Assembly (NCBI GenBank): GCA_018970255.1
Contig: JAGWWS010000020.1
Span: 1 to 56,112 of the forward strand
Origin: Verrucomicrobiota bacterium
GTDB taxonomy: Bacteria > Verrucomicrobiota > Verrucomicrobiia > Chthoniobacterales > Terrimicrobiaceae
Reading direction: 5' to 3'
DNA: 56,112 nt
In this document: positions 1 to 56,112 of the stretch, piece by piece
Numbering within the stretch: position 1 is the stretch's first letter
How the letters are laid out: each line of letters opens with the position of its first letter
Translations under genes and position numbers: made by a program
The notes under the pieces: model-generated
The model's input: the letters and a program-made list of their open reading frames with translations, nothing else
The model's database searches: none
Told to the model about the DNA's origin: nothing

Positions 1-1
1 C

Positions 2-2143
2 CGCCACAGCTGGGGCTACAACCCGAGCGACCCCTTTGCGATCGAGACTGCCTACGGCGGCCCGGACGGCTTCAAGGAATTCGTCAAAGCCTGCCACGAG
101 CGCGGGATCGCGGTGCATGTCGACATCGTCCACAACCACTATGGTCCGCAGGACCTGCACCTCGTGCAGTTCGACGGGAGTGGGGGAGGGGACAACAAGA
201 ACGGGATTTATTTCTACGAGGATGCCGAGCGCGGGGAGACGCCGTGGGGCCCGAGGCCGGATTTCAGCCGCAGCGAAGTGCGAGACTACATCCGCGACAA
301 TGTCCGCATGTGGTTCCAGGAATACCGCGTGGACGGCTTGCGCTGGGATTCCACGATCAACATCCGCGCCGTGTCGAACGGCCGCGTGCAAAACCCCGAC
401 GGCGAGTCGCTGCTCCACAACATTTCGAAAATGATCGAGCGCGAGTTCCCCGGGAAAATCAGCATCGCCGAAGACTCCGTGGGCGATCCCCGGTTCCACG
501 GCTCCTGGGAATACGGTTTCCACCACTCCGGCAGTTGGACGCAGGGGCTCGTGCCACAGCTTGTCGCGAACGCCGGCCCCTTCCTGAGTGTGAAGGACAT
601 TGGAGAGCGCATCAAATCGGACCTCGGCTTCCGCCGCGTGATCTACAGCGAGAACCATGACGAGGTCGGAAAGTTGAACGAAAAACGCCGCATTCTCGTC
701 GATGCCGATGAGAACGATCCCCACAGCCTCACGGCTAGGCGCAAAGCCGCGCTGGCGGCGGTGGTCACCCTGACCTCGCCCGGCGTGCCGCTGGTTTTCA
801 TGGGGCAGGAGTTGCTCGAAACCGCGCAGTTCCACGACTCGAACCCGCTCGATTGGGGGCTCGGGGAGCTGTCATTCGGGCAATTCCAATTCTACCGCGA
901 CCTCGTCCGCCTGCGCCGGAACATCGACGGCGCGAGCCCTGCGCTCACTGGAACGAAAACGCGAATCGCAAAGGCCGATGAACGGGAAAAGTTTCTGGTC
1001 TGGCGCCGTTATGTTTCCGGTCGTTCGAAGGACGATATCATGATCCTGGCAAATTTTTCCGACGAGCCCGTCAAAGACCGTAAGGTGTTTTTTCCCCAGT
1101 CGGGCAAGTGGAAGCTTTTGCTGAATACCGATGATCCGAAATACGGCCTCGGTCTCACCGGGGTCACGACGGAGAATCTCCGCACCGACGGTTCCCATTC
1201 TCTCGCCGTAAATCTCGCGCCGTGGAGCGCTCAAATTTTCGGACTTCACGAACTTGAGCCCACGGAAGCCGACCTGACCGCGCTGAAGGAGGACTGGGAG
1301 GCCGCTTTTGGAGACGAGGAGGCCGTGGCCGCCGCTCCGCCCGAACCCGATCCGGCCGCCGTCGAAGAGGAAGTTTCCACCGAGCCCGAAGAAGTTCCCT
1401 TCGCGACCGAAGCCGGAAAGTTTGTTTTGCTTGTCCCATTCTCCCAACCGCGGCCATGGGACCCTTCGAACCCCGATTTCCAAATGGGAATCCAAGGGGA
1501 CTACCTGTGGCGTGCCGAACTGGGTTTTCCGCCTGGAACGCCTTTCACTTCGTTTCTGTTGATGAATCCCAAAACGGGGGCGGTTTACGGTGGCAACGGG
1601 GTTCCCACGCAGCACCTGCCTGCCGCAGGAACGGCTGTGGAAGGCGGGGTGCCGATCACCGTGCAGGGGCCGCTGGAGGGCGAATACTTCGTCTCCTTCA
1701 ACGAAAAAGACCTCAGATTCCGCTTCGAGCGCAAGGCGCTTACCGACTTCACCCGCTTCGCGGTGATGGGGAATTTCAACGGCTGGAAACCCTCGGCCGA
1801 CCTGATGACCATGACCGGCGATTATTCCTGGCAGGCGGACATCGATTTTGACGGACGGTCCGGAACCGAGTTTGTGTTCGTGGCGGATGGCTCGTTTGAA
1901 AAACAGTGGGGTGATGATGCGGGTCAATTCGCCGCCGCGCCTGCGAGCGGCACTGCCATTGATCTCGGCGCTCCGATTCGAATTGAGGAAACTCTCAACG
2001 GGCCGCACCGGATCACTTTCAATGAGCAAACCGGCGAGTATTCGATTTCGCGCCTCTCCGACTCCGAGGCCGAGCCACCGCCGCCTGTCCCTGAGGTCAA
2101 GCCGGTGGAGAAAATCCCGCGGATGGCTCAGGCGGCGGATTAA
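2..2143 (+). CDS. GH13 alpha-glucan enzyme, 5'-truncated (branching-enzyme/amylase type) with C-terminal binding modules
   Basis: The frame is already open at base 2, so the N-terminus lies outside the window. The visible part starts inside the GH13 barrel (WGYNPSDPFAIETAYGG, then HVDIVHNHYG). The likely nucleophile is Asp in DGLRWD (codon at 347), the acid/base is Glu in IAEDS (470), and the third acidic residue is Asp of ENHDE (659), so the catalytic triad is complete. After the barrel comes an Ala/Pro/Glu-rich linker (about 1290-1400), then two similar beta modules, each ending in a GEY/GPH..(V/I)(S/T)FNE pattern; the second has the GNFNGWKPS motif seen in carbohydrate-binding modules. It probably acts on starch or glycogen-like glucan. 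Whether it branches, debranches or hydrolyses cannot be decided without the N-terminus. A second GH13 gene follows on the same strand. Confidence 0.85.
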   Translation, partial: RHSWGYNPSDPFAIETAYGGPDGFKEFVKACHERGIAVHVDIVHNHYGPQDLHLVQFDGSGGGDNKNGIYFYEDAERGETPWGPRPDFSRSEVRDYIRDNVRMWFQEYRVDGLRWDSTINIRAVSNGRVQNPDGESLLHNISKMIEREFPGKISIAEDSVGDPRFHGSWEYGFHHSGSWTQGLVPQLVANAGPFLSVKDIGERIKSDLGFRRVIYSENHDEVGKLNEKRRILVDADENDPHSLTARRKAALAAVVTLTSPGVPLVFMGQELLETAQFHDSNPLDWGLGELSFGQFQFYRDLVRLRRNIDGASPALTGTKTRIAKADEREKFLVWRRYVSGRSKDDIMILANFSDEPVKDRKVFFPQSGKWKLLLNTDDPKYGLGLTGVTTENLRTDGSHSLAVNLAPWSAQIFGLHELEPTEADLTALKEDWEAAFGDEEAVAAAPPEPDPAAVEEEVSTEPEEVPFATEAGKFVLLVPFSQPRPWDPSNPDFQMGIQGDYLWRAELGFPPGTPFTSFLLMNPKTGAVYGGNGVPTQHLPAAGTAVEGGVPITVQGPLEGEYFVSFNEKDLRFRFERKALTDFTRFAVMGNFNGWKPSADLMTMTGDYSWQADIDFDGRSGTEFVFVADGSFEKQWGDDAGQFAAAPASGTAIDLGAPIRIEETLNGPHRITFNEQTGEYSISRLSDSEAEPPPPVPEVKPVEKIPRMAQAAD

Positions 2144-2231
2144 GACTCACTCCACACAAACCGCCCTGCTGGTTTTCTGAATGCCGCAAAAAAATTCCCC
2201 ACGAAGGGCTGCTGCGGCTAGGAATGTGTCG

Positions 2232-4595
2232 ATGCTTCGTTTTTGGAGAATCCTGTTTTTGCTTTTATGCGGTCTACTGCCGATTGCCGCGGCCGAGAAC
2301 CGGCTGACCGTCTCGACATCCGAGACCGGCGTGCTGGATGCGGATTACACCACGACGAAACTTTTCATCGATGAAATCGCCGGAGACTCCGTGCCGCTGG
2401 AGATCGTTTTCAAGCCAGCCAGCCCGCTTGTCGAACAGGTCGAGGTTTGGACAAACCTGAATCGGCGGGATCTCGCCGATGAGGATGCCGATGGCGATGG
2501 CTACGATGACGGAATCGTTCCTCCCGATGCGGATTCGATTCAAGCCGGTGACGACCGCCACTACTTCAAGGCTTATCCGATGGAGAAGCAGGGGGATGGA
2601 GCGTGGAGGTTGGTTTTAAATGCCGAAAAAACCGGCGCGTATCGACTCACTGCGAGGTGGAAAGTCCCCGGCGAGGATCGCTGGCATTGGTTCACCGACC
2701 ACCGGCGCGGCTTGCGTGACCATGCTGTTGTTGTGAGTCCCAAGGAAGCCCGCGACATCAGGCTTTATGAAATCAATGTGCTGAATATCGAGGCTTCCGG
2801 GGACACCCATGACATGCGCTCCACGATCGAGGATATGCACAACGCGCCCGGGGCGCCGCACAACGCGAAGGACCGTTGGAACCTCGACTACTTGCTCAAA
2901 CTCGGTGCGAACTGGCTTTGGTTTCAGCCGATTCATGTCACCGCGGATGCCGGGCGCGAGCCATCCGGCGGTTGGGGCACCGATACTCCGCCCTACGAGC
3001 CGGGCAGTCCCTACGCCGTGCGGAATTTTTTCGAGGTGAATCCGATTTTCTCGATTCAAAAAACGCGAGAGGGTGCGATGCGGGCTTGGCGGGAATTTTC
3101 GGCCGCCGCGGATTTGAAGGGCGTGGGGCTGATGCTGGACGCGCCTTTCAACCACACAGCGCATGATGTCGAGCTGGGTGAACCGGGGGTGCGTTTGTTC
3201 CAGCCCGATGGTGCCGAATGGAAACCCGGTGATTTCTTTCGCGACCGGGTGCCTCGTCTTTTTTCCTATCGGAACAACTATGGCCAGCGTGCCGAATCTG
3301 CCGATCGGATTGCCCCGGCGCCGGATCGCTCCGATTTCGGAAAATGGCGTGATGCGATCGATGTTCACTTCGGCCGGTATGCCGCGCTGGTCGAGACGCC
3401 GGTCAAGGGTGAGCGCATCAAGAGCGGGGAGGATTGGTTTGATTTCGATGGCGAGAGTTGGAATTCCGAGGATTTCGTTCAAGGCGGCCGCCCGAAAAAT
3501 GTGACGCGGCTTGCCTGGCGGTATTTCGCGGAATACGCGCCCTACTGGATTGGGAAAACCCGCCCCGAAGGCCGCAATCGCAACAGCTCCACGGAACCCG
3601 GCCTGACAGAAGCGGAGCGTCGCGATTGGGATGCGGCGGGAATCGACGGGCTGCGCTGCGATTTCGGCCAGGGACTGCCTCCGCAGGCGTGGGAATACAT
3701 CACGAATGTGGTGCGCGAGAGAAAGTGGAATTTCGTGATGATGTCCGAATCGCTCGACGGGGGCCCCGTGACCTACCGCTCGAACCGGCATTTCGATGTT
3801 TTAAACGAGAGCATCGTTTTCGCGATGCGCGATGCGCGGACGGCGTCGGACTACCGCAAACTTTTCGAAGAGCGCCGTCAGCAGTTCGGTCCTTCGCTGG
3901 TTCTGCTGAACACGACTTCCCACGACGAGGAGAACGCCGAGGATCCGTGGCAGGCGCTCACCCGGTATGCCGTTGCCTCCACACAGGATGGCATTCCGAT
4001 GATTTTCCCCGGCCAGGAATTGGGAATCCGCAAGACCTGGGGCTATGACCACTACGAACGGAATCTCGGAAAAATGATTCCGCACTTCAAACGCTACAAT
4101 TCGATGATGCCGGTTTGGAACGATCAAGAGTTCCGCAACGACCAGTTGTTCCAAGTTTACGCCGCCATCAACCGCGCAAGGGCAAAAAGCCCGGCGCTGA
4201 GATCCGCGAACCGGTGGTTCCTCGATACCGGAAATGAAAAGGTGGTCTGCGTGGCAAAATGGGAGAAGGGCTCGTCTCCGGTCATCGCCTTCGTGAATCT
4301 CGAGCCGTCCAAGGGGCAGAGGGTGAGTGTGAAGTTACCCCAAGAGTTGTTTCAAAAACTCGGACTGCGCGAGGATGGTTTCTACCAAGCGCGCAATATT
4401 GCGGCTTATGAGAATCCCGGGTTGGGGGTGACAGAACGCTCGAGCAAACCGCTTTGGGGAGCTGGGCGTCGAGGGGTCGATTTGCTAAGCAGCGGATTTG
4501 AGGTCGAACTTAATCCTGTGCCGGTTGTGGATTCGGATTGGAAGGTGAAGCCTTACGAGGCGGCTTATTTGGAGATCGGACAGATTTCTGAATGA
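2232..4595 (+). CDS. Exported GH13 alpha-amylase-family enzyme
   Basis: 787 residues from the ATG at 2232, which follows AGGA at 2220-2223 with an 8-base gap; an in-frame ATG at 2181 has no visible ribosome site. From 2232 the protein starts with a clean signal peptide (MLRFWRILFLLLCGLLPIAA, then AENR). An N-terminal beta domain holds an Asp-rich stretch (DEDADGDGYDDG) that could bind calcium. GH13 signatures are present in order: LDAPFNHT, DGLRCD (nucleophile Asp about 477), MMSESLDGG (acid/base Glu about 506) and TSHDEENAED (Asp about 565). A C-terminal beta domain closes the protein. It should hydrolyse or rearrange alpha-glucans in the periplasm or outside. It lies 37-88 bases after the first GH13 gene, so the two are probably co-transcribed. 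Exact specificity is unknown. Confidence 0.85.
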   Translation: MLRFWRILFLLLCGLLPIAAAENRLTVSTSETGVLDADYTTTKLFIDEIAGDSVPLEIVFKPASPLVEQVEVWTNLNRRDLADEDADGDGYDDGIVPPDADSIQAGDDRHYFKAYPMEKQGDGAWRLVLNAEKTGAYRLTARWKVPGEDRWHWFTDHRRGLRDHAVVVSPKEARDIRLYEINVLNIEASGDTHDMRSTIEDMHNAPGAPHNAKDRWNLDYLLKLGANWLWFQPIHVTADAGREPSGGWGTDTPPYEPGSPYAVRNFFEVNPIFSIQKTREGAMRAWREFSAAADLKGVGLMLDAPFNHTAHDVELGEPGVRLFQPDGAEWKPGDFFRDRVPRLFSYRNNYGQRAESADRIAPAPDRSDFGKWRDAIDVHFGRYAALVETPVKGERIKSGEDWFDFDGESWNSEDFVQGGRPKNVTRLAWRYFAEYAPYWIGKTRPEGRNRNSSTEPGLTEAERRDWDAAGIDGLRCDFGQGLPPQAWEYITNVVRERKWNFVMMSESLDGGPVTYRSNRHFDVLNESIVFAMRDARTASDYRKLFEERRQQFGPSLVLLNTTSHDEENAEDPWQALTRYAVASTQDGIPMIFPGQELGIRKTWGYDHYERNLGKMIPHFKRYNSMMPVWNDQEFRNDQLFQVYAAINRARAKSPALRSANRWFLDTGNEKVVCVAKWEKGSSPVIAFVNLEPSKGQRVSVKLPQELFQKLGLREDGFYQARNIAAYENPGLGVTERSSKPLWGAGRRGVDLLSSGFEVELNPVPVVDSDWKVKPYEAAYLEIGQISE

Positions 4596-4619
4596 GGGTC
4601 TAATTTCTCCTTGACCCTC
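4594..4619 (+). terminator. Possible stem-loop overlapping the GH13 stop codon
   Basis: GAGGGTC (4594-4600) pairs perfectly with GACCCTC (4613-4619) across a 12-base loop. It begins in the stop codon of the amylase gene. There is no real T tract after it, so it may be a weak terminator or an mRNA-stabilising hairpin. Confidence 0.35.
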
Positions 4620-4645
4620 GGCATGGGCATTTTAAGCGATTCGAC

Positions 4646-5749
4646 ATGAAATTCCCTCTAGTAACATTTTTATCCCTGGCAGCTATTTGTTCATTTCTTT
4701 CGAAATCCGTCCACGGGGCGTTGGTTTTTACCAACTACACCACAGCAAACGGGCTCGGGGTGAACCATATCCTCGGCACATATGCCAGCGGCGGGAAAGT
4801 TTACGCTGGAACCTTCACCGGCGGGTTGGGGGTTTCATCCAATGGCGGTGCGAACTGGACGAACTACACGGCATCAAACGGGCTTGGGACCAATATCGTT
4901 CGCGGGGTTTTTGCCAGCGGCAGCAACATTTATGCAGCCACCTCGGGAGGCTTGGGGATTTCGAACGACTCCGGTTCGACATGGATCAATAGGACGACCG
5001 CAAATGGTTTGGGGGCGAATGATGTTTTTGGGGTGTTTTCTTCCGCCGGTGTCCTCTATGCAGCGGCTTGGAACGGTGGCTTGGGCATCTCGAGCGACAA
5101 CGGCGCGAGTTGGACGAATTACACAACTGCGAATGGGCTTGGCAGCAACTTGATGAGGGGTGTCTTCGTGAGCGGAAGCACGGTTTATGTCGCAACAAAC
5201 GGTGGTGTCAGCATCTCCACCAATGGCGGTGGGACTTGGACGAATCGCACCACTTTGAACGGGCTAGGGGACAACACAGTGCAGGGTGTCTATGCATCCG
5301 GCGGGTATGTCTATGCCGCAACTTTCGGCGGCTTGGGGATTTCAAACAACAACGGGCTGACTTGGACGAACTACAACTTTGCCAGCGGTCTCGCAAACAA
5401 CAATGTGACAAGCGTGTTTGAGCTTGGCGGGACAATTTATGCCGGAACGAGCAATGGCTTGAGCGTGTCAACAAATGGCGGCTCCAATTGGACGAATTAC
5501 ACGACTGCCGAAGGTCTCGGCAGCAACTCCATCAACGGGATTTTTGCGGATGCGGGGTTTGTTTATGTCGCCACAAATGGTGGGCTCAGTGTCGCGCCCT
5601 TGAATGCCGCGGTTCCCGAACCCGGACAAGTGGCAGCTTCGGTTTTGGCCTTGGCGGGGGCGGGGCTTTATTGGTGGGGGCGCCGGCGGAAACCCAAAGG
5701 TCCCCAGGCTGCGGTCCAGCCGCTGGACGGGGTTGGCGCGGTGGTTTGA
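4646..5749 (+). CDS. Exported seven-repeat beta-propeller protein with PEP-CTERM anchor
   Basis: 367 residues. A signal peptide (MKFPLVTFLSLAAICSFLS...VHG) is followed by seven tandem repeats of about 42 residues with the consensus TNYTTANGLGxNxxxGVFASG, then xxYAATxGGLxISxNxGxxW. Seven such units fit a single seven-bladed propeller of the two-component-regulator-propeller/sialidase-like kind. The C-terminus has VPEPG, a hydrophobic helix and GRRRK, the classic PEP-CTERM sorting signal recognised by an exosortase. Unusually the protein continues about 19 residues past the basic cluster, where such proteins normally end; that tail is encoded over a perfect hairpin (5714-5728). Repeats are also near-identical at DNA level, suggesting recent internal duplication. 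Role: surface protein of unknown ligand. No exosortase gene is in the window. Confidence 0.8.
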   Translation: MKFPLVTFLSLAAICSFLSKSVHGALVFTNYTTANGLGVNHILGTYASGGKVYAGTFTGGLGVSSNGGANWTNYTASNGLGTNIVRGVFASGSNIYAATSGGLGISNDSGSTWINRTTANGLGANDVFGVFSSAGVLYAAAWNGGLGISSDNGASWTNYTTANGLGSNLMRGVFVSGSTVYVATNGGVSISTNGGGTWTNRTTLNGLGDNTVQGVYASGGYVYAATFGGLGISNNNGLTWTNYNFASGLANNNVTSVFELGGTIYAGTSNGLSVSTNGGSNWTNYTTAEGLGSNSINGIFADAGFVYVATNGGLSVAPLNAAVPEPGQVAASVLALAGAGLYWWGRRRKPKGPQAAVQPLDGVGAVV

Positions 5750-5795
5750 CTGACCGCGCTTTCAGCGCCTGAATCTTGGGACGGCTCGGAGAGCC
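5714..5795. repeat. Three small hairpins with three-base loops
   Basis: Three perfect palindromic stems with 3-base loops occur in 82 bases: GTCCAG/CCG/CTGGAC (5714-5728, inside the 3' end of the PEP-CTERM gene), GCGCT/TTC/AGCGC (5756-5768) and GGCTC/GGA/GAGCC (5783-5795). They sit between convergent genes (propeller + strand, sufD - strand) and may help terminate both. The design matches the hairpins at 46.9-48.2 kb. Confidence 0.6.
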
Positions 5796-5825
5796 ATACC
5801 TACCATGGGGTTGGGCGGCTTGTTT

Positions 5826-7100
5826 TTAGGCGATGGACAACCTTGCGGCGACGAGGGATTCCAAGTGGGTGCGGAGGGGGGCGTTTTCCAGGCGGGCGAG
5901 GAGGCTGTTGAAGAAGCCGTTCACGACCAGGCGCCGGGCTTTGTCTTTCGGGATTCCGCGGGCTGCCATGTAGAAAAGTTCCTCGGCGCTGACGGGGCCG
6001 TTCGTGGCTCCGTGGCTGCAGCGGACTTCGTCGTTCAGGATTTCCAGGCCGGGCATGGAGTTCGGGTCGGCATCGTCGCTGAGGATGAGGTTTTTGACTT
6101 TTTGGTAGGCGTCGGTGCCCTTGGCGCCGGGTTCGACCTTGATGAGGCCGGCGAAGATGGTGCGCGATTTGCCGTCGAGGGCGTTGAGGTAGAGGAGGTC
6201 GCTGGTGGCGTGGGGGGCGACATGGTCCTGCAGGGTGCGCTGGTCGATTTCGCGGGTGCCTTCGACCGGGTTTATGGAGAACATTTCGCTGCGGGCGCCT
6301 TCGCCGACGAGGCGGCTTAGGTTTTCGCCGCGGACGAAGCCGCCGCCGAAATTCGCGATGAGGGCGGTGCAGGTGGCGTCGCGTTCGACGATGGTCGAGT
6401 TCAGGTGGAACGCGGTGGTTTCGTGCGACCAATCCTGGACGGCGATGTAGGTGAGGCGCGCGCCGCGGGCGAGGTGGAGGTCGTTGACGCCGCAGGCGAG
6501 GGCGGGGAGCCTGTCGGCGGACTTAAAGTAGTCGACGACGGTGGCGCTGCTGTTCTCGCCGCAGATGATGAGGGTGTGCGGGAAAACGGAGGCATTGGCG
6601 CCTTCCACCCACTGGAAGATTTCGATGGGCAGGGTGACCGAGGTGTTGGCGGGGATGTAGAGGAACGCGCCGCCGGAGGTGCGGGCCTTGTGGAGTGCGG
6701 CGAACTTGCGGGAGCCGAGTTCCACGGGCTGCGCCATGAAGTATTTTTTGAAGAGGTCCGCGTGGTTCGAGGCGGCGGCTTCCAGCGTTTCGAAGATGAC
6801 GCCCTTGGGCAGCGCGGGGGCTTCGCGGAGGAGGAGGGCGTTGTTGCCGAGGACGAGCTTGGCGGAGGTTTCCGCGAGACCGGCGGAGGCTTGGATGAGG
6901 CGGGTCTCGCTGGCGACGGGTGTGGCTTCGGCGAAGGCGGAGAGGTCGAGCGCCTTGATGTTCGCGAAGCGCCAGGACTCGTCCTTGCGGGCCGGGGCGG
7001 GGAGGGCTTCGTATTCGGCGAGGGCGGCGCGTTGTTCGGCCTGGAACCAGGCGGGCCATGCGGACCGGGCCGCGGCGGGTTTTTCCATAAGGGTGGACAT
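5826..7100 (-). CDS. sufD: Fe-S cluster assembly scaffold protein SufD
   Basis: 424 residues from the ATG at 7100, which is preceded by GGAGG; a further upstream in-frame start at 7142 would overlap sufB and has no such site. SufD pairs with SufB and SufC in the SufBC2D scaffold that builds iron-sulfur clusters in the cytoplasm. The C-terminal half is the SufBD beta-helix core, and the conserved RCSHGAT motif with its His (about 363) is present, followed by EELFYMAARGIPKDKARRLV. The first 100 residues are more variable, as usual. It is the last gene of the minus-strand operon fur-like, sufC, sufB, sufD, 16 bases after sufB. No sufS or sufE/sufU lies nearby. Confidence 0.93.
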   Translation of the reverse strand: MSTLMEKPAAARSAWPAWFQAEQRAALAEYEALPAPARKDESWRFANIKALDLSAFAEATPVASETRLIQASAGLAETSAKLVLGNNALLLREAPALPKGVIFETLEAAASNHADLFKKYFMAQPVELGSRKFAALHKARTSGGAFLYIPANTSVTLPIEIFQWVEGANASVFPHTLIICGENSSATVVDYFKSADRLPALACGVNDLHLARGARLTYIAVQDWSHETTAFHLNSTIVERDATCTALIANFGGGFVRGENLSRLVGEGARSEMFSINPVEGTREIDQRTLQDHVAPHATSDLLYLNALDGKSRTIFAGLIKVEPGAKGTDAYQKVKNLILSDDADPNSMPGLEILNDEVRCSHGATNGPVSAEELFYMAARGIPKDKARRLVVNGFFNSLLARLENAPLRTHLESLVAARLSIA

Positions 7101-7116
7101 GGGTTTTCCTCCGGGG

Positions 7117-8523
7117 TCAGCCGACGGAGCCTTCCATTTCAAGGTCGATGAGGCGTTTCAGCTCGACCGAGTATTCCATGGGGAATTGCTGGACGAGGTC
7201 GTTGACGAATCCGTTCACGGCGAGGCTCATGGCGGCGCCCTCGGGGATGCCGCGCTGCTGCATGTAGAAGATTTGCTCGGCGCTGATTTTGCTGACCGAG
7301 GCTTCGTGCTGGCAGGCGTTTTCCTTCCCGCGGACGGTGATGGCGGGGTAGGTGTCCGTGCGGCTGTCGGTGTTGATGAGGAGGGCGTCGCACTCGGTGT
7401 TGTTTTTGCAGCCCTTGAGGTGGCGCCCAACCTGGACGAGCCCGCGGTAGGTGGCGCGGCCGTTGCCGATGCTGATGCTCTTCGAGACGATGTTGCTGGT
7501 GGTCTCGTCGGCGGCATGGATCATTTTCGCGCCGGTGTCCTGGTGCTGCCCGTCGCCGGCGAGGGCGATCGAGATGACCTCGCCGCGGGCCTTGCGGCCC
7601 TTCATGACGACGCCCGGGTATTTCATGGTGAGGCGGGAGCCGATGTTGCAATCGATCCACTTGATTTCCGCCTCCTCGTGCGCGAGGCCGCGCTTGGTGA
7701 CGAGGTTGAAGACATTCGAGGACCAGTTTTGGACGGTGATGTATTGGATTTTCGCGCCCTTGAGGGCGACGAGTTCCACGACGGCGCTGTGGAGCGTGGA
7801 GGTCTCGAACTTCGGCGCGGTGCAGCCTTCCATATACATGACCTCGCTGCCCTCGTCGGCGATGATGAGCGTGCGCTCGAACTGGCCGAAGTTTTCCGCG
7901 TTGATGCGGAAGTAGGCCTGGAGCGGGTGCTTCACCTTCACCCCGGGCGGGATGTAGATGAACGAACCGCCGGAGAAGACGGCGCTGTTGAGCGCGGAGA
8001 ATTTGTTGTCTCCGGTGGGGATGACCTTCCCGAACCATTTTTTGAAAATCTCGGGGTGTTTTTGGAGACCCTCGGTGGAGCCGACGAAGATGACTCCCTG
8101 CTCGCCGACAGCGGCCTTGATGTTCGAGTAGGCGGCTTCGCTGTCGAACTGGGCCTCGACGCCGGCGAGGAATTTGCGCTCCTGCTCCGGGATGCCGAGG
8201 CGCTCGAAGGTGCGCTTCACATCCTCGGGGACATCGTCCCAAGAGCGTTTCGGCTGGGTGCCCTGCGAGAGGTAGTAGCGGATGTTGTCGAAGACGATGT
8301 TCTCGAGGTCCGGGCTGGCCCAGTGGGTGGGCATGGGCATGGAATTGAACTTGCGGAGGGCGTCCTTGCGGAACTCGCGGATCCAATCCGGGTCCTTTTT
8401 CACATCGCAGATGTAGTCGATGGTCTTCTCGGTGAGGCCGGTGCCGGCGTCGAACTCGTAGTCCACATCGTAGTGGAAGTCGCCGATCGAGCGGTCGATG
8501 TTGATGTCGGGTTTGGTTTCCAT
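7117..8523 (-). CDS. sufB: Fe-S cluster assembly protein SufB
   Basis: 468 residues, the usual SufB length. It starts at the ATG at 8523 behind GGAGG. SufB is the main scaffold on which the nascent cluster is built, together with SufC ATPase and SufD. Family landmarks are clear: [16 protein letters not shown]-type N-terminus, the EGCTAPKF segment, the [13 protein letters not shown] core, and [13 protein letters not shown] near the C-terminus with the conserved Cys (about 404), followed by [14 protein letters not shown]. It follows sufC by 24 bases and precedes sufD by 16, so translation and dosage are probably linked. Confidence 0.96.
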
Positions 8524-8547
8524 GGTTGGTTCCTCCGGTTCCGGGAA

Positions 8548-9306
8548 TCAGGCGGTGGCGAGGGTTTCCTTCTCGACCCAATCGTAGCCCTCGGCCTCGA
8601 GTTTGTGGGCGAGGGTTTTGTCGCCGCTCATGACAATGCGGCCGTCGACCATCACATGGACGACATCGGGGACGATGTAGTCGAGGAGGCGCTGGTAGTG
8701 GGTGATGACGAGGAATCCGCGCTCCGGGCTGCGCATGGCGTTGACGCCGTCGGAGACAATTTTGAGGGCATCGATGTCGAGGCCGGAGTCGGTTTCGTCG
8801 AGCACGGCGTAAACGGGGTTGAGCATCGCCATCTGGAGGATTTCGCAGCGTTTCTTTTCGCCGCCGGAGAAGCCCTCGTTCACCGCGCGGGAGGTGAATT
8901 TGCGGTCGATCTTGAGGGCGTCCATTTTCTTGTAGAGTTCTTCGTAGTATTCCACGGCGTCGAGTTCCTCGCCCTCGGGGAGGCGCGCCTGGAGTGCGGC
9001 GCGGATGAAATTTGCGATGGTCACGCCGGGGATTTCCATCGGGTATTGGAAGGCGACGAAGAGGCCCGCGCGCGAGCGTTCGTCGGGTTCCCCCATGGAG
9101 AAGAGGTCGAGGCCGTCGAGTGTGACCGAGCCGCCGGTGACTTCGTAGTCCGGGTGGCCGGCCATGACCTTGGCGAGCGTGGATTTGCCCGAGCCGTTCT
9201 TGCCCATGATGGCGTGGACCTGACCCTTCGGGATTTCGAGGTTGAGGCCCTTGAGGATTTGGCGGTCGCCGATGTTGGCGGTGAGGTTTTCGATTTTGAG
9301 GCTCAT
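8548..9306 (-). CDS. sufC: Fe-S assembly ATPase SufC
   Basis: 252 residues from the ATG at 9306 ([16 protein letters not shown]). This is the ABC-type ATPase of the SufBCD complex. Walker A is GKNGSGKST, the signature is FSGGEKKR, and Walker B is [14 protein letters not shown], with a downstream VITHYQRLL switch His. It begins 8 bases after the stop of the Fur-like regulator and is followed by sufB. The open frame extends far upstream over the regulator, but that is an overlap artefact; the ATG fits SufC alignments exactly. Confidence 0.95.
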
Positions 9307-9314
9307 GGTGTTTT

Positions 9315-9755
9315 TCAGTTGTTGGAGTTCCTGCAGTCCGGGCAGGTGCCGCGGAGTGTGATTTCGCTGTGCTTCACGGCGAACCGGGACGGCACTTTGA
9401 GCAGGCGGGCGATCCCTCCTTCCTTTACGACCGGGATGTCGGAAACGGCGCCGCAGTTTTCGCAGACGAAGTGTCCGTGTTCTGAGAGGTTTGGGCAATA
9501 GCGGGTCGCTTCGCGCTCGACATTGACCTGTTTGGCGAGGCCGCATTCGACGAGGGTCTCGAGGCAATTGTAAACGGTGGCGAGGGAGATGCCCGGCATG
9601 CGGCGCTTTGCGCGGATGAAGACCTCGGTGGCGGTGGGGTGGTCGCGCTCGCCGAGGAGGACATTGTAAACCTCGCGGCGCTGCGGCGTGAGGCGGTGGC
9701 CGCTGTGGCTGATCGTCTCCTCGTATCCGACGGGCTTGGTTTTCCGGTCCGGCAT
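9315..9755 (-). CDS. Fur/PerR-family metalloregulator of the suf operon
   Basis: 146 residues from the ATG at 9755; a TTG at 9788 would add 11 residues and cannot be excluded. The winged helix is visible ([16 protein letters not shown], then [16 protein letters not shown]), followed by the His-rich metal segment ([10 protein letters not shown]). Two CxxC pairs, CENC and the C-terminal CPDC, form the structural zinc site found in many Fur and PerR proteins. It is the first gene of the suf operon with only 8 bases to sufC, so it probably controls Fe-S assembly in response to iron or peroxide, the role played by IscR or SufR elsewhere. Which signal it reads cannot be told from sequence alone. 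Confidence 0.85.
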
Positions 9756-9790
9756 GGACGCGGGAAAATACGCCCGCGCGGGCTTCAATC

Positions 9791-9805
9791 AAGAATTATT
9801 CCAAA
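9791..9805 (-). promoter_or_regulatory. Candidate Fur/PerR-type operator
   Basis: On the minus strand this reads TTTGGAATAATTCTT, centred on the palindrome GAAT-A-ATTC. It resembles the PerR-box shape (TTATAAT-N-ATTATAA) and lies about 36 bases upstream of the preferred regulator start, in a short AT-rich patch. If the TTG start at 9788 is used, it sits directly before the start codon. Autoregulation is an inference from position and shape. Confidence 0.35.
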
Positions 9806-9816
9806 TAAAGGCGCGG

Positions 9817-10845
9817 CTACTTGCGGAGGGTTTTTCCGGGGACCCAGCGGCTCTCGGTCATAATGCACTTCGAGGTCTCGGGGATGCCGGTCTCGGCGCG
9901 GTGGAGCATGCCGACGAGCATGTCGATGGCATAGGCGCCGACGAGTTCGTTGCACTGGTCCATGCCGCTCCAGCCGTCCATGCCCTTGTTGATATCGAGG
10001 TGGGCGAGCCCGATGTCGCGCGGGCAGCGGATGCCGAGTTCGGCGACCCATTGGCGGACCTCCGCATGGGTGGTGACGATGGCATCGGGGCCGTATTGGC
10101 GGAGCCAGACGCCGAAGCGGCGTTTCGCGCGCGGGTCGAAATCGAATGGCGGGACGAAATTTTCCCTGCCGGCGAAGAGGCCCTCGGTTTGGAATCCCGC
10201 GCTGAAGCGGCGGTCGATGACTTTTTCGATGAGGGGGTCGATGGCGAGGGCGGGTCTTTTGTAGCCGAGGCGCGAGAGTTGGCGTGCGGTGTGCAGGGCG
10301 GTGGAGAACTGGTCGTTGCAGGCGAAGTGGAATGGCGGGTGGTCCGGGCGGATGCCAACGGCGACGCAGCTGACATCCTTCCAGACGCGGTCGAGTTTCG
10401 CGGGGAGCTTCATCATGGTGTCCACCATGCCGGCGAGGACGACGCCGCGGATGTTGCGGGCGGCGAGGAGGCGCTGGAGGCGCTCGCCGTCGAGCCCGGG
10501 CTCGTGGAGCCAGATTTCATTGCCGCCGTAGCCAAGCCCGCCGCAGCGCTCGAGGATGCCATGCGTGAGCGCGGAATAGGTCGGGTTTTTGTGGAGGAAG
10601 TCGCGGTTTTCGGAGGCGTTCAGGATGGCGATGGTCGCCTGGTATTTCGGGTTCCTGGCGACGCGCAACTGGGCCATGAGGTTCGCAACAACGGCATTGG
10701 ATTTGTAGCCGAGGCGGTCCGCCACGGAGCGGATCCGCTTGCAGGTTTCGCGGCGCAGGCGGGGGTCGTTGCGCAAGGCGAGGGAGACCGTCGCCTTGCC
10801 GACGCCCGCGGCACGGGCGATGTCGGCCATTGTCGGGGAGGGCAT
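9817..10845 (-). CDS. LacI-family transcriptional regulator
   Basis: 342 residues. The N-terminus is a textbook LacI helix-turn-helix (TMADIARAAGVGKATVSLALRNDPRL, hinge helix NAVVANLMAQLR), followed by a periplasmic-binding-like effector domain (ATIAILNAS...; VVLAGMVD; AIDPLIEKV; DIGLAHLDINKG). Such proteins bind operators as dimers and usually respond to sugars. No sugar-use operon is adjacent: the upstream neighbour is thiE and the downstream one the fur-suf operon, so its targets are probably elsewhere. A start at Met6 is also possible. No clear ribosome site is seen for either start. Confidence 0.9.
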   Translation of the reverse strand: MPSPTMADIARAAGVGKATVSLALRNDPRLRRETCKRIRSVADRLGYKSNAVVANLMAQLRVARNPKYQATIAILNASENRDFLHKNPTYSALTHGILERCGGLGYGGNEIWLHEPGLDGERLQRLLAARNIRGVVLAGMVDTMMKLPAKLDRVWKDVSCVAVGIRPDHPPFHFACNDQFSTALHTARQLSRLGYKRPALAIDPLIEKVIDRRFSAGFQTEGLFAGRENFVPPFDFDPRAKRRFGVWLRQYGPDAIVTTHAEVRQWVAELGIRCPRDIGLAHLDINKGMDGWSGMDQCNELVGAYAIDMLVGMLHRAETGIPETSKCIMTESRWVPGKTLRK

Positions 10846-10926
10846 GGGGATTTGAACTGTCCAATAGTTTTTCCGTTCCCCCGCGGGCGCAAGGAAAAAC
10901 AGCCGCCCTTTTCGCGGCGGTGCGCC

Positions 10927-11559
10927 TCAGCGGGCGCGGAGGAGCGCGAGGCAGGAGCGGCAGTAGGCGGCGGGGTCGGGGGCTTGGAGGATGCCGGAGA
11001 CGATCACGGCGCGGCGGGCGCCGGCTTCGAGGACTTGGGGAAGGTTGTGGAGCTTGATGCCGCCGATGCAGAAAATGGGGAGTGGAACGGCGGCGTGCAC
11101 GGGGGCGATGTCCGAGAGGCCGATGGGCGTGTAGTCCGGCTTAGTGGGTGTGGAAAAAAGTGGGCCGAAGCCGATGTAGTCGGGTTTTTGGGCGATGGCG
11201 GCGGTGGCTTGGGCGGGGCTGTGGGTCGAGAGGCCGATGATTTTATCGGGGCCCGCGAGGCGGCGGGCTTCCGCGACGGTGATGTCGTCCTGCCCCACAT
11301 GGGCGCCGTGCGCGCCGGTTTCGGGGACGAGGTCCGGGTGGTCATTGAGGATGAGTGGGACGGAGGATTTCCCGCAAAGCGGGGCGAGTTCGCGGGCGAG
11401 GGCGGCGATTTCGGTGCGGGGGAGCTTTTTTGCGCGGAGTTGGAGGATTTCGACCCCGCCTTCGAGCATGGCGTGCGCGGTGGCGATGGCGTTTTCGGGC
11501 GCGATGTAGCCGGTATCGAGGATTCCGTAGAGGCGGGCGGTGGCGGGGTGGAAGGTCAT
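10927..11559 (-). CDS. thiE: Thiamine-phosphate synthase ThiE
   Basis: 210 residues. It joins HMP-pyrophosphate and the thiazole phosphate to give thiamine phosphate. The TIM barrel motifs are all present: LQLRAKKLPR, LILNDHPDL, HVGQDDITV, GLSTHS, YIGFGPLFSTPTKPD (phosphate/pyrimidine binding) and FCIGGI. It starts 4 bases after waaA on the same strand, so it sits in a housekeeping run rather than with other thiamine genes. thiC lies 28 kb away under a TPP riboswitch; no riboswitch is seen before thiE. Confidence 0.92.
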   Translation of the reverse strand: MTFHPATARLYGILDTGYIAPENAIATAHAMLEGGVEILQLRAKKLPRTEIAALARELAPLCGKSSVPLILNDHPDLVPETGAHGAHVGQDDITVAEARRLAGPDKIIGLSTHSPAQATAAIAQKPDYIGFGPLFSTPTKPDYTPIGLSDIAPVHAAVPLPIFCIGGIKLHNLPQVLEAGARRAVIVSGILQAPDPAAYCRSCLALLRAR

Positions 11560-11563
11560 GGGG

Positions 11564-12865
11564 TCAATTTTGCGCCAAGAGCTGTCGGAGGTGTGCGACG
11601 GTGCGGCGTGTGGCGCCGCGGTGGGAGAGGAGGCAATTCGCGGCGGCGCGGACTGTGGACTCGCGTCGGGCGGGGTTTTCGAGGAGGGAGGCGATGGCGG
11701 GTTCGAGTTCGGCGGGGGTGGGGACTTGGACGGCGCCGCCTTCGCGGACGAGTGTGTCGGCGAGGGGTTGGAAATTTTGCATGTTCGGTCCGAAGACGAC
11801 CGGAACGCCTGCGGTGATGGGCTCGGCGGGGTTTTGTCCCCCGCGGGCGGCGAGGGATTTTCCGATGAAGACGACGGTGGCGAGGTGATACCAACTCGCG
11901 AGTTCGCCGGTGGTGTCCACGAGGAGGAGGTCGGGGTTTTGACCGGGGTCGGGGCGGGTGCGGCGGGCGACGCGCAAGCCGAGGGAGGCGAGTTCGCGGG
12001 CGACCGAGTCGCCGCGTTCCTGGTGGCGGGGGACGAGGATCAGGAAGAGGTCGGGGAATTTTTTTCGGAGCGAGCGGTGGGTTTCGGCGAGGAGTTTTTC
12101 TTCGCCGTCGAATGTGCTGCCGCCGAGGAGGACCGGGGCGTTTGGCGGCACGCCGAGGCTTTCGAGGACGGGTCGGAAATCGCGCAATGGGCGAGGGGGT
12201 TGGGCTTCGTCGTCGAATTTGATGCTGCCGGTGACGAGGAGTTTCGCGGGGTCGATGCCGAGGGAGGTCCAGCGGGCGCGGTCGGACGGTTCCTGCAGGC
12301 AGAGCGCGGCGAGTTGGTTGAAGACGGGGGCGGTTATGGCGCGGGCGAGGCGGAAGCGTTTTTCGGAGCGCTGCGAGAGGCGGGTGTTGACGAGGGCGGC
12401 TTTCGCGCCGGTGCGGCGGGCTTCGCAAACGATGTTGGGCCATACTTCGGCTTCGACCAGGACGAGGAGGCGCGGGCGGATGAGGCGGACGGCGCGGCGG
12501 GCGACGGGCAGGAAATCGAGGGGGTTGTAGATGGGCTCGAGCCAGGTCGATTTGCGCGTGGCGGCGAGTTTGAACCCGGTGGAGGTGGTGGTGGAGAGGA
12601 CGAAGGATGCGGCGGGGTCCGCGGCGCGGAATTCCTGGATGAGTTTCAGGGCGATGTTCACTTCGCCCACGCTGACGGCGTGGACCCAGATGCGCCCGGT
12701 GTTTTCAATTTTTGCGCGGACGCCAGGCGAGTAGATGGCGAAGCGTTGCCAGAATTTGTGGCGGTATTGCCCGCGGCGGACCATGCGGACGAGGAATGCC
12801 GGCAGCATGGCGAGGAGGACGAAGGGGAAGGCGAGGTTGTAGAGGAAACGGATGGGGCCAATCAT
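11564..12865 (-). CDS. waaA: 3-deoxy-D-manno-octulosonic acid (Kdo) transferase
   Basis: 433 residues from the ATG at 12865, which overlaps the rsmD stop as ATGA and so is translationally coupled to it. The GT-B enzyme adds Kdo to lipid A at the inner membrane. An N-terminal membrane helix (FLYNLAFPFVLLAMLPAFLV) precedes the GT30 signature IWVHAVSVGEVN with the catalytic Glu, then EAEVWPN, and in the C-terminal half GGSTFDGEEKLL, VPRHQERG and AARGGQNPAEPI. Its presence argues for an LPS-bearing outer membrane. Confidence 0.92.
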   Translation of the reverse strand: MIGPIRFLYNLAFPFVLLAMLPAFLVRMVRRGQYRHKFWQRFAIYSPGVRAKIENTGRIWVHAVSVGEVNIALKLIQEFRAADPAASFVLSTTTSTGFKLAATRKSTWLEPIYNPLDFLPVARRAVRLIRPRLLVLVEAEVWPNIVCEARRTGAKAALVNTRLSQRSEKRFRLARAITAPVFNQLAALCLQEPSDRARWTSLGIDPAKLLVTGSIKFDDEAQPPRPLRDFRPVLESLGVPPNAPVLLGGSTFDGEEKLLAETHRSLRKKFPDLFLILVPRHQERGDSVARELASLGLRVARRTRPDPGQNPDLLLVDTTGELASWYHLATVVFIGKSLAARGGQNPAEPITAGVPVVFGPNMQNFQPLADTLVREGGAVQVPTPAELEPAIASLLENPARRESTVRAAANCLLSHRGATRRTVAHLRQLLAQN

Positions 12866-13413
12866 CGTTTCGCGAGGAAGTGGATTTCGCTGCCGCCATA
12901 CCGCTTCGAGCGGACGGGCTCGAAGAGTTCGGAGGGGAGGGCGGGCCCGCCGTGCTGTTTTTCGAGGACGAGCAGGGCGTTCGGGCGGAGCGCTGCGTGG
13001 AGTTTTTTTGAAGAAGCGAGCTGGGAGGCGTGGTCGGTGTCGCCGTCTTTTTTGAAATAGGGGGGGTCGGCGAAGACCAGGTCGAATTCGGCTTCGCCCG
13101 CGTAGAGGTCGAGGAAGCGGTAGGCGTCCATGGTTTGGACGCTGGCTTCGCAGGTGGCGGAGCGGAGGTTCTCGCGGATGCAACGGGTGCAGCGTTCGCT
13201 CGAATCCACAAAGACCGCGCGGTCCGCGCCGCGGCTGAGGGCCTCGATTCCCATGGCGCCGGAGCCTGCGAAGAGGTCCAGCACGGAGGCGCCTGGGACG
13301 AGGTCGCCGAGGCTCGAGAAAACGGCGGCTTTCACGCGGTCCATCGTGGGGCGGAGTCCGTCGGGCGGGGATTTGAGCGGGCGTCCGCCCGCGGTGCCTG
13401 CAATCACGCGCAC
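12862..13413 (-). CDS. rsmD: 16S rRNA (guanine(966)-N2)-methyltransferase RsmD
   Basis: 183 residues with a GTG start (MRVIAGTAGGRPL). It methylates G966 of 16S rRNA in the assembled small subunit using S-adenosylmethionine. Motif I is VLDLFAGSGAMGIEALSRGA, the acidic residue after strand 2 is in AVFVDSS, and the catalytic DPPY motif is in LVFADPPYFKKDG. Length is normal. It lies between the AsmA-like gene (4-base gap) and waaA (ATGA overlap). Confidence 0.94.
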   Translation of the reverse strand: MRVIAGTAGGRPLKSPPDGLRPTMDRVKAAVFSSLGDLVPGASVLDLFAGSGAMGIEALSRGADRAVFVDSSERCTRCIRENLRSATCEASVQTMDAYRFLDLYAGEAEFDLVFADPPYFKKDGDTDHASQLASSKKLHAALRPNALLVLEKQHGGPALPSELFEPVRSKRYGGSEIHFLAKR

Positions 13414-13417
13414 GGTG

Positions 13418-14851
13418 TCAGTTTGCGGGCTGGGGTGCCGGGGTTGGCTTGGGCTGTTTTTTGGTGCCGGGCATGCGGAGGATGCTTTTCAGGAATCCGC
13501 CGACATCCTGGCCGATGCGAACGCCGACGAGTTTGTCGAGGAGGTTGGTTTTCGGTTTCGCAAGCGTGCCGCCGACTTGAAAGGGCATGTGGGTGTAGCC
13601 GGCTTGCTCGGAGGGTTTGAAATTCGTGCCGAGGAGCCCGCGGGTTTCGCGGCGGAGTTTATCGTTCACATGGAAGCGGGCGTCGAGGTCGAGGGCGCCG
13701 GCGAAGTCGATGGTTCCGGTGGCGTCCATCATGAGGTTCTCGGTGACGGTGACGAGGCGGTCCACGACGACCCTTCCATCGCGGATGGAGAAGTCCGCCT
13801 CGGCGGTGCCGAGTTCGAGGAGGCGGAGTTCCTCGATGCGGAGTAGTTCGCCGAGTTGGCGGATGAAGTCGACGGGTTCGACGCGGGCTTCGGAAAGTAT
13901 GGCTTTTCCGCCGCCGAGGAAGGTTTCGGGGCGTCCCGGAATTCCCTGGAGGGCGAGTTCTCCGCGGAAAGTGCCGCCTGTGTTGCCTGGCTCGATGCCG
14001 GAGTCGGCTGCGAATTTTTGGAGGGAGATATTTTCGGCGGCGATGGAGGCGCGGAAGGCGGGGTCGGGGAGGAGTTCGAACGCGCCGGCGATTTCGCCGC
14101 CTGCCCAGGAGCCCTTCAGGTCTGGGATGGCGAGGCGACCGTCTTTCCAGGAAAAGGTGCCGTGGATTTCCCGGGGCTGGATGGCGCCGTGGATGGTGGC
14201 GCGGGCGAGGCGGAATTTTCCTGTGATGCCGCCGTCGGGCGAGGGGGCGGATTCGATGTCGAGACCTTCGACCTTTAGCGAGGGCATGCCGGCGTGCGTG
14301 TAGAAAATGGCGGTGCCGTTTTTGACTTGGAAGGCTTCGAGGCGGGTTTCGGATTTTTTTGGTTCGGTGGGTTCGGGTGCGGTGGCGACTGGCGCTTCGG
14401 CGGTGGTGGTGGTTTGGGCAATGGGCTCCGACGGTTCGGGGGCAGCAGGCAATGACGCAGGGGCTTGGGATTTTTTTTCCACCCAAGTGCCGCCGGGTTG
14501 TCGGGCGAGGACGAGGACGGGTTCGATGATGTCGATGTTTTCGATGACGAGGCGACCGGCGAACAACTCGCCGAGTGCGATGCGGAGTTTGAGCGTCGGG
14601 ATTTCGAGCATCGGGCGGTTCGAGCCCGGTTGGGGCGGGACTTTGACGCCCGAGACGACGAGACCCGACCAGGGGGTGTAGTAGGTCGCGCCGATGGTGG
14701 GTGCGGCGCCTGCGCCCGAGGAGACGGCGGCGGCGAGGCGTTGCTGGACGCCGGAGGATTGCAGGTAAAGGTTCAGCCCGAGCGTGGCGATGGCGGCAAG
14801 GGCGATGAGTGCGCCGAGGGCGATGAGAATTGGCTTGGCAAGCTGGTGCAC
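13418..14851 (-). CDS. AsmA-like envelope protein
   Basis: 477 residues. One N-terminal membrane helix (PILIALGALIALAAIATLGLNLYL) is followed by a long, beta-rich periplasmic part with AsmA-like repeats: TYYTPWSGLVVSGVKV, IENIDIIEPVLVLAR, and a C-terminal segment VTENLMMDATGTIDFAGALD that is typical of AsmA/TamB-like bridge proteins. A Pro/Ala/Glu-rich low-complexity linker (about residues 135-170) interrupts the repeats. Proteins of this family are linked to lipid transport or outer-membrane assembly. It leads the run asmA-like, rsmD, waaA, thiE. The exact function is not established. Confidence 0.7.
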   Translation of the reverse strand: MHQLAKPILIALGALIALAAIATLGLNLYLQSSGVQQRLAAAVSSGAGAAPTIGATYYTPWSGLVVSGVKVPPQPGSNRPMLEIPTLKLRIALGELFAGRLVIENIDIIEPVLVLARQPGGTWVEKKSQAPASLPAAPEPSEPIAQTTTTAEAPVATAPEPTEPKKSETRLEAFQVKNGTAIFYTHAGMPSLKVEGLDIESAPSPDGGITGKFRLARATIHGAIQPREIHGTFSWKDGRLAIPDLKGSWAGGEIAGAFELLPDPAFRASIAAENISLQKFAADSGIEPGNTGGTFRGELALQGIPGRPETFLGGGKAILSEARVEPVDFIRQLGELLRIEELRLLELGTAEADFSIRDGRVVVDRLVTVTENLMMDATGTIDFAGALDLDARFHVNDKLRRETRGLLGTNFKPSEQAGYTHMPFQVGGTLAKPKTNLLDKLVGVRIGQDVGGFLKSILRMPGTKKQPKPTPAPQPAN

Positions 14852-14887
14852 GCGATGAAGCTACCGACCTTCTTTCGAAAGTGAAGT

Positions 14888-15763
14888 GTGAACAAAACGC
14901 TCATCATTTTGAACCCTGCGGCTCGCGGGGGGCGCTCTGGAAAGCTCGTTGAAAAAATCCGCTCGTTTGCCGGCGACACGGAAATCCGTCTGACGGGGGC
15001 GGTCGGCGATGCGCGGAGAATGGCTCAGGATGGGGTTCGGGAAGGTTTTGAAAAAATCGTGGCGGCGGGCGGGGACGGGACGCTCAACGAGGTGCTCAAT
15101 GGTGTGGTGGGCTCGGATGTGGCGCTCGGGATTTTGCCGACGGGGACGATGAATGTTTCCGCGGCGGAATTGGGGATTCCCTCGGGCGACCCGGCGCGGG
15201 CTTGGGAGGTGGTGGAGCGGGGGTTCAGCCGCGAAATCGACCTGCCGCGCGCGAACGGGCAGTTTTTTATCCAGCTCGCCGGCGCGGGGCTCGATGCCGA
15301 GGTGGTGCGGCGGACTCCGGTGGAGTTGAAGAAATCGCTGGGACCGCTCGGGTATGTTTTGACGCTGGCGCAGGTGCTGGCGGGTCCGCCGCCGAAGATT
15401 TCCGCGAAGCCGTGCGATGGTCCGGAGCGGCAGGGGTGTTTCGCGCTCATCGGGAATGGTCGCATGTATGGCGGTCCGTTCCGGCTCTTCAAGGATGCGT
15501 GCCTCGATGACGGGCGGCTCGATGTGCTGGTCTTCAAGAACCAGAGCCATTGGGACATCGTGCGGTATTTCCAGGCGATTCTGGCGGGGGCGCATTTGAA
15601 GTTGCCCGACATCGAGTATTTCCAAACCGAGTCGCTGCGGGTCGAGGGACCCGAGGGCGTGGCGGTGGAACTCGACGGGGAATCGGCGGGGGAATTGCCG
15701 TGCGAGTTTGCGATTTCGGACCGGAGGTTGCGCGTGCTGGTTCCCGAGCGGAACGGGGTTTAG
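14888..15763 (+). CDS. Diacylglycerol/lipid kinase-family protein (YegS/BmrU type)
   Basis: 291 residues from a GTG start (VNKTLIILNPAARGG). The kinase nucleotide motif GGDGTLNEVLNG and the PTGTMNVSA loop are present, followed by the beta-sandwich half (GAGLDAEVV, GNGRMYGGPFRL, DDGRLDVLVFKN, VELDGESAGELP). This family phosphorylates lipids such as diacylglycerol or related compounds; the substrate here is unknown. It is transcribed alone, divergent from the AsmA-like gene and convergent with the ureide operon, whose last stop overlaps its own by about 4 bases. Confidence 0.85.
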   Translation: MNKTLIILNPAARGGRSGKLVEKIRSFAGDTEIRLTGAVGDARRMAQDGVREGFEKIVAAGGDGTLNEVLNGVVGSDVALGILPTGTMNVSAAELGIPSGDPARAWEVVERGFSREIDLPRANGQFFIQLAGAGLDAEVVRRTPVELKKSLGPLGYVLTLAQVLAGPPPKISAKPCDGPERQGCFALIGNGRMYGGPFRLFKDACLDDGRLDVLVFKNQSHWDIVRYFQAILAGAHLKLPDIEYFQTESLRVEGPEGVAVELDGESAGELPCEFAISDRRLRVLVPERNGV

Positions 15764-17001
15764 GACGCGAGGCGGGCGAGGGTGCGGGCGAGGACTTCGA
15801 CGCCTTTGGCGATTTGGGAGGGGCTGGAAAATTCGTCGGGGCGGTGGCTCCAGCCGTTCCGGCAGGGGATGAAGACCATCACGATGGGGGCGATGAGCGC
15901 CATGAAGAGCGAATCGTGGTAGGCACGGCTGACCATGCGGCGGTGGGTGAAGCCGGCTTCGCGGGCGGAGGACTCGGCGGCTTCGACCAACGCGGGGGCG
16001 CAGATGGCGGGGGGGTCGGAATTGATGGTGGTGATTTCGTGGAGAAGGTGGCGGCGTTTGCAGATTTCGCGGATTTCGCTGCGGAGGGATTCTTCGACGG
16101 CTTGGCGTGCGGAGTGGTCGGTATCGCGGATGTCGATTTCGAGCGTGGCTTCGAAAGGGACGGAATTGATGGCGCCGGGTTTGATCTTAAAAATTCCGGT
16201 GGTGCCGACGCCGTCGGAGGAGCCGAGGGATTTGACGAGGTGCTCGACGGCGAGGGCGGTTTCGGCGGCGCCTAAGGAGGCGTCGCGGCGGTCGGGCATG
16301 AGGACGGCTCCGGCGTGTCCGCCATCGCCTTCGAACCGCACGCGGAGCGCGGCGGGGGCGGCGATTTTTTCCACGATGCCGATGTCGAGGTTTTCGCGTT
16401 CGAGGATGGGACCTTGTTCGATGTGGAGTTCGACGAAGGCGGCATAGTTGCCTTGGGGAATGGCGACGGATGCGAGCGGCTCGGAGCCGAAGCCTGCGGC
16501 GGCGCGGAGTTCGTCGAGGGATTTTCCATCGTGGTCGCGGAGTTCTGCGGCGCGTTCCGGCGAGAGGCGCGAGCCCATCAGGCGGCTGCCGAGGCAACCG
16601 AGACCGAAGCGAGTGGGTTCCTCGGAAGTGAAGAGAATGATTTCGATGGGGGCTTGGGGCTGGAAGCCCGAGGATTGGAGGGCGCGGATGGCTTCGAGTG
16701 CGCCGAGGACGCCGAGCACGCCGTCGTATTTTCCGGCGTTCGGGATGGCGTCGATGTGCGAACCGGTGGCGATGGGTTTGCGGGCGGGGTCGGAGCCGTT
16801 CCAGCGGGCGAAGGTGTTGCCGACGGCATCGACGCGGATTTCGAGTCCGGCTTTTTCGAAAAGCGCGCCGAGCATTTTTCTCGCGGCTTGGTCTTCCTTG
16901 GAAAAAACGAGGCGGGTGACCGCGGGGGGCGGTGTTTCCGAGAGGAGGGCGAGGGAATCTATCTCGGCGGAGAGGCGGTCGATGTCGATGCGGGGCGTCA
17001 C
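15760..17001 (-). CDS. Ureidoglycolate amidohydrolase, plant type (M20 family)
   Basis: 413 residues from a GTG at 17001 that overlaps the preceding stop as GTGA. M20/carbamoylase metal motifs are present: GSHIDAIPNAGKYDG, TSEEPTRFG, ELHIEQGPIL, GHAGAVLMPDRRDA. Two stretches separate it from allantoate amidohydrolases: SEEPTRFG and MVSRAYHDSLF, in place of the GAGHDA motif. From memory, both match plant ureidoglycolate amidohydrolase (UAH). It should convert ureidoglycolate to glyoxylate, ammonia and CO2, the last step of the operon. An ordinary allantoate amidohydrolase or N-carbamoyl amidase is the alternative. It is the sixth and last gene of the operon. Confidence 0.75.
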   Translation of the reverse strand: MTPRIDIDRLSAEIDSLALLSETPPPAVTRLVFSKEDQAARKMLGALFEKAGLEIRVDAVGNTFARWNGSDPARKPIATGSHIDAIPNAGKYDGVLGVLGALEAIRALQSSGFQPQAPIEIILFTSEEPTRFGLGCLGSRLMGSRLSPERAAELRDHDGKSLDELRAAAGFGSEPLASVAIPQGNYAAFVELHIEQGPILERENLDIGIVEKIAAPAALRVRFEGDGGHAGAVLMPDRRDASLGAAETALAVEHLVKSLGSSDGVGTTGIFKIKPGAINSVPFEATLEIDIRDTDHSARQAVEESLRSEIREICKRRHLLHEITTINSDPPAICAPALVEAAESSAREAGFTHRRMVSRAYHDSLFMALIAPIVMVFIPCRNGWSHRPDEFSSPSQIAKGVEVLARTLARLAS

Positions 17002-17765
17002 GGCAGCGCGGGGAGGCGGCTCACATTTTTGTAGTAGAGGTAGCTGGCAGGCGAGTCGCCCATCGCGACGAACCATTGCGGGCAGTAGGGCGCCATCCAG
17101 ATGACATCGCCTTCGCGCACGGGGTGCCAATCGTCGCCGAGCCTGTAAACGCCCATGCCGCCGAGCATGAGGAGCCCGTGTTCCATGATGTGGGTTTCGA
17201 CGAACGGGAGCGTGGCGCCGGGGCGGTAGGTGAAGATGTTGACCGCCATGTCGAATGCGGGTTCGTCGGGGAGCAGGGTTTTCAACATCGCGCCTTCGTG
17301 ACCGAGGAATGGGGCGGCGGTGTGTTCGTTTGCGTGACCTTTGCGCGAAGACGGGGCTGGTGTGCCGGCGAGGGGCTCGTATCGTTTTTCAAAGAGCGCG
17401 GCTTCGGTGGGCTCGTTCGCGGTGAGGGTGTCCGATCCTCCGGGCGGGATGTAGAGGTAGGAACCGGCTTCGTGTTTTCCATGGTCCGCGCAGGTGGCGG
17501 CACCTTTCGTGAAGTAGAGGAAGCGCTCGACGCCGGGCAGTGCCGGGAGCGGGAGCGTGGCGCCTTTTTCCCAGCGGATGGTCGCTTGCGTGAGGTTCGC
17601 GCCCATGGCGGGCGTGATGTGGAAAATCGCGGTGGTGCCGGTGGAGCCGGGGTATTGGCTCGGGACGAAGCCGTCCGATGTGATGAGCGCGTGGCGCTGT
17701 CGGAGGCTGGTGCGGGTGAGTCCGAAGACCGGTGTGCGGGTGTGGGTGTCGAGCGGGTTGTTCAT
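16998..17765 (-). CDS. (S)-ureidoglycine aminohydrolase (bicupin)
   Basis: 255 residues from the ATG at 17765 (MNNPLDTHTRTPVFGLTRT), overlapping the allantoinase stop as ATGA. It releases ammonia from (S)-ureidoglycine to give ureidoglycolate. The double cupin fold shows in ERFLYFTKGA/GSYLYIPPGG and in the second cupin, where ETHIMEHGLLML carries the manganese-binding His and Glu residues; DVIWMAPYCPQWFVA is nearly invariant in AllE/YlbA/UGlyAH proteins. Genes on both sides belong to the same pathway, which makes the assignment firm. Confidence 0.93.
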   Translation of the reverse strand: MNNPLDTHTRTPVFGLTRTSLRQRHALITSDGFVPSQYPGSTGTTAIFHITPAMGANLTQATIRWEKGATLPLPALPGVERFLYFTKGAATCADHGKHEAGSYLYIPPGGSDTLTANEPTEAALFEKRYEPLAGTPAPSSRKGHANEHTAAPFLGHEGAMLKTLLPDEPAFDMAVNIFTYRPGATLPFVETHIMEHGLLMLGGMGVYRLGDDWHPVREGDVIWMAPYCPQWFVAMGDSPASYLYYKNVSRLPALP

Positions 17766-19105
17766 GGTTGCGGGGTGGTGCGGCGGACTTCGTTGCCAGC
17801 GGGTCCGTGGCGGTGTTTGCCTTTGTGATACACGATGGCGCCGCGCACAATCGTTGTTTCCACGCGGACCTCGAGCGGGATGCCGAGGTAGGGCGTGATT
17901 TTGTGGCGGGTGAAGAGGTCGGCGCGGGCGATGGGTTTGGGTTTTTGGCGGAGGAGGAGGACGATGTCGGCATCTGAGCCCGGCGCGAGTGTGCCTTTGC
18001 CCGCGAGACCGAACCGGCGGGCGGTGGCGGTGGAAGTGAGGTTCACGATGGTGGCTGAAGAGAGGGCGAGTTTTTCGGCGAGCTGCCAAAAGAGCGGCAT
18101 GGCGTGCTGGGCTCCGGCGATGCCGCCCCAGATTTTGAAAAAGTCAGCGCCGGTCTTCATGGAAGGCGGGGAGGGCGAGTGGTCCGAGCCGATGGTGTGG
18201 ACGAAGCCACGGGCGAGCAGGTCGCGCAGAACGGCTCTGGTGGAGGCTGGGCGGAGGGGCGGGCAGCATTTCGCGGGCGCGCCGCGCGTTTCCATGGCGG
18301 ATTCGTCGAGGACGAGGTAGTGCGTGCAGGTCTCGCAGGTGGCATCGATGCCCTTCCGGCGGGCTTCGTGGATGAGGTGCATGGCTTCGGGGGCGGAGAC
18401 ATGGACGACATGGAGTTTGCAACCGGTTTCCGCGGCGATGGAGAGCGCGGTGCGCACGGCTTCGACCTCGACGGATTCGGGGCGCGAGGCGGCGAACTCG
18501 CGCCACGAGATCGAGCCGGGGCGGGGCTTGTGGCGGCGGATTTCTGCGGGGTCCTCGGCGTGGACGGCGAGGATGAGGTTGTTCGCGGCGCAGGCTTTCG
18601 CTCCGCGGAGGAGGGTCTTTTTGTCCGAGGCTGGGAATTCTTCGAGACCGCTGTCGCACATGAAGGCTTTGATGCCGATGGCGCCGGCTTCGGCGAGGGG
18701 ACGCATCTGGTCTTCGTTGCCGGGGACGAGTCCGCCCCAGAGACCGAAATCAATCCAGGATTTTTTCAGCGCGGCGGCGCGCTTGCGGGCGAAGGCGAGG
18801 GCGTCGAGGACGGGCGGGGAACTGTTGAGCGGCATGTCGAAGAAGGTCGTCACTCCTGCGGCGGCGAAGGCTTTGGTGCCGGTGGAGAAACCTTCCCAGT
18901 TTGTGCGTCCCGGCTCGTTCAGGTGCGCGTGGGCATCGATGAAGCCGGGGGCGAGGGTGAGACCGGTGGCGTCGATTTCTTTTTTGGCGGAGCCTTTGAA
19001 GTGTGGACCGGCGGAGAGGATTTTTCCGTTGAGGATTGAGACATCGCCGGTTTTTCCGCCGAGGTGGGCGAGCGAGGCGTTGCGGATGACGAGGTCGGCG
19101 GTCAT
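17762..19105 (-). CDS. allB: Allantoinase
   Basis: 447 residues from the ATG at 19105, overlapping the upstream gene as ATGA. It opens the hydantoin ring of allantoin to give allantoate. Metal and catalytic motifs of the cyclic amidohydrolases are complete: DAHAHLNEPGRTNWEGF (HxH), GIKAFMCDSG with the lysine that is carboxylated, AVHAEDP, LHVVHVSAPEA, and GSDHSPSPPSMK. The SGLEEFP and EGFSTGTKA segments match allantoinase rather than hydantoinase or dihydroorotase. It is gene four of the ureide operon. Confidence 0.94.
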   Translation of the reverse strand: MTADLVIRNASLAHLGGKTGDVSILNGKILSAGPHFKGSAKKEIDATGLTLAPGFIDAHAHLNEPGRTNWEGFSTGTKAFAAAGVTTFFDMPLNSSPPVLDALAFARKRAAALKKSWIDFGLWGGLVPGNEDQMRPLAEAGAIGIKAFMCDSGLEEFPASDKKTLLRGAKACAANNLILAVHAEDPAEIRRHKPRPGSISWREFAASRPESVEVEAVRTALSIAAETGCKLHVVHVSAPEAMHLIHEARRKGIDATCETCTHYLVLDESAMETRGAPAKCCPPLRPASTRAVLRDLLARGFVHTIGSDHSPSPPSMKTGADFFKIWGGIAGAQHAMPLFWQLAEKLALSSATIVNLTSTATARRFGLAGKGTLAPGSDADIVLLLRQKPKPIARADLFTRHKITPYLGIPLEVRVETTIVRGAIVYHKGKHRHGPAGNEVRRTTPQP

Positions 19106-20301
19106 TGGCGGGCGAGGCGGCGGATTCCTTCGGCGAGCGTTTCCACGCAGGCGGCGACATCGGCGGGCGATGCGTATTCGTCGGGATGGTGGCTGACCCC
19201 GCCGCGGCATCGGACGAAGAGCATGGCGACCGGGGCGACTTTCGACATCGCCACGGCATCGTGTCCGGCGCCGCTGGAAAGGCGGGGGACTTCTTTTTGG
19301 TTGGCGGCGACGGCGGCTTCGAGGATGCGGGATTGGGCGGGGTCGCAGGCGACGGCGGAGTTTTCCTGGACGGTTTCCCAAGCGTGGGTGAGCCCGCGTT
19401 TTTTTGCGATGGATTCGGCGGTGGATTGGAGTGTGGCGATGGATTGGGAGCGGGTGGAGTCGTTCGGGTGGCGGAGGTCGAGGGTGAGGTCTGTGGCGGC
19501 TGGAACGACATTGGAGGCGGGTGCGGCGATGTCGAGGCAACCGACTGTGGCGACGAGGTCGGGGGTTTCGCGGGCGAGGGATTCTGCGGCGAGGACAAAC
19601 TCGGCGGCTCCTGCGAGGGCGTCGTGGCGCATATCCATCGGGCAAGTGCCGGCGTGGGCGGCGCGACCGGTGAAGCGGATTTTTGCGCGGGTTTGACCGG
19701 CGATGGCGGTGACGATGCCGAGAGGGAGGTTGAGTTTTTCGAGGACTGGACCTTGCTCGATGTGGGCTTCCCAGTAGGCGAGGAGTTTTCCTTTTGTGTA
19801 GCGCGGTGAGGGTTGGCGGGATTTTTCCGGGATGAGCGAGGCGAGGGTGGTTCCCGAGGAATCGCGGCGGGCGAGGTCGGCGGGTTCGATGCCGCCGGCT
19901 GCGGCGCGGCTGCCGAGGTAGGTGGTGTGGAAGCGCGTGCCTTCCTCATCGGAGAATGCGGCGATTTCGACGGCGAACGGGAGGTGTTTGATTTCGTCCT
20001 GGCTGAGCGTTTCCAATGCGCCGATGGCGGCGAGGATGCCGAGGGCGCCGTCGTATTTTCCCGCGCCGGGGACGGTGTCGAAATGCGAGCCGATGACGAG
20101 GAGCGGCATCGAATCCGGGTGCGGCGTGCGGGCGAAGAGGTTTCCCCAATCGTCGGTCGTGACCGTGAGGCGGGCGGCGCGCATCCATTCGAAGAGTTGG
20201 GCGGCGGCGGTGCGCATGCCGGGACTTGCGAAGACGCGCTTGAGGCGGGCGGGTTCGTCGCTGATGCCGCCGAGCGTTTGCAGGCGGTCCCATGTGAGCA
20301 T
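19102..20301 (-). CDS. Allantoate amidohydrolase (M20 family)
   Basis: 399 residues from the ATG at 20301, which has GGAAG upstream inside the end of the previous gene. It hydrolyses allantoate to ureidoglycine, ammonia and CO2 with two metal ions. Motifs: GSHFDTVPGAGKYDG, SDEEGTRF, EAHIEQGPVLE, AHAGTCPMDMR, LSSGAGHDAVAMS, MLFVRCRGGVSHHPDEY. The last two are the pattern of plant and AllC-type allantoate amidohydrolases. The second M20 gene of the operon lacks GAGHDA, so the two appear to have split the two steps. Confidence 0.88.
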   Translation of the reverse strand: MLTWDRLQTLGGISDEPARLKRVFASPGMRTAAAQLFEWMRAARLTVTTDDWGNLFARTPHPDSMPLLVIGSHFDTVPGAGKYDGALGILAAIGALETLSQDEIKHLPFAVEIAAFSDEEGTRFHTTYLGSRAAAGGIEPADLARRDSSGTTLASLIPEKSRQPSPRYTKGKLLAYWEAHIEQGPVLEKLNLPLGIVTAIAGQTRAKIRFTGRAAHAGTCPMDMRHDALAGAAEFVLAAESLARETPDLVATVGCLDIAAPASNVVPAATDLTLDLRHPNDSTRSQSIATLQSTAESIAKKRGLTHAWETVQENSAVACDPAQSRILEAAVAANQKEVPRLSSGAGHDAVAMSKVAPVAMLFVRCRGGVSHHPDEYASPADVAACVETLAEGIRRLARQ

Positions 20302-20306
20302 CGGGT

Positions 20307-20660
20307 TCAACTTCCGCGGTAGGTGCTGTAGGACCACGGCGAGCAGATGAGCGGGACATGGTAGCCCGCGTCGCCGGGTGCGATGGAAAAACGGATGGGG
20401 ATTTTGTCGAGGAAGGGAGGCTCGGCGAGCGGCACGCCGGCGGCGCGGAAGTAGGCTGCGGTGTGGAAGGCGAGTTCGTAGGTGCCGGCCTGGAGGGCTT
20501 CGCCGGAGAGGAGGGGCGAGTCGGTGCGCCCGTCGGAGTTTGTGCGGGTTTTTAGAATGGGCTCCGAACCCGAGGGGGTGATGCGGGAGAGTTCGAGTTC
20601 CATTCCAGCGGCTGGGCAACCGCGGGCGGTGTCGAGGACATGGGTGGAGAGTTTGCGCAT
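20307..20660 (-). CDS. 5-hydroxyisourate hydrolase (transthyretin-like)
   Basis: 117 residues, the normal length. It hydrolyses 5-hydroxyisourate to OHCU. The three signatures are intact: [16 protein letters not shown] at the N-terminus, [21 protein letters not shown] in the middle, and [17 protein letters not shown] at the very C-terminus, where YRGS marks the enzyme as opposed to true transthyretin. It begins 7 bases after the OHCU decarboxylase gene and ends 5 bases before allantoate amidohydrolase. It is called PucM, HiuH or UraH in other organisms. Confidence 0.95.
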
Positions 20661-20667
20661 GGGCGGG

Positions 20668-21192
20668 TTAGTCTGTGACGAGGTCGGCGAGGCGGAGCGC
20701 GGCGATTTTTTGGATTTGGCGCCAGGCTTCGGCGATTTCGGTTTCGTGGGTGTTGTGGAGGCGGGTTTGGATGGAATCGAAAATCGTGGCGACGGAGTTC
20801 AGGCGTGCGCAAATGATGAACGGAAAGCCGAAGCGGGAGGTGTATTCGGTATTGAGGGCGCGGAGGCGGTCGAGTTCGGCGGGGGAGGTGTCGAAGAGCC
20901 CGGTGGAGCTTTGCTCGCCGAGGGATTCGGGCGTGAGCGATGCGCGTTCGGGGAGTCGTGCGCCGAGGTCGGGGTGGGCGCGGATCAGGTCGAGGAGCCT
21001 GGAGCCGCCTGCGTCTTCGACGGCTTCGACCATTGCGGCGAGGATGGCGGTGGTGGATGCGAACGGGCGTTTTTCCCAGGCGGCATCGGCAATCCAAGGG
21101 GATTTCTCGAAGATTCCGCCGAGGAGCGCGGTGAATGCGGCGCGGTCGAGCGAGTTGATTTCAGGCAATAGCGTTTGCCTCGGGCGGGACAT
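20668..21192 (-). CDS. OHCU decarboxylase
   Basis: 174 residues from the ATG at 21192 ([20 protein letters not shown]); the frame stays open upstream across the divergent xdhC gene, but that is antisense. It decarboxylates OHCU to (S)-allantoin. The catalytic His is in AHPDLGARL, followed by [12 protein letters not shown] and [13 protein letters not shown], all diagnostic of the family. It is the first gene of the ureide operon. The promoter must lie in or near the 35 bases between it and xdhC, or inside xdhC. Confidence 0.94.
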
Positions 21193-21226
21193 GCGAAAAC
21201 TAAAACTGGAAGAGGCGGCGTGCGAA

Positions 21227-22030
21227 ATGAGAATTTTCGGGGCGATGGATACCGTTCCGACCAATCCGTGGCGCGTGCTCGCCGAGTTCGAGGACTCGCG
21301 GGTGCCGCATGTGCTGGTAACGCTGATCGGTGTGCGGGGCAGTGCGCCGGCTCCGGTGGGGGCGAAAATGGTGGTGGCGGGCGAGGGGTTGCCGCACGGG
21401 ACGGTCGGTGGCGGCAAGGTCGAGGCGGCGGCGGTCCAGCGCGCGCGGGAGATTTTGAATGGGGGAGGGGGAATCGAGCGGGTGGTGTGGAATTTGCAGT
21501 GTGACATCGGGATGACATGCGGTGGGGAGGTCGAGTTGCTTTTCGAGCCGAGGTGTTTTTCCGGGTGGACGGTGGCGGTGTTTGGGGCCGGGCATGTGGC
21601 GCAGGCGCTGGTGCCGGTGTTGCTGACCCTGGATGTGCGGGTGCTTTGTTTCGACCCGCGGGCTGAGTGGATTTCGAAATTGCCGAAGTCGGCCCGGCTT
21701 AGGGCGGAAGTTTGCGGCAATGCGGCGGAGGCGGTGGACCGTTTGCCTGCGGATGCTTTTGTTTGCAGCATCACGCAGGGGCACGCGAGCGACCTGCCGG
21801 TGCTCGAGCGGGCATTCCGGCGCGGGTGTTTTCCTTTCATCGGCTGCATTGGCAGCGAGTCGAAGGCGGCGAGGCTGCGGAGTGATTTGGTGCGGGCGGG
21901 AATTTCGGAAGCGGATTTGGGCAGGCTGCGGTGTCCGCTGGGTTTGGACATCGGCGGGAATTCGCCGCAGGAGATTGCGGTGAGCATCACGGCGCAGCTT
22001 TTGCAGGAGCGCGACCGCCTGCGGGCCTAG
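21227..22030 (+). CDS. XdhC/CoxI-family molybdenum-hydroxylase maturation protein
   Basis: 267 residues from the ATG at 21227, behind GGAAGAGG; an earlier ATG at 21191 would overlap the start of the divergent OHCU decarboxylase gene. The N-terminal XdhC half shows VTLIGVRGSAPAPVGAKM, GTVGGGKVEAAAV and CDIGMTCGGEVELLFEP, and the C-terminal Rossmann half shows VAVFGAGHVAQALV and ITQGHASDLPVLE. XdhC sulfurates and inserts molybdenum cofactor into xanthine dehydrogenase, so its position divergent to the ureide operon links it to the purine ring steps before urate. The dehydrogenase itself and a uricase are not in the window. Confidence 0.88.
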   Translation: MRIFGAMDTVPTNPWRVLAEFEDSRVPHVLVTLIGVRGSAPAPVGAKMVVAGEGLPHGTVGGGKVEAAAVQRAREILNGGGGIERVVWNLQCDIGMTCGGEVELLFEPRCFSGWTVAVFGAGHVAQALVPVLLTLDVRVLCFDPRAEWISKLPKSARLRAEVCGNAAEAVDRLPADAFVCSITQGHASDLPVLERAFRRGCFPFIGCIGSESKAARLRSDLVRAGISEADLGRLRCPLGLDIGGNSPQEIAVSITAQLLQERDRLRA

Positions 22031-22090
22031 TCCTGCCAGCTTCTGGCTTTACAGAGAAATCCATCGCGGGTCTTATCTCCTGCTCTCTTG

Positions 22091-23389
22091 ATGAAAAACA
22101 CGATCGGGGTCGGCCTGGCGGGATTCGGAACCGTGGGGGCCGGCGTTTATGCGAACCTTTTGAAGAACGGCGCGCTGCTGGAACAGCGGACGGGCGTGCG
22201 TTTCGAGGTGCGCAAGATCGCCGTGCGCGACCTTTCCAAGGCCCGCGATGTCGAGGCCCCGGTGGCGCTTTTCACTTCGAACCCCGATGACCTGCTCGGA
22301 GACCCGGGGATCGATGTGGTGGTGGAATTGATGGGCGGGGTGGAGTTGCCGCTGCGGTTTGTGAAAAAGGCGATCGGGGCGGGGAAGGTGGTGGTGACGG
22401 GCAACAAGGCGTTGCTGGCCGAGCACGGGGCGGAAATTTTCGAACTGGCGGCGGCCAAGCGGGTGCCGGTGCTTTACGAGGCGGCGGTGGCGGGCGGGAT
22501 TCCGATCATCAAATCGGTGCGCGAGGCGTTCGTCGGAAACCGCTTCGAGGCGATCCACGGGATTTTGAACGGGACGAGCAACTACATCCTCTCGCGCATG
22601 AGCGACGAGGGGTTGGATTTCGCGCCGGTGCTCGCGGAGGCGCAGAAACTCGGCTACGCGGAGGCCGACCCGGCGCTGGATGTGAACGGCTGGGATGCGG
22701 CGCACAAGGCGATCATTCTGGCCTCGCTCGCGTATGGGTTTTGGGTGGATCCGAAGGATGTGCTGGTCGAGGGCATCGAAAAAATCACGGCGGCCGATAT
22801 CGGTTTCGCTTCGGAACTCGGCTACCGGATCAAGCTGCTCGCATCGATCAAGGCGGACGAGGGCGGCGAGATCGAAGTGCGCGTGGTGCCGACCCTGATC
22901 CCGAAATCGCATGTGTTGGCGTCGGTCAACGGCGTGTTCAACGCGGTGGCGGTGCGCGGCGATGTGGTGGGGGATGCGTTGTTCTACGGTCGCGGTGCGG
23001 GGCGCAACCCGACCTCGAGTTCGGTGCTCGGCGACCTGGCCGAGGCGGCTTCGTTTTTGCAATCCCCGCGCGGTTCGGTGGGTTTCACCTCGCACGGGCT
23101 CTACGGGCGCTGCAAGCCGGTGGCCGGGACGGTTTCGAAATACTACCTGCGGCTGGGGGTCGAGGACCGGCCGGGGGTTTTGGCCCAGATCGCCGGCGCG
23201 CTCGGGAATGCGGGGATCGGCATCCTTTCGGTGATCCAGCCCGAGGGGCAGATCGGCGATGCGGTGCCGCTGGTCTTGACGCTGCACGATGCGCCGCTGG
23301 GGGCGATGCAGGCCACGCTTGGCAAACTTGCGGCGCTCCCTTGCGTAAAAACCGAACCGATGCTGCTGCACATGGAGTCGTTCGCGTGA
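22091..23389 (+). CDS. hom: Homoserine dehydrogenase
   Basis: 432 residues from the ATG at 22091 (a TTG just before it is less likely). It reduces aspartate semialdehyde to homoserine. The NAD(P) loop is [13 protein letters not shown], with [28 protein letters not shown] and [16 protein letters not shown] forming the substrate site. A C-terminal ACT domain (about 350-430; [20 protein letters not shown]) suggests feedback control by threonine. First gene of hom-thrC-lysC; its stop overlaps the thrC start. Confidence 0.95.
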
Positions 23390-24474
23390 AGGCTCCTTTG
23401 AACGACAAGGGCGTGATCAGCCGCTACCGGGAATTTTTGCCGGTGGGCGCGGGGACGCCGGTGGTTTCGCTCAACGAGGGCTCGACGCCGCTCATCCATT
23501 CGCCGCGGCTCAGCGCCAAGGCGGGCGCAGAGGTTTTTTTGAAATTCGAGGGGTTGAATCCCACGGGGTCGTTCAAGGACCGCGGCATGACGGTTGCCAT
23601 TTCCAAGGCGGTCGAGCGCGGTGCGAAGACCGTGATCTGCGCCTCGACCGGCAACACCAGTGCGGCGGCGGCAGCCTATGCCGCCAGGGCCGGAATCCAG
23701 TGCGTGGTGATTTTGCCCGCGGGGAAAATCGCGATCGGCAAGCTCGCGCAGGCCTATGTTTACGGCGCGAAGGTCGTGGCAATCCGCGGAAATTTCGACG
23801 ACGCGCTCAGGATCGTGCGGGAATTCGGAGGCGTGGACGGCGTGGCGATCGTGAATTCCATCAACCCCGACCGCATCGAGGGGCAAAAGACGGCGGCATT
23901 CGAAGTCATCGAGGACCTTGGCGACGCGCCGGACATCCACATCCTGCCGGTGGGCAACGCTGGGAACATCACGGCGTATTGGAAGGGCTACCGAGAATTC
24001 CATGCGAATGGGCGCTCCACGCGCCTCCCGAAGATGGCTGGCTTCCAGGCGGCGGGCTCGGCCCCTATTTTTTTCGGCAAGCCGGTGGAAAAGCCCGACA
24101 CGGTGGCGACGGCCATTCGGATCGGCAATCCCGCAAGCTGGAAAGGCGCCACCGATGCGGCTGCGGAGTCGGGGGGCTGCATCGATATCGTGTCCGATGA
24201 AGAAATCCTGGCGGCGCAGGCTTGGTTGGCTTCGAACGAGGGGGTTTTCGTTGAACCCGCCAGTGCGGCGAGTGTGGCGGGGCTTTTGAAATGCCACTCG
24301 GCGGCGCGCTGCGCCTCCTGCCCGTTTTCCACCGCCGTGCGCCCGGGCGCGAAGGTGGTGCTGACGGTCACCGGGCATGGGTTGAAGGACACCGAGACCG
24401 CCGTGCGCCACGGCAACTTCCAACCCCTCGAAGCCGACGCCACGCTCGAAGCGGTGCGCGCGGCGATCGCATGA
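23386..24474 (+). CDS. thrC: Threonine synthase
   Basis: 362 residues from a GTG at 23386, overlapping the hom stop as GTGA. A PLP enzyme converting phosphohomoserine to threonine. The PLP lysine is in [13 protein letters not shown], the phosphate loop is in [11 protein letters not shown], and [14 protein letters not shown] is conserved. Length fits the short bacterial thrC class. It ends 7 bases before lysC. No homoserine kinase (thrB) is in the window, so that step is encoded elsewhere. Confidence 0.95.
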
Positions 24475-24481
24475 TTTTTCC

Positions 24482-25705
24482 ATGGCATTGATCGTCCAAA
24501 AATTCGGCGGCACCTCCGTCGGAAACCCCGAGCGGATCATGAATGTGGCGCGGCGCGTCCTTGCCACCCAGCAGGAGGGGAACTCGGTGGTGGTGGTGGT
24601 TTCCGCGATGTCCGGCGTGACGGATGGCTTGATCAAGCTCGCCCGCGAGGTTTCCAGCCGCCCGGCCGAGCGCGAGATGGATGTGCTCCTCGCCACCGGG
24701 GAGCAGACGACGATCGCCCTCACCGCGATGGCGATCAATTCGCTCGGCGGCAAGGCGGTTTCGCTCACCGGCGCGCAGGCGGGCATCATCACGAGCGGCG
24801 TCCACACGAAAGCCAAGATCGCCAACATCGCCCCGCGGCAGGTGAAAAAATTCCTCCAGGAAGGGAATGTCTGCATCGTCGCCGGGTTCCAGGGGCAGAC
24901 GAACGAGGGGCAAATCACCACGCTCGGCCGCGGCGGGTCCGACCTGACGGCGATCGCCATCGCGGCGGCGTTGAAGGCCGACATTTGCGAGATCTACACC
25001 GATGTGGACGGCGTTTACACCTGCGATCCCCGGGTGGTGCCGCAGGCGCGCAAGATCGATGCGATCGCCTACGACGAACTCCTCGAGATGGCCAGCAGCG
25101 GCTCGAAGGTCATGCAAAGCCGGTCGGTCGAATTCGCAAAAAAATTCAAAGTGCCCTTCGAGGTGCGCAGCAGTTTCAACAACAACAGGGGAACCATCGT
25201 GAAAGAAGAATCCATCGGACTCGAAAATGTGGTCGTCCGCGGCATCAGCCTCGAGCGGAAGCAGGCCAAGGTCACCATCACCCAGGTGCCGGACAAACCC
25301 GGCACCGCCTCGCGCATCTTCACCGCGCTCGCCGAGGCGAATGTCATCATCGATGTCATCGTCCAGAATGTCTCGGTCAAGGGGACCACGGATGTCTCGT
25401 TCACGATGAACGCCGAGGAATTGGAAAAACTCGGGCCGGTCATCGACCGCGTGGCCGCCGAGATCGGCGCGGGCGAAGTCATCAAAAAGGGGGGCATCGC
25501 CAAGCTCAGCGTGGTCGGCATCGGGATGCGCTCGCACTCCGGCGTGGCGGCGACCTTGTTCGAATGCCTCGGCAACGGCGGGGTCAATATCCAGATGATT
25601 TCCACCTCGGAGATCAAAATCGCCGTGATCCTCGACGAGGCGCAGGTCGAAACCGCCGCCAAGCTCGCGCACACGGCGTTCGGGTTGGACCGCCCGCAGG
25701 ATTGA
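24482..25705 (+). CDS. lysC: Aspartate kinase
   Basis: 407 residues, a monofunctional aspartokinase. Motifs: LIVQKFGGTSVGNPER, VVVVSAMSGVTD, GRGGSDLTAIAIA, YTDVDGVYTCDPR. Two C-terminal ACT units follow (about 265-330 and 340-400; VTITQVPDKPGTASRIF and LSVVGIGMRSHSGVAATLF), the usual site of lysine/threonine feedback. It catalyses the first step of the aspartate family and is last in hom-thrC-lysC. No terminator is clear in the 90 bases before ptsI. Confidence 0.96.
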   Translation: MALIVQKFGGTSVGNPERIMNVARRVLATQQEGNSVVVVVSAMSGVTDGLIKLAREVSSRPAEREMDVLLATGEQTTIALTAMAINSLGGKAVSLTGAQAGIITSGVHTKAKIANIAPRQVKKFLQEGNVCIVAGFQGQTNEGQITTLGRGGSDLTAIAIAAALKADICEIYTDVDGVYTCDPRVVPQARKIDAIAYDELLEMASSGSKVMQSRSVEFAKKFKVPFEVRSSFNNNRGTIVKEESIGLENVVVRGISLERKQAKVTITQVPDKPGTASRIFTALAEANVIIDVIVQNVSVKGTTDVSFTMNAEELEKLGPVIDRVAAEIGAGEVIKKGGIAKLSVVGIGMRSHSGVAATLFECLGNGGVNIQMISTSEIKIAVILDEAQVETAAKLAHTAFGLDRPQD

Positions 25706-25795
25706 CCGGCATCCCGGGTTTTCCCTGTATTTCCCCCCGCGGCGGGTCTTCCTGTTGCGTGTCAATCCATTTTTCGCGTAGTCTCGCGCCCGGGG

Positions 25796-27565
25796 ATGGA
25801 ACACGACGCCGACGCCAAGCCTGAAAAGCGCTTCCACGGAATTGCCGTGGCCCAAGGCATTGCCCGCTTCCCGGCGTTTATCCAATATACGCAAGACGAG
25901 GAAATCGGCCGCCGCGATGTGGGCGAAACCGGCGTGGCCGGCGAGGTCGCAAGGTTCGAGTCCGCATTGATTGCCACGCGTGTCGAGCTGTTGGAAATCC
26001 AGCAGCGGATTGCGCAGGCGACCGGCATGCAGGACGCCAGTATTTTCGATGCGCACCTGCTGGTGGTCGAGGACCGCACGCTCATCGACGAGGTGCTGCG
26101 CGGGCTCGAGCGCGACCATGCGAATGTCGAATATGTTTTCCAGCAGGTCGTGCAGAAGTATTGCGCGACGCTCGAGGCGATCGACGACCCATATTTGCGC
26201 GAGCGGGTGGTGGATATCCAGGATGTGTCGCGCCGCGTAATCCGCAACCTGCTCGGCAAGGCGCCGCAGAACCCCGCCGCCAACCAGTCGCCCCACATCG
26301 TTTTCGCCCACAACCTGACGCCATCGGACACGGCGCTTCTCAACCGCGAACTGGTGCGCGGCTTTGCCACGGAGATCGGAAGCAAGACCTCGCACACCGC
26401 CATTTTGGCGCGGTCGCTGGAAATTCCTGCCATCGTCGGCATGCAGGGCATTTGCCAGGAAATCCAGCTCGGGGACGACATCCTCATCGACGGATACAAC
26501 GGCATCCTCATCCTGAACCCCTGCGCGGCGACTCTCGCGGAATACGAGCGGCTCGAAAGGCAGAAGGAACAGGTCGCCGAGCGCCTGCGCCTCATCCGCG
26601 AAACGGCGTCCACCACGCGGGACGGCCGGCACATTGTGCTTTCCGCAAACCTCGACCTGCCCGAGGACCTCCTGGAGGTGGGCGTGAGCGGCGCCGAGGG
26701 CATCGGGCTCTACCGCACGGAATTCCTTTTCCTCAACCGCACCGAGCCGCCCGGCGAGGAAGAGCAGTTCGGGCACTACCGGGTGGCCGCCGAGCGCTGC
26801 ATGCCCCACAGCGTCATCATCCGCACGCTCGACATTGGCGGCGACAAGGAGATGCCCGGCGCGGGCACCGACCGCGAGGAAAACCCCTTCCTCGGCTGCC
26901 GCGCCATCCGTTATTGCCTCGAGAACCCCGGGATTTTCAAAACACAGCTCCGCGCCATCCTGCGGGCCGCCACGACCAACAACATCCGGATCATGTATCC
27001 GATGATCTCCGGCGTGGAGGAATTCCGCCACGCGAATGTGCTCCTTGAGGAGAGCAAGCAGGAACTCGCCGCCGCGGGCATCCCCTTCAACCCCTGGATC
27101 GAAGTCGGCGTGATGATCGAAACGCCGAGTGCGGTGTTCGTCGCAGACCACCTTGCGAAGGATGTGAGGTTCTTCAGCCTCGGCACGAACGACCTCATCC
27201 AATACTCGATCGCCGTCGATCGCCTGAACGACCGCATCGCCCACCTTTACAACCCCACGCACCCCTCGATCCTGCGGATGATCAAAATGACGGTCGATGC
27301 CGGCCGCGCGCGCGGGATTTGGACCGGCGTGTGCGGCGAGATGGCGGCCGACATCCTGCTCACGCCGCTGTTGATCGGGCTCGGCGTCGAGGAATTGAGC
27401 GCCACCAGCGCGCTTGTGCCGCAGGTGAAAAAGGCGGTGCAATCCCTCGAGGCCTTCGCTTGCGAGGATTTGGCCAGGCGCGCGCTCGAGATGGACGACT
27501 CCGCCGCCATCCTCGAAATGTCCACCAGCATGGCGAGGGAGAACTACGGAGACTTATTGAATTAG
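25796..27565 (+). CDS. ptsI: PTS enzyme I (phosphoenolpyruvate-protein phosphotransferase)
   Basis: 589 residues. Enzyme I takes phosphate from PEP and passes it to HPr. The phosphorylated His is in GSKTSHTAILARS (about 200), the PEP barrel has GIGLYRTEFLFLNR, RTLDIGGDKEMP, MIETPSAV and FSLGTNDLIQYSIAVDR, and the catalytic Cys is in GVCGEMAAD (about 513). All key residues are present. HPr and EII genes are not in the window, so it may feed a sugar or a regulatory PTS. Its 3' end overlaps the convergent peptidase gene by 12 bases. Confidence 0.95.
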   Translation: MEHDADAKPEKRFHGIAVAQGIARFPAFIQYTQDEEIGRRDVGETGVAGEVARFESALIATRVELLEIQQRIAQATGMQDASIFDAHLLVVEDRTLIDEVLRGLERDHANVEYVFQQVVQKYCATLEAIDDPYLRERVVDIQDVSRRVIRNLLGKAPQNPAANQSPHIVFAHNLTPSDTALLNRELVRGFATEIGSKTSHTAILARSLEIPAIVGMQGICQEIQLGDDILIDGYNGILILNPCAATLAEYERLERQKEQVAERLRLIRETASTTRDGRHIVLSANLDLPEDLLEVGVSGAEGIGLYRTEFLFLNRTEPPGEEEQFGHYRVAAERCMPHSVIIRTLDIGGDKEMPGAGTDREENPFLGCRAIRYCLENPGIFKTQLRAILRAATTNNIRIMYPMISGVEEFRHANVLLEESKQELAAAGIPFNPWIEVGVMIETPSAVFVADHLAKDVRFFSLGTNDLIQYSIAVDRLNDRIAHLYNPTHPSILRMIKMTVDAGRARGIWTGVCGEMAADILLTPLLIGLGVEELSATSALVPQVKKAVQSLEAFACEDLARRALEMDDSAAILEMSTSMARENYGDLLN

Positions 27566-28342
27566 GTGGAGCGCTGCTTCGATGGCTGCGCGGTGCGCTG
27601 CTGTGCGGTGGTGGATTGAGAATTCCGAGGGGGTTTCAATCGTGAGTGTGCGCTTGGCGTGAAAGAAGTGGAGAGCGAAAGCTTCCGGCCAGTCGGGCAT
27701 CGTTTCCGGTGAGACGCGGCGGCGGATTACTCCCATGCGGGCGCGACTGCCATCGATGGTTCTACGAGGGTCGGGGGGTATGTGCCTGGACATCGCCGAG
27801 AGAATTTTTTCCGCGAAGTGTGGGCGGCGATTTGAGGTTTCGTAAATGTAGCAACCTTGCGCGTCGTAGTCCTCGTGGAGAATGAGCGCGAGGTCGAAGT
27901 GTTGGTTTTTGAGGAGCGAGATGTGGGCTGCTGTGTGCGAACCGGCACTGTCCCGGTAGCAGCGGTTCAAGTCACGGCCGAGTTCATCGGAGCGCTTGTT
28001 GTGGGCGAGTCCCCAGGGGTTCAGGCATGGAAAAATCCGGAGGTCGAGTTCGCGGGCGAGTTTTGGATTCCTTTCGATCCAGTCGAGGAGTGCGAGGCAT
28101 CCGGCGGGTTCATCACCATGAATTCCGGCGGAGAGGTAGATGCGGCGGGCTTTGTCCGGTGGCTTACGAGATTCGATTGTCAGGACTGGAAAGCCGGAGG
28201 CGCGGGCGAATTCACGGATTTTTAGGCCGGCGGCCTTAACAGCGGTGCGCCAGCGGCGGACGAGCAGCGGATAGTTGTGGCTTTGCCGGTGCCGGGGTGA
28301 GGGAAGAAGTTCAGCCGCCGGTTTTGACTTCGATGATGTCAT
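27554..28342 (-). CDS. M14-family zinc carboxypeptidase / amidase-like protein
   Basis: 262 residues. Zinc-ligand motifs of the M14 superfamily are visible: [10 protein letters not shown] (HxxE), [20 protein letters not shown] (third ligand His) and IETPSEF (catalytic Glu). The compact length and DEPAG motif resemble murein-peptide amidases (MpaA) and succinylglutamate-desuccinylase-like proteins more than digestive carboxypeptidases. No signal peptide, so probably cytoplasmic, perhaps in cell-wall peptide recycling. It starts 32 bases inside the end of guaB, suggesting coupled translation, and ends convergent to ptsI. Confidence 0.75.
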
Positions 28343-29888
28343 GCGGGGCGCTCTCGCGAAGGCCGGCTGGTGTGATCCGTGTGAAACGGGCTTTGTTCCG
28401 CAACTCGCGAAGGCTTGATGCGCCGAGGTAGCCCATGCCGCTCTGCAGTCCGCCTGCGATTTGGGCGAGAACGGTATCCGCTGAGGCGGAGACTTCCTTG
28501 AGGGCCTCGACGCCTTCGGCAGCGGTTTTTTGGGAGTTCGCCTTTTCGTGTCCGTATCTGGCAGCGCTTCCCGCTTTCATCGCGGCGTGACTGCCCATGC
28601 CGCGGTATTGTTTGTAGAACTTTCCCGAAATTTCCATGATCTGGCCCGGGGCCTCGGGACATCCCGCAAGCAGGCTTCCGCAGACCACGGCATCCGCAAG
28701 AGTGAGCGCTTTGACGACATCGCCTGACTTCGCGATTCCCCCATCGGCCAAAATCGAGACACGGGCATTCGCGGCGGCGCGCGAGCAAACATAGAGGGCG
28801 GTGAGTTGGGGGATGCCCACGCCGGCAACGATGCGTGTGGTGCAAATCGAACCGGGGCCCTGGCCGACCTTCACGCAATTCGCCCCGGATTTGGCCAGAA
28901 AATCGACTCCTTCGCCGCTGGTGACATTTCCCGCGATGATCGGGAGTTTTTTGAACTCGGCTCGAATGGCACGAACGGCATCACCCACGCCTCGCGTGTG
29001 ACCATGGGCTGTGGAGACGGCCACGATATCGAGTCCGCGTTCCACCAATGCGGAGACATGGGAGAGGAGTGCGGTGCGGTCGAGCGAACCGTCCGGCTTG
29101 CGGGGGGCGCTGACAGCGGCTCCGCAGACAAGGCGGAATTTTGAATCGCGGGCGGGTTTGGTTTGAAGGGTGCGTTCCTGGGTGATGCGCTCGATGTCGC
29201 TGAGCGTGAAGAGCCCTCGAAGGCGGTCGTTTTTGTCCACCACAAGGAGTTTATGGATTCCGATATTGTCGGTGAAGAAGCGATCGGCACGGGCGATGGG
29301 ATTGCTGCCGAGTTGGTCCTCCCTGATCGTCAGCACTGCCGAGCGCTGCAACATGGCTTCCGAAACGACACGCTGTGCAAAGCGCGGACGCACGCAATGG
29401 CCGGGCAGAAGGCCGAGGAGGCGGTCCGAGGAATCGACGACGGGAAATGTGCTGAAAGTGAATTTCTTTTCCTCGATGAGCGCGAGCACATCTCCGATGA
29501 GTTGGTTCGGATTCACCTTGATCGGCTCGCGAATCAGCCCGTGGACATGGTTTTTTACGCGGGTGACCTCGGAGAGTTGCTGCTTCGGCGACATGTTGTA
29601 GTGAATGAGGCCGAGCCCGCCATTCAGAGCGAGGGCGATCGCCATCTTCGACTCGGTCACAGTGTCCATGTCCGCCGAAACGACCGGGAGATGAAGATTC
29701 AGTTCCGGCGCGATGGAAGTTTCGAAATTGGCATCGCGCGGGAGAACCTCGCTATAAAGCGTCGCGAGGGAAACGTCATCATAAGTCAATGCCGTGCCTC
29801 CATGCACCGAGAAAAACGGGTCAGCCGGGAGGTAAAATGAGCGGTCGAGTGTCGCTGTGGAGCTGGCTTTTGCCGATGGGCGTCTCAT
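28311..29888 (-). CDS. guaB: IMP dehydrogenase
   Basis: 525 residues, slightly longer than usual because of about 25 extra N-terminal residues. It makes XMP from IMP, the entry to guanine nucleotides. LTYDDVSL and [20 protein letters not shown] open the barrel; two CBS domains (about 115-235) follow; the catalytic loop [15 protein letters not shown] carries the active Cys, then [17 protein letters not shown] and the flap [19 protein letters not shown]. Functionally complete. The M14-type gene downstream overlaps its 3' end. Confidence 0.95.
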
Positions 29889-29947
29889 GCCCGAGAGTCG
29901 GGGAAGGGGAGCTTTCGAGGCAAGACGTTTTTGGTTGGAAACAAAAC

Positions 29948-29971
29948 AGCCGGGTCCTTGCGAACCCGGCT
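29948..29971 (-). terminator. Rho-independent terminator after groEL
   Basis: AGCCGGGT (29948-29955) pairs perfectly with ACCCGGCT (29964-29971) across an 8-base loop. Read on the minus strand the stem is followed by TGTTTTGTTT. It lies 36 bases past the groEL stop, so it ends the groES-groEL transcript before guaB. Confidence 0.85.
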
Positions 29972-30006
29972 GAGTTGTTGAGTTTGGCTTTTGGGACCTG
30001 CGGGAC

Positions 30007-31638
<1,632 letters not shown>

Positions 31639-31680
31639 ATGAGTAGTTTTAGGTTTTGGGAATTAAGTTTTGAGTTTCGG

Positions 31681-31977
31681 TTAGCCGATGATGCCGAGGA
31701 TGTCGTCCTCGCGCATGATGAGGTAGCTTTCGCCTTCGACCTTGACCTCGGTGCCTCCGTATTTGGAGATGAGGACCTTGTCGCCGGCCTTGACGGTGAA
31801 CTCGATGAGTTTGCCGTCATCGTCGCGCTTGCCGGTGCCGAGTGCGACGACTTCGGCTTCCTGCGGTTTCTCCTTTGCGGTGTCGGGGATGATGATGCCC
31901 CCTTTGGTGACTTCCTTCTCGTCGAGCGGCTTCACGAGCACGCGGTCGGCGAGGGGCTTGATGTTGGGTTTTGCCAT
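31681..31977 (-). CDS. groES: Co-chaperonin GroES
   Basis: 98 residues. It caps Gro[43 protein letters not shown] contains the mobile loop (GGIIIPD) that contacts GroEL, and [32 protein letters not shown] is the standard C-terminal half. Lies between dnaK and groEL on the same strand. No CIRCE operator was seen before it. Confidence 0.97.
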
Positions 31978-32014
31978 GTTGGTGTGTGTTTTTGTTTGTT
32001 TCGGTTTTTAACAT

Positions 32015-32039
32015 GCCCGGCGCCGCGGGGGCGCAGGGC
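32015..32039 (-). other. Stem-loop between dnaK and groES
   Basis: A GC-rich imperfect hairpin: GCCC/GGGC outer and GCGCC/GGCGC inner pairs with one mismatch and a 5-base loop. It sits 24 bases after the dnaK stop and lacks a T tract, so it may be a weak terminator or a processing/attenuation site between dnaK and groES. Confidence 0.4.
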
Positions 32040-32062
32040 GGTTTGTTAAAGCGGTGGGCGGG

Positions 32063-34054
<1,992 letters not shown>

Positions 34055-34145
34055 TTATTTGTTGCCGTTGTTTTGGATGGGCTAAAATAGATTAAATCGA
34101 CAGCTCAAGAACGCGCCGATTTGGCGCAAAAATGCGCGATTTGTC

Positions 34146-34901
34146 TCAGGTTGCGTGTCCCAACCGTGGCTCAAAGGTGGCAACCTTCGAGTTCAGTTTT
34201 TTCAAATGGTGCGGGGCTTCCGAAAGGAGCGCCGCGTGGACGCGCGTGAGCAGGAGGTTGTCCCGGAGGTATCGGAAGTGGCTGACGCCTCCCTCTGAGC
34301 GGCTGGGGTAGCGGATGGGCACGGGGAAGTTGAGGCAGGGCGTGCCAGCCCAAGCGAGCCGGGTTCCGGCGACGGTTTCGAAATCGAAACCGCGGCCGGT
34401 GCGAGTGTTTTCCAGTGCGGCGAGGGTGTGGGCGATGGGGTAAAGGCGGAACCCACAAAGGGAATCGGCGGGGCCGCGGCCGAGCGTTTCGAGGCGGGAG
34501 AAGAAATTTGCCAATCGCCGGCCGAGCACCCGCAAGGTTGGGGCGTCGGACCCGAAGACCGGCTGGCCGCAGAGGAGCGCAGAGGGATTTTTTTCGCACT
34601 GGTGCATGATTTTTTTAATCAATTCCGGCGGATGCTGGCCGTCGGAGTCCATCACCAGGGCGTGTGTGAATCCCTCGCTGCGGGCTGCGGCGAACCCGTG
34701 CAGAACGGCAGCGCCTTTGCCGGAGTTTTTTGTCAGGCGGAACATGCGAATCCCCGGCACGGATTCGGCAGCGCAGTCGCTGCCATCTGTGCTTCCGTCG
34801 ATGACTGTCCAAACATCCGGCCATTCTTTTTTGGCGGCGGTGAGTGACGAAACGAGTTGTCGGCCGCTGTCGAAACTGGGGAGAAGGACCAGACTTTTCA
34901 A
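34146..34901 (-). CDS. Family 2 glycosyltransferase (dolichyl-phosphate mannose synthase-like)
   Basis: 251 residues. GT-A fold: LVLLPSFDSGRQLVSSL, VIDGSTDGSD, KNSGKGAAVLHGF and the metal/nucleotide-binding ALVMDSDGQHPPE, then DSLCGFRLYP. The pattern resembles polyprenyl-phosphate mannose/glucose synthases without extra membrane helices. It probably makes a lipid-linked or envelope sugar. Neighbours on the same strand are a small exported protein and an acyltransferase, so the three may decorate the cell surface. The acceptor is unknown. Confidence 0.8.
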   Translation of the reverse strand: MKSLVLLPSFDSGRQLVSSLTAAKKEWPDVWTVIDGSTDGSDCAAESVPGIRMFRLTKNSGKGAAVLHGFAAARSEGFTHALVMDSDGQHPPELIKKIMHQCEKNPSALLCGQPVFGSDAPTLRVLGRRLANFFSRLETLGRGPADSLCGFRLYPIAHTLAALENTRTGRGFDFETVAGTRLAWAGTPCLNFPVPIRYPSRSEGGVSHFRYLRDNLLLTRVHAALLSEAPHHLKKLNSKVATFEPRLGHAT

Positions 34902-34918
34902 AACCTTTGCCGAGGAGG

Positions 34919-35314
34919 TTACCTCGATTCCTCTTTTGCCTTCTTTTCGATATTCAACTCCTCCTCGGGCTTGATCTGGATGTCGCCGTGGGTCTCGGTT
35001 TCGAAGGCTTCTTTGATGTTTTCAACGGTTTGGTTCGACGTGCCGAAAGAAAGCTCCTTTTTCTCCTCGACGATCACCTCCTCCGGCTCCGTTTTTGTCA
35101 GCGCTCTTTCGATAGCGGCGAGACTCTCGGGGTAGAAGGTAGCGTTCTGGTTGTTGATGACTGAGATCGAGGGGATTTGCTTCGTTTCCGTGGAAACTTG
35201 AAGAACGTTTTTTTCTTCGGACGGATCTGATGTGACAAGTTGGGCTGACGCTGTCTGGAGAGATGCGCTGATTGAAATCGCTGTCAGGAAGAGTCGGAAA
35301 AAGACCGAAGTCAT
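34919..35314 (-). CDS. Small exported protein of unknown function
   Basis: 131 residues from the ATG at 35314 (an in-frame ATG at 35359 would bury the signal peptide). A clear signal peptide ends in an AxA-type site (MTSVFFRLFLTAISISASLQ, then TASA|Q). The mature part is about 105 residues, rich in Glu, Lys, Thr and Ser, with acidic/basic stretches (TEPEEVIVEEKKEL, KPEEELNIEKKAKEESR) and no Cys. No family recognised. It lies 17 bases before the glycosyltransferase, on the same strand, and its base composition is less GC-rich than its neighbours. Confidence 0.5.
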   Translation of the reverse strand: MTSVFFRLFLTAISISASLQTASAQLVTSDPSEEKNVLQVSTETKQIPSISVINNQNATFYPESLAAIERALTKTEPEEVIVEEKKELSFGTSNQTVENIKEAFETETHGDIQIKPEEELNIEKKAKEESR

Positions 35315-35371
35315 TGTGAGTTGATATTCCAGCACCTTTGACTTTTGCAAAAAGAACATGATTGCACGGAA

Positions 35372-36433
35372 CTAGGTTTTTGAAGCGCTGGTTTTCGATT
35401 TCAAGGAGGCGAGGGGTTTCTCCATCAAATACCAACTCAGTGTCGCAGCCAAAAACGACCCGATGAATGTCGCGATGATCAACGAAGGTTTTTCGCGCTG
35501 GGACGGGAGCTGCAACTTGGCGAAGGCCCAAAACATCAGGCTGTGGACGAGCGGGTGGAAGATGTAGAGCGCATAGCTGATCATGCCGGTGAAAACGAGA
35601 ACGGGCGATGTGAGAAATTTTCCCCAAGGCCCTTCGAAGCCGATCGCGGCTCGGATGATGAGCCATCCGAAAAAGAGGGCCTCGAGAGTTTCTGCAAGGT
35701 GGATGAGCGGAGTTTGTGACAGGCGAAGACGGATCAAGGCGGCAAGCAGAAGGCACACCCAAACGAGTGCTGCGACCAAAGGTTTGCGCACGAATCGGTC
35801 CAACGCCTCGGGTTTGGACTTTTGAAAAATCGCCAGCAATCCGCCTATGGCAATCGAGTCGAGCGATGATAGCGGCGAATACCACACCATCATCGGTTGA
35901 AGTCCCCACTCCGTGCCGATCCACCGATGGAGCCAGGCTCCGACGAAAAGCAAAACGAGCGCAGGCACAAGATATCGGCCGGGTAGCCACAGGACGATCA
36001 GAGCGAGTGCGAGAACCATCTGCTCATTGGTGGCAAGGAACCAGTAATGGGAGAGGTTGCCCGGCCATTCGCCGGTGACGCCCATGTGGAGGTTGATCGT
36101 GAATGTAGCGATCGCGGGCCAGACCACTTTCGCGGCTTCCGCTCCGCTGAGAAGAACGATCGCGAAACCGAGGACATAAACGGGCAGGATTCGGATGGAT
36201 CGTTTCGCGTAAAAATTCCGGAGAATGGACGCACGTTTTTTTCCGCGTTCGAGTTGTTGGAGAAGGTTTCCGACAAGCAGAAATCCCGTCATGACGAAAA
36301 AGAGCCGCACGCCGAGCGGTCCGAGAGCCGCATATTTGCTGGCCCCGGGCACCAAGTGATGAAAAAGCACCATGATGCAGGCGATGCCGCGCAAAGCATC
36401 GAGTTGATGAAAGTAGGTGCGGGGTGAACTCAT
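35372..36433 (-). CDS. Acyltransferase 3-family membrane protein (OafA/YrhL type)
   Basis: 353 residues from the ATG at 36433 behind GGAAG; an upstream start at 36535 lacks a site. About ten membrane helices. The family opens with FHQLDALRGIACIMVLFHHLVPG (the conserved RG and HH), then VRLFFVMTGFLLVGNLL, RNFYAKRSIRILPVY, SYALYIFHPLV and SWYLMEKPLASL. Such enzymes O-acetylate LPS, exopolysaccharide or peptidoglycan. Follows no known operon upstream; downstream come the small exported protein and GT2 gene. Confidence 0.88.
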   Translation of the reverse strand: MSSPRTYFHQLDALRGIACIMVLFHHLVPGASKYAALGPLGVRLFFVMTGFLLVGNLLQQLERGKKRASILRNFYAKRSIRILPVYVLGFAIVLLSGAEAAKVVWPAIATFTINLHMGVTGEWPGNLSHYWFLATNEQMVLALALIVLWLPGRYLVPALVLLFVGAWLHRWIGTEWGLQPMMVWYSPLSSLDSIAIGGLLAIFQKSKPEALDRFVRKPLVAALVWVCLLLAALIRLRLSQTPLIHLAETLEALFFGWLIIRAAIGFEGPWGKFLTSPVLVFTGMISYALYIFHPLVHSLMFWAFAKLQLPSQREKPSLIIATFIGSFLAATLSWYLMEKPLASLKSKTSASKT

Positions 36434-36549
36434 GGAACTTCCATCGAAAAAGCGCTTTCGTTTCGAAATGTCGAGGCTTTGCCTTTGCAGGTGAGGGGAG
36501 TTTTTTGTAGCAGGACCGATGTCACTCAACCTCAACCTGGTTTACAACT

Positions 36550-37983
36550 ATGCCCCTCCTGATCAAAAACGCGGATATCGTCACTTCGAGCGCCCGGTTC
36601 CCCGGGGATATTTTGGTGGAGGGCGAAAAGATCGCCGCGGTCGGCGCAGGCATTTCCGCCCCCGCCGGTGCGGAGGTGCTGGACGCCTCGGGCTTGATGG
36701 CTTTCCCGGGGTTCATCGATCCCCATGTGCACATTTACCTGCCGTTCATGGGCACCTTCGCGAAGGACGACTACGCGAGCGGCAGCAAGGCCGCGCTCAT
36801 GGGAGGAACGACCACGCTCATTGAAATGTGCTGCCCGTCGCGCACGGAGGATGCAGCCGAGGCGTTCCAACTCTGGAAAGGCAAGGCGGAGGGGCTCTCG
36901 GCCTGCGATTTCACTTTCCACCTCGGCGTGACGCGCCTGGGACCGGGCGATGCCGATACGCTGCGCCGGCTCGTCCGCGAGGAGGGCGTGGCTTCGTTCA
37001 AAATCTTCCTTGCCTACAAGGGCGCGTTCGGGATCGATGATGCGGAGCTTTACGAGACCCTCAAGCTCGCAAAGGAACTCGGCGTCATCGTCACGGCGCA
37101 TTGCGAAAATGCGGAATTGGTCCTGGCGCGCCAACGGGAACTCATCGCCGCGGGCAAGGTCGGCCCCGAGTGGCACGAGCCTTCGCGCCCGGCCGAAGTG
37201 GAGGCGGAGGGCTGCCACCACCTGATGACCTTCGCCAAGCTCACCGGCGCGCATGTTTATGTCGTCCACACGAGCTGCGAAGAGGCGGTGAAGGCGGTCA
37301 CGGAAGCGCGGCGCGGCGGCGTGCATGCCTGGATCGAAACGGTCATCCCGTATTTGGTCTTGGACAAAACCTACGCCGAGCGCCCGGGCTTCGAGGGCGC
37401 GAAGTATGTCATGTCGCCGCCCATCCGCGGAAAGGAACAGCAGGAAGCCCTGTGGCGGGGGCTGGCGGACGGCACGATCCACACGGTCGGGACCGACCAC
37501 GCGCCATTCGACTTCGCCACGCAGAAACACATGGGCCACCCCGATCCCGCCAGGTGCGTCGATGCCGCATTCCAGCCACGCAACGCGCCGGGCAATTTTT
37601 CACTCATCCCGAACGGCATCCCGAGCCTGGAGGAGCGCAACAAGCTCCTCTACACCCACGGCGTCGCCACCGGGAAACTCACGCCCGAAAAATTCGTCGA
37701 TGTGGCGAGCACGCAGGCGGCGAAGATTTTCGGCCTGTATCCGCGCAAGGGCGAAATCGCCGCGGGCTCGGACGCCGACATCGTTTTGTTCGACCCGAAG
37801 GCGAAGGACACGATTTCCGCCAAGACCCACAGCATGGCGACGGACTACAGCGGTTTCGAAGGCTGGGAGGTCCAGGGCAAAATCCGACATGTCACCGTGC
37901 GCGGGGAATTCGCCGTGAGGGATGGCGCCTATGTCGGGAAAAAAGGGCACGGCCGGTATCTCAAGCGCCCCTGCACGCACTGA
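36550..37983 (+). CDS. Dihydropyrimidinase / D-hydantoinase
   Basis: 477 residues. Cyclic amidohydrolase with binuclear metal site: GFIDPHVHIYLPFMG (HxH), ASFKIFLAYKGAFG with the carboxylated lysine, VTAHCENAELV, AHVYVVHTSCEEAV and TVGTDHAPFDFATQK. The FMGTFAKDDYASGSKAALMGGTT segment matches dihydropyrimidinase/hydantoinase rather than allantoinase or dihydroorotase. It would open dihydrouracil or 5-substituted hydantoins. No dihydropyrimidine dehydrogenase or beta-ureidopropionase is nearby. It stands alone, divergent from the acyltransferase and convergent with DUF4256. Confidence 0.88.
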   Translation: MPLLIKNADIVTSSARFPGDILVEGEKIAAVGAGISAPAGAEVLDASGLMAFPGFIDPHVHIYLPFMGTFAKDDYASGSKAALMGGTTTLIEMCCPSRTEDAAEAFQLWKGKAEGLSACDFTFHLGVTRLGPGDADTLRRLVREEGVASFKIFLAYKGAFGIDDAELYETLKLAKELGVIVTAHCENAELVLARQRELIAAGKVGPEWHEPSRPAEVEAEGCHHLMTFAKLTGAHVYVVHTSCEEAVKAVTEARRGGVHAWIETVIPYLVLDKTYAERPGFEGAKYVMSPPIRGKEQQEALWRGLADGTIHTVGTDHAPFDFATQKHMGHPDPARCVDAAFQPRNAPGNFSLIPNGIPSLEERNKLLYTHGVATGKLTPEKFVDVASTQAAKIFGLYPRKGEIAAGSDADIVLFDPKAKDTISAKTHSMATDYSGFEGWEVQGKIRHVTVRGEFAVRDGAYVGKKGHGRYLKRPCTH

Positions 37984-37995
37984 GGCGCGCCGCCG

Positions 37996-38553
37996 TCAAA
38001 CGCGCAAGATGGCGCGGAAGCCGCGGCTGGAGAAATAGGACTGCGCGCCATTGTGGTAAATGAACACGCGCCCGAAGCGCCGGTCGCCGAAAATGGCGCC
38101 CCCCTTTTCCCTCACCCCCGCCGGGGTTTTCAGCCAACTGGAAGTCTTCGTGTCGAATTCCCCGAGTTTCTGGAGCGCGAGGTATTCCCCTTCGGTCAAA
38201 AGATCGGCGCCCATCGCCGCCGCCATGTCGACGGCGTTGTTTTGGGGTTTGTGTTCCTTGCGCGAGTCCATCCCCGCGCGGTCGTAGCAAACACCGGTCC
38301 GCCCCTTCGGCGTTTCCGGCGAGCAATCCACAAAAACAAACCCTCCCGCTGGCCCGCCAAGGTCGACCAAATCCGGTTCCCCGCCCGTTCGCTCCATTTC
38401 GGAAAGTGCGCGCAGTTTTTCCGGCGCCGCCTCCAACGCCGCCAAAACCCCGCTCCATTCGGTGCCCGGATGGCGGTGCATGTTTTTTTCAAAGCGCAGC
38501 TGGAGCAAACGCAGCAACTCCTCGAGTGGGTTGAGGGAAGTTTTCTTTTTCAA
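37996..38553 (-). CDS. DUF4256-family protein
   Basis: 185 residues from a TTG at 38553 that overlaps the upstream stop as TTGA; another TTG at 38607 would overlap by 58 bases. From the chosen start it reads MKKKTSLNPLEELLRLLQLRF, which lines up with the family. Conserved blocks: EMERTGGEPDLVDL, FVDCSPETPKGRTGVCYDR, NAVDMAAAMGADLLTEGEY, LGEFDTKTSSWLKTP, GRVFIYHNGAQSYFSSRGFR. Function unknown; cytoplasmic, no signal. It is transcribed after the DUF433/DUF5615 pair but is probably not part of that toxin system. Confidence 0.75.
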   Translation of the reverse strand: MKKKTSLNPLEELLRLLQLRFEKNMHRHPGTEWSGVLAALEAAPEKLRALSEMERTGGEPDLVDLGGPAGGFVFVDCSPETPKGRTGVCYDRAGMDSRKEHKPQNNAVDMAAAMGADLLTEGEYLALQKLGEFDTKTSSWLKTPAGVREKGGAIFGDRRFGRVFIYHNGAQSYFSSRGFRAILRV

Positions 38554-38867
38554 GGAATGGACAAGGCTCGGTATTCGCCGGGTTGGATGGACGCCACGGC
38601 AAGGCAAACCAATTCACTGCTCGCCAGGATGCGCCGGAGATCGTTGGTGGAAAGTTCGAGGATTGCGGTCCGTCTCCCTTGGAGATTTTGCTGGTAGCGG
38701 ATATTCTGGTCGCAAGTGATGAAAAGGTCGAATTCACCGTCGGCTTTTTGAATCAGTTCCCCATTTTTGACGGCATGCCAACCGCGTTTCTGGGCGGTGG
38801 TGCAATCATGGCCGGCGAGGACTTTGTGCATCGGCCAGGGGACGCACTCGTCGAGCAGGATCCTCAT
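38550..38867 (-). CDS. DUF5615 PIN-like protein (putative toxin)
   Basis: 105 residues from the ATG at 38867, overlapping the DUF433 stop as ATGA. MRILLDECVPWPMHK, then DLFITCDQNIRYQQNL, is the DUF5615 pattern: acidic residues LDE and TCDQN mimic a PIN nuclease active site. These proteins occur with DUF433 partners and are viewed as toxin-antitoxin-like pairs, though activity is not proven for most. The C-terminal half carries the ILELSTNDLRRIL helix. Confidence 0.8.
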   Translation of the reverse strand: MRILLDECVPWPMHKVLAGHDCTTAQKRGWHAVKNGELIQKADGEFDLFITCDQNIRYQQNLQGRRTAILELSTNDLRRILASSELVCLAVASIQPGEYRALSIP

Positions 38868-39076
38868 GCGGCGGAGAACAGTGCGGACTCCGAGCGCTCC
38901 AAAACCTCCACCGCCATTTGACGCGTGACCGTGGGAAAACACTCGAGAAATTCGTCCAGCGTGTAATTCCCTTCCAAATATTTGAAAAGCGACTCCACCG
39001 GCACCCTCGTTCCTGCAAAAACCGGCGTCCCCCCGAGAATTTCGGGGTCGATCGTGATCAGGGAGCTCAAATTCAC
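38864..39076 (-). CDS. DUF433 protein (putative antitoxin)
   Basis: 70 residues with a GTG start. ITIDPEILGGTPVFAGTRVPVESLFKYLEGNYTLDEFLECFPTV is the typical DUF433 N-terminus, a small helix-turn-helix-like fold, and QMAVEVLE follows. Gene order is DUF433 then DUF5615 with a 4-base overlap, the usual arrangement. Begins 18 bases after thiC on the same strand, so it may be read through from the thiC riboswitch transcript. Confidence 0.82.
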   Translation of the reverse strand: MNLSSLITIDPEILGGTPVFAGTRVPVESLFKYLEGNYTLDEFLECFPTVTRQMAVEVLERSESALFSAA

Positions 39077-39094
39077 AAATTTAATTTAGACGCA

Positions 39095-41260
<2,166 letters not shown>

Positions 41261-41269
41261 TCACAAATT

Positions 41270-41460
41270 TCCCGCGAAGCAGCCAAGCCGCGAAGGGAAA
41301 TTCGAACCCGTGCTGGTGGGGACCCGGCCGGGAAGCCTACCGCAGGCAGCCCGAAGGGCGAGATGAGCGGAAGCGAACGAGGCAAATGCGCAATATGGAA
41401 TGTGAAATGCGGAATTCCAATCTGCCCGAGGGAGCGCCGTCGTCCCCGACAGCCGAAATA
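41270..41460. repeat. Composite of repeat fragments between thiC and the MazF-like pair
   Basis: This gap holds three repeat pieces. A CCCGCGAAGC...GCCGCGAAG module (41270-41296) recurs at 44018-44044 and, inverted and diverged, at about 42967-42990 and 55225-55250. Bases 41304-41390 match an internal piece of the 360-bp element (53729-53814) at high identity but have no terminal repeats. GCCGTCGTCCCCGACAGC (about 41436-41453) recurs at 46983-47000. The rest, 41461-41587, shows no gene. Confidence 0.7.
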
Positions 41461-41587
41461 GCCGTGCCCAATGTGATGGATTCTCCATTCGCCATTTTTC
41501 GCATTCCGCCAACCCTCCCTCTCAATATGCTTCCTGCTTTGAAAAACCCGTTGGCATCAGTCGGGGGGCGAGCTTATAGATTCTTGA

Positions 41588-41809
41588 ATGATGCAGGCAC
41601 TCGAGGCGGAAATTGATGAGCACGGCTCAGTGAAATTGGTTAAGCCGGTGCACTTGGATCGCTGCCATCGAGCTTTGGTTATGATTATGCCCGATGAAGC
41701 AAATACTGCAGCGGGCGAATGTGCCCTGCTCAGTGAGACGGCCTTGGCGGAGGATTGGAACAACCCCGGGGAGGATCTCGCATGGCAACACTTGCAACCG
41801 GTTCGGTAA
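41588..41809 (+). CDS. Putative antitoxin of a MazF/PemK-like pair
   Basis: 73 residues (ATG at 41588; a second ATG directly follows at 41591). Reads as a short beta-strand, DNA-binding-like N-terminus (LEAEIDEHGSVKLVKPV) followed by an acidic flexible C-terminus (ETALAEDWNNPGEDLAWQHLQ). That tail is recurrent in small antitoxins paired with PemK/MazF toxins, where it wraps the toxin. It overlaps the toxin gene by 28 bases. The family name is not certain. Confidence 0.65.
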   Translation: MMQALEAEIDEHGSVKLVKPVHLDRCHRALVMIMPDEANTAAGECALLSETALAEDWNNPGEDLAWQHLQPVR

Positions 41810-42120
41810 CCCTCATCCCTTTTCCGTTTTCGGATCTCTCGCAAACAAAGATTCGTCCCGCACTCATTCTGGCTGATGCGGGACGCGGTGATTGGATCCT
41901 CTGCCAGATCACGAGCAAACCTTATGGGGATTCGCGTGCTGTCCTATTGGACGGGACGAGCTTCGCGGCGGGCGGTTTGCAACTGACGAGCTATGTGCGT
42001 CCAGGGAAGCTTTTCACCGCCAACGAAGCGCTCATGCTCGAGTGTGTCGGTCAATTGCATGGCAACAAGCTGAGCTCTATTCTCAAGGCCGTTGCAGAGC
42101 TTTTTGTGAGTGACCCATAA
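41782..42120 (+). CDS. PemK/MazF-family toxin
   Basis: 112 residues from the ATG at 41782, preceded by GGGGAGG. MATLATGSVTLIPFPFSDLSQTKIRPALIL is the MazF/PemK opening (the GxVxxxPFPFSDL loop and the RPALIL strand), then DWILCQITSKPYGD and the C-terminal LTSYVRPGKLFT. This family cuts mRNA at short sequence motifs. Its start lies inside the antitoxin gene, so the pair is co-translated. Confidence 0.88.
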   Translation: MATLATGSVTLIPFPFSDLSQTKIRPALILADAGRGDWILCQITSKPYGDSRAVLLDGTSFAAGGLQLTSYVRPGKLFTANEALMLECVGQLHGNKLSSILKAVAELFVSDP

Positions 42121-42517
42121 TGGTCGGATTCCCAGCCGTGATTGGCTGATTTTTTGAAACAATTTCCCGCAATCCCCCAAGCTGGCACGGCTGATGCTCA
42201 CTCCTTGCCAATGTGGATGCAAGGATCAGCCCAAAGACTTCTGGAAGCGCTGCTGGAGCGGCTCCCCGGGGTTTTTTGTCTGATGGTCGCCGATCTCCAT
42301 CCCACGAAAAAAAGCAACAATTCTGGTTCTTTTTACGCATCCCGAGAATTTGTCAAAATTGTCACAAAACTTTTCTTTGCCCTCATACGAGCGCGCCAGA
42401 TAGTTATTTCATGCCCGCCGCCCAAAAGCATGTGTCAAGCCTTTCCCGGCGTGATTTCAGCATTCGTGGCTTCGCCTCTGAAGAGCGCAGGGTGGCGTTG
42501 TTTTCCCTTTCAAGGTT
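42121..42517. other. Non-coding stretch with no recognised gene
   Basis: About 400 bases without a supportable gene; open frames here have no family match, no ribosome site and poor codon pattern. The sequence is less GC-rich than its surroundings between about 42300 and 42420 and holds promoter-like strings (TTGTCA at 42352 and TAGTTA near 42399). It leads into two hairpins. Confidence 0.5.
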
Positions 42518-42540
42518 TTCAACCAATGGGGGGTTGAAAA
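42518..42540 (+). other. Perfect hairpin before the terminator
   Basis: TTTCAACC (42518-42525) pairs with GGTTGAAA (42533-42540) across a 7-base loop. It stands two bases before the next, stronger hairpin, giving a two-stem structure typical of small RNAs or leader RNAs. Confidence 0.6.
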
Positions 42541-42542
42541 TC

Positions 42543-42582
42543 GCGTGCGGGAGGTTGGGGAACCTTCCGCACGCACCTTTTT
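42543..42582 (+). terminator. Strong rho-independent terminator without an adjacent gene
   Basis: A 14-bp stem (one G-U pair) from 42543-42556 to 42561-42574 with a GGGG loop, followed by ACCTTTTT. The nearest upstream gene on this strand, the MazF-like toxin, ends 420 bases earlier. It may end that operon late, or end an unannotated small RNA, or act as an attenuator of the secreted-protein gene that starts at 42773. Confidence 0.8.
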
Positions 42583-42772
42583 CATGGGGTATCGCTTCCC
42601 TCCGCCGGAACAACGCCGGTGGAGTGGAAGCCAAGCCCCGGGCCGCACTCACAGCGCGCCGGAACTCCAGCCCCATTTCCCTAAACGCTCACGCGCATAC
42701 CTCCCAACCCCCGAACCCCCAATTTCCCCTGCCGATGATCTGATTTTCTTAAACAGTCCCAACTCCACGCCT

Positions 42773-43945
42773 ATGACCTTCGCCTCCACTGCCGCAGCGA
42801 CCTCACCCGATCCGCAGCCATCCGAAGGATATTCCCCAGGGCAAATTCGAAATTCGAAATGGGGAATTCGAAATTCCCTCCGCTCCCAGTCCTCCCACCT
42901 TACCTCCGCATCCGCAATCAGCCATTCGCCATCCGCCATTGGCAGCTTCTGCTCCGCCTTCTCCCCTTCGCGCCTCCGCGCCTTCGCGGGCATCCTCCTC
43001 GCCGCTCTCCTCACACTTCCCGCTTTCGCATCCACCATCAGCATCCAAGGCGGCTTCGGCTATCCCGCCGCCCTTGACGCCTCCGGCAACCCCGTCGATG
43101 CCGGCTACGAGGTCGCGATCGGAACTTTCGAAGACGGCTTCGACCCCGCCCTGAATGCCGCAGACCTGCCCGCGCTCCTCGCCGCCTGGCGTCCCTACGG
43201 CATCACCACCACCCGGGAAATCTTCGGCACCCCCGGCAGCTTCTACTTCGAACGCGTCAATAACGACCCCTCCTTCGCCGGCAAGCGCATCTACCTCCTC
43301 CTCACCCGCACGAACAACCTCGCCTCCCCCGCGCCCGACGCCTCGAACGTCACCGACTACGGCATCTTCACCTCGCTCGCCACGCCCGCCGACTCCTCCT
43401 CCACCTGGACATTCCCGGCTGTGGGCCCCGAGGTCCAGCCCCCCGCCGACCTCCGCCAGCTGAACACCTCGCAGATCGACTCCTCCCTCTTCGGCGCGCT
43501 CGACGCCGGCTCGCCCACACTCGCCTGGAAAACCGGCACCTCCACCCAGCCCACCGCCTGGGACGACTGGGTCCGCTCCGTCTTTGGAGAAAACACCGAC
43601 CCCTCGAGCATCGATCCCGACGCCGTCAGCGGCTCCTCCGGCTTGAAAAACTTCGTCGCCTTCGCCCTCGCCACGAACCCCGTCGCCCCCGCCGCCCCCG
43701 CTTACGAAACCACCACCCATCCCGCCGATGGCCGCATCGGCATCCGCTTCACCCGCACCAAATCCGAAGTCTCCGGCTACTCCGCCGAGCCCGAGGCCTC
43801 CACCGACCTCTCCGACTGGACCCTCACTCTCGAAAAAACCGTCACCCCCGAGACCGAAACCACCGAATCCGTCGCCGCCTACCTCCCCATCGGCTCGGAC
43901 CAATCCAAAGCCTTCTTCCGCATCCAAGTCGAACCGGCCAACTAA
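42773..43945 (+). CDS. Secreted protein with verrucomicrobial C-terminal domain
   Basis: 390 residues from the ATG at 42773; no ribosome site is obvious. The first 65 residues look repeat-derived (IRNSKWGIRNS, SAISHSPSAIGS, SPSRLRAFAG) and only then comes a signal peptide core (GILLAALLTLPAFA|STIS). The mature part has SIQGGFGYPAALDASGNPVDAGYEVAIGTF, a segment seen in verrucomicrobial surface proteins, and ends with a domain of the form VFGEN...GLKNFVAFALATNP....FFRIQVEPAN typical of exported proteins of this phylum. Probably extracellular; function unknown. It is 22 bases before the next secreted gene. Confidence 0.65.
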   Translation: MTFASTAAATSPDPQPSEGYSPGQIRNSKWGIRNSLRSQSSHLTSASAISHSPSAIGSFCSAFSPSRLRAFAGILLAALLTLPAFASTISIQGGFGYPAALDASGNPVDAGYEVAIGTFEDGFDPALNAADLPALLAAWRPYGITTTREIFGTPGSFYFERVNNDPSFAGKRIYLLLTRTNNLASPAPDASNVTDYGIFTSLATPADSSSTWTFPAVGPEVQPPADLRQLNTSQIDSSLFGALDAGSPTLAWKTGTSTQPTAWDDWVRSVFGENTDPSSIDPDAVSGSSGLKNFVAFALATNPVAPAAPAYETTTHPADGRIGIRFTRTKSEVSGYSAEPEASTDLSDWTLTLEKTVTPETETTESVAAYLPIGSDQSKAFFRIQVEPAN

Positions 43946-43967
43946 AAATCCCCCAAAACAAAATCCC

Positions 43968-46760
43968 ATGAAAACTGCCCACACCGCCACCTCCCCCATC
44001 ACCACCTGCGAATTGATCTCCCGCGAAGCCGCCAAGCCGCGAAGCCCCCAAGGTAGGGTCGGCTCTCCGCAGCGGACCCAAACCTCAGGCGCCATGCGCC
44101 CTTCTTTCCGCTTTGCCGCATTTTTCTTCGCCCTGTTCCTTGCCGCTGCCTCAGCCAGTTTTGGACAAATCTCTATACCTAACACCAATGCTGTAATCCA
44201 AAACTTCGACTCTCTGGGAACTAGCGGAAATGCTACTCTTCCGACGGGTTGGCTAATGTCCGCCGCGGGTGGCGGTAATTCCTCAACTTGGGCCACTGCT
44301 AACCAGACTGCTGTCAACCAACAAGCATCCTCGGGCACTCCATCCACTGGCGGACGATACAACTGGGGTTCAAATGCCACTGATCGAGCGATTGGCTTCA
44401 TGACATCGGGAAGCTACGCCAGCCCTAATTCAATTTTAGCATTTTACCAAAACAATACAGGCGCTGCCATATCGGCACTGTCGATCACTTTCGAGATTGA
44501 GCGATATCGAATTAACACCGCGGCTGCGAGTGTGACTTTTTTCACTTCAACGGATGGCTTAACATGGACGGCACAACCTTCCGGAGACACCGGCGCTTTT
44601 GCCACGGGAAGCTCCAACTACACTTTTTCAGGTGGCACTGTGATTAATAAGACTGTTTCCTTAAATAGCCTTTCTATCGCGAACGGCAGTGCGATTTATC
44701 TTCGCTGGGTTTTCAACACCACTGGCAGCAACAGCCAGGGCTTAGGGCTCGACAATGTCTCACTGACAGCCACCGCCGCCTCAGCCACCGCCCCCACCAT
44801 CACCTCCTTCACCCCGGCCTCCGGCCAAGTCGGCGACTCCGTCACCATCACCGGCACGAACTTCGCCTCAAACGCCACCGTTTCCTTCAACGGCACCTCC
44901 TCTACGAGCGTCACCTTCACCAACAATACCAGCCTCAACGCCACCGTTCCCGCAGGCGCCACCAGCGGGCCCATCACGGTGACAGTCGGCGCGGAATCCG
45001 GGGTTTCCTCCACCAGCTTCACCGTCGTCAACCCCAACGCCCCCGCCATCTCCACCAACGGCACCCTCACCGCCTTCTCCACCACCTTTGGCAACGCCTC
45101 CGCCGCCCAAACCGTCGGAGTTACGGGAACCAACCTCACAGCCGATATCGCCGCCACTGTCCCCACCGGCTTCGAAGTTTCCACCGACGGCACCACTTAC
45201 GGCCCGAACGCCACCATCACCCAATCCTCCGGCAACGCCAGCGCCACCCTCAGCGTTCGCATCGCCTCCTCCGCCTCGGTCGGCGCGCTCACAGGCAACC
45301 TCACCCTCGCCTCCACCGGTGCCACCAGCGTTGCCATTCCCCTCAGCGGAAATGTGACCGCCAACCTCACGCCCGGCATCGTCGTTATCAGCCAAGCCTA
45401 CGGTGGCGGCGGAAATAGTGGTGCTCCCTATCGCAACGACTTCGTCGAACTCTTCAATCCTGGAAATTCATCCATCTCCTTGGATGGTTGGACTATCCAA
45501 TGGGCCAGCGCTACTGGCACCTTTGGCGGCACCAACTCCACCGCCACCTTGTCGGGTTCCATTGCATCGAAAGGCTATTATCTCATCCAACTCGCGGCCG
45601 GCGCGAATGCCAGTGCCGCTGCTCTCCCCACACCCGATGCTACCGGAAACATCAATCTTGGAGCTACCAGCTTCAAAATCGCCCTCGTCAATTCCACCAC
45701 CGCCCTTTCCGGCACCAACCCGCTCGGTAACCCCTCCATCATCGACTTTGTTGGAGCAGGTTCCACAACGAATGCCTTTGAAGGTGCCGGCCCCGCCCCC
45801 GCTCCAAGCAACACGACTGCTATTCTGCGCAAGCTCGGCGGCGAGCAGGATACAAACGACAACGCCGCCGATTTCGAAACCGGCGCTCCGAATCCCAGAA
45901 ACTCCGGCGGTGCACCTGCAGCCCCCTCCATCACCAGCGCCACCAGCGCGAATGCCACCGTCGGCACCGCATTCTCCTACACCATCACAGCCAGCAATTC
46001 GCCCGCCTCCTTCGGTGCCACCGGCCTGCCTGCAGGGCTCACAGTGAATACGACTACCGGCCTCATCTCCGGCACGCCCACCACCGCGGGAAATTCCAAC
46101 GCCACCATCTCGGCCACGAACCTCGGCGGCACCGGCAATGCCACGCTCTCCTTCACCATCGCCCAGGGCACACCCGTCATCACCACGCCGCCCACCGCCT
46201 CCGCCATCACCGCCGGCCAGGCTTTGAGCGCCTCCACACTCACCGGTGGCTTGGCCAGCGTGCCGGGGAATTTCACATTCGCCACGCCTTCCTTCGTCCC
46301 CGGCGCCACAGGATCGCAGCTCGTCCTCTTCACCCCGGACGATTCCGCGAACTACACCACCGCCAACACCTCGGTCACCGTCACTGTCAACTCCGGCGGC
46401 GGCTCGCCCTTCGACACCTGGGCCGGCGGCAATGTCACCATGACCCCGGCCGTCCTCTCGCTCTACGCCATCGGCGGAGGCTCCTACAACGGCACCGTGG
46501 CCCCCGAGGCCCCCGTGCTCTCCACCACCGGCGGCAACCTCTCCCTCACCGCCATCGTCCGCACCGACGACCCCGCCCTCACCGTCACGGGTGAGTCCGT
46601 CGCCAGTCTCGACGGAATTTGGACCTCCCTCGGCAACGGCACGGTCTCCGGCAATCAAACCGGAGTCGGCCCCGGCCTCCAGCGCCGCGAGTTCTCCACA
46701 CCCATGGACGGCACGAAAAAATTCCTCCGTCTCCGCGCGGTCTACACGGGAGACAATTAA
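43968..46760 (+). CDS. Large secreted multidomain protein with lamin-tail domain
   Basis: 930 residues from the ATG at 43968, or 888 from the ATG at 44094 (MRPSFRFAAFFFALFLAAAS, cut before ISI), which gives a clean signal peptide; the 42 residues between are encoded by repeat sequence. Order of domains: a jelly-roll-like domain (about 70-265), an IPT/TIG Ig-like domain (TAPTITSFTPASGQVGDSVTITGTNF), a GFEVSTDGTTY module shared with the 1830-aa protein, a lamin-tail domain (VVISQAYGGGGNSGAPYRNDFVELFNPG), a putative-Ig domain (SFGATGLPAGLTVNTTTGLISGTP), an MBG-like piece and a C-terminal FLRLRA tail. Surface or adhesive role inferred. The N-terminal domain is visibly less GC-rich than the rest. 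Confidence 0.7.
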   Translation: MKTAHTATSPITTCELISREAAKPRSPQGRVGSPQRTQTSGAMRPSFRFAAFFFALFLAAASASFGQISIPNTNAVIQNFDSLGTSGNATLPTGWLMSAAGGGNSSTWATANQTAVNQQASSGTPSTGGRYNWGSNATDRAIGFMTSGSYASPNSILAFYQNNTGAAISALSITFEIERYRINTAAASVTFFTSTDGLTWTAQPSGDTGAFATGSSNYTFSGGTVINKTVSLNSLSIANGSAIYLRWVFNTTGSNSQGLGLDNVSLTATAASATAPTITSFTPASGQVGDSVTITGTNFASNATVSFNGTSSTSVTFTNNTSLNATVPAGATSGPITVTVGAESGVSSTSFTVVNPNAPAISTNGTLTAFSTTFGNASAAQTVGVTGTNLTADIAATVPTGFEVSTDGTTYGPNATITQSSGNASATLSVRIASSASVGALTGNLTLASTGATSVAIPLSGNVTANLTPGIVVISQAYGGGGNSGAPYRNDFVELFNPGNSSISLDGWTIQWASATGTFGGTNSTATLSGSIASKGYYLIQLAAGANASAAALPTPDATGNINLGATSFKIALVNSTTALSGTNPLGNPSIIDFVGAGSTTNAFEGAGPAPAPSNTTAILRKLGGEQDTNDNAADFETGAPNPRNSGGAPAAPSITSATSANATVGTAFSYTITASNSPASFGATGLPAGLTVNTTTGLISGTPTTAGNSNATISATNLGGTGNATLSFTIAQGTPVITTPPTASAITAGQALSASTLTGGLASVPGNFTFATPSFVPGATGSQLVLFTPDDSANYTTANTSVTVTVNSGGGSPFDTWAGGNVTMTPAVLSLYAIGGGSYNGTVAPEAPVLSTTGGNLSLTAIVRTDDPALTVTGESVASLDGIWTSLGNGTVSGNQTGVGPGLQRREFSTPMDGTKKFLRLRAVYTGDN

Positions 46761-47235
46761 CCACGGATGACACGGAAACCACGGATCGCAGAAAAATGTG
46801 GCACAGGCGTCGTTCGCCTGTGGAGTCTTCTGAATACTCCACCAGGCCCGCCTGTGATCGTTCCCACTGGAGGGCGACGCGCTGTCGGCGCCCAAGCCTC
46901 AGGAGCTGAAAGCACCGTCCTTGCCCCCTCCGGCAGGCGAGACGCCCGCCCTACATATCGTCGCGGCCCCGCCGCCGGGAACGCCGTCGTCCCCGACGGC
47001 CCAAGTCCATGTAGCACAGGCGTCTCGCCTGTGATCGACCCGCATCGCGGCCCCGCCGCCATCAAGGAGAAGGGGGCACGCCCGTCCCGGGCGTGTGAGG
47101 CGATTGTTGGGAAAGGTCATTGGTGGGAAACAGCGCCTTGCGCCACCACGGGCGGGTCGCCCATGCCCCCCTCCACCCGCCTCGTCCGCTCCGCGGCCTT
47201 GACATCCCCCCCCCTCTGCACCAACCTACCATCTC
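46761..47235. repeat. Chain of palindromic repeats between secreted-protein genes
   Basis: No gene is supported here, although frames stay open by composition. The stretch opens with accacggatgacacgg-like text, then holds perfect or near-perfect hairpins: CACAGGCG/CGCCTGTG at 46802-46822 (5-base loop) and again at 47015-47033 (loop TCT), GGCAGGCG/CGCCCGCC at 46932-46950 (loop AGA, one mismatch), GCCGTCG/CGACGGC at 46983-47000 (loop TCCC). The first copy of the 125-bp repeat follows. Confidence 0.75.
47069..47193. repeat. 125-bp repeat, copy A
   Basis: Matches 47624-47748 with about six mismatches and no gaps. It begins with an 8-bp hairpin CACGCCCG/TCC/CGGGCGTG (47077-47095). Its first 25 bases and the stretch ending near 47174 form imperfect inverted repeats (AGGGGGCA and CGTCCCG blocks pair), so the core of about 106 bases looks like a small inverted-repeat element. 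Confidence 0.8.
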
Positions 47236-47583
47236 ATGAGCACGGTGAAAATCCTCTCGATCCTCGAAGCCGCCAGCATCGAGCCTCCCACAGCCCGCGC
47301 CATAGCCCAGAGCTTCGAGACCGCGTTCAAGGAGCAGGAGGAAACGCTCTCGAAAGATTGGATGACCAAGTCGGACGAGATAAACCTCGCCACCCAGCTT
47401 CGCGCCGAGATGAAATCCATGGCCGCCGAGCTTCGCGCCGAGATCAAAACCTCCATTGCCGACCTTCGGACCGAACTGAGCACCAAGATCGCCGAATCCA
47501 AGACCGAGGTCATCAAGTGGATGTTCCTCTTCTGGATCGGCCAGATGGCCACCACCGCCGCCCTCATCAAGTTCCTGCGCTAA
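47236..47583 (+). CDS. Small coiled-coil membrane-anchored protein (DUF1640/CCDC90-like)
   Basis: 115 residues. MSTVKILSILEAASIEPPTARAIAQSFE is followed by a heptad-rich coiled coil (LATQLRAEMKSMAAELRAEIKTSIADLRTELSTKIAESKTEV, read in parts) and one C-terminal membrane helix (WMFLFWIGQMATTAALI). The layout recalls bacterial DUF1640-like proteins related to mitochondrial CCDC90/MCUR1; function in bacteria is unknown. Codon use is ordinary for the window. It is bracketed by the two copies of a 125-bp repeat in direct orientation. Confidence 0.65.
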   Translation: MSTVKILSILEAASIEPPTARAIAQSFETAFKEQEETLSKDWMTKSDEINLATQLRAEMKSMAAELRAEIKTSIADLRTELSTKIAESKTEVIKWMFLFWIGQMATTAALIKFLR

Positions 47584-47623
47584 CGCTCCCCGGGAACCCC
47601 GTCGGCCCCTTCGGCCCTCTCCA

Positions 47624-47748
47624 GAAGGGGGCACGCCCGTCCCGGGCGTGTGGGGCGATTGTCGGGAAAGGTCCTCGGTGGGAAACAGCGCCTTGCGCCA
47701 CCACGGGCGGGACGCCCATGCCCCCCTCCACCCGCCTCGACCGCTCCG
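47624..47748. repeat. 125-bp repeat, copy B
   Basis: Second copy, same orientation as 47069-47193, again with the CACGCCCG/TCC/CGGGCGTG hairpin (47632-47650) and the imperfect inverted ends. It starts 41 bases after the stop of the coiled-coil gene. Confidence 0.8.
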
Positions 47749-47784
47749 CCGCCCCCCTATCTCCTCGCTTCAATCTCCTATCTT

Positions 47785-48028
47785 CTGGCCGCCCCGCGGC
47801 CCCCTCCAAGCTCCAAGCTCCAAGCTCCAAGCTTGTTTCTCCTATCTCCCATCTTCTATCTTCTGGCGGCTTCGCCGCCTCCTCCAAGCTCCAAGCTCCA
47901 AGCTCCAAGCTTGTTTCTCCTATCTCCCATCTTCTATCTTCTGGCGGCTTCGCCGCCCCCTCCCAGCTCCAAGCTCCAAGCTCCAAGCTTGTTTCTCCTA
48001 ACTTCTATCTTCTGGCTGCTTTGCAGCC
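47785..48028. repeat. 78-bp tandem repeat with nested CTCCAAG heptamers and covarying hairpins
   Basis: Three units of 78 bases (CTCCAAG blocks start at 47804, 47882 and 47960) plus a partial fourth. Each unit has three or four CTCCAAG heptamers, a TTGTTTCTCCTATCTCC linker, and a hairpin with a three-base loop: GGCCGC/CCC/GCGGCC (47787), GGCGGC/TTC/GCCGCC (47865 and 47943), GGCTGC/TTT/GCAGCC (48014). The stems differ by paired changes. 78 is a multiple of three, so frames stay open, but no gene is supported. Confidence 0.85.
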
Positions 48029-48217
48029 CCTCCTCACTCCTGCGCGCGCAGCGCGCCGCTCCCAGCTCCACGCTTATCTGCCATGAATAACCCTCACGCA
48101 TCCACCAACCGCTTCGCGGCCTTCCTATCTTCTATCTTCGATCTCCTAACTCCTGCGCGCGCAGCGCGCCCCTCCGCTATTGGCCATCCGCAATCCGCTA
48201 TCGGCCGCCTTGCGGCC
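48029..48217. repeat. Repeat sequence running into the 5' end of the 1830-aa gene
   Basis: ACTCCTGCGCGCGCAGCGCG occurs at 48036-48055 (before the gene) and again at 48149-48168 (inside it); both form GCGCGC/GCA/GCGCGC hairpins. GGCCGC/CTT/GCGGCC follows at 48203-48217. The ATG at 48083 lies in the middle, so the first 45 codons are part of the repeat field. Confidence 0.7.
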
Positions 48218-51200
48218 TTAGCCCTCTTCCTTGTCTTTGCCGCCACGAGCTTTGGGCAAACATTCTACTCCCTTTCCTCGGGAAATTATTCTGAGGGTTT
48301 TGCAGATATGGCGAATTGGACCAACAACTACGCCGCCGGCTCGGGAGCCTCCAACTGGCGGGTCGCAGGCAACGCCACCGGTTCCACTGGCCTCTCGGAC
48401 ACTGCTGTGTTTACAAGCTCAACCTCAGGAGGTGTTCAAAAAGGCACCCAAACCTTGAATTTCCTCGCTACAGGAACAAACTCTGGTGCCACCGATCTCC
48501 TGATGAACTTCTCCGGTCGCATCGCCGGCAATCTTTCCTTCAGCTTTGATAAGGTCGTAAACACTGCCAATGCAAGCCCCCGCACCTCGGACCTCAAAAT
48601 CCAATACAGCACCAACAACGGCACTTCATTTACTGATTTGTCTCCATACACAATTCCGCGGATCTCAAATAACAGCACAGCAGAGTCTGGCAGCCGAGAT
48701 GTTGCTTTGCCCTCGGCATTGAACGGCCAGTCCCAAGTCGTAATCAGATTTTTCTTCTGGAATAATGGTCAAACCGGCGGCTCCGGCAACAGACCTAAAT
48801 GGGCAATCGACAATGTCGCCGTCACCTCCACCTCCGCTGCTCCCTCCTCCCAAGCCACCAGCTTCGGTTCCTCGGGCATCACATCCAGCAATGCCACCAT
48901 CAGCTGGGTGCGAGGAAACGGTGATGCCGGCGTGCTCGTCGTCGCACGCTCCGGCGGTGCGGTGAACGCCGATCCCACGGACAACACAAACTACACGGCC
49001 AGCGCCACCTTCGGGAGCGGCACACAGATTGGCACCGGCAACTGGGTCGTCTACAAAGGCACAGGAACTTCCGTAAATGTCACCGGCCTTTCGCCAAGCA
49101 CCGCCTATCACTTCGCCATCTACGAATACAATTCCACGGGCACGACGCACAACATGACCGAACTCACCGGCAGTATCACCACCTCTGCCGGGCTGTCTGC
49201 TCCCACCTTATCTTCCCCCACAGTCACCAGCATCACCACCACCACCGCCACACTCGGAGCCACAGTCGCCAGCGATGGCGGCGCCTCCCTCTCTGCGCGC
49301 GGCACTGTCTGGGGCACCACGGCGAGCCCCACTGGAAACTCTCTGGCCGAGGGCGGCACCTCGGTGGCCACCTTCACCCACAGCCGCACCGGTTTGACCG
49401 CCAATACCGCCTACTTCTACCGCGGCTATGCGACGAATTCCCAAGGCACCGCCTACAGTGCCGATGGCACCTTCACCACCCTCCCGCTCCCGCCCACGGT
49501 CGGCACCGGCTCCGCCGCTGGCGAAAACGGCTTCACTGCGAACTGGTCGCATCCCACCATGGGCAGCGCCGCCTACACCTACACCGTGGAAGTGGATGAC
49601 GATATCAACTTCGGCAGCATCAACGCCACCGTCTCCAGCATTTCTTCCTCCAGCACCAGCCAAGCCATCAACGGCCTCTCTCCCAGCACGACCTACTACT
49701 ACCGCATCAAGTCGGTAAACGCCCAAGGCGACTCGACATGGTCCGCCACCAGCGCCGGCATTTCCACCACCGCCGCCGCCTCGCTCATCGCAGGCTGGGA
49801 TTTCCAGACAACTGCGACCGGGGGAACGGCTGTAGTGGCCGCAACAAGCACTCCCACCTTATTTGTCGCAAATTTTGGTTCCGGAACGCTTTTTTTAAAT
49901 GGAACCAATGGTTCTTCCTCATGGTCCCAAGCATCAGAACTGAGTGGATTTTCCGGAACAAATAACAACACGGATGGAACAAGTTTCTCGACAACAACGA
50001 CCTCGCCCGCCGCCCTAGCGCTTTTGGGAGGATCTGGAACAACGAACTCGGCAAACGGGAAAAGCATAGTTTTTCGTTTCAGCATGCGGACTTATGAGTC
50101 TCTAAGTGTAAGCTACTCAACTCAAAAAACATCAACAGGATTTGACTCGCATCTTTGGGAATATAGTTCGGATGGATCTAGCTGGACTACGGCGGAGACC
50201 ATAGGATCCATTCCATCGAGTTTTGGAGCCAAAACCTTGGCTTCCATTTCCGCTCTCAATGGCGCGCAGGATGCCTACTTGCGTGTCACATTTAGTGGAT
50301 CCACTGGGTCGAATCAAAACAACCGCCTCGACAACATTCAAATCAAAGGTGTTCCCAGACCAACAATCCAGACCTCCGGCACCCCCGCCGCCTTGACCAC
50401 CACCTACGGCACGGCCTCCTCGAACACCACATTCACCGTCAACGGCACCTTCATGACCGCAGGCATCCTCGTCACCCCGCCCTCCGGCTTTGAAGTCTCC
50501 ACCGACGGCACCAGCTACTCCTCCACTGTCACCGTCGGCTCCTCCGGCAGCATCGCAAACACCACCGTTTACCTCCGCCTCGCCGCCACCGCCTCCGCAG
50601 GCGCCAAATCCGGCAACATCGTCCTCTCCAGTTCAGGAGCCACCAATGTCAATGTCGCCACCACCGCCAGCACGGTGAACCAGAAAGCCGTCACCATCAC
50701 CGGCCTCTCCGCCTCGAACAAAACCTTCGATGCCAACACCACCGTCTCGGTCACCGGCACACCCACCTACAGCGGACTCGAAAACGGCGAAACCACCGCC
50801 GTCACCGGCTCGGTCTCCTGGGCCTTCCCCGATGCCAATGTGGGCAACAACAAATCCCTCACCCGCACGGGCAGCTACAACGCCCCGAGCGCCAACTACT
50901 CCCTCACCCAGCCCACCCTCACGGCCAACATCACCGCCCGCGCCCTCACCATCACGGCAAACGGCACCTCGAAAGTCTTCGGCAACACCCTCACCGGCGG
51001 CGCCGGCTCCACCGCCTTCACCTCCAGCGGACTCCAAGGCACCGACTCCCTCGCCAGCGTCACCATCGCCTATGGCTCCGGAGCCGCCTCCGGCGACGCC
51101 GCAGGCGCCTACCCCGGCAGCATCACCCCCTCCGCCGCCGTCTTCGGCAGCGGCAGCGCCAGCAACTACAGCATCTCCTATGTCGCCGGCACCCTCACCG

Positions 51201-53575
51201 TCACCCAGGCCACCCAAACCATCTCCTTCAGCGCGCTCTCGGCCGTGACCTACGGCGACGCCGCCTTCGGCCTCAGCGCCACAGCCAGCTCCGGCCTCTC
51301 CGTGAGCTACACCAGCTCAAACACCTCCGTGGCGACCATCAGCGGATCCACCGTCACCATCCTCGCCGCCGGCAGCACCACCATCACCGCCAGCCAAGCC
51401 GGCAATGCCAACTACAGCGCCGCCGCCAATGTGAACCAAACCCTCACGGTGAACACCAAGAGCCTCACCGGCTCCTTCACCGCCAACAACAAAACCTACG
51501 ACGGCACGACCTCGGCCACGGTCGCCACGCGCGCTGTGACAGGCACGGTCGGCGCGGATGTTGTCAACCACACTGGCGGCACCGCCACATTTGCCAATGC
51601 CGCCGTGGGCAACGGAAAAACCGTCACCCTCGCCGGCGCCACCCTCACCGGAGCTGACGCCGCCAACTACTCGCTCTCCTCGGTAAGCACCACGACCGCG
51701 AACATCACCCAAGCCACGCCCACCGTTTCCGTGGCCCCCACCGCCTCGGCGATCACCTACGGCCAGGCGTTGAGCGCCTCCACCATCACCCCGGGCACCT
51801 CGAGCGTCGCAGGCACCTACGCCTTCGCCTCGCCCGCCACCACGCCCGCCGTGGGCACCGCGAGCCAGAGCATCACCTTCACGCCCACCGATAGCGGCAA
51901 CTACACCACCGCCAGCACCAGCGCCAATGTGACGGTGAACCAAGCCGCATTGACGATCACCGGCATCTCGATCGCCAACAAAACCTATGATGGCAACACC
52001 ACGGCGACCATCACCGGCACCGCCGCCTACAGCGGCTTGGTCCTGGGCCAAAGTTTGAGCGTCACCGGCACTGGCTCCGCCACCTTCGGCAACGCCACGG
52101 TGGGCAGCAACAAACCAGTCACGGTAACCGGCTACACCGCGCCAAACGGCAACTACTCGATCACCCAGCCCACCGGCCTCACCGGCAACATCACCGCCGC
52201 CAGCGTCACCGTCACCGCCGGCAACCAAACCAAAGCCTTCGGAGCCAACGATCCCGCGCTCACCTACACCTCCAGCCCGTCGTCCTTGATCGCCGGCAAC
52301 AGCTTCACGGGCGCGCTCAGCCGCGCCGCAGGCGAGGGGGTCGGCACCTACGCGATCTCGCAAGGCACCCTCAGCGCCGGCAGCAACTACACCATCTCGT
52401 TCGTGGGCGCGAACCTCACCATCACCCAAGCCACGCCCTCGATCACAACCGCGCCCACCGCCTCCACCATCACCAGCGGCCAGGCCTTGAGCAACTCCAC
52501 CCTCAGCGGCGGCACCGCCTCCATCGCGGGCTCGTTTGCCTTCACCACGCCAGCGACCGTTCCCTCGCCCGGCATCGCCAGCCAAGGCGTCACCTTCACG
52601 CCCACGGATACCGGGAATTACACCACGCAAACCACGAGTGTGAATGTCGGCGTGCTTTGCACCGCCCCGGTCCTCACACGCGGCAGCGCTCCCACCGGCA
52701 CAGGCTTCACGGTGAATTGGGGAGCCGTCACCGGAGCCGGCAACTACACCGTCATCCACTCCGCCAGCAAAAACATGAGCGATGCGACATCGGCGGATAC
52801 CGACTCGACGAGCCTCGCGCTCACCGTCCCGTCCGGCATCCGCTATGTGCAGGTCCGCGCCAACAACGCCGCCGGCGCCAGCGCAAACTCCACGATGCAA
52901 GTCAATCAACTCCGCTCGATCGCGGCCGGAGCCACCGCCTTCCTCAGCGTGCCCGGCGTGGTGAACGGCGGCAACGCGACCATCGCGGAAATCTTCGGCA
53001 GCAGCAATGAAGCCGGCCTCGCGGCCAATGGCACCCCCTCGAACTCGACAAACATCATCCGCTTGAATGCCGATGGCGACACGCTCGCAGGCATCATTTT
53101 CCGCACTGGAAATTGGACAAGGGGAGACACGGTCGTGAACACGGAAATCATCCCCGCGGGCAAGGCGTTCATGTTGAAAAACAATTCCAGCGAAGTGGAT
53201 CACATCCTGCTGGTCGCCAGTGCGGCGGAGGGCCCTCGCTCCGCAGTGTCCATCAGCGCACCTTCCGGCAAGCACTCACTCGTGACGCCCGCCCGCACCA
53301 AGGCGACAACATTGACCACGCTGGGATTCACCGACGGAGGCAACAACACGGCCACAGGCATCAAACGGGCCACCTTGGCGCGCGATGCGGATGTCATTAT
53401 CATTCAAAACAACTCCGGCCGGTTTATCCCGTATCACTTCGATGGAACGAACTGGAGGAACAATCGCACGATAGTCGATCCCTCGACCATCTCGGTGCCC
53501 TCCGGCGGCGCCTTCTACATTCGCAAAGCGAGCGGCTCGAACTTCAGCGAGTGGACTCCTCCCGCGGAGGATTGA
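48083..53575 (+). CDS. Giant secreted adhesin-like protein with FN3, MBG and YDG modules
   Basis: 1830 residues, the longest gene here. A repeat-derived N-terminus (1-42) precedes a signal peptide core (RLAALALFLVFAATSFGQ). Then come a jelly-roll-like domain (about 60-250), FN3-like units (about 250-565; GLSPSTAYHFAIYEYN, GLSPSTTYYYRIKSVN), a second jelly-roll (565-757), a GFEVSTDGTSY module (about 758-870), a long MBG/YDG array (870-1525; ITGLSASNKTFDANTT, FTANNKTYDGTTSATV, ISIANKTYDGNTTATI, each with NYSLTQP/NYSI ends), a further FN3-like unit, and a C-terminal domain (FIPYHFDGTNWRNN, GGAFYIRKASG) of the kind found at the end of verrucomicrobial TIGR02597-like proteins. Probably a cell-surface or released adhesion/matrix protein. 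Confidence 0.8.
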   Translation: MNNPHASTNRFAAFLSSIFDLLTPARAARPSAIGHPQSAIGRLAALALFLVFAATSFGQTFYSLSSGNYSEGFADMANWTNNYAAGSGASNWRVAGNATGSTGLSDTAVFTSSTSGGVQKGTQTLNFLATGTNSGATDLLMNFSGRIAGNLSFSFDKVVNTANASPRTSDLKIQYSTNNGTSFTDLSPYTIPRISNNSTAESGSRDVALPSALNGQSQVVIRFFFWNNGQTGGSGNRPKWAIDNVAVTSTSAAPSSQATSFGSSGITSSNATISWVRGNGDAGVLVVARSGGAVNADPTDNTNYTASATFGSGTQIGTGNWVVYKGTGTSVNVTGLSPSTAYHFAIYEYNSTGTTHNMTELTGSITTSAGLSAPTLSSPTVTSITTTTATLGATVASDGGASLSARGTVWGTTASPTGNSLAEGGTSVATFTHSRTGLTANTAYFYRGYATNSQGTAYSADGTFTTLPLPPTVGTGSAAGENGFTANWSHPTMGSAAYTYTVEVDDDINFGSINATVSSISSSSTSQAINGLSPSTTYYYRIKSVNAQGDSTWSATSAGISTTAAASLIAGWDFQTTATGGTAVVAATSTPTLFVANFGSGTLFLNGTNGSSSWSQASELSGFSGTNNNTDGTSFSTTTTSPAALALLGGSGTTNSANGKSIVFRFSMRTYESLSVSYSTQKTSTGFDSHLWEYSSDGSSWTTAETIGSIPSSFGAKTLASISALNGAQDAYLRVTFSGSTGSNQNNRLDNIQIKGVPRPTIQTSGTPAALTTTYGTASSNTTFTVNGTFMTAGILVTPPSGFEVSTDGTSYSSTVTVGSSGSIANTTVYLRLAATASAGAKSGNIVLSSSGATNVNVATTASTVNQKAVTITGLSASNKTFDANTTVSVTGTPTYSGLENGETTAVTGSVSWAFPDANVGNNKSLTRTGSYNAPSANYSLTQPTLTANITARALTITANGTSKVFGNTLTGGAGSTAFTSSGLQGTDSLASVTIAYGSGAASGDAAGAYPGSITPSAAVFGSGSASNYSISYVAGTLTVTQATQTISFSALSAVTYGDAAFGLSATASSGLSVSYTSSNTSVATISGSTVTILAAGSTTITASQAGNANYSAAANVNQTLTVNTKSLTGSFTANNKTYDGTTSATVATRAVTGTVGADVVNHTGGTATFANAAVGNGKTVTLAGATLTGADAANYSLSSVSTTTANITQATPTVSVAPTASAITYGQALSASTITPGTSSVAGTYAFASPATTPAVGTASQSITFTPTDSGNYTTASTSANVTVNQAALTITGISIANKTYDGNTTATITGTAAYSGLVLGQSLSVTGTGSATFGNATVGSNKPVTVTGYTAPNGNYSITQPTGLTGNITAASVTVTAGNQTKAFGANDPALTYTSSPSSLIAGNSFTGALSRAAGEGVGTYAISQGTLSAGSNYTISFVGANLTITQATPSITTAPTASTITSGQALSNSTLSGGTASIAGSFAFTTPATVPSPGIASQGVTFTPTDTGNYTTQTTSVNVGVLCTAPVLTRGSAPTGTGFTVNWGAVTGAGNYTVIHSASKNMSDATSADTDSTSLALTVPSGIRYVQVRANNAAGASANSTMQVNQLRSIAAGATAFLSVPGVVNGGNATIAEIFGSSNEAGLAANGTPSNSTNIIRLNADGDTLAGIIFRTGNWTRGDTVVNTEIIPAGKAFMLKNNSSEVDHILLVASAAEGPRSAVSISAPSGKHSLVTPARTKATTLTTLGFTDGGNNTATGIKRATLARDADVIIIQNNSGRFIPYHFDGTNWRNNRTIVDPSTISVPSGGAFYIRKASGSNFSEWTPPAED

Positions 53576-53684
53576 GTGCCTTGCGAAACATTTCCCCTTG
53601 GTAGCAAACCGCCCGAAGAGTGCGGTTGTTGTGAGAAGGGCGGGGGTCGGTGAGGACCTCCGCCCGACTCCTGAAGAGGATTTC

Positions 53685-54053
53685 CTCTCACGGAGGCACG
53701 GCGGCACGGAGGTTTTTTTTGGAAATGCGAACCCGTGCTGGTGGGGGCCGGCCGGGAAGCCTGCCGCAGGCAGCCCGAAGGGCGAGACGAGAGGGAGTGA
53801 GCGAGGCAAATGCGAAATGGGGAACGGGTGCCGCGGAGCGGCTGTGGCGGGTGGCGAGTAAACGGGTGGCGGGGGGGGTGGAGCGCGGCTGCGATTCGCT
53901 TTGCGGATCAGCCGGGGGAAAAACGGAACCCCTGCAAGCACGCTTGCGAGGGTTTCGATTTTTCCCGGCAAATCCCGGCACACCGGGATCAGCCACGCTT
54001 CCTGGGACTCGGGCTTTTCTTCCTCTCTCCGTGTCTTGGCGCCTTTGTGAGAG
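53685..54053. mobile_element. MITE-like element, copy 1 (369 bp)
   Basis: Imperfect terminal inverted repeats of about 27 bases: left 53685-53711 (CTCTCACGGAGGC...CACGGAG) and right 54027-54053, with about 20 of 27 positions pairing. It is flanked by the perfect direct repeat ATTTC (53680-53684 and 54054-54058), as expected of a target-site duplication. Inside are several short hairpins, e.g. GCCTG/CCG/CAGGC and GCCGC/GGA/GCGGC. No coding frame is kept between copies, so it would be non-autonomous. No transposase is in the window. Bases 53576-53679 before it show no gene. Confidence 0.8.
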
Positions 54054-54114
54054 ATTTCAGCTCTTTCCAGCCACCCGCCACGGCCTCATTGAAAAACACC
54101 CGGGCGGGGGCGTC

Positions 54115-54342
54115 TCACTTGCAGGTGGAAAAAGCCGCGTCGAGCTTGGAGAGCAGCGCCAGGCCCTTTTTCGTCGAGCCACGCGCCGCCATGGCACGGA
54201 AGCGGGATTCCGCGTCGAACTCCGCGATGCTTATGGTCGCAAGCTCCTCGAAGAGCTTGTTGACGCTGATCTCGCGGTGCTTGGCGAGCTGGCGGATGCG
54301 GGAGTGTTTGTCCTCTGGAAGACGGATTGTCAGGGTGCTCAT
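54115..54342 (-). CDS. Ribbon-helix-helix antitoxin (VapB/CopG-like)
   Basis: 75 residues. MSTLTIRLPEDKHSRIRQLAKHREISVNKLFEE is a ribbon-helix-helix DNA-binding domain; the C-terminal part (RFRAMAARGSTKKGLALLSKLD) is the usual toxin-binding tail. Its ATG overlaps the toxin stop as ATGA, and it follows the toxin, the reverse of the most common order. Dimers probably bind the palindromes upstream of the toxin gene. Confidence 0.85.
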   Translation of the reverse strand: MSTLTIRLPEDKHSRIRQLAKHREISVNKLFEELATISIAEFDAESRFRAMAARGSTKKGLALLSKLDAAFSTCK

Positions 54343-54776
54343 AATTTGAATGCGGTTTGGCTGAATTGTTTCGGTGTCAGAATCCGGGTTTCGGGAAAGT
54401 GCAAGTCACCGCCCGCCATGTCGCGCGTGTTGTTGGTGATGATGGCATCGGCCGCTCCCGCCACCGCGAGTTCGATCAGGTGGTTGTCAGCCTCGTCCGG
54501 CAGGTTCGGCCGCCAAAGGTAATAAACCCTCACCCATTCGCAGGTGGAGAGGAAGGCCTCAAGCAGCGCAAGCCTGTCCTTGGTCGTCAGCGGACATTTT
54601 CTCATCAAGTCGGCCCGGCCGAGCACAGCCTCGTATTCGTTGAACAGTTTCACTCCCAGAACAGGTTGTGCCTCCCGTTTCAAACAGCGGCGGATCACCT
54701 CGCGATTGCTCCCGCCGCCCTTGCTCAGGAAGGCTCCGGCCAGCACATTCGTATCGACCACCACCCGGGGGATCAT
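54339..54776 (-). CDS. PIN-domain toxin (VapC-like)
   Basis: 145 residues. PIN nuclease acidic residues are present: VVVDTNVLAGAF (first Asp), LFNEYEAVL (Glu), DEADNHLIELA (Asp pair) and IITNNTRDM (last Asp). This subgroup is often annotated as a PIN-family toxin of a toxin-antitoxin system and cuts RNA. The ATG (54776) has no ribosome site, and a promoter-like sequence directly upstream suggests a leaderless mRNA. Starts 27 bases from a double palindrome. Confidence 0.88.
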   Translation of the reverse strand: MIPRVVVDTNVLAGAFLSKGGGSNREVIRRCLKREAQPVLGVKLFNEYEAVLGRADLMRKCPLTTKDRLALLEAFLSTCEWVRVYYLWRPNLPDEADNHLIELAVAGAADAIITNNTRDMAGGDLHFPETRILTPKQFSQTAFKL

Positions 54777-54783
54777 CCTGGTT

Positions 54784-54816
54784 TGATAGCATATGTGCTA
54801 TCAGTTTGTCAAACTG
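54784..54816 (-). promoter_or_regulatory. Double-palindrome operator and promoter of the PIN toxin operon
   Basis: Two perfect palindromes in tandem: TGATAGCA/TATG/TGCTATCA (54784-54803) and CAGTTTG/T/CAAACTG (54802-54816). On the minus strand TTGACA (in the second palindrome) is followed, after 18 bases, by TATCAA, a plausible -35/-10 pair; transcription would then begin about at the ATG. The operator overlaps the promoter, as expected for autoregulation by the RHH antitoxin. Confidence 0.7.
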
Positions 54817-54856
54817 TGAGCTGGAGAGGGGCGGCGAGTTTTTGGGGGGAGAAGGG

Positions 54857-55213
54857 CTCTCACGGCGGCACGGAGGTGTTTTGGGGAAATGCGAACCCGT
54901 GCTGGTGGGGGCCGGCCGGGTAGCCTGCCGCAGGCAGCTCGAGGGCGAGACGAGAGGGAGCGAACGAGGTAAATGCGAAATGGGGAACGGGTGCCGTGGA
55001 GCGGCTGTGGCGGGTGGCGAGTAAACGGGTGGCAGGGGTTTTGGATCGGGGCTGCGATTCGCTTTGCGGATCGGCCGGGGAAAAACGGAACCTCTGCAAG
55101 CGGGCTTGCGAGGGTCTCGATTTTTCCCGGCGAATGCCGGCAGGCCGGGATCAGCCACGCTTCCCGGGACTCGGGCTTTTCTTTCTCTCCGTGTCTTGGC
55201 GCCTCTGTGAGAG
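54857..55213. mobile_element. MITE-like element, copy 2 (357 bp)
   Basis: Same orientation and content as copy 1 with scattered substitutions and an 8-base deletion in the left terminal repeat. Right end CTCTCCGTGTCTTGG...GTGAGAG is intact. No matching direct repeat flanks it, so it is either older or arose by recombination. Lies directly upstream of the toxin operon promoter. Confidence 0.75.
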
Positions 55214-55482
55214 AATCAAGTCGGACTTCGCGCTTTCGCGGCTTCGCGGGAGAATCTTTCCTCGGGGGGATCAGCGGTTGAGATTCTGCGGACGGCTCGG
55301 AATCGATCGCTGCCATGGGAACAATCACGGAATTCTCGAAAAAATACGCCATCAAAAAAATGCGATGGGTTTTTACGATATAAAAACAAGCTCTCCGGGG
55401 CCGGGATTTTATCCGCTTTGTGACGAAAATTTTTCAAAAAAGCCCTCTACAAGCCGTGACGGAATCACGCAGACTGCGGGGC
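55214..55482. other. Gap before a small gene, partly AT-rich
   Basis: Starts with a CGCGAAG-type repeat piece (55225-55250), then an AT-rich stretch (55315-55445) containing a possible -10 (TATAAA at 55379) that may drive the small gene downstream. An ATG at 55316 gives only about 22 codons, so no gene is called. Confidence 0.45.
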
Positions 55483-55740
55483 ATGAAGGGCAGCACAAGG
55501 GTCAATGGATTTTTGGTGGATCGGGATCTTGCGAATCAAATCATTCTGGCGGTCGCCAGGCACGATCCCCGCCGGTGTCAGCAGGGATTCCATGAACTCG
55601 ATCCGCAGGTGAGAGGGGAGATCGATCGACTGGCCACCGGCAGTCACACTCCCGCCGCCTCGCGCGCGCTCATCGCGAGTCTGCGTCAAAGCCCCGAGGC
55701 ACTCGCCTACCTCGCCAAGACGCTGGCCGAAGCGGTGTAG
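55483..55740 (+). CDS. Small protein of unknown function
   Basis: 85 residues from the ATG at 55483 (an in-frame GTG at 55420 would add 21 residues in AT-rich DNA). Reads MKGSTRVNGFLVDRDLANQI, then LAVARHDPRRCQQGFHELDPQVRGEIDRLATGSHTPAASRALIASLRQSPEALAYLAKTLAEAV. Predominantly helical, one Cys, no signal or membrane helix. No family recognised. The codon pattern looks real and GC-rich in the third position. It lies alone between copies 2 and 3 of the 360-bp element. Confidence 0.45.
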   Translation: MKGSTRVNGFLVDRDLANQIILAVARHDPRRCQQGFHELDPQVRGEIDRLATGSHTPAASRALIASLRQSPEALAYLAKTLAEAV

Positions 55741-55758
55741 GGTTTTCGGGAAGAATTT

Positions 55759-56112
55759 TTCTCACGGAGGCACGGCGGCACGGAGGTATTTTATGGAAAT
55801 GCGAACCTTCGCGGCTTGGTGGGGGCCAGCCGGGTAGCCTGCCGAAGGCAGCCCAAGGGCGAGACGAGAGGCAGCGAGCGAGGCAAATTCGTAATGGGGA
55901 ACGGGTGCCGTGGAGCGGCTGTGGCGGGTGGCGAGTAAACGGGTGGCAGGGGGTTTTGGATCGCGGCTGCGATTCGCTTTGCGGATCAGCCGGGGGAAAA
56001 ACGGAACCTCTGCAAGCGGGCTTGCGAGGGTCTCGATTTTTCCCGGCGAATGCCGGCAGGCCGGGATCAGCCACGCTTCCCGGGACTCGGGCTTTTCTTT
56101 CTCTCCGTGTCT
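55759..56112. mobile_element. MITE-like element, copy 3 (runs off the window)
   Basis: Third copy in the same orientation, closest to copy 2 in sequence (shared GCAAGCGGGCTTGC and CCGGCGAATGCCGG). Left end at about 55759; the window ends inside the right terminal repeat (CTCTCCGTGTCT). It starts 18 bases after the stop of the small gene. Confidence 0.75.

Follow-up and report, generated by a model that had tools for sequence, protein, structure and literature searches.

In the REPIN/RAYT system, the gene for the HUH-type REP transposase (RAYT) lies between two inverted REPs, an arrangement that the gene-bearing cassettes described below share. The elements reported here were found in a 56,112-bp window (the whole stretch of DNA analyzed) from a verrucomicrobial genome. 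Compared with the account in PMC3116915, they resemble that system in having short dispersed ends, which occur as singlets and as inverted doublets with a hairpin-forming spacer, and in that each type of gene has its own type of end. They differ in that the associated gene encodes a predicted PD-(D/E)XK nuclease instead of an HUH transposase, the ends are 8-9-bp tandem iterations and not REP palindromes, and the local RAYT loci bear other ends. The MITEs of bacterial insertion sequences are alike in size, inverted ends, and absence of an evident coding frame; unlike them, the window family has neither a consistent target duplication nor a transposase inside the same ends. The GxxExxY cassettes (TIGR04256 / PF13366) carry the same 27-bp ends in the same genome, whereas the window element lacks the gene and has a composite, hairpin-rich interior. 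Units built around PF05635 genes likewise have inverted iterated 8-bp ends, but their protein is unrelated and their repeat units are mostly different.

The window element spans 53685-54053 and is a real, hairpin-rich unit of 369 bp, as the preliminary description had proposed. Its left end (53685-53711, plus strand) consists of CTCTCAC followed by iterated 8-bp CACGGMGG units and has no mismatch to the end pattern derived for the whole genus, while the inverted right end (54027-54053, minus strand) has three. These termini are imperfect inverted repeats, identical at 20 of 27 ungapped positions; across 55,743 window positions, equally complementary termini at the element's span occur only once, at 53685 itself. 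A local-alignment test speaks against the inverted ends, with the inverted partner of copy 1 narrowly exceeding 60 shuffles (13.0 vs 12.5) and that of copy 2 failing to beat them in the same test. Between the ends lies a hairpin-rich, composite interior (53712-54026). When folded as RNA, the element is clearly more stable than its shuffles (z -5.3) and less clearly so as DNA (z -2.0); the ends pair with each other in either fold. A coding element was rejected: the open frames, read from six-frame stop counts, differ from copy to copy, and the indels between copies are of 1, 4 and 8 bp. The element has no match in Rfam at gathering scores, where the only hit in the window is a TPP riboswitch elsewhere, or among the phages and plasmids searched.

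Two further copies lie nearby on the plus strand, as previously noted, with pairwise identities among the three of 92.7, 92.8 and 95.3%. Copy 2 (54857-55213, 357 bp) has termini that match at 15 of 27 inverted positions; its right end (55187-55213, minus strand) has two mismatches to the end pattern, and its left end is shorter by exactly one 8-bp unit, as would fit an end made of iterated units. Copy 3 (55759-56112) is truncated where the contig, and with it the window, ends. All full copies fall inside 2.5 kb; they have common edges at their ends, and the DNA between them differs. Copies 1 and 2 are separated by a small gene (54115-54342) with a HicB-like match just under the Pfam cut-off and by a PIN_3 gene (54339-54776), and copies 2 and 3 by DNA with a small open reading frame that has no Pfam match. 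Directly upstream of the element, positions 48083-53575 encode an 1830-residue protein with YDG, MBG and fn3 domains.

Searches beyond the contig separated the interior from the ends. BLAST recovered no further full-length copy in the rest of the genome or in 57 relatives; a partial copy (element positions 2-189) sits at the end of contig C41 of the same genome. Half of the genomes (29/58, comprising this one and the relatives) match the element somewhere at E <= 0.001. Matches fall mostly at element positions ~35-140 (~53719-53824 in the window), a part that recurs without ends in related genomes, and the ends match separately. The interior is thus built from dispersed modules, to which the ends do not belong. 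Element positions 37-140 also occur alone within the window, at 41296-41400 (plus strand), between thiC with its TPP riboswitch and the downstream genes. In related genomes, the module is dispersed and in places lies in close tandem.

The ends themselves recur throughout the genus. A 27-bp pattern, CTCTCACGGAGNCACNNNGNCACGGAG, searched with up to three mismatches, gave 107 matches in 14 of 16 genus genomes, compared with none in the same 16 genomes for the reversed pattern. In the window, it recognizes copy 1 at both ends, copy 2 at the right and copy 3 at the left. With at most two mismatches it is found in 19 of 58 genomes, namely 14/16 within the genus and 5/42 outside. When 100 distinct ends were read with their flanks, from loci fetched for several reasons, the same kind of end was found in front of a GxxExxY gene, the window interior, a GGGGTCAGTCCC-edged repeat or a GTAGCAACGGCAGTCCTCTGCC repeat. 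In G003 and G015, the last of these is present as inverted pairs, 280 and 241 bp long, respectively. As in the REPIN/RAYT system, inverted end doublets are present: the window copies are one case, and the 3-kb Methylacidiphilales contig L208, which has a GxxExxY gene, holds five palindromic doublets of 67-70 bp that are very similar to REPINs in shape. Yet most dispersed ends examined are solo, and all 15 dispersed ends tested in relatives lacked an inward partner. Genus genomes without the 442-bp cassette described below still carry ends, and the density of extra ends (per Mb) is not significantly higher where the cassette is present (p 0.096).

The gene found inside matching ends is a GxxExxY nuclease gene. 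In the element's own genome, a 17-bp form of the end pattern identified an inverted pair on contig C60 that encloses a GxxExxY-family gene. This cassette measures 442 bp end to end and holds one gene inside the same 27-bp ends in inverted orientation; the ends of the window element are of this type. Cassettes of 442 bp end to end also occur in G007, G008 and G013, and match coordinates give the same length in G003, G005 and the verrucomicrobial locus L203; that of the KSB1 locus L204 measures 465 bp. The GxxExxY family is present in 44 of 58 genomes, often in multiple copies.

The link between GxxExxY genes and inverted iterated ends was general among those examined. The 250 bp upstream of each gene were compared with the reverse complement of the 300 bp downstream, a score of at least 17 being taken as a pass. 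In the relatives, where near-full-length genes were used and partial matches left out (108 found, 106 tested), 96/106 GxxExxY genes passed, compared with 3/95 neighboring open reading frames of the same loci. Among the best 80 loci listed for GTDB genomes, 62 of 76 tested genes passed, compared with 12 of 150 neighbors. An earlier form of the test, which missed cassettes whose open reading frame runs through the right end, gave 75/102 vs 4/64 neighbors in the relatives and 56/74 in the GTDB set (best 80 of the list). Pairs with swapped partners passed in 28 of 530 cases (relatives) and 79 of 380 (GTDB, best 80 of the list); the latter control is unclean because end types recur, and the neighboring genes are the better control. 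A pass reflects score only, and the arms of at least two GTDB passes (L275, L279) are unlike iterated ends. The sets also contain one gene twice (L067/L097), and two GTDB loci look like the same records as two of the relatives (L064/L267, L100/L243). Owing to such duplicates and to the composition of the sets, Fisher values calculated on them are not true probabilities. Among the best 80 loci listed, those with arms include representatives of Verrucomicrobia, a KSB1 bacterium, Geobacter, Acidobacteria, Nostoc, Flavobacterium, Sphingomonas and a Methanosarcinales archaeon.

The arms are iterated, and their sequence follows the protein. At a strict threshold, a period of 8 was detected upstream of 10 and downstream of 7 of 102 genes and a period of 9 upstream of 21 and downstream of 25, compared with 0/64 control flanks at either period. 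The units vary by locus and include CACGGAG, CGCAAAG, ACAGAAT, CAGGAAA, CGCAGAT, CGCGAAT and others. More closely related GxxExxY proteins have more similar ends (r 0.29, n=131); with near-identical proteins removed, the correlation is 0.28 (n=123), and the highest of 1000 permutations reached 0.15. Such a correlation is predicted by joint function as well as by joint inheritance.

A compact nuclease is predicted from the modeled structure of the protein. The AlphaFold model (pLDDT 95, pTM 0.88) gave as its best Foldseek match in the PDB 4ic1 (SSO0001; E 4e-4, TM 0.54), which we take to be a Cas4, followed by LHK-Exo (E 2e-3) and lambda exonuclease (E ~0.01); two chains only passed E 0.001. 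Residues invariant or nearly so in 21 sequences include E23, D63, E73, K75, Q87 and Y91, which fit a RecB/Cas4-type signature. On this modeling, GxxExxY is predicted to be a RecB/Cas4/lambda-exonuclease-type PD-(D/E)XK nuclease, and it is likely to be active. A sequence search of the PDB with the protein gave no match, and a search for defense systems returned only weak matches to Cas4 and RT-associated PDDEXK proteins (E 0.003-0.008). The C60 protein has no match in phages and matches in 8 of 72,556 plasmid records. We know of no assigned function for GxxExxY (PDDEXK_3) proteins. In the literature, a GxxExxY-family gene adjoins a CRISPR-type RT (PMC8934634), the family has an entry in the gene table of an algal virus (PMC12085832), and its Pfam is expanded in Arctic algae (PMC9756366). 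The term PDDEXK_3 had no match in the open-access literature, and one match to the end sequences is a primer. The open-access literature searched, including passages of PMC10969869, contains no description of a link between GxxExxY genes and inverted ends.

Comparison of related genomes bears on whether the cassettes move. At the 3' end of a gene read as aconitase-like (acn-like), a cassette is present in five of ten genomes (G000, G003, G005, G008 and G013) and absent from the others (G007, G010, G011, G012 and G015); the remaining six genus genomes gave no clear match there. One of the empty genomes, G007, has a cassette ~1.5 kb beyond the site. The filled sites have a common left flank, and the right flanks compared are unlike or poorly conserved, so that the case is one of presence and absence and not of a clean empty site. 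Similar cassettes frequently occupy one and the same site: of 48 such pairs compared in relatives, 29 have one or both flanks in common and 19 have neither; 11 of these 19 involve only two loci, L121 (the G007 copy) or L091. No orthologous site was found for the window element.

Target duplication is a property on which the element departs from its first interpretation. ATTTC does flank copy 1 on both sides (53680-53684 and 54054-54058), as reported, but copy 2 has flanks GAGAAGGG and AATCAAGT and lacks a duplication. Among 127 GxxExxY cassettes, flank matches of at least 4 bp were found at four (5.5 expected) and of at least 5 bp at one (1.8 expected). Since these counts are at chance level, ATTTC at copy 1 is chance or an exception, and the target duplication at copy 1 does not generalize. 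Movement of a classical MITE by a DDE transposase, with duplication of 5 bp at the target, would account for the inverted ends and for the ATTTC pair of copy 1. The flanks of copy 2 and the chance-level counts at the cassettes speak against it, as does the gene inside the same ends, which encodes a nuclease and not a known transposase. Such a MITE is rejected as the rule and is the least probable of the readings weighed here. The earlier label of MITE-like holds for the small size, the non-autonomous character, the inverted ends, the lack of an evident coding frame and the local copies, but not for a transposase with target duplication.

It is also conceivable that there is no mobile unit at all, and that a mosaic of dispersed repeats with chance edges came to be present three times through local duplication and gene conversion. 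This would suit the interior modules found alone elsewhere, the confinement of full copies to 2.5 kb and the missing duplication at copy 2, and ATTTC may itself be chance, given that a 5-bp flank match at the spacing of copy 1 occurs at 95 of 55,733 window positions (0.17%). We nevertheless consider a mosaic unlikely: the copies share their edges at the ends with different DNA intervening, and the ends recur across the genus with unrelated interiors. Still less likely is that RAYT spreads both the ends and the element, with GxxExxY as a passenger. RAYT-family genes are present in 17/19 genomes, solo ends look like REP singlets, and one repeat family links a CTCTCACGG end to another edge ~140-150 bp away (by reading) that resembles the GGGGTCAGTCCC end of local RAYT genes. 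One arm of the RAYT locus L294 starts with ATCTCACGGAGGGCA, which is similar by eye. However, BLAST of 14 RAYT loci gave no match to the window element or to an idealized end, the loci with clear arms bear GGGGTCAGT ends instead, and the window element, by reading, has no GGGGTCAGTCCC-type edge. RAYT as mobilizer of the window element is unsupported at these 14 loci; the related CTCTCACGG/GGGGTCAGTCCC repeat family, with its RAYT-type edge, may be moved by a RAYT. The RAYT genes of the genus at L287, L288 and L291 are bounded by inverted ends of the GGGGTCAGT type, and in one non-coding repeat an edge of this type is combined with a CTCTCACGG end. Finally, a system based on the four-helix-bundle protein (PF05635, 23S rRNA intervening protein) might own the ends. 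An HMM identified 19 such genes in 30 loci (L034 and L175-L200 among them), of which 14 have inverted iterated ends, three with CGCGGAG-like units; swapped partners passed in 20 of 190 pairs, and a first test before the HMM gave 6/16. Their units are mostly of other types (AGTTTTC, GTCGGAA, CCAGGAG), and the genes found with the exact 27-bp end are GxxExxY genes; we consider this reading highly improbable. An iterated repeat like the ends of a four-helix gene on contig C46 also occurs in the window: GAAATTTGAGATTTCAAATTTGAGATTTGAGA (40461-40492) lies inside the thiC open frame (39095-41251, minus strand), within the radical SAM domain.

The explanation we favor, at roughly even probability, is that the three copies are non-autonomous satellites of a GxxExxY end system that would be analogous to REPIN/RAYT. 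With similar, middling confidence, we regard the iterated 27-bp end as the constant part of the family and the 442-bp GxxExxY cassette as its gene-bearing member. The missing partner of the window element is probably not a classical transposase. The most economical mechanism would be one in which the GxxExxY nuclease drives the spread. The nuclease would recognize iterated ends, both on its own cassette and on satellites like the window element, and would cut or nick there. Host repair would then seat copies elsewhere, which would fit the lack of a regular target duplication. As a guess, the hairpins might serve to juxtapose the two ends when the DNA is single-stranded.

It may thus be the GxxExxY nuclease, and not an ordinary transposase, that spreads such DNA. 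More tentatively, and with a probability we place well short of even, GxxExxY cassettes could be among the smallest self-spreading units. Such a unit would comprise ~440 bp, one Cas4-like nuclease of ~125 residues and iterated 8-9-bp ends that codiverge with the protein; it would be present across many phyla of bacteria and in at least one archaeal genome, move without target duplication, and yield non-coding satellites and REPIN-like doublets. As the end sequence follows the protein, GxxExxY and its ends make a testable recognition system. For repeats in environmental genomes of the CTCCGTG, CTTTGCG and CTCTGTG kind, the nuclease is also a candidate partner. Should it indeed move them, DNA would be spreading by a route distinct from those of the DDE, HUH and recombinase enzymes.
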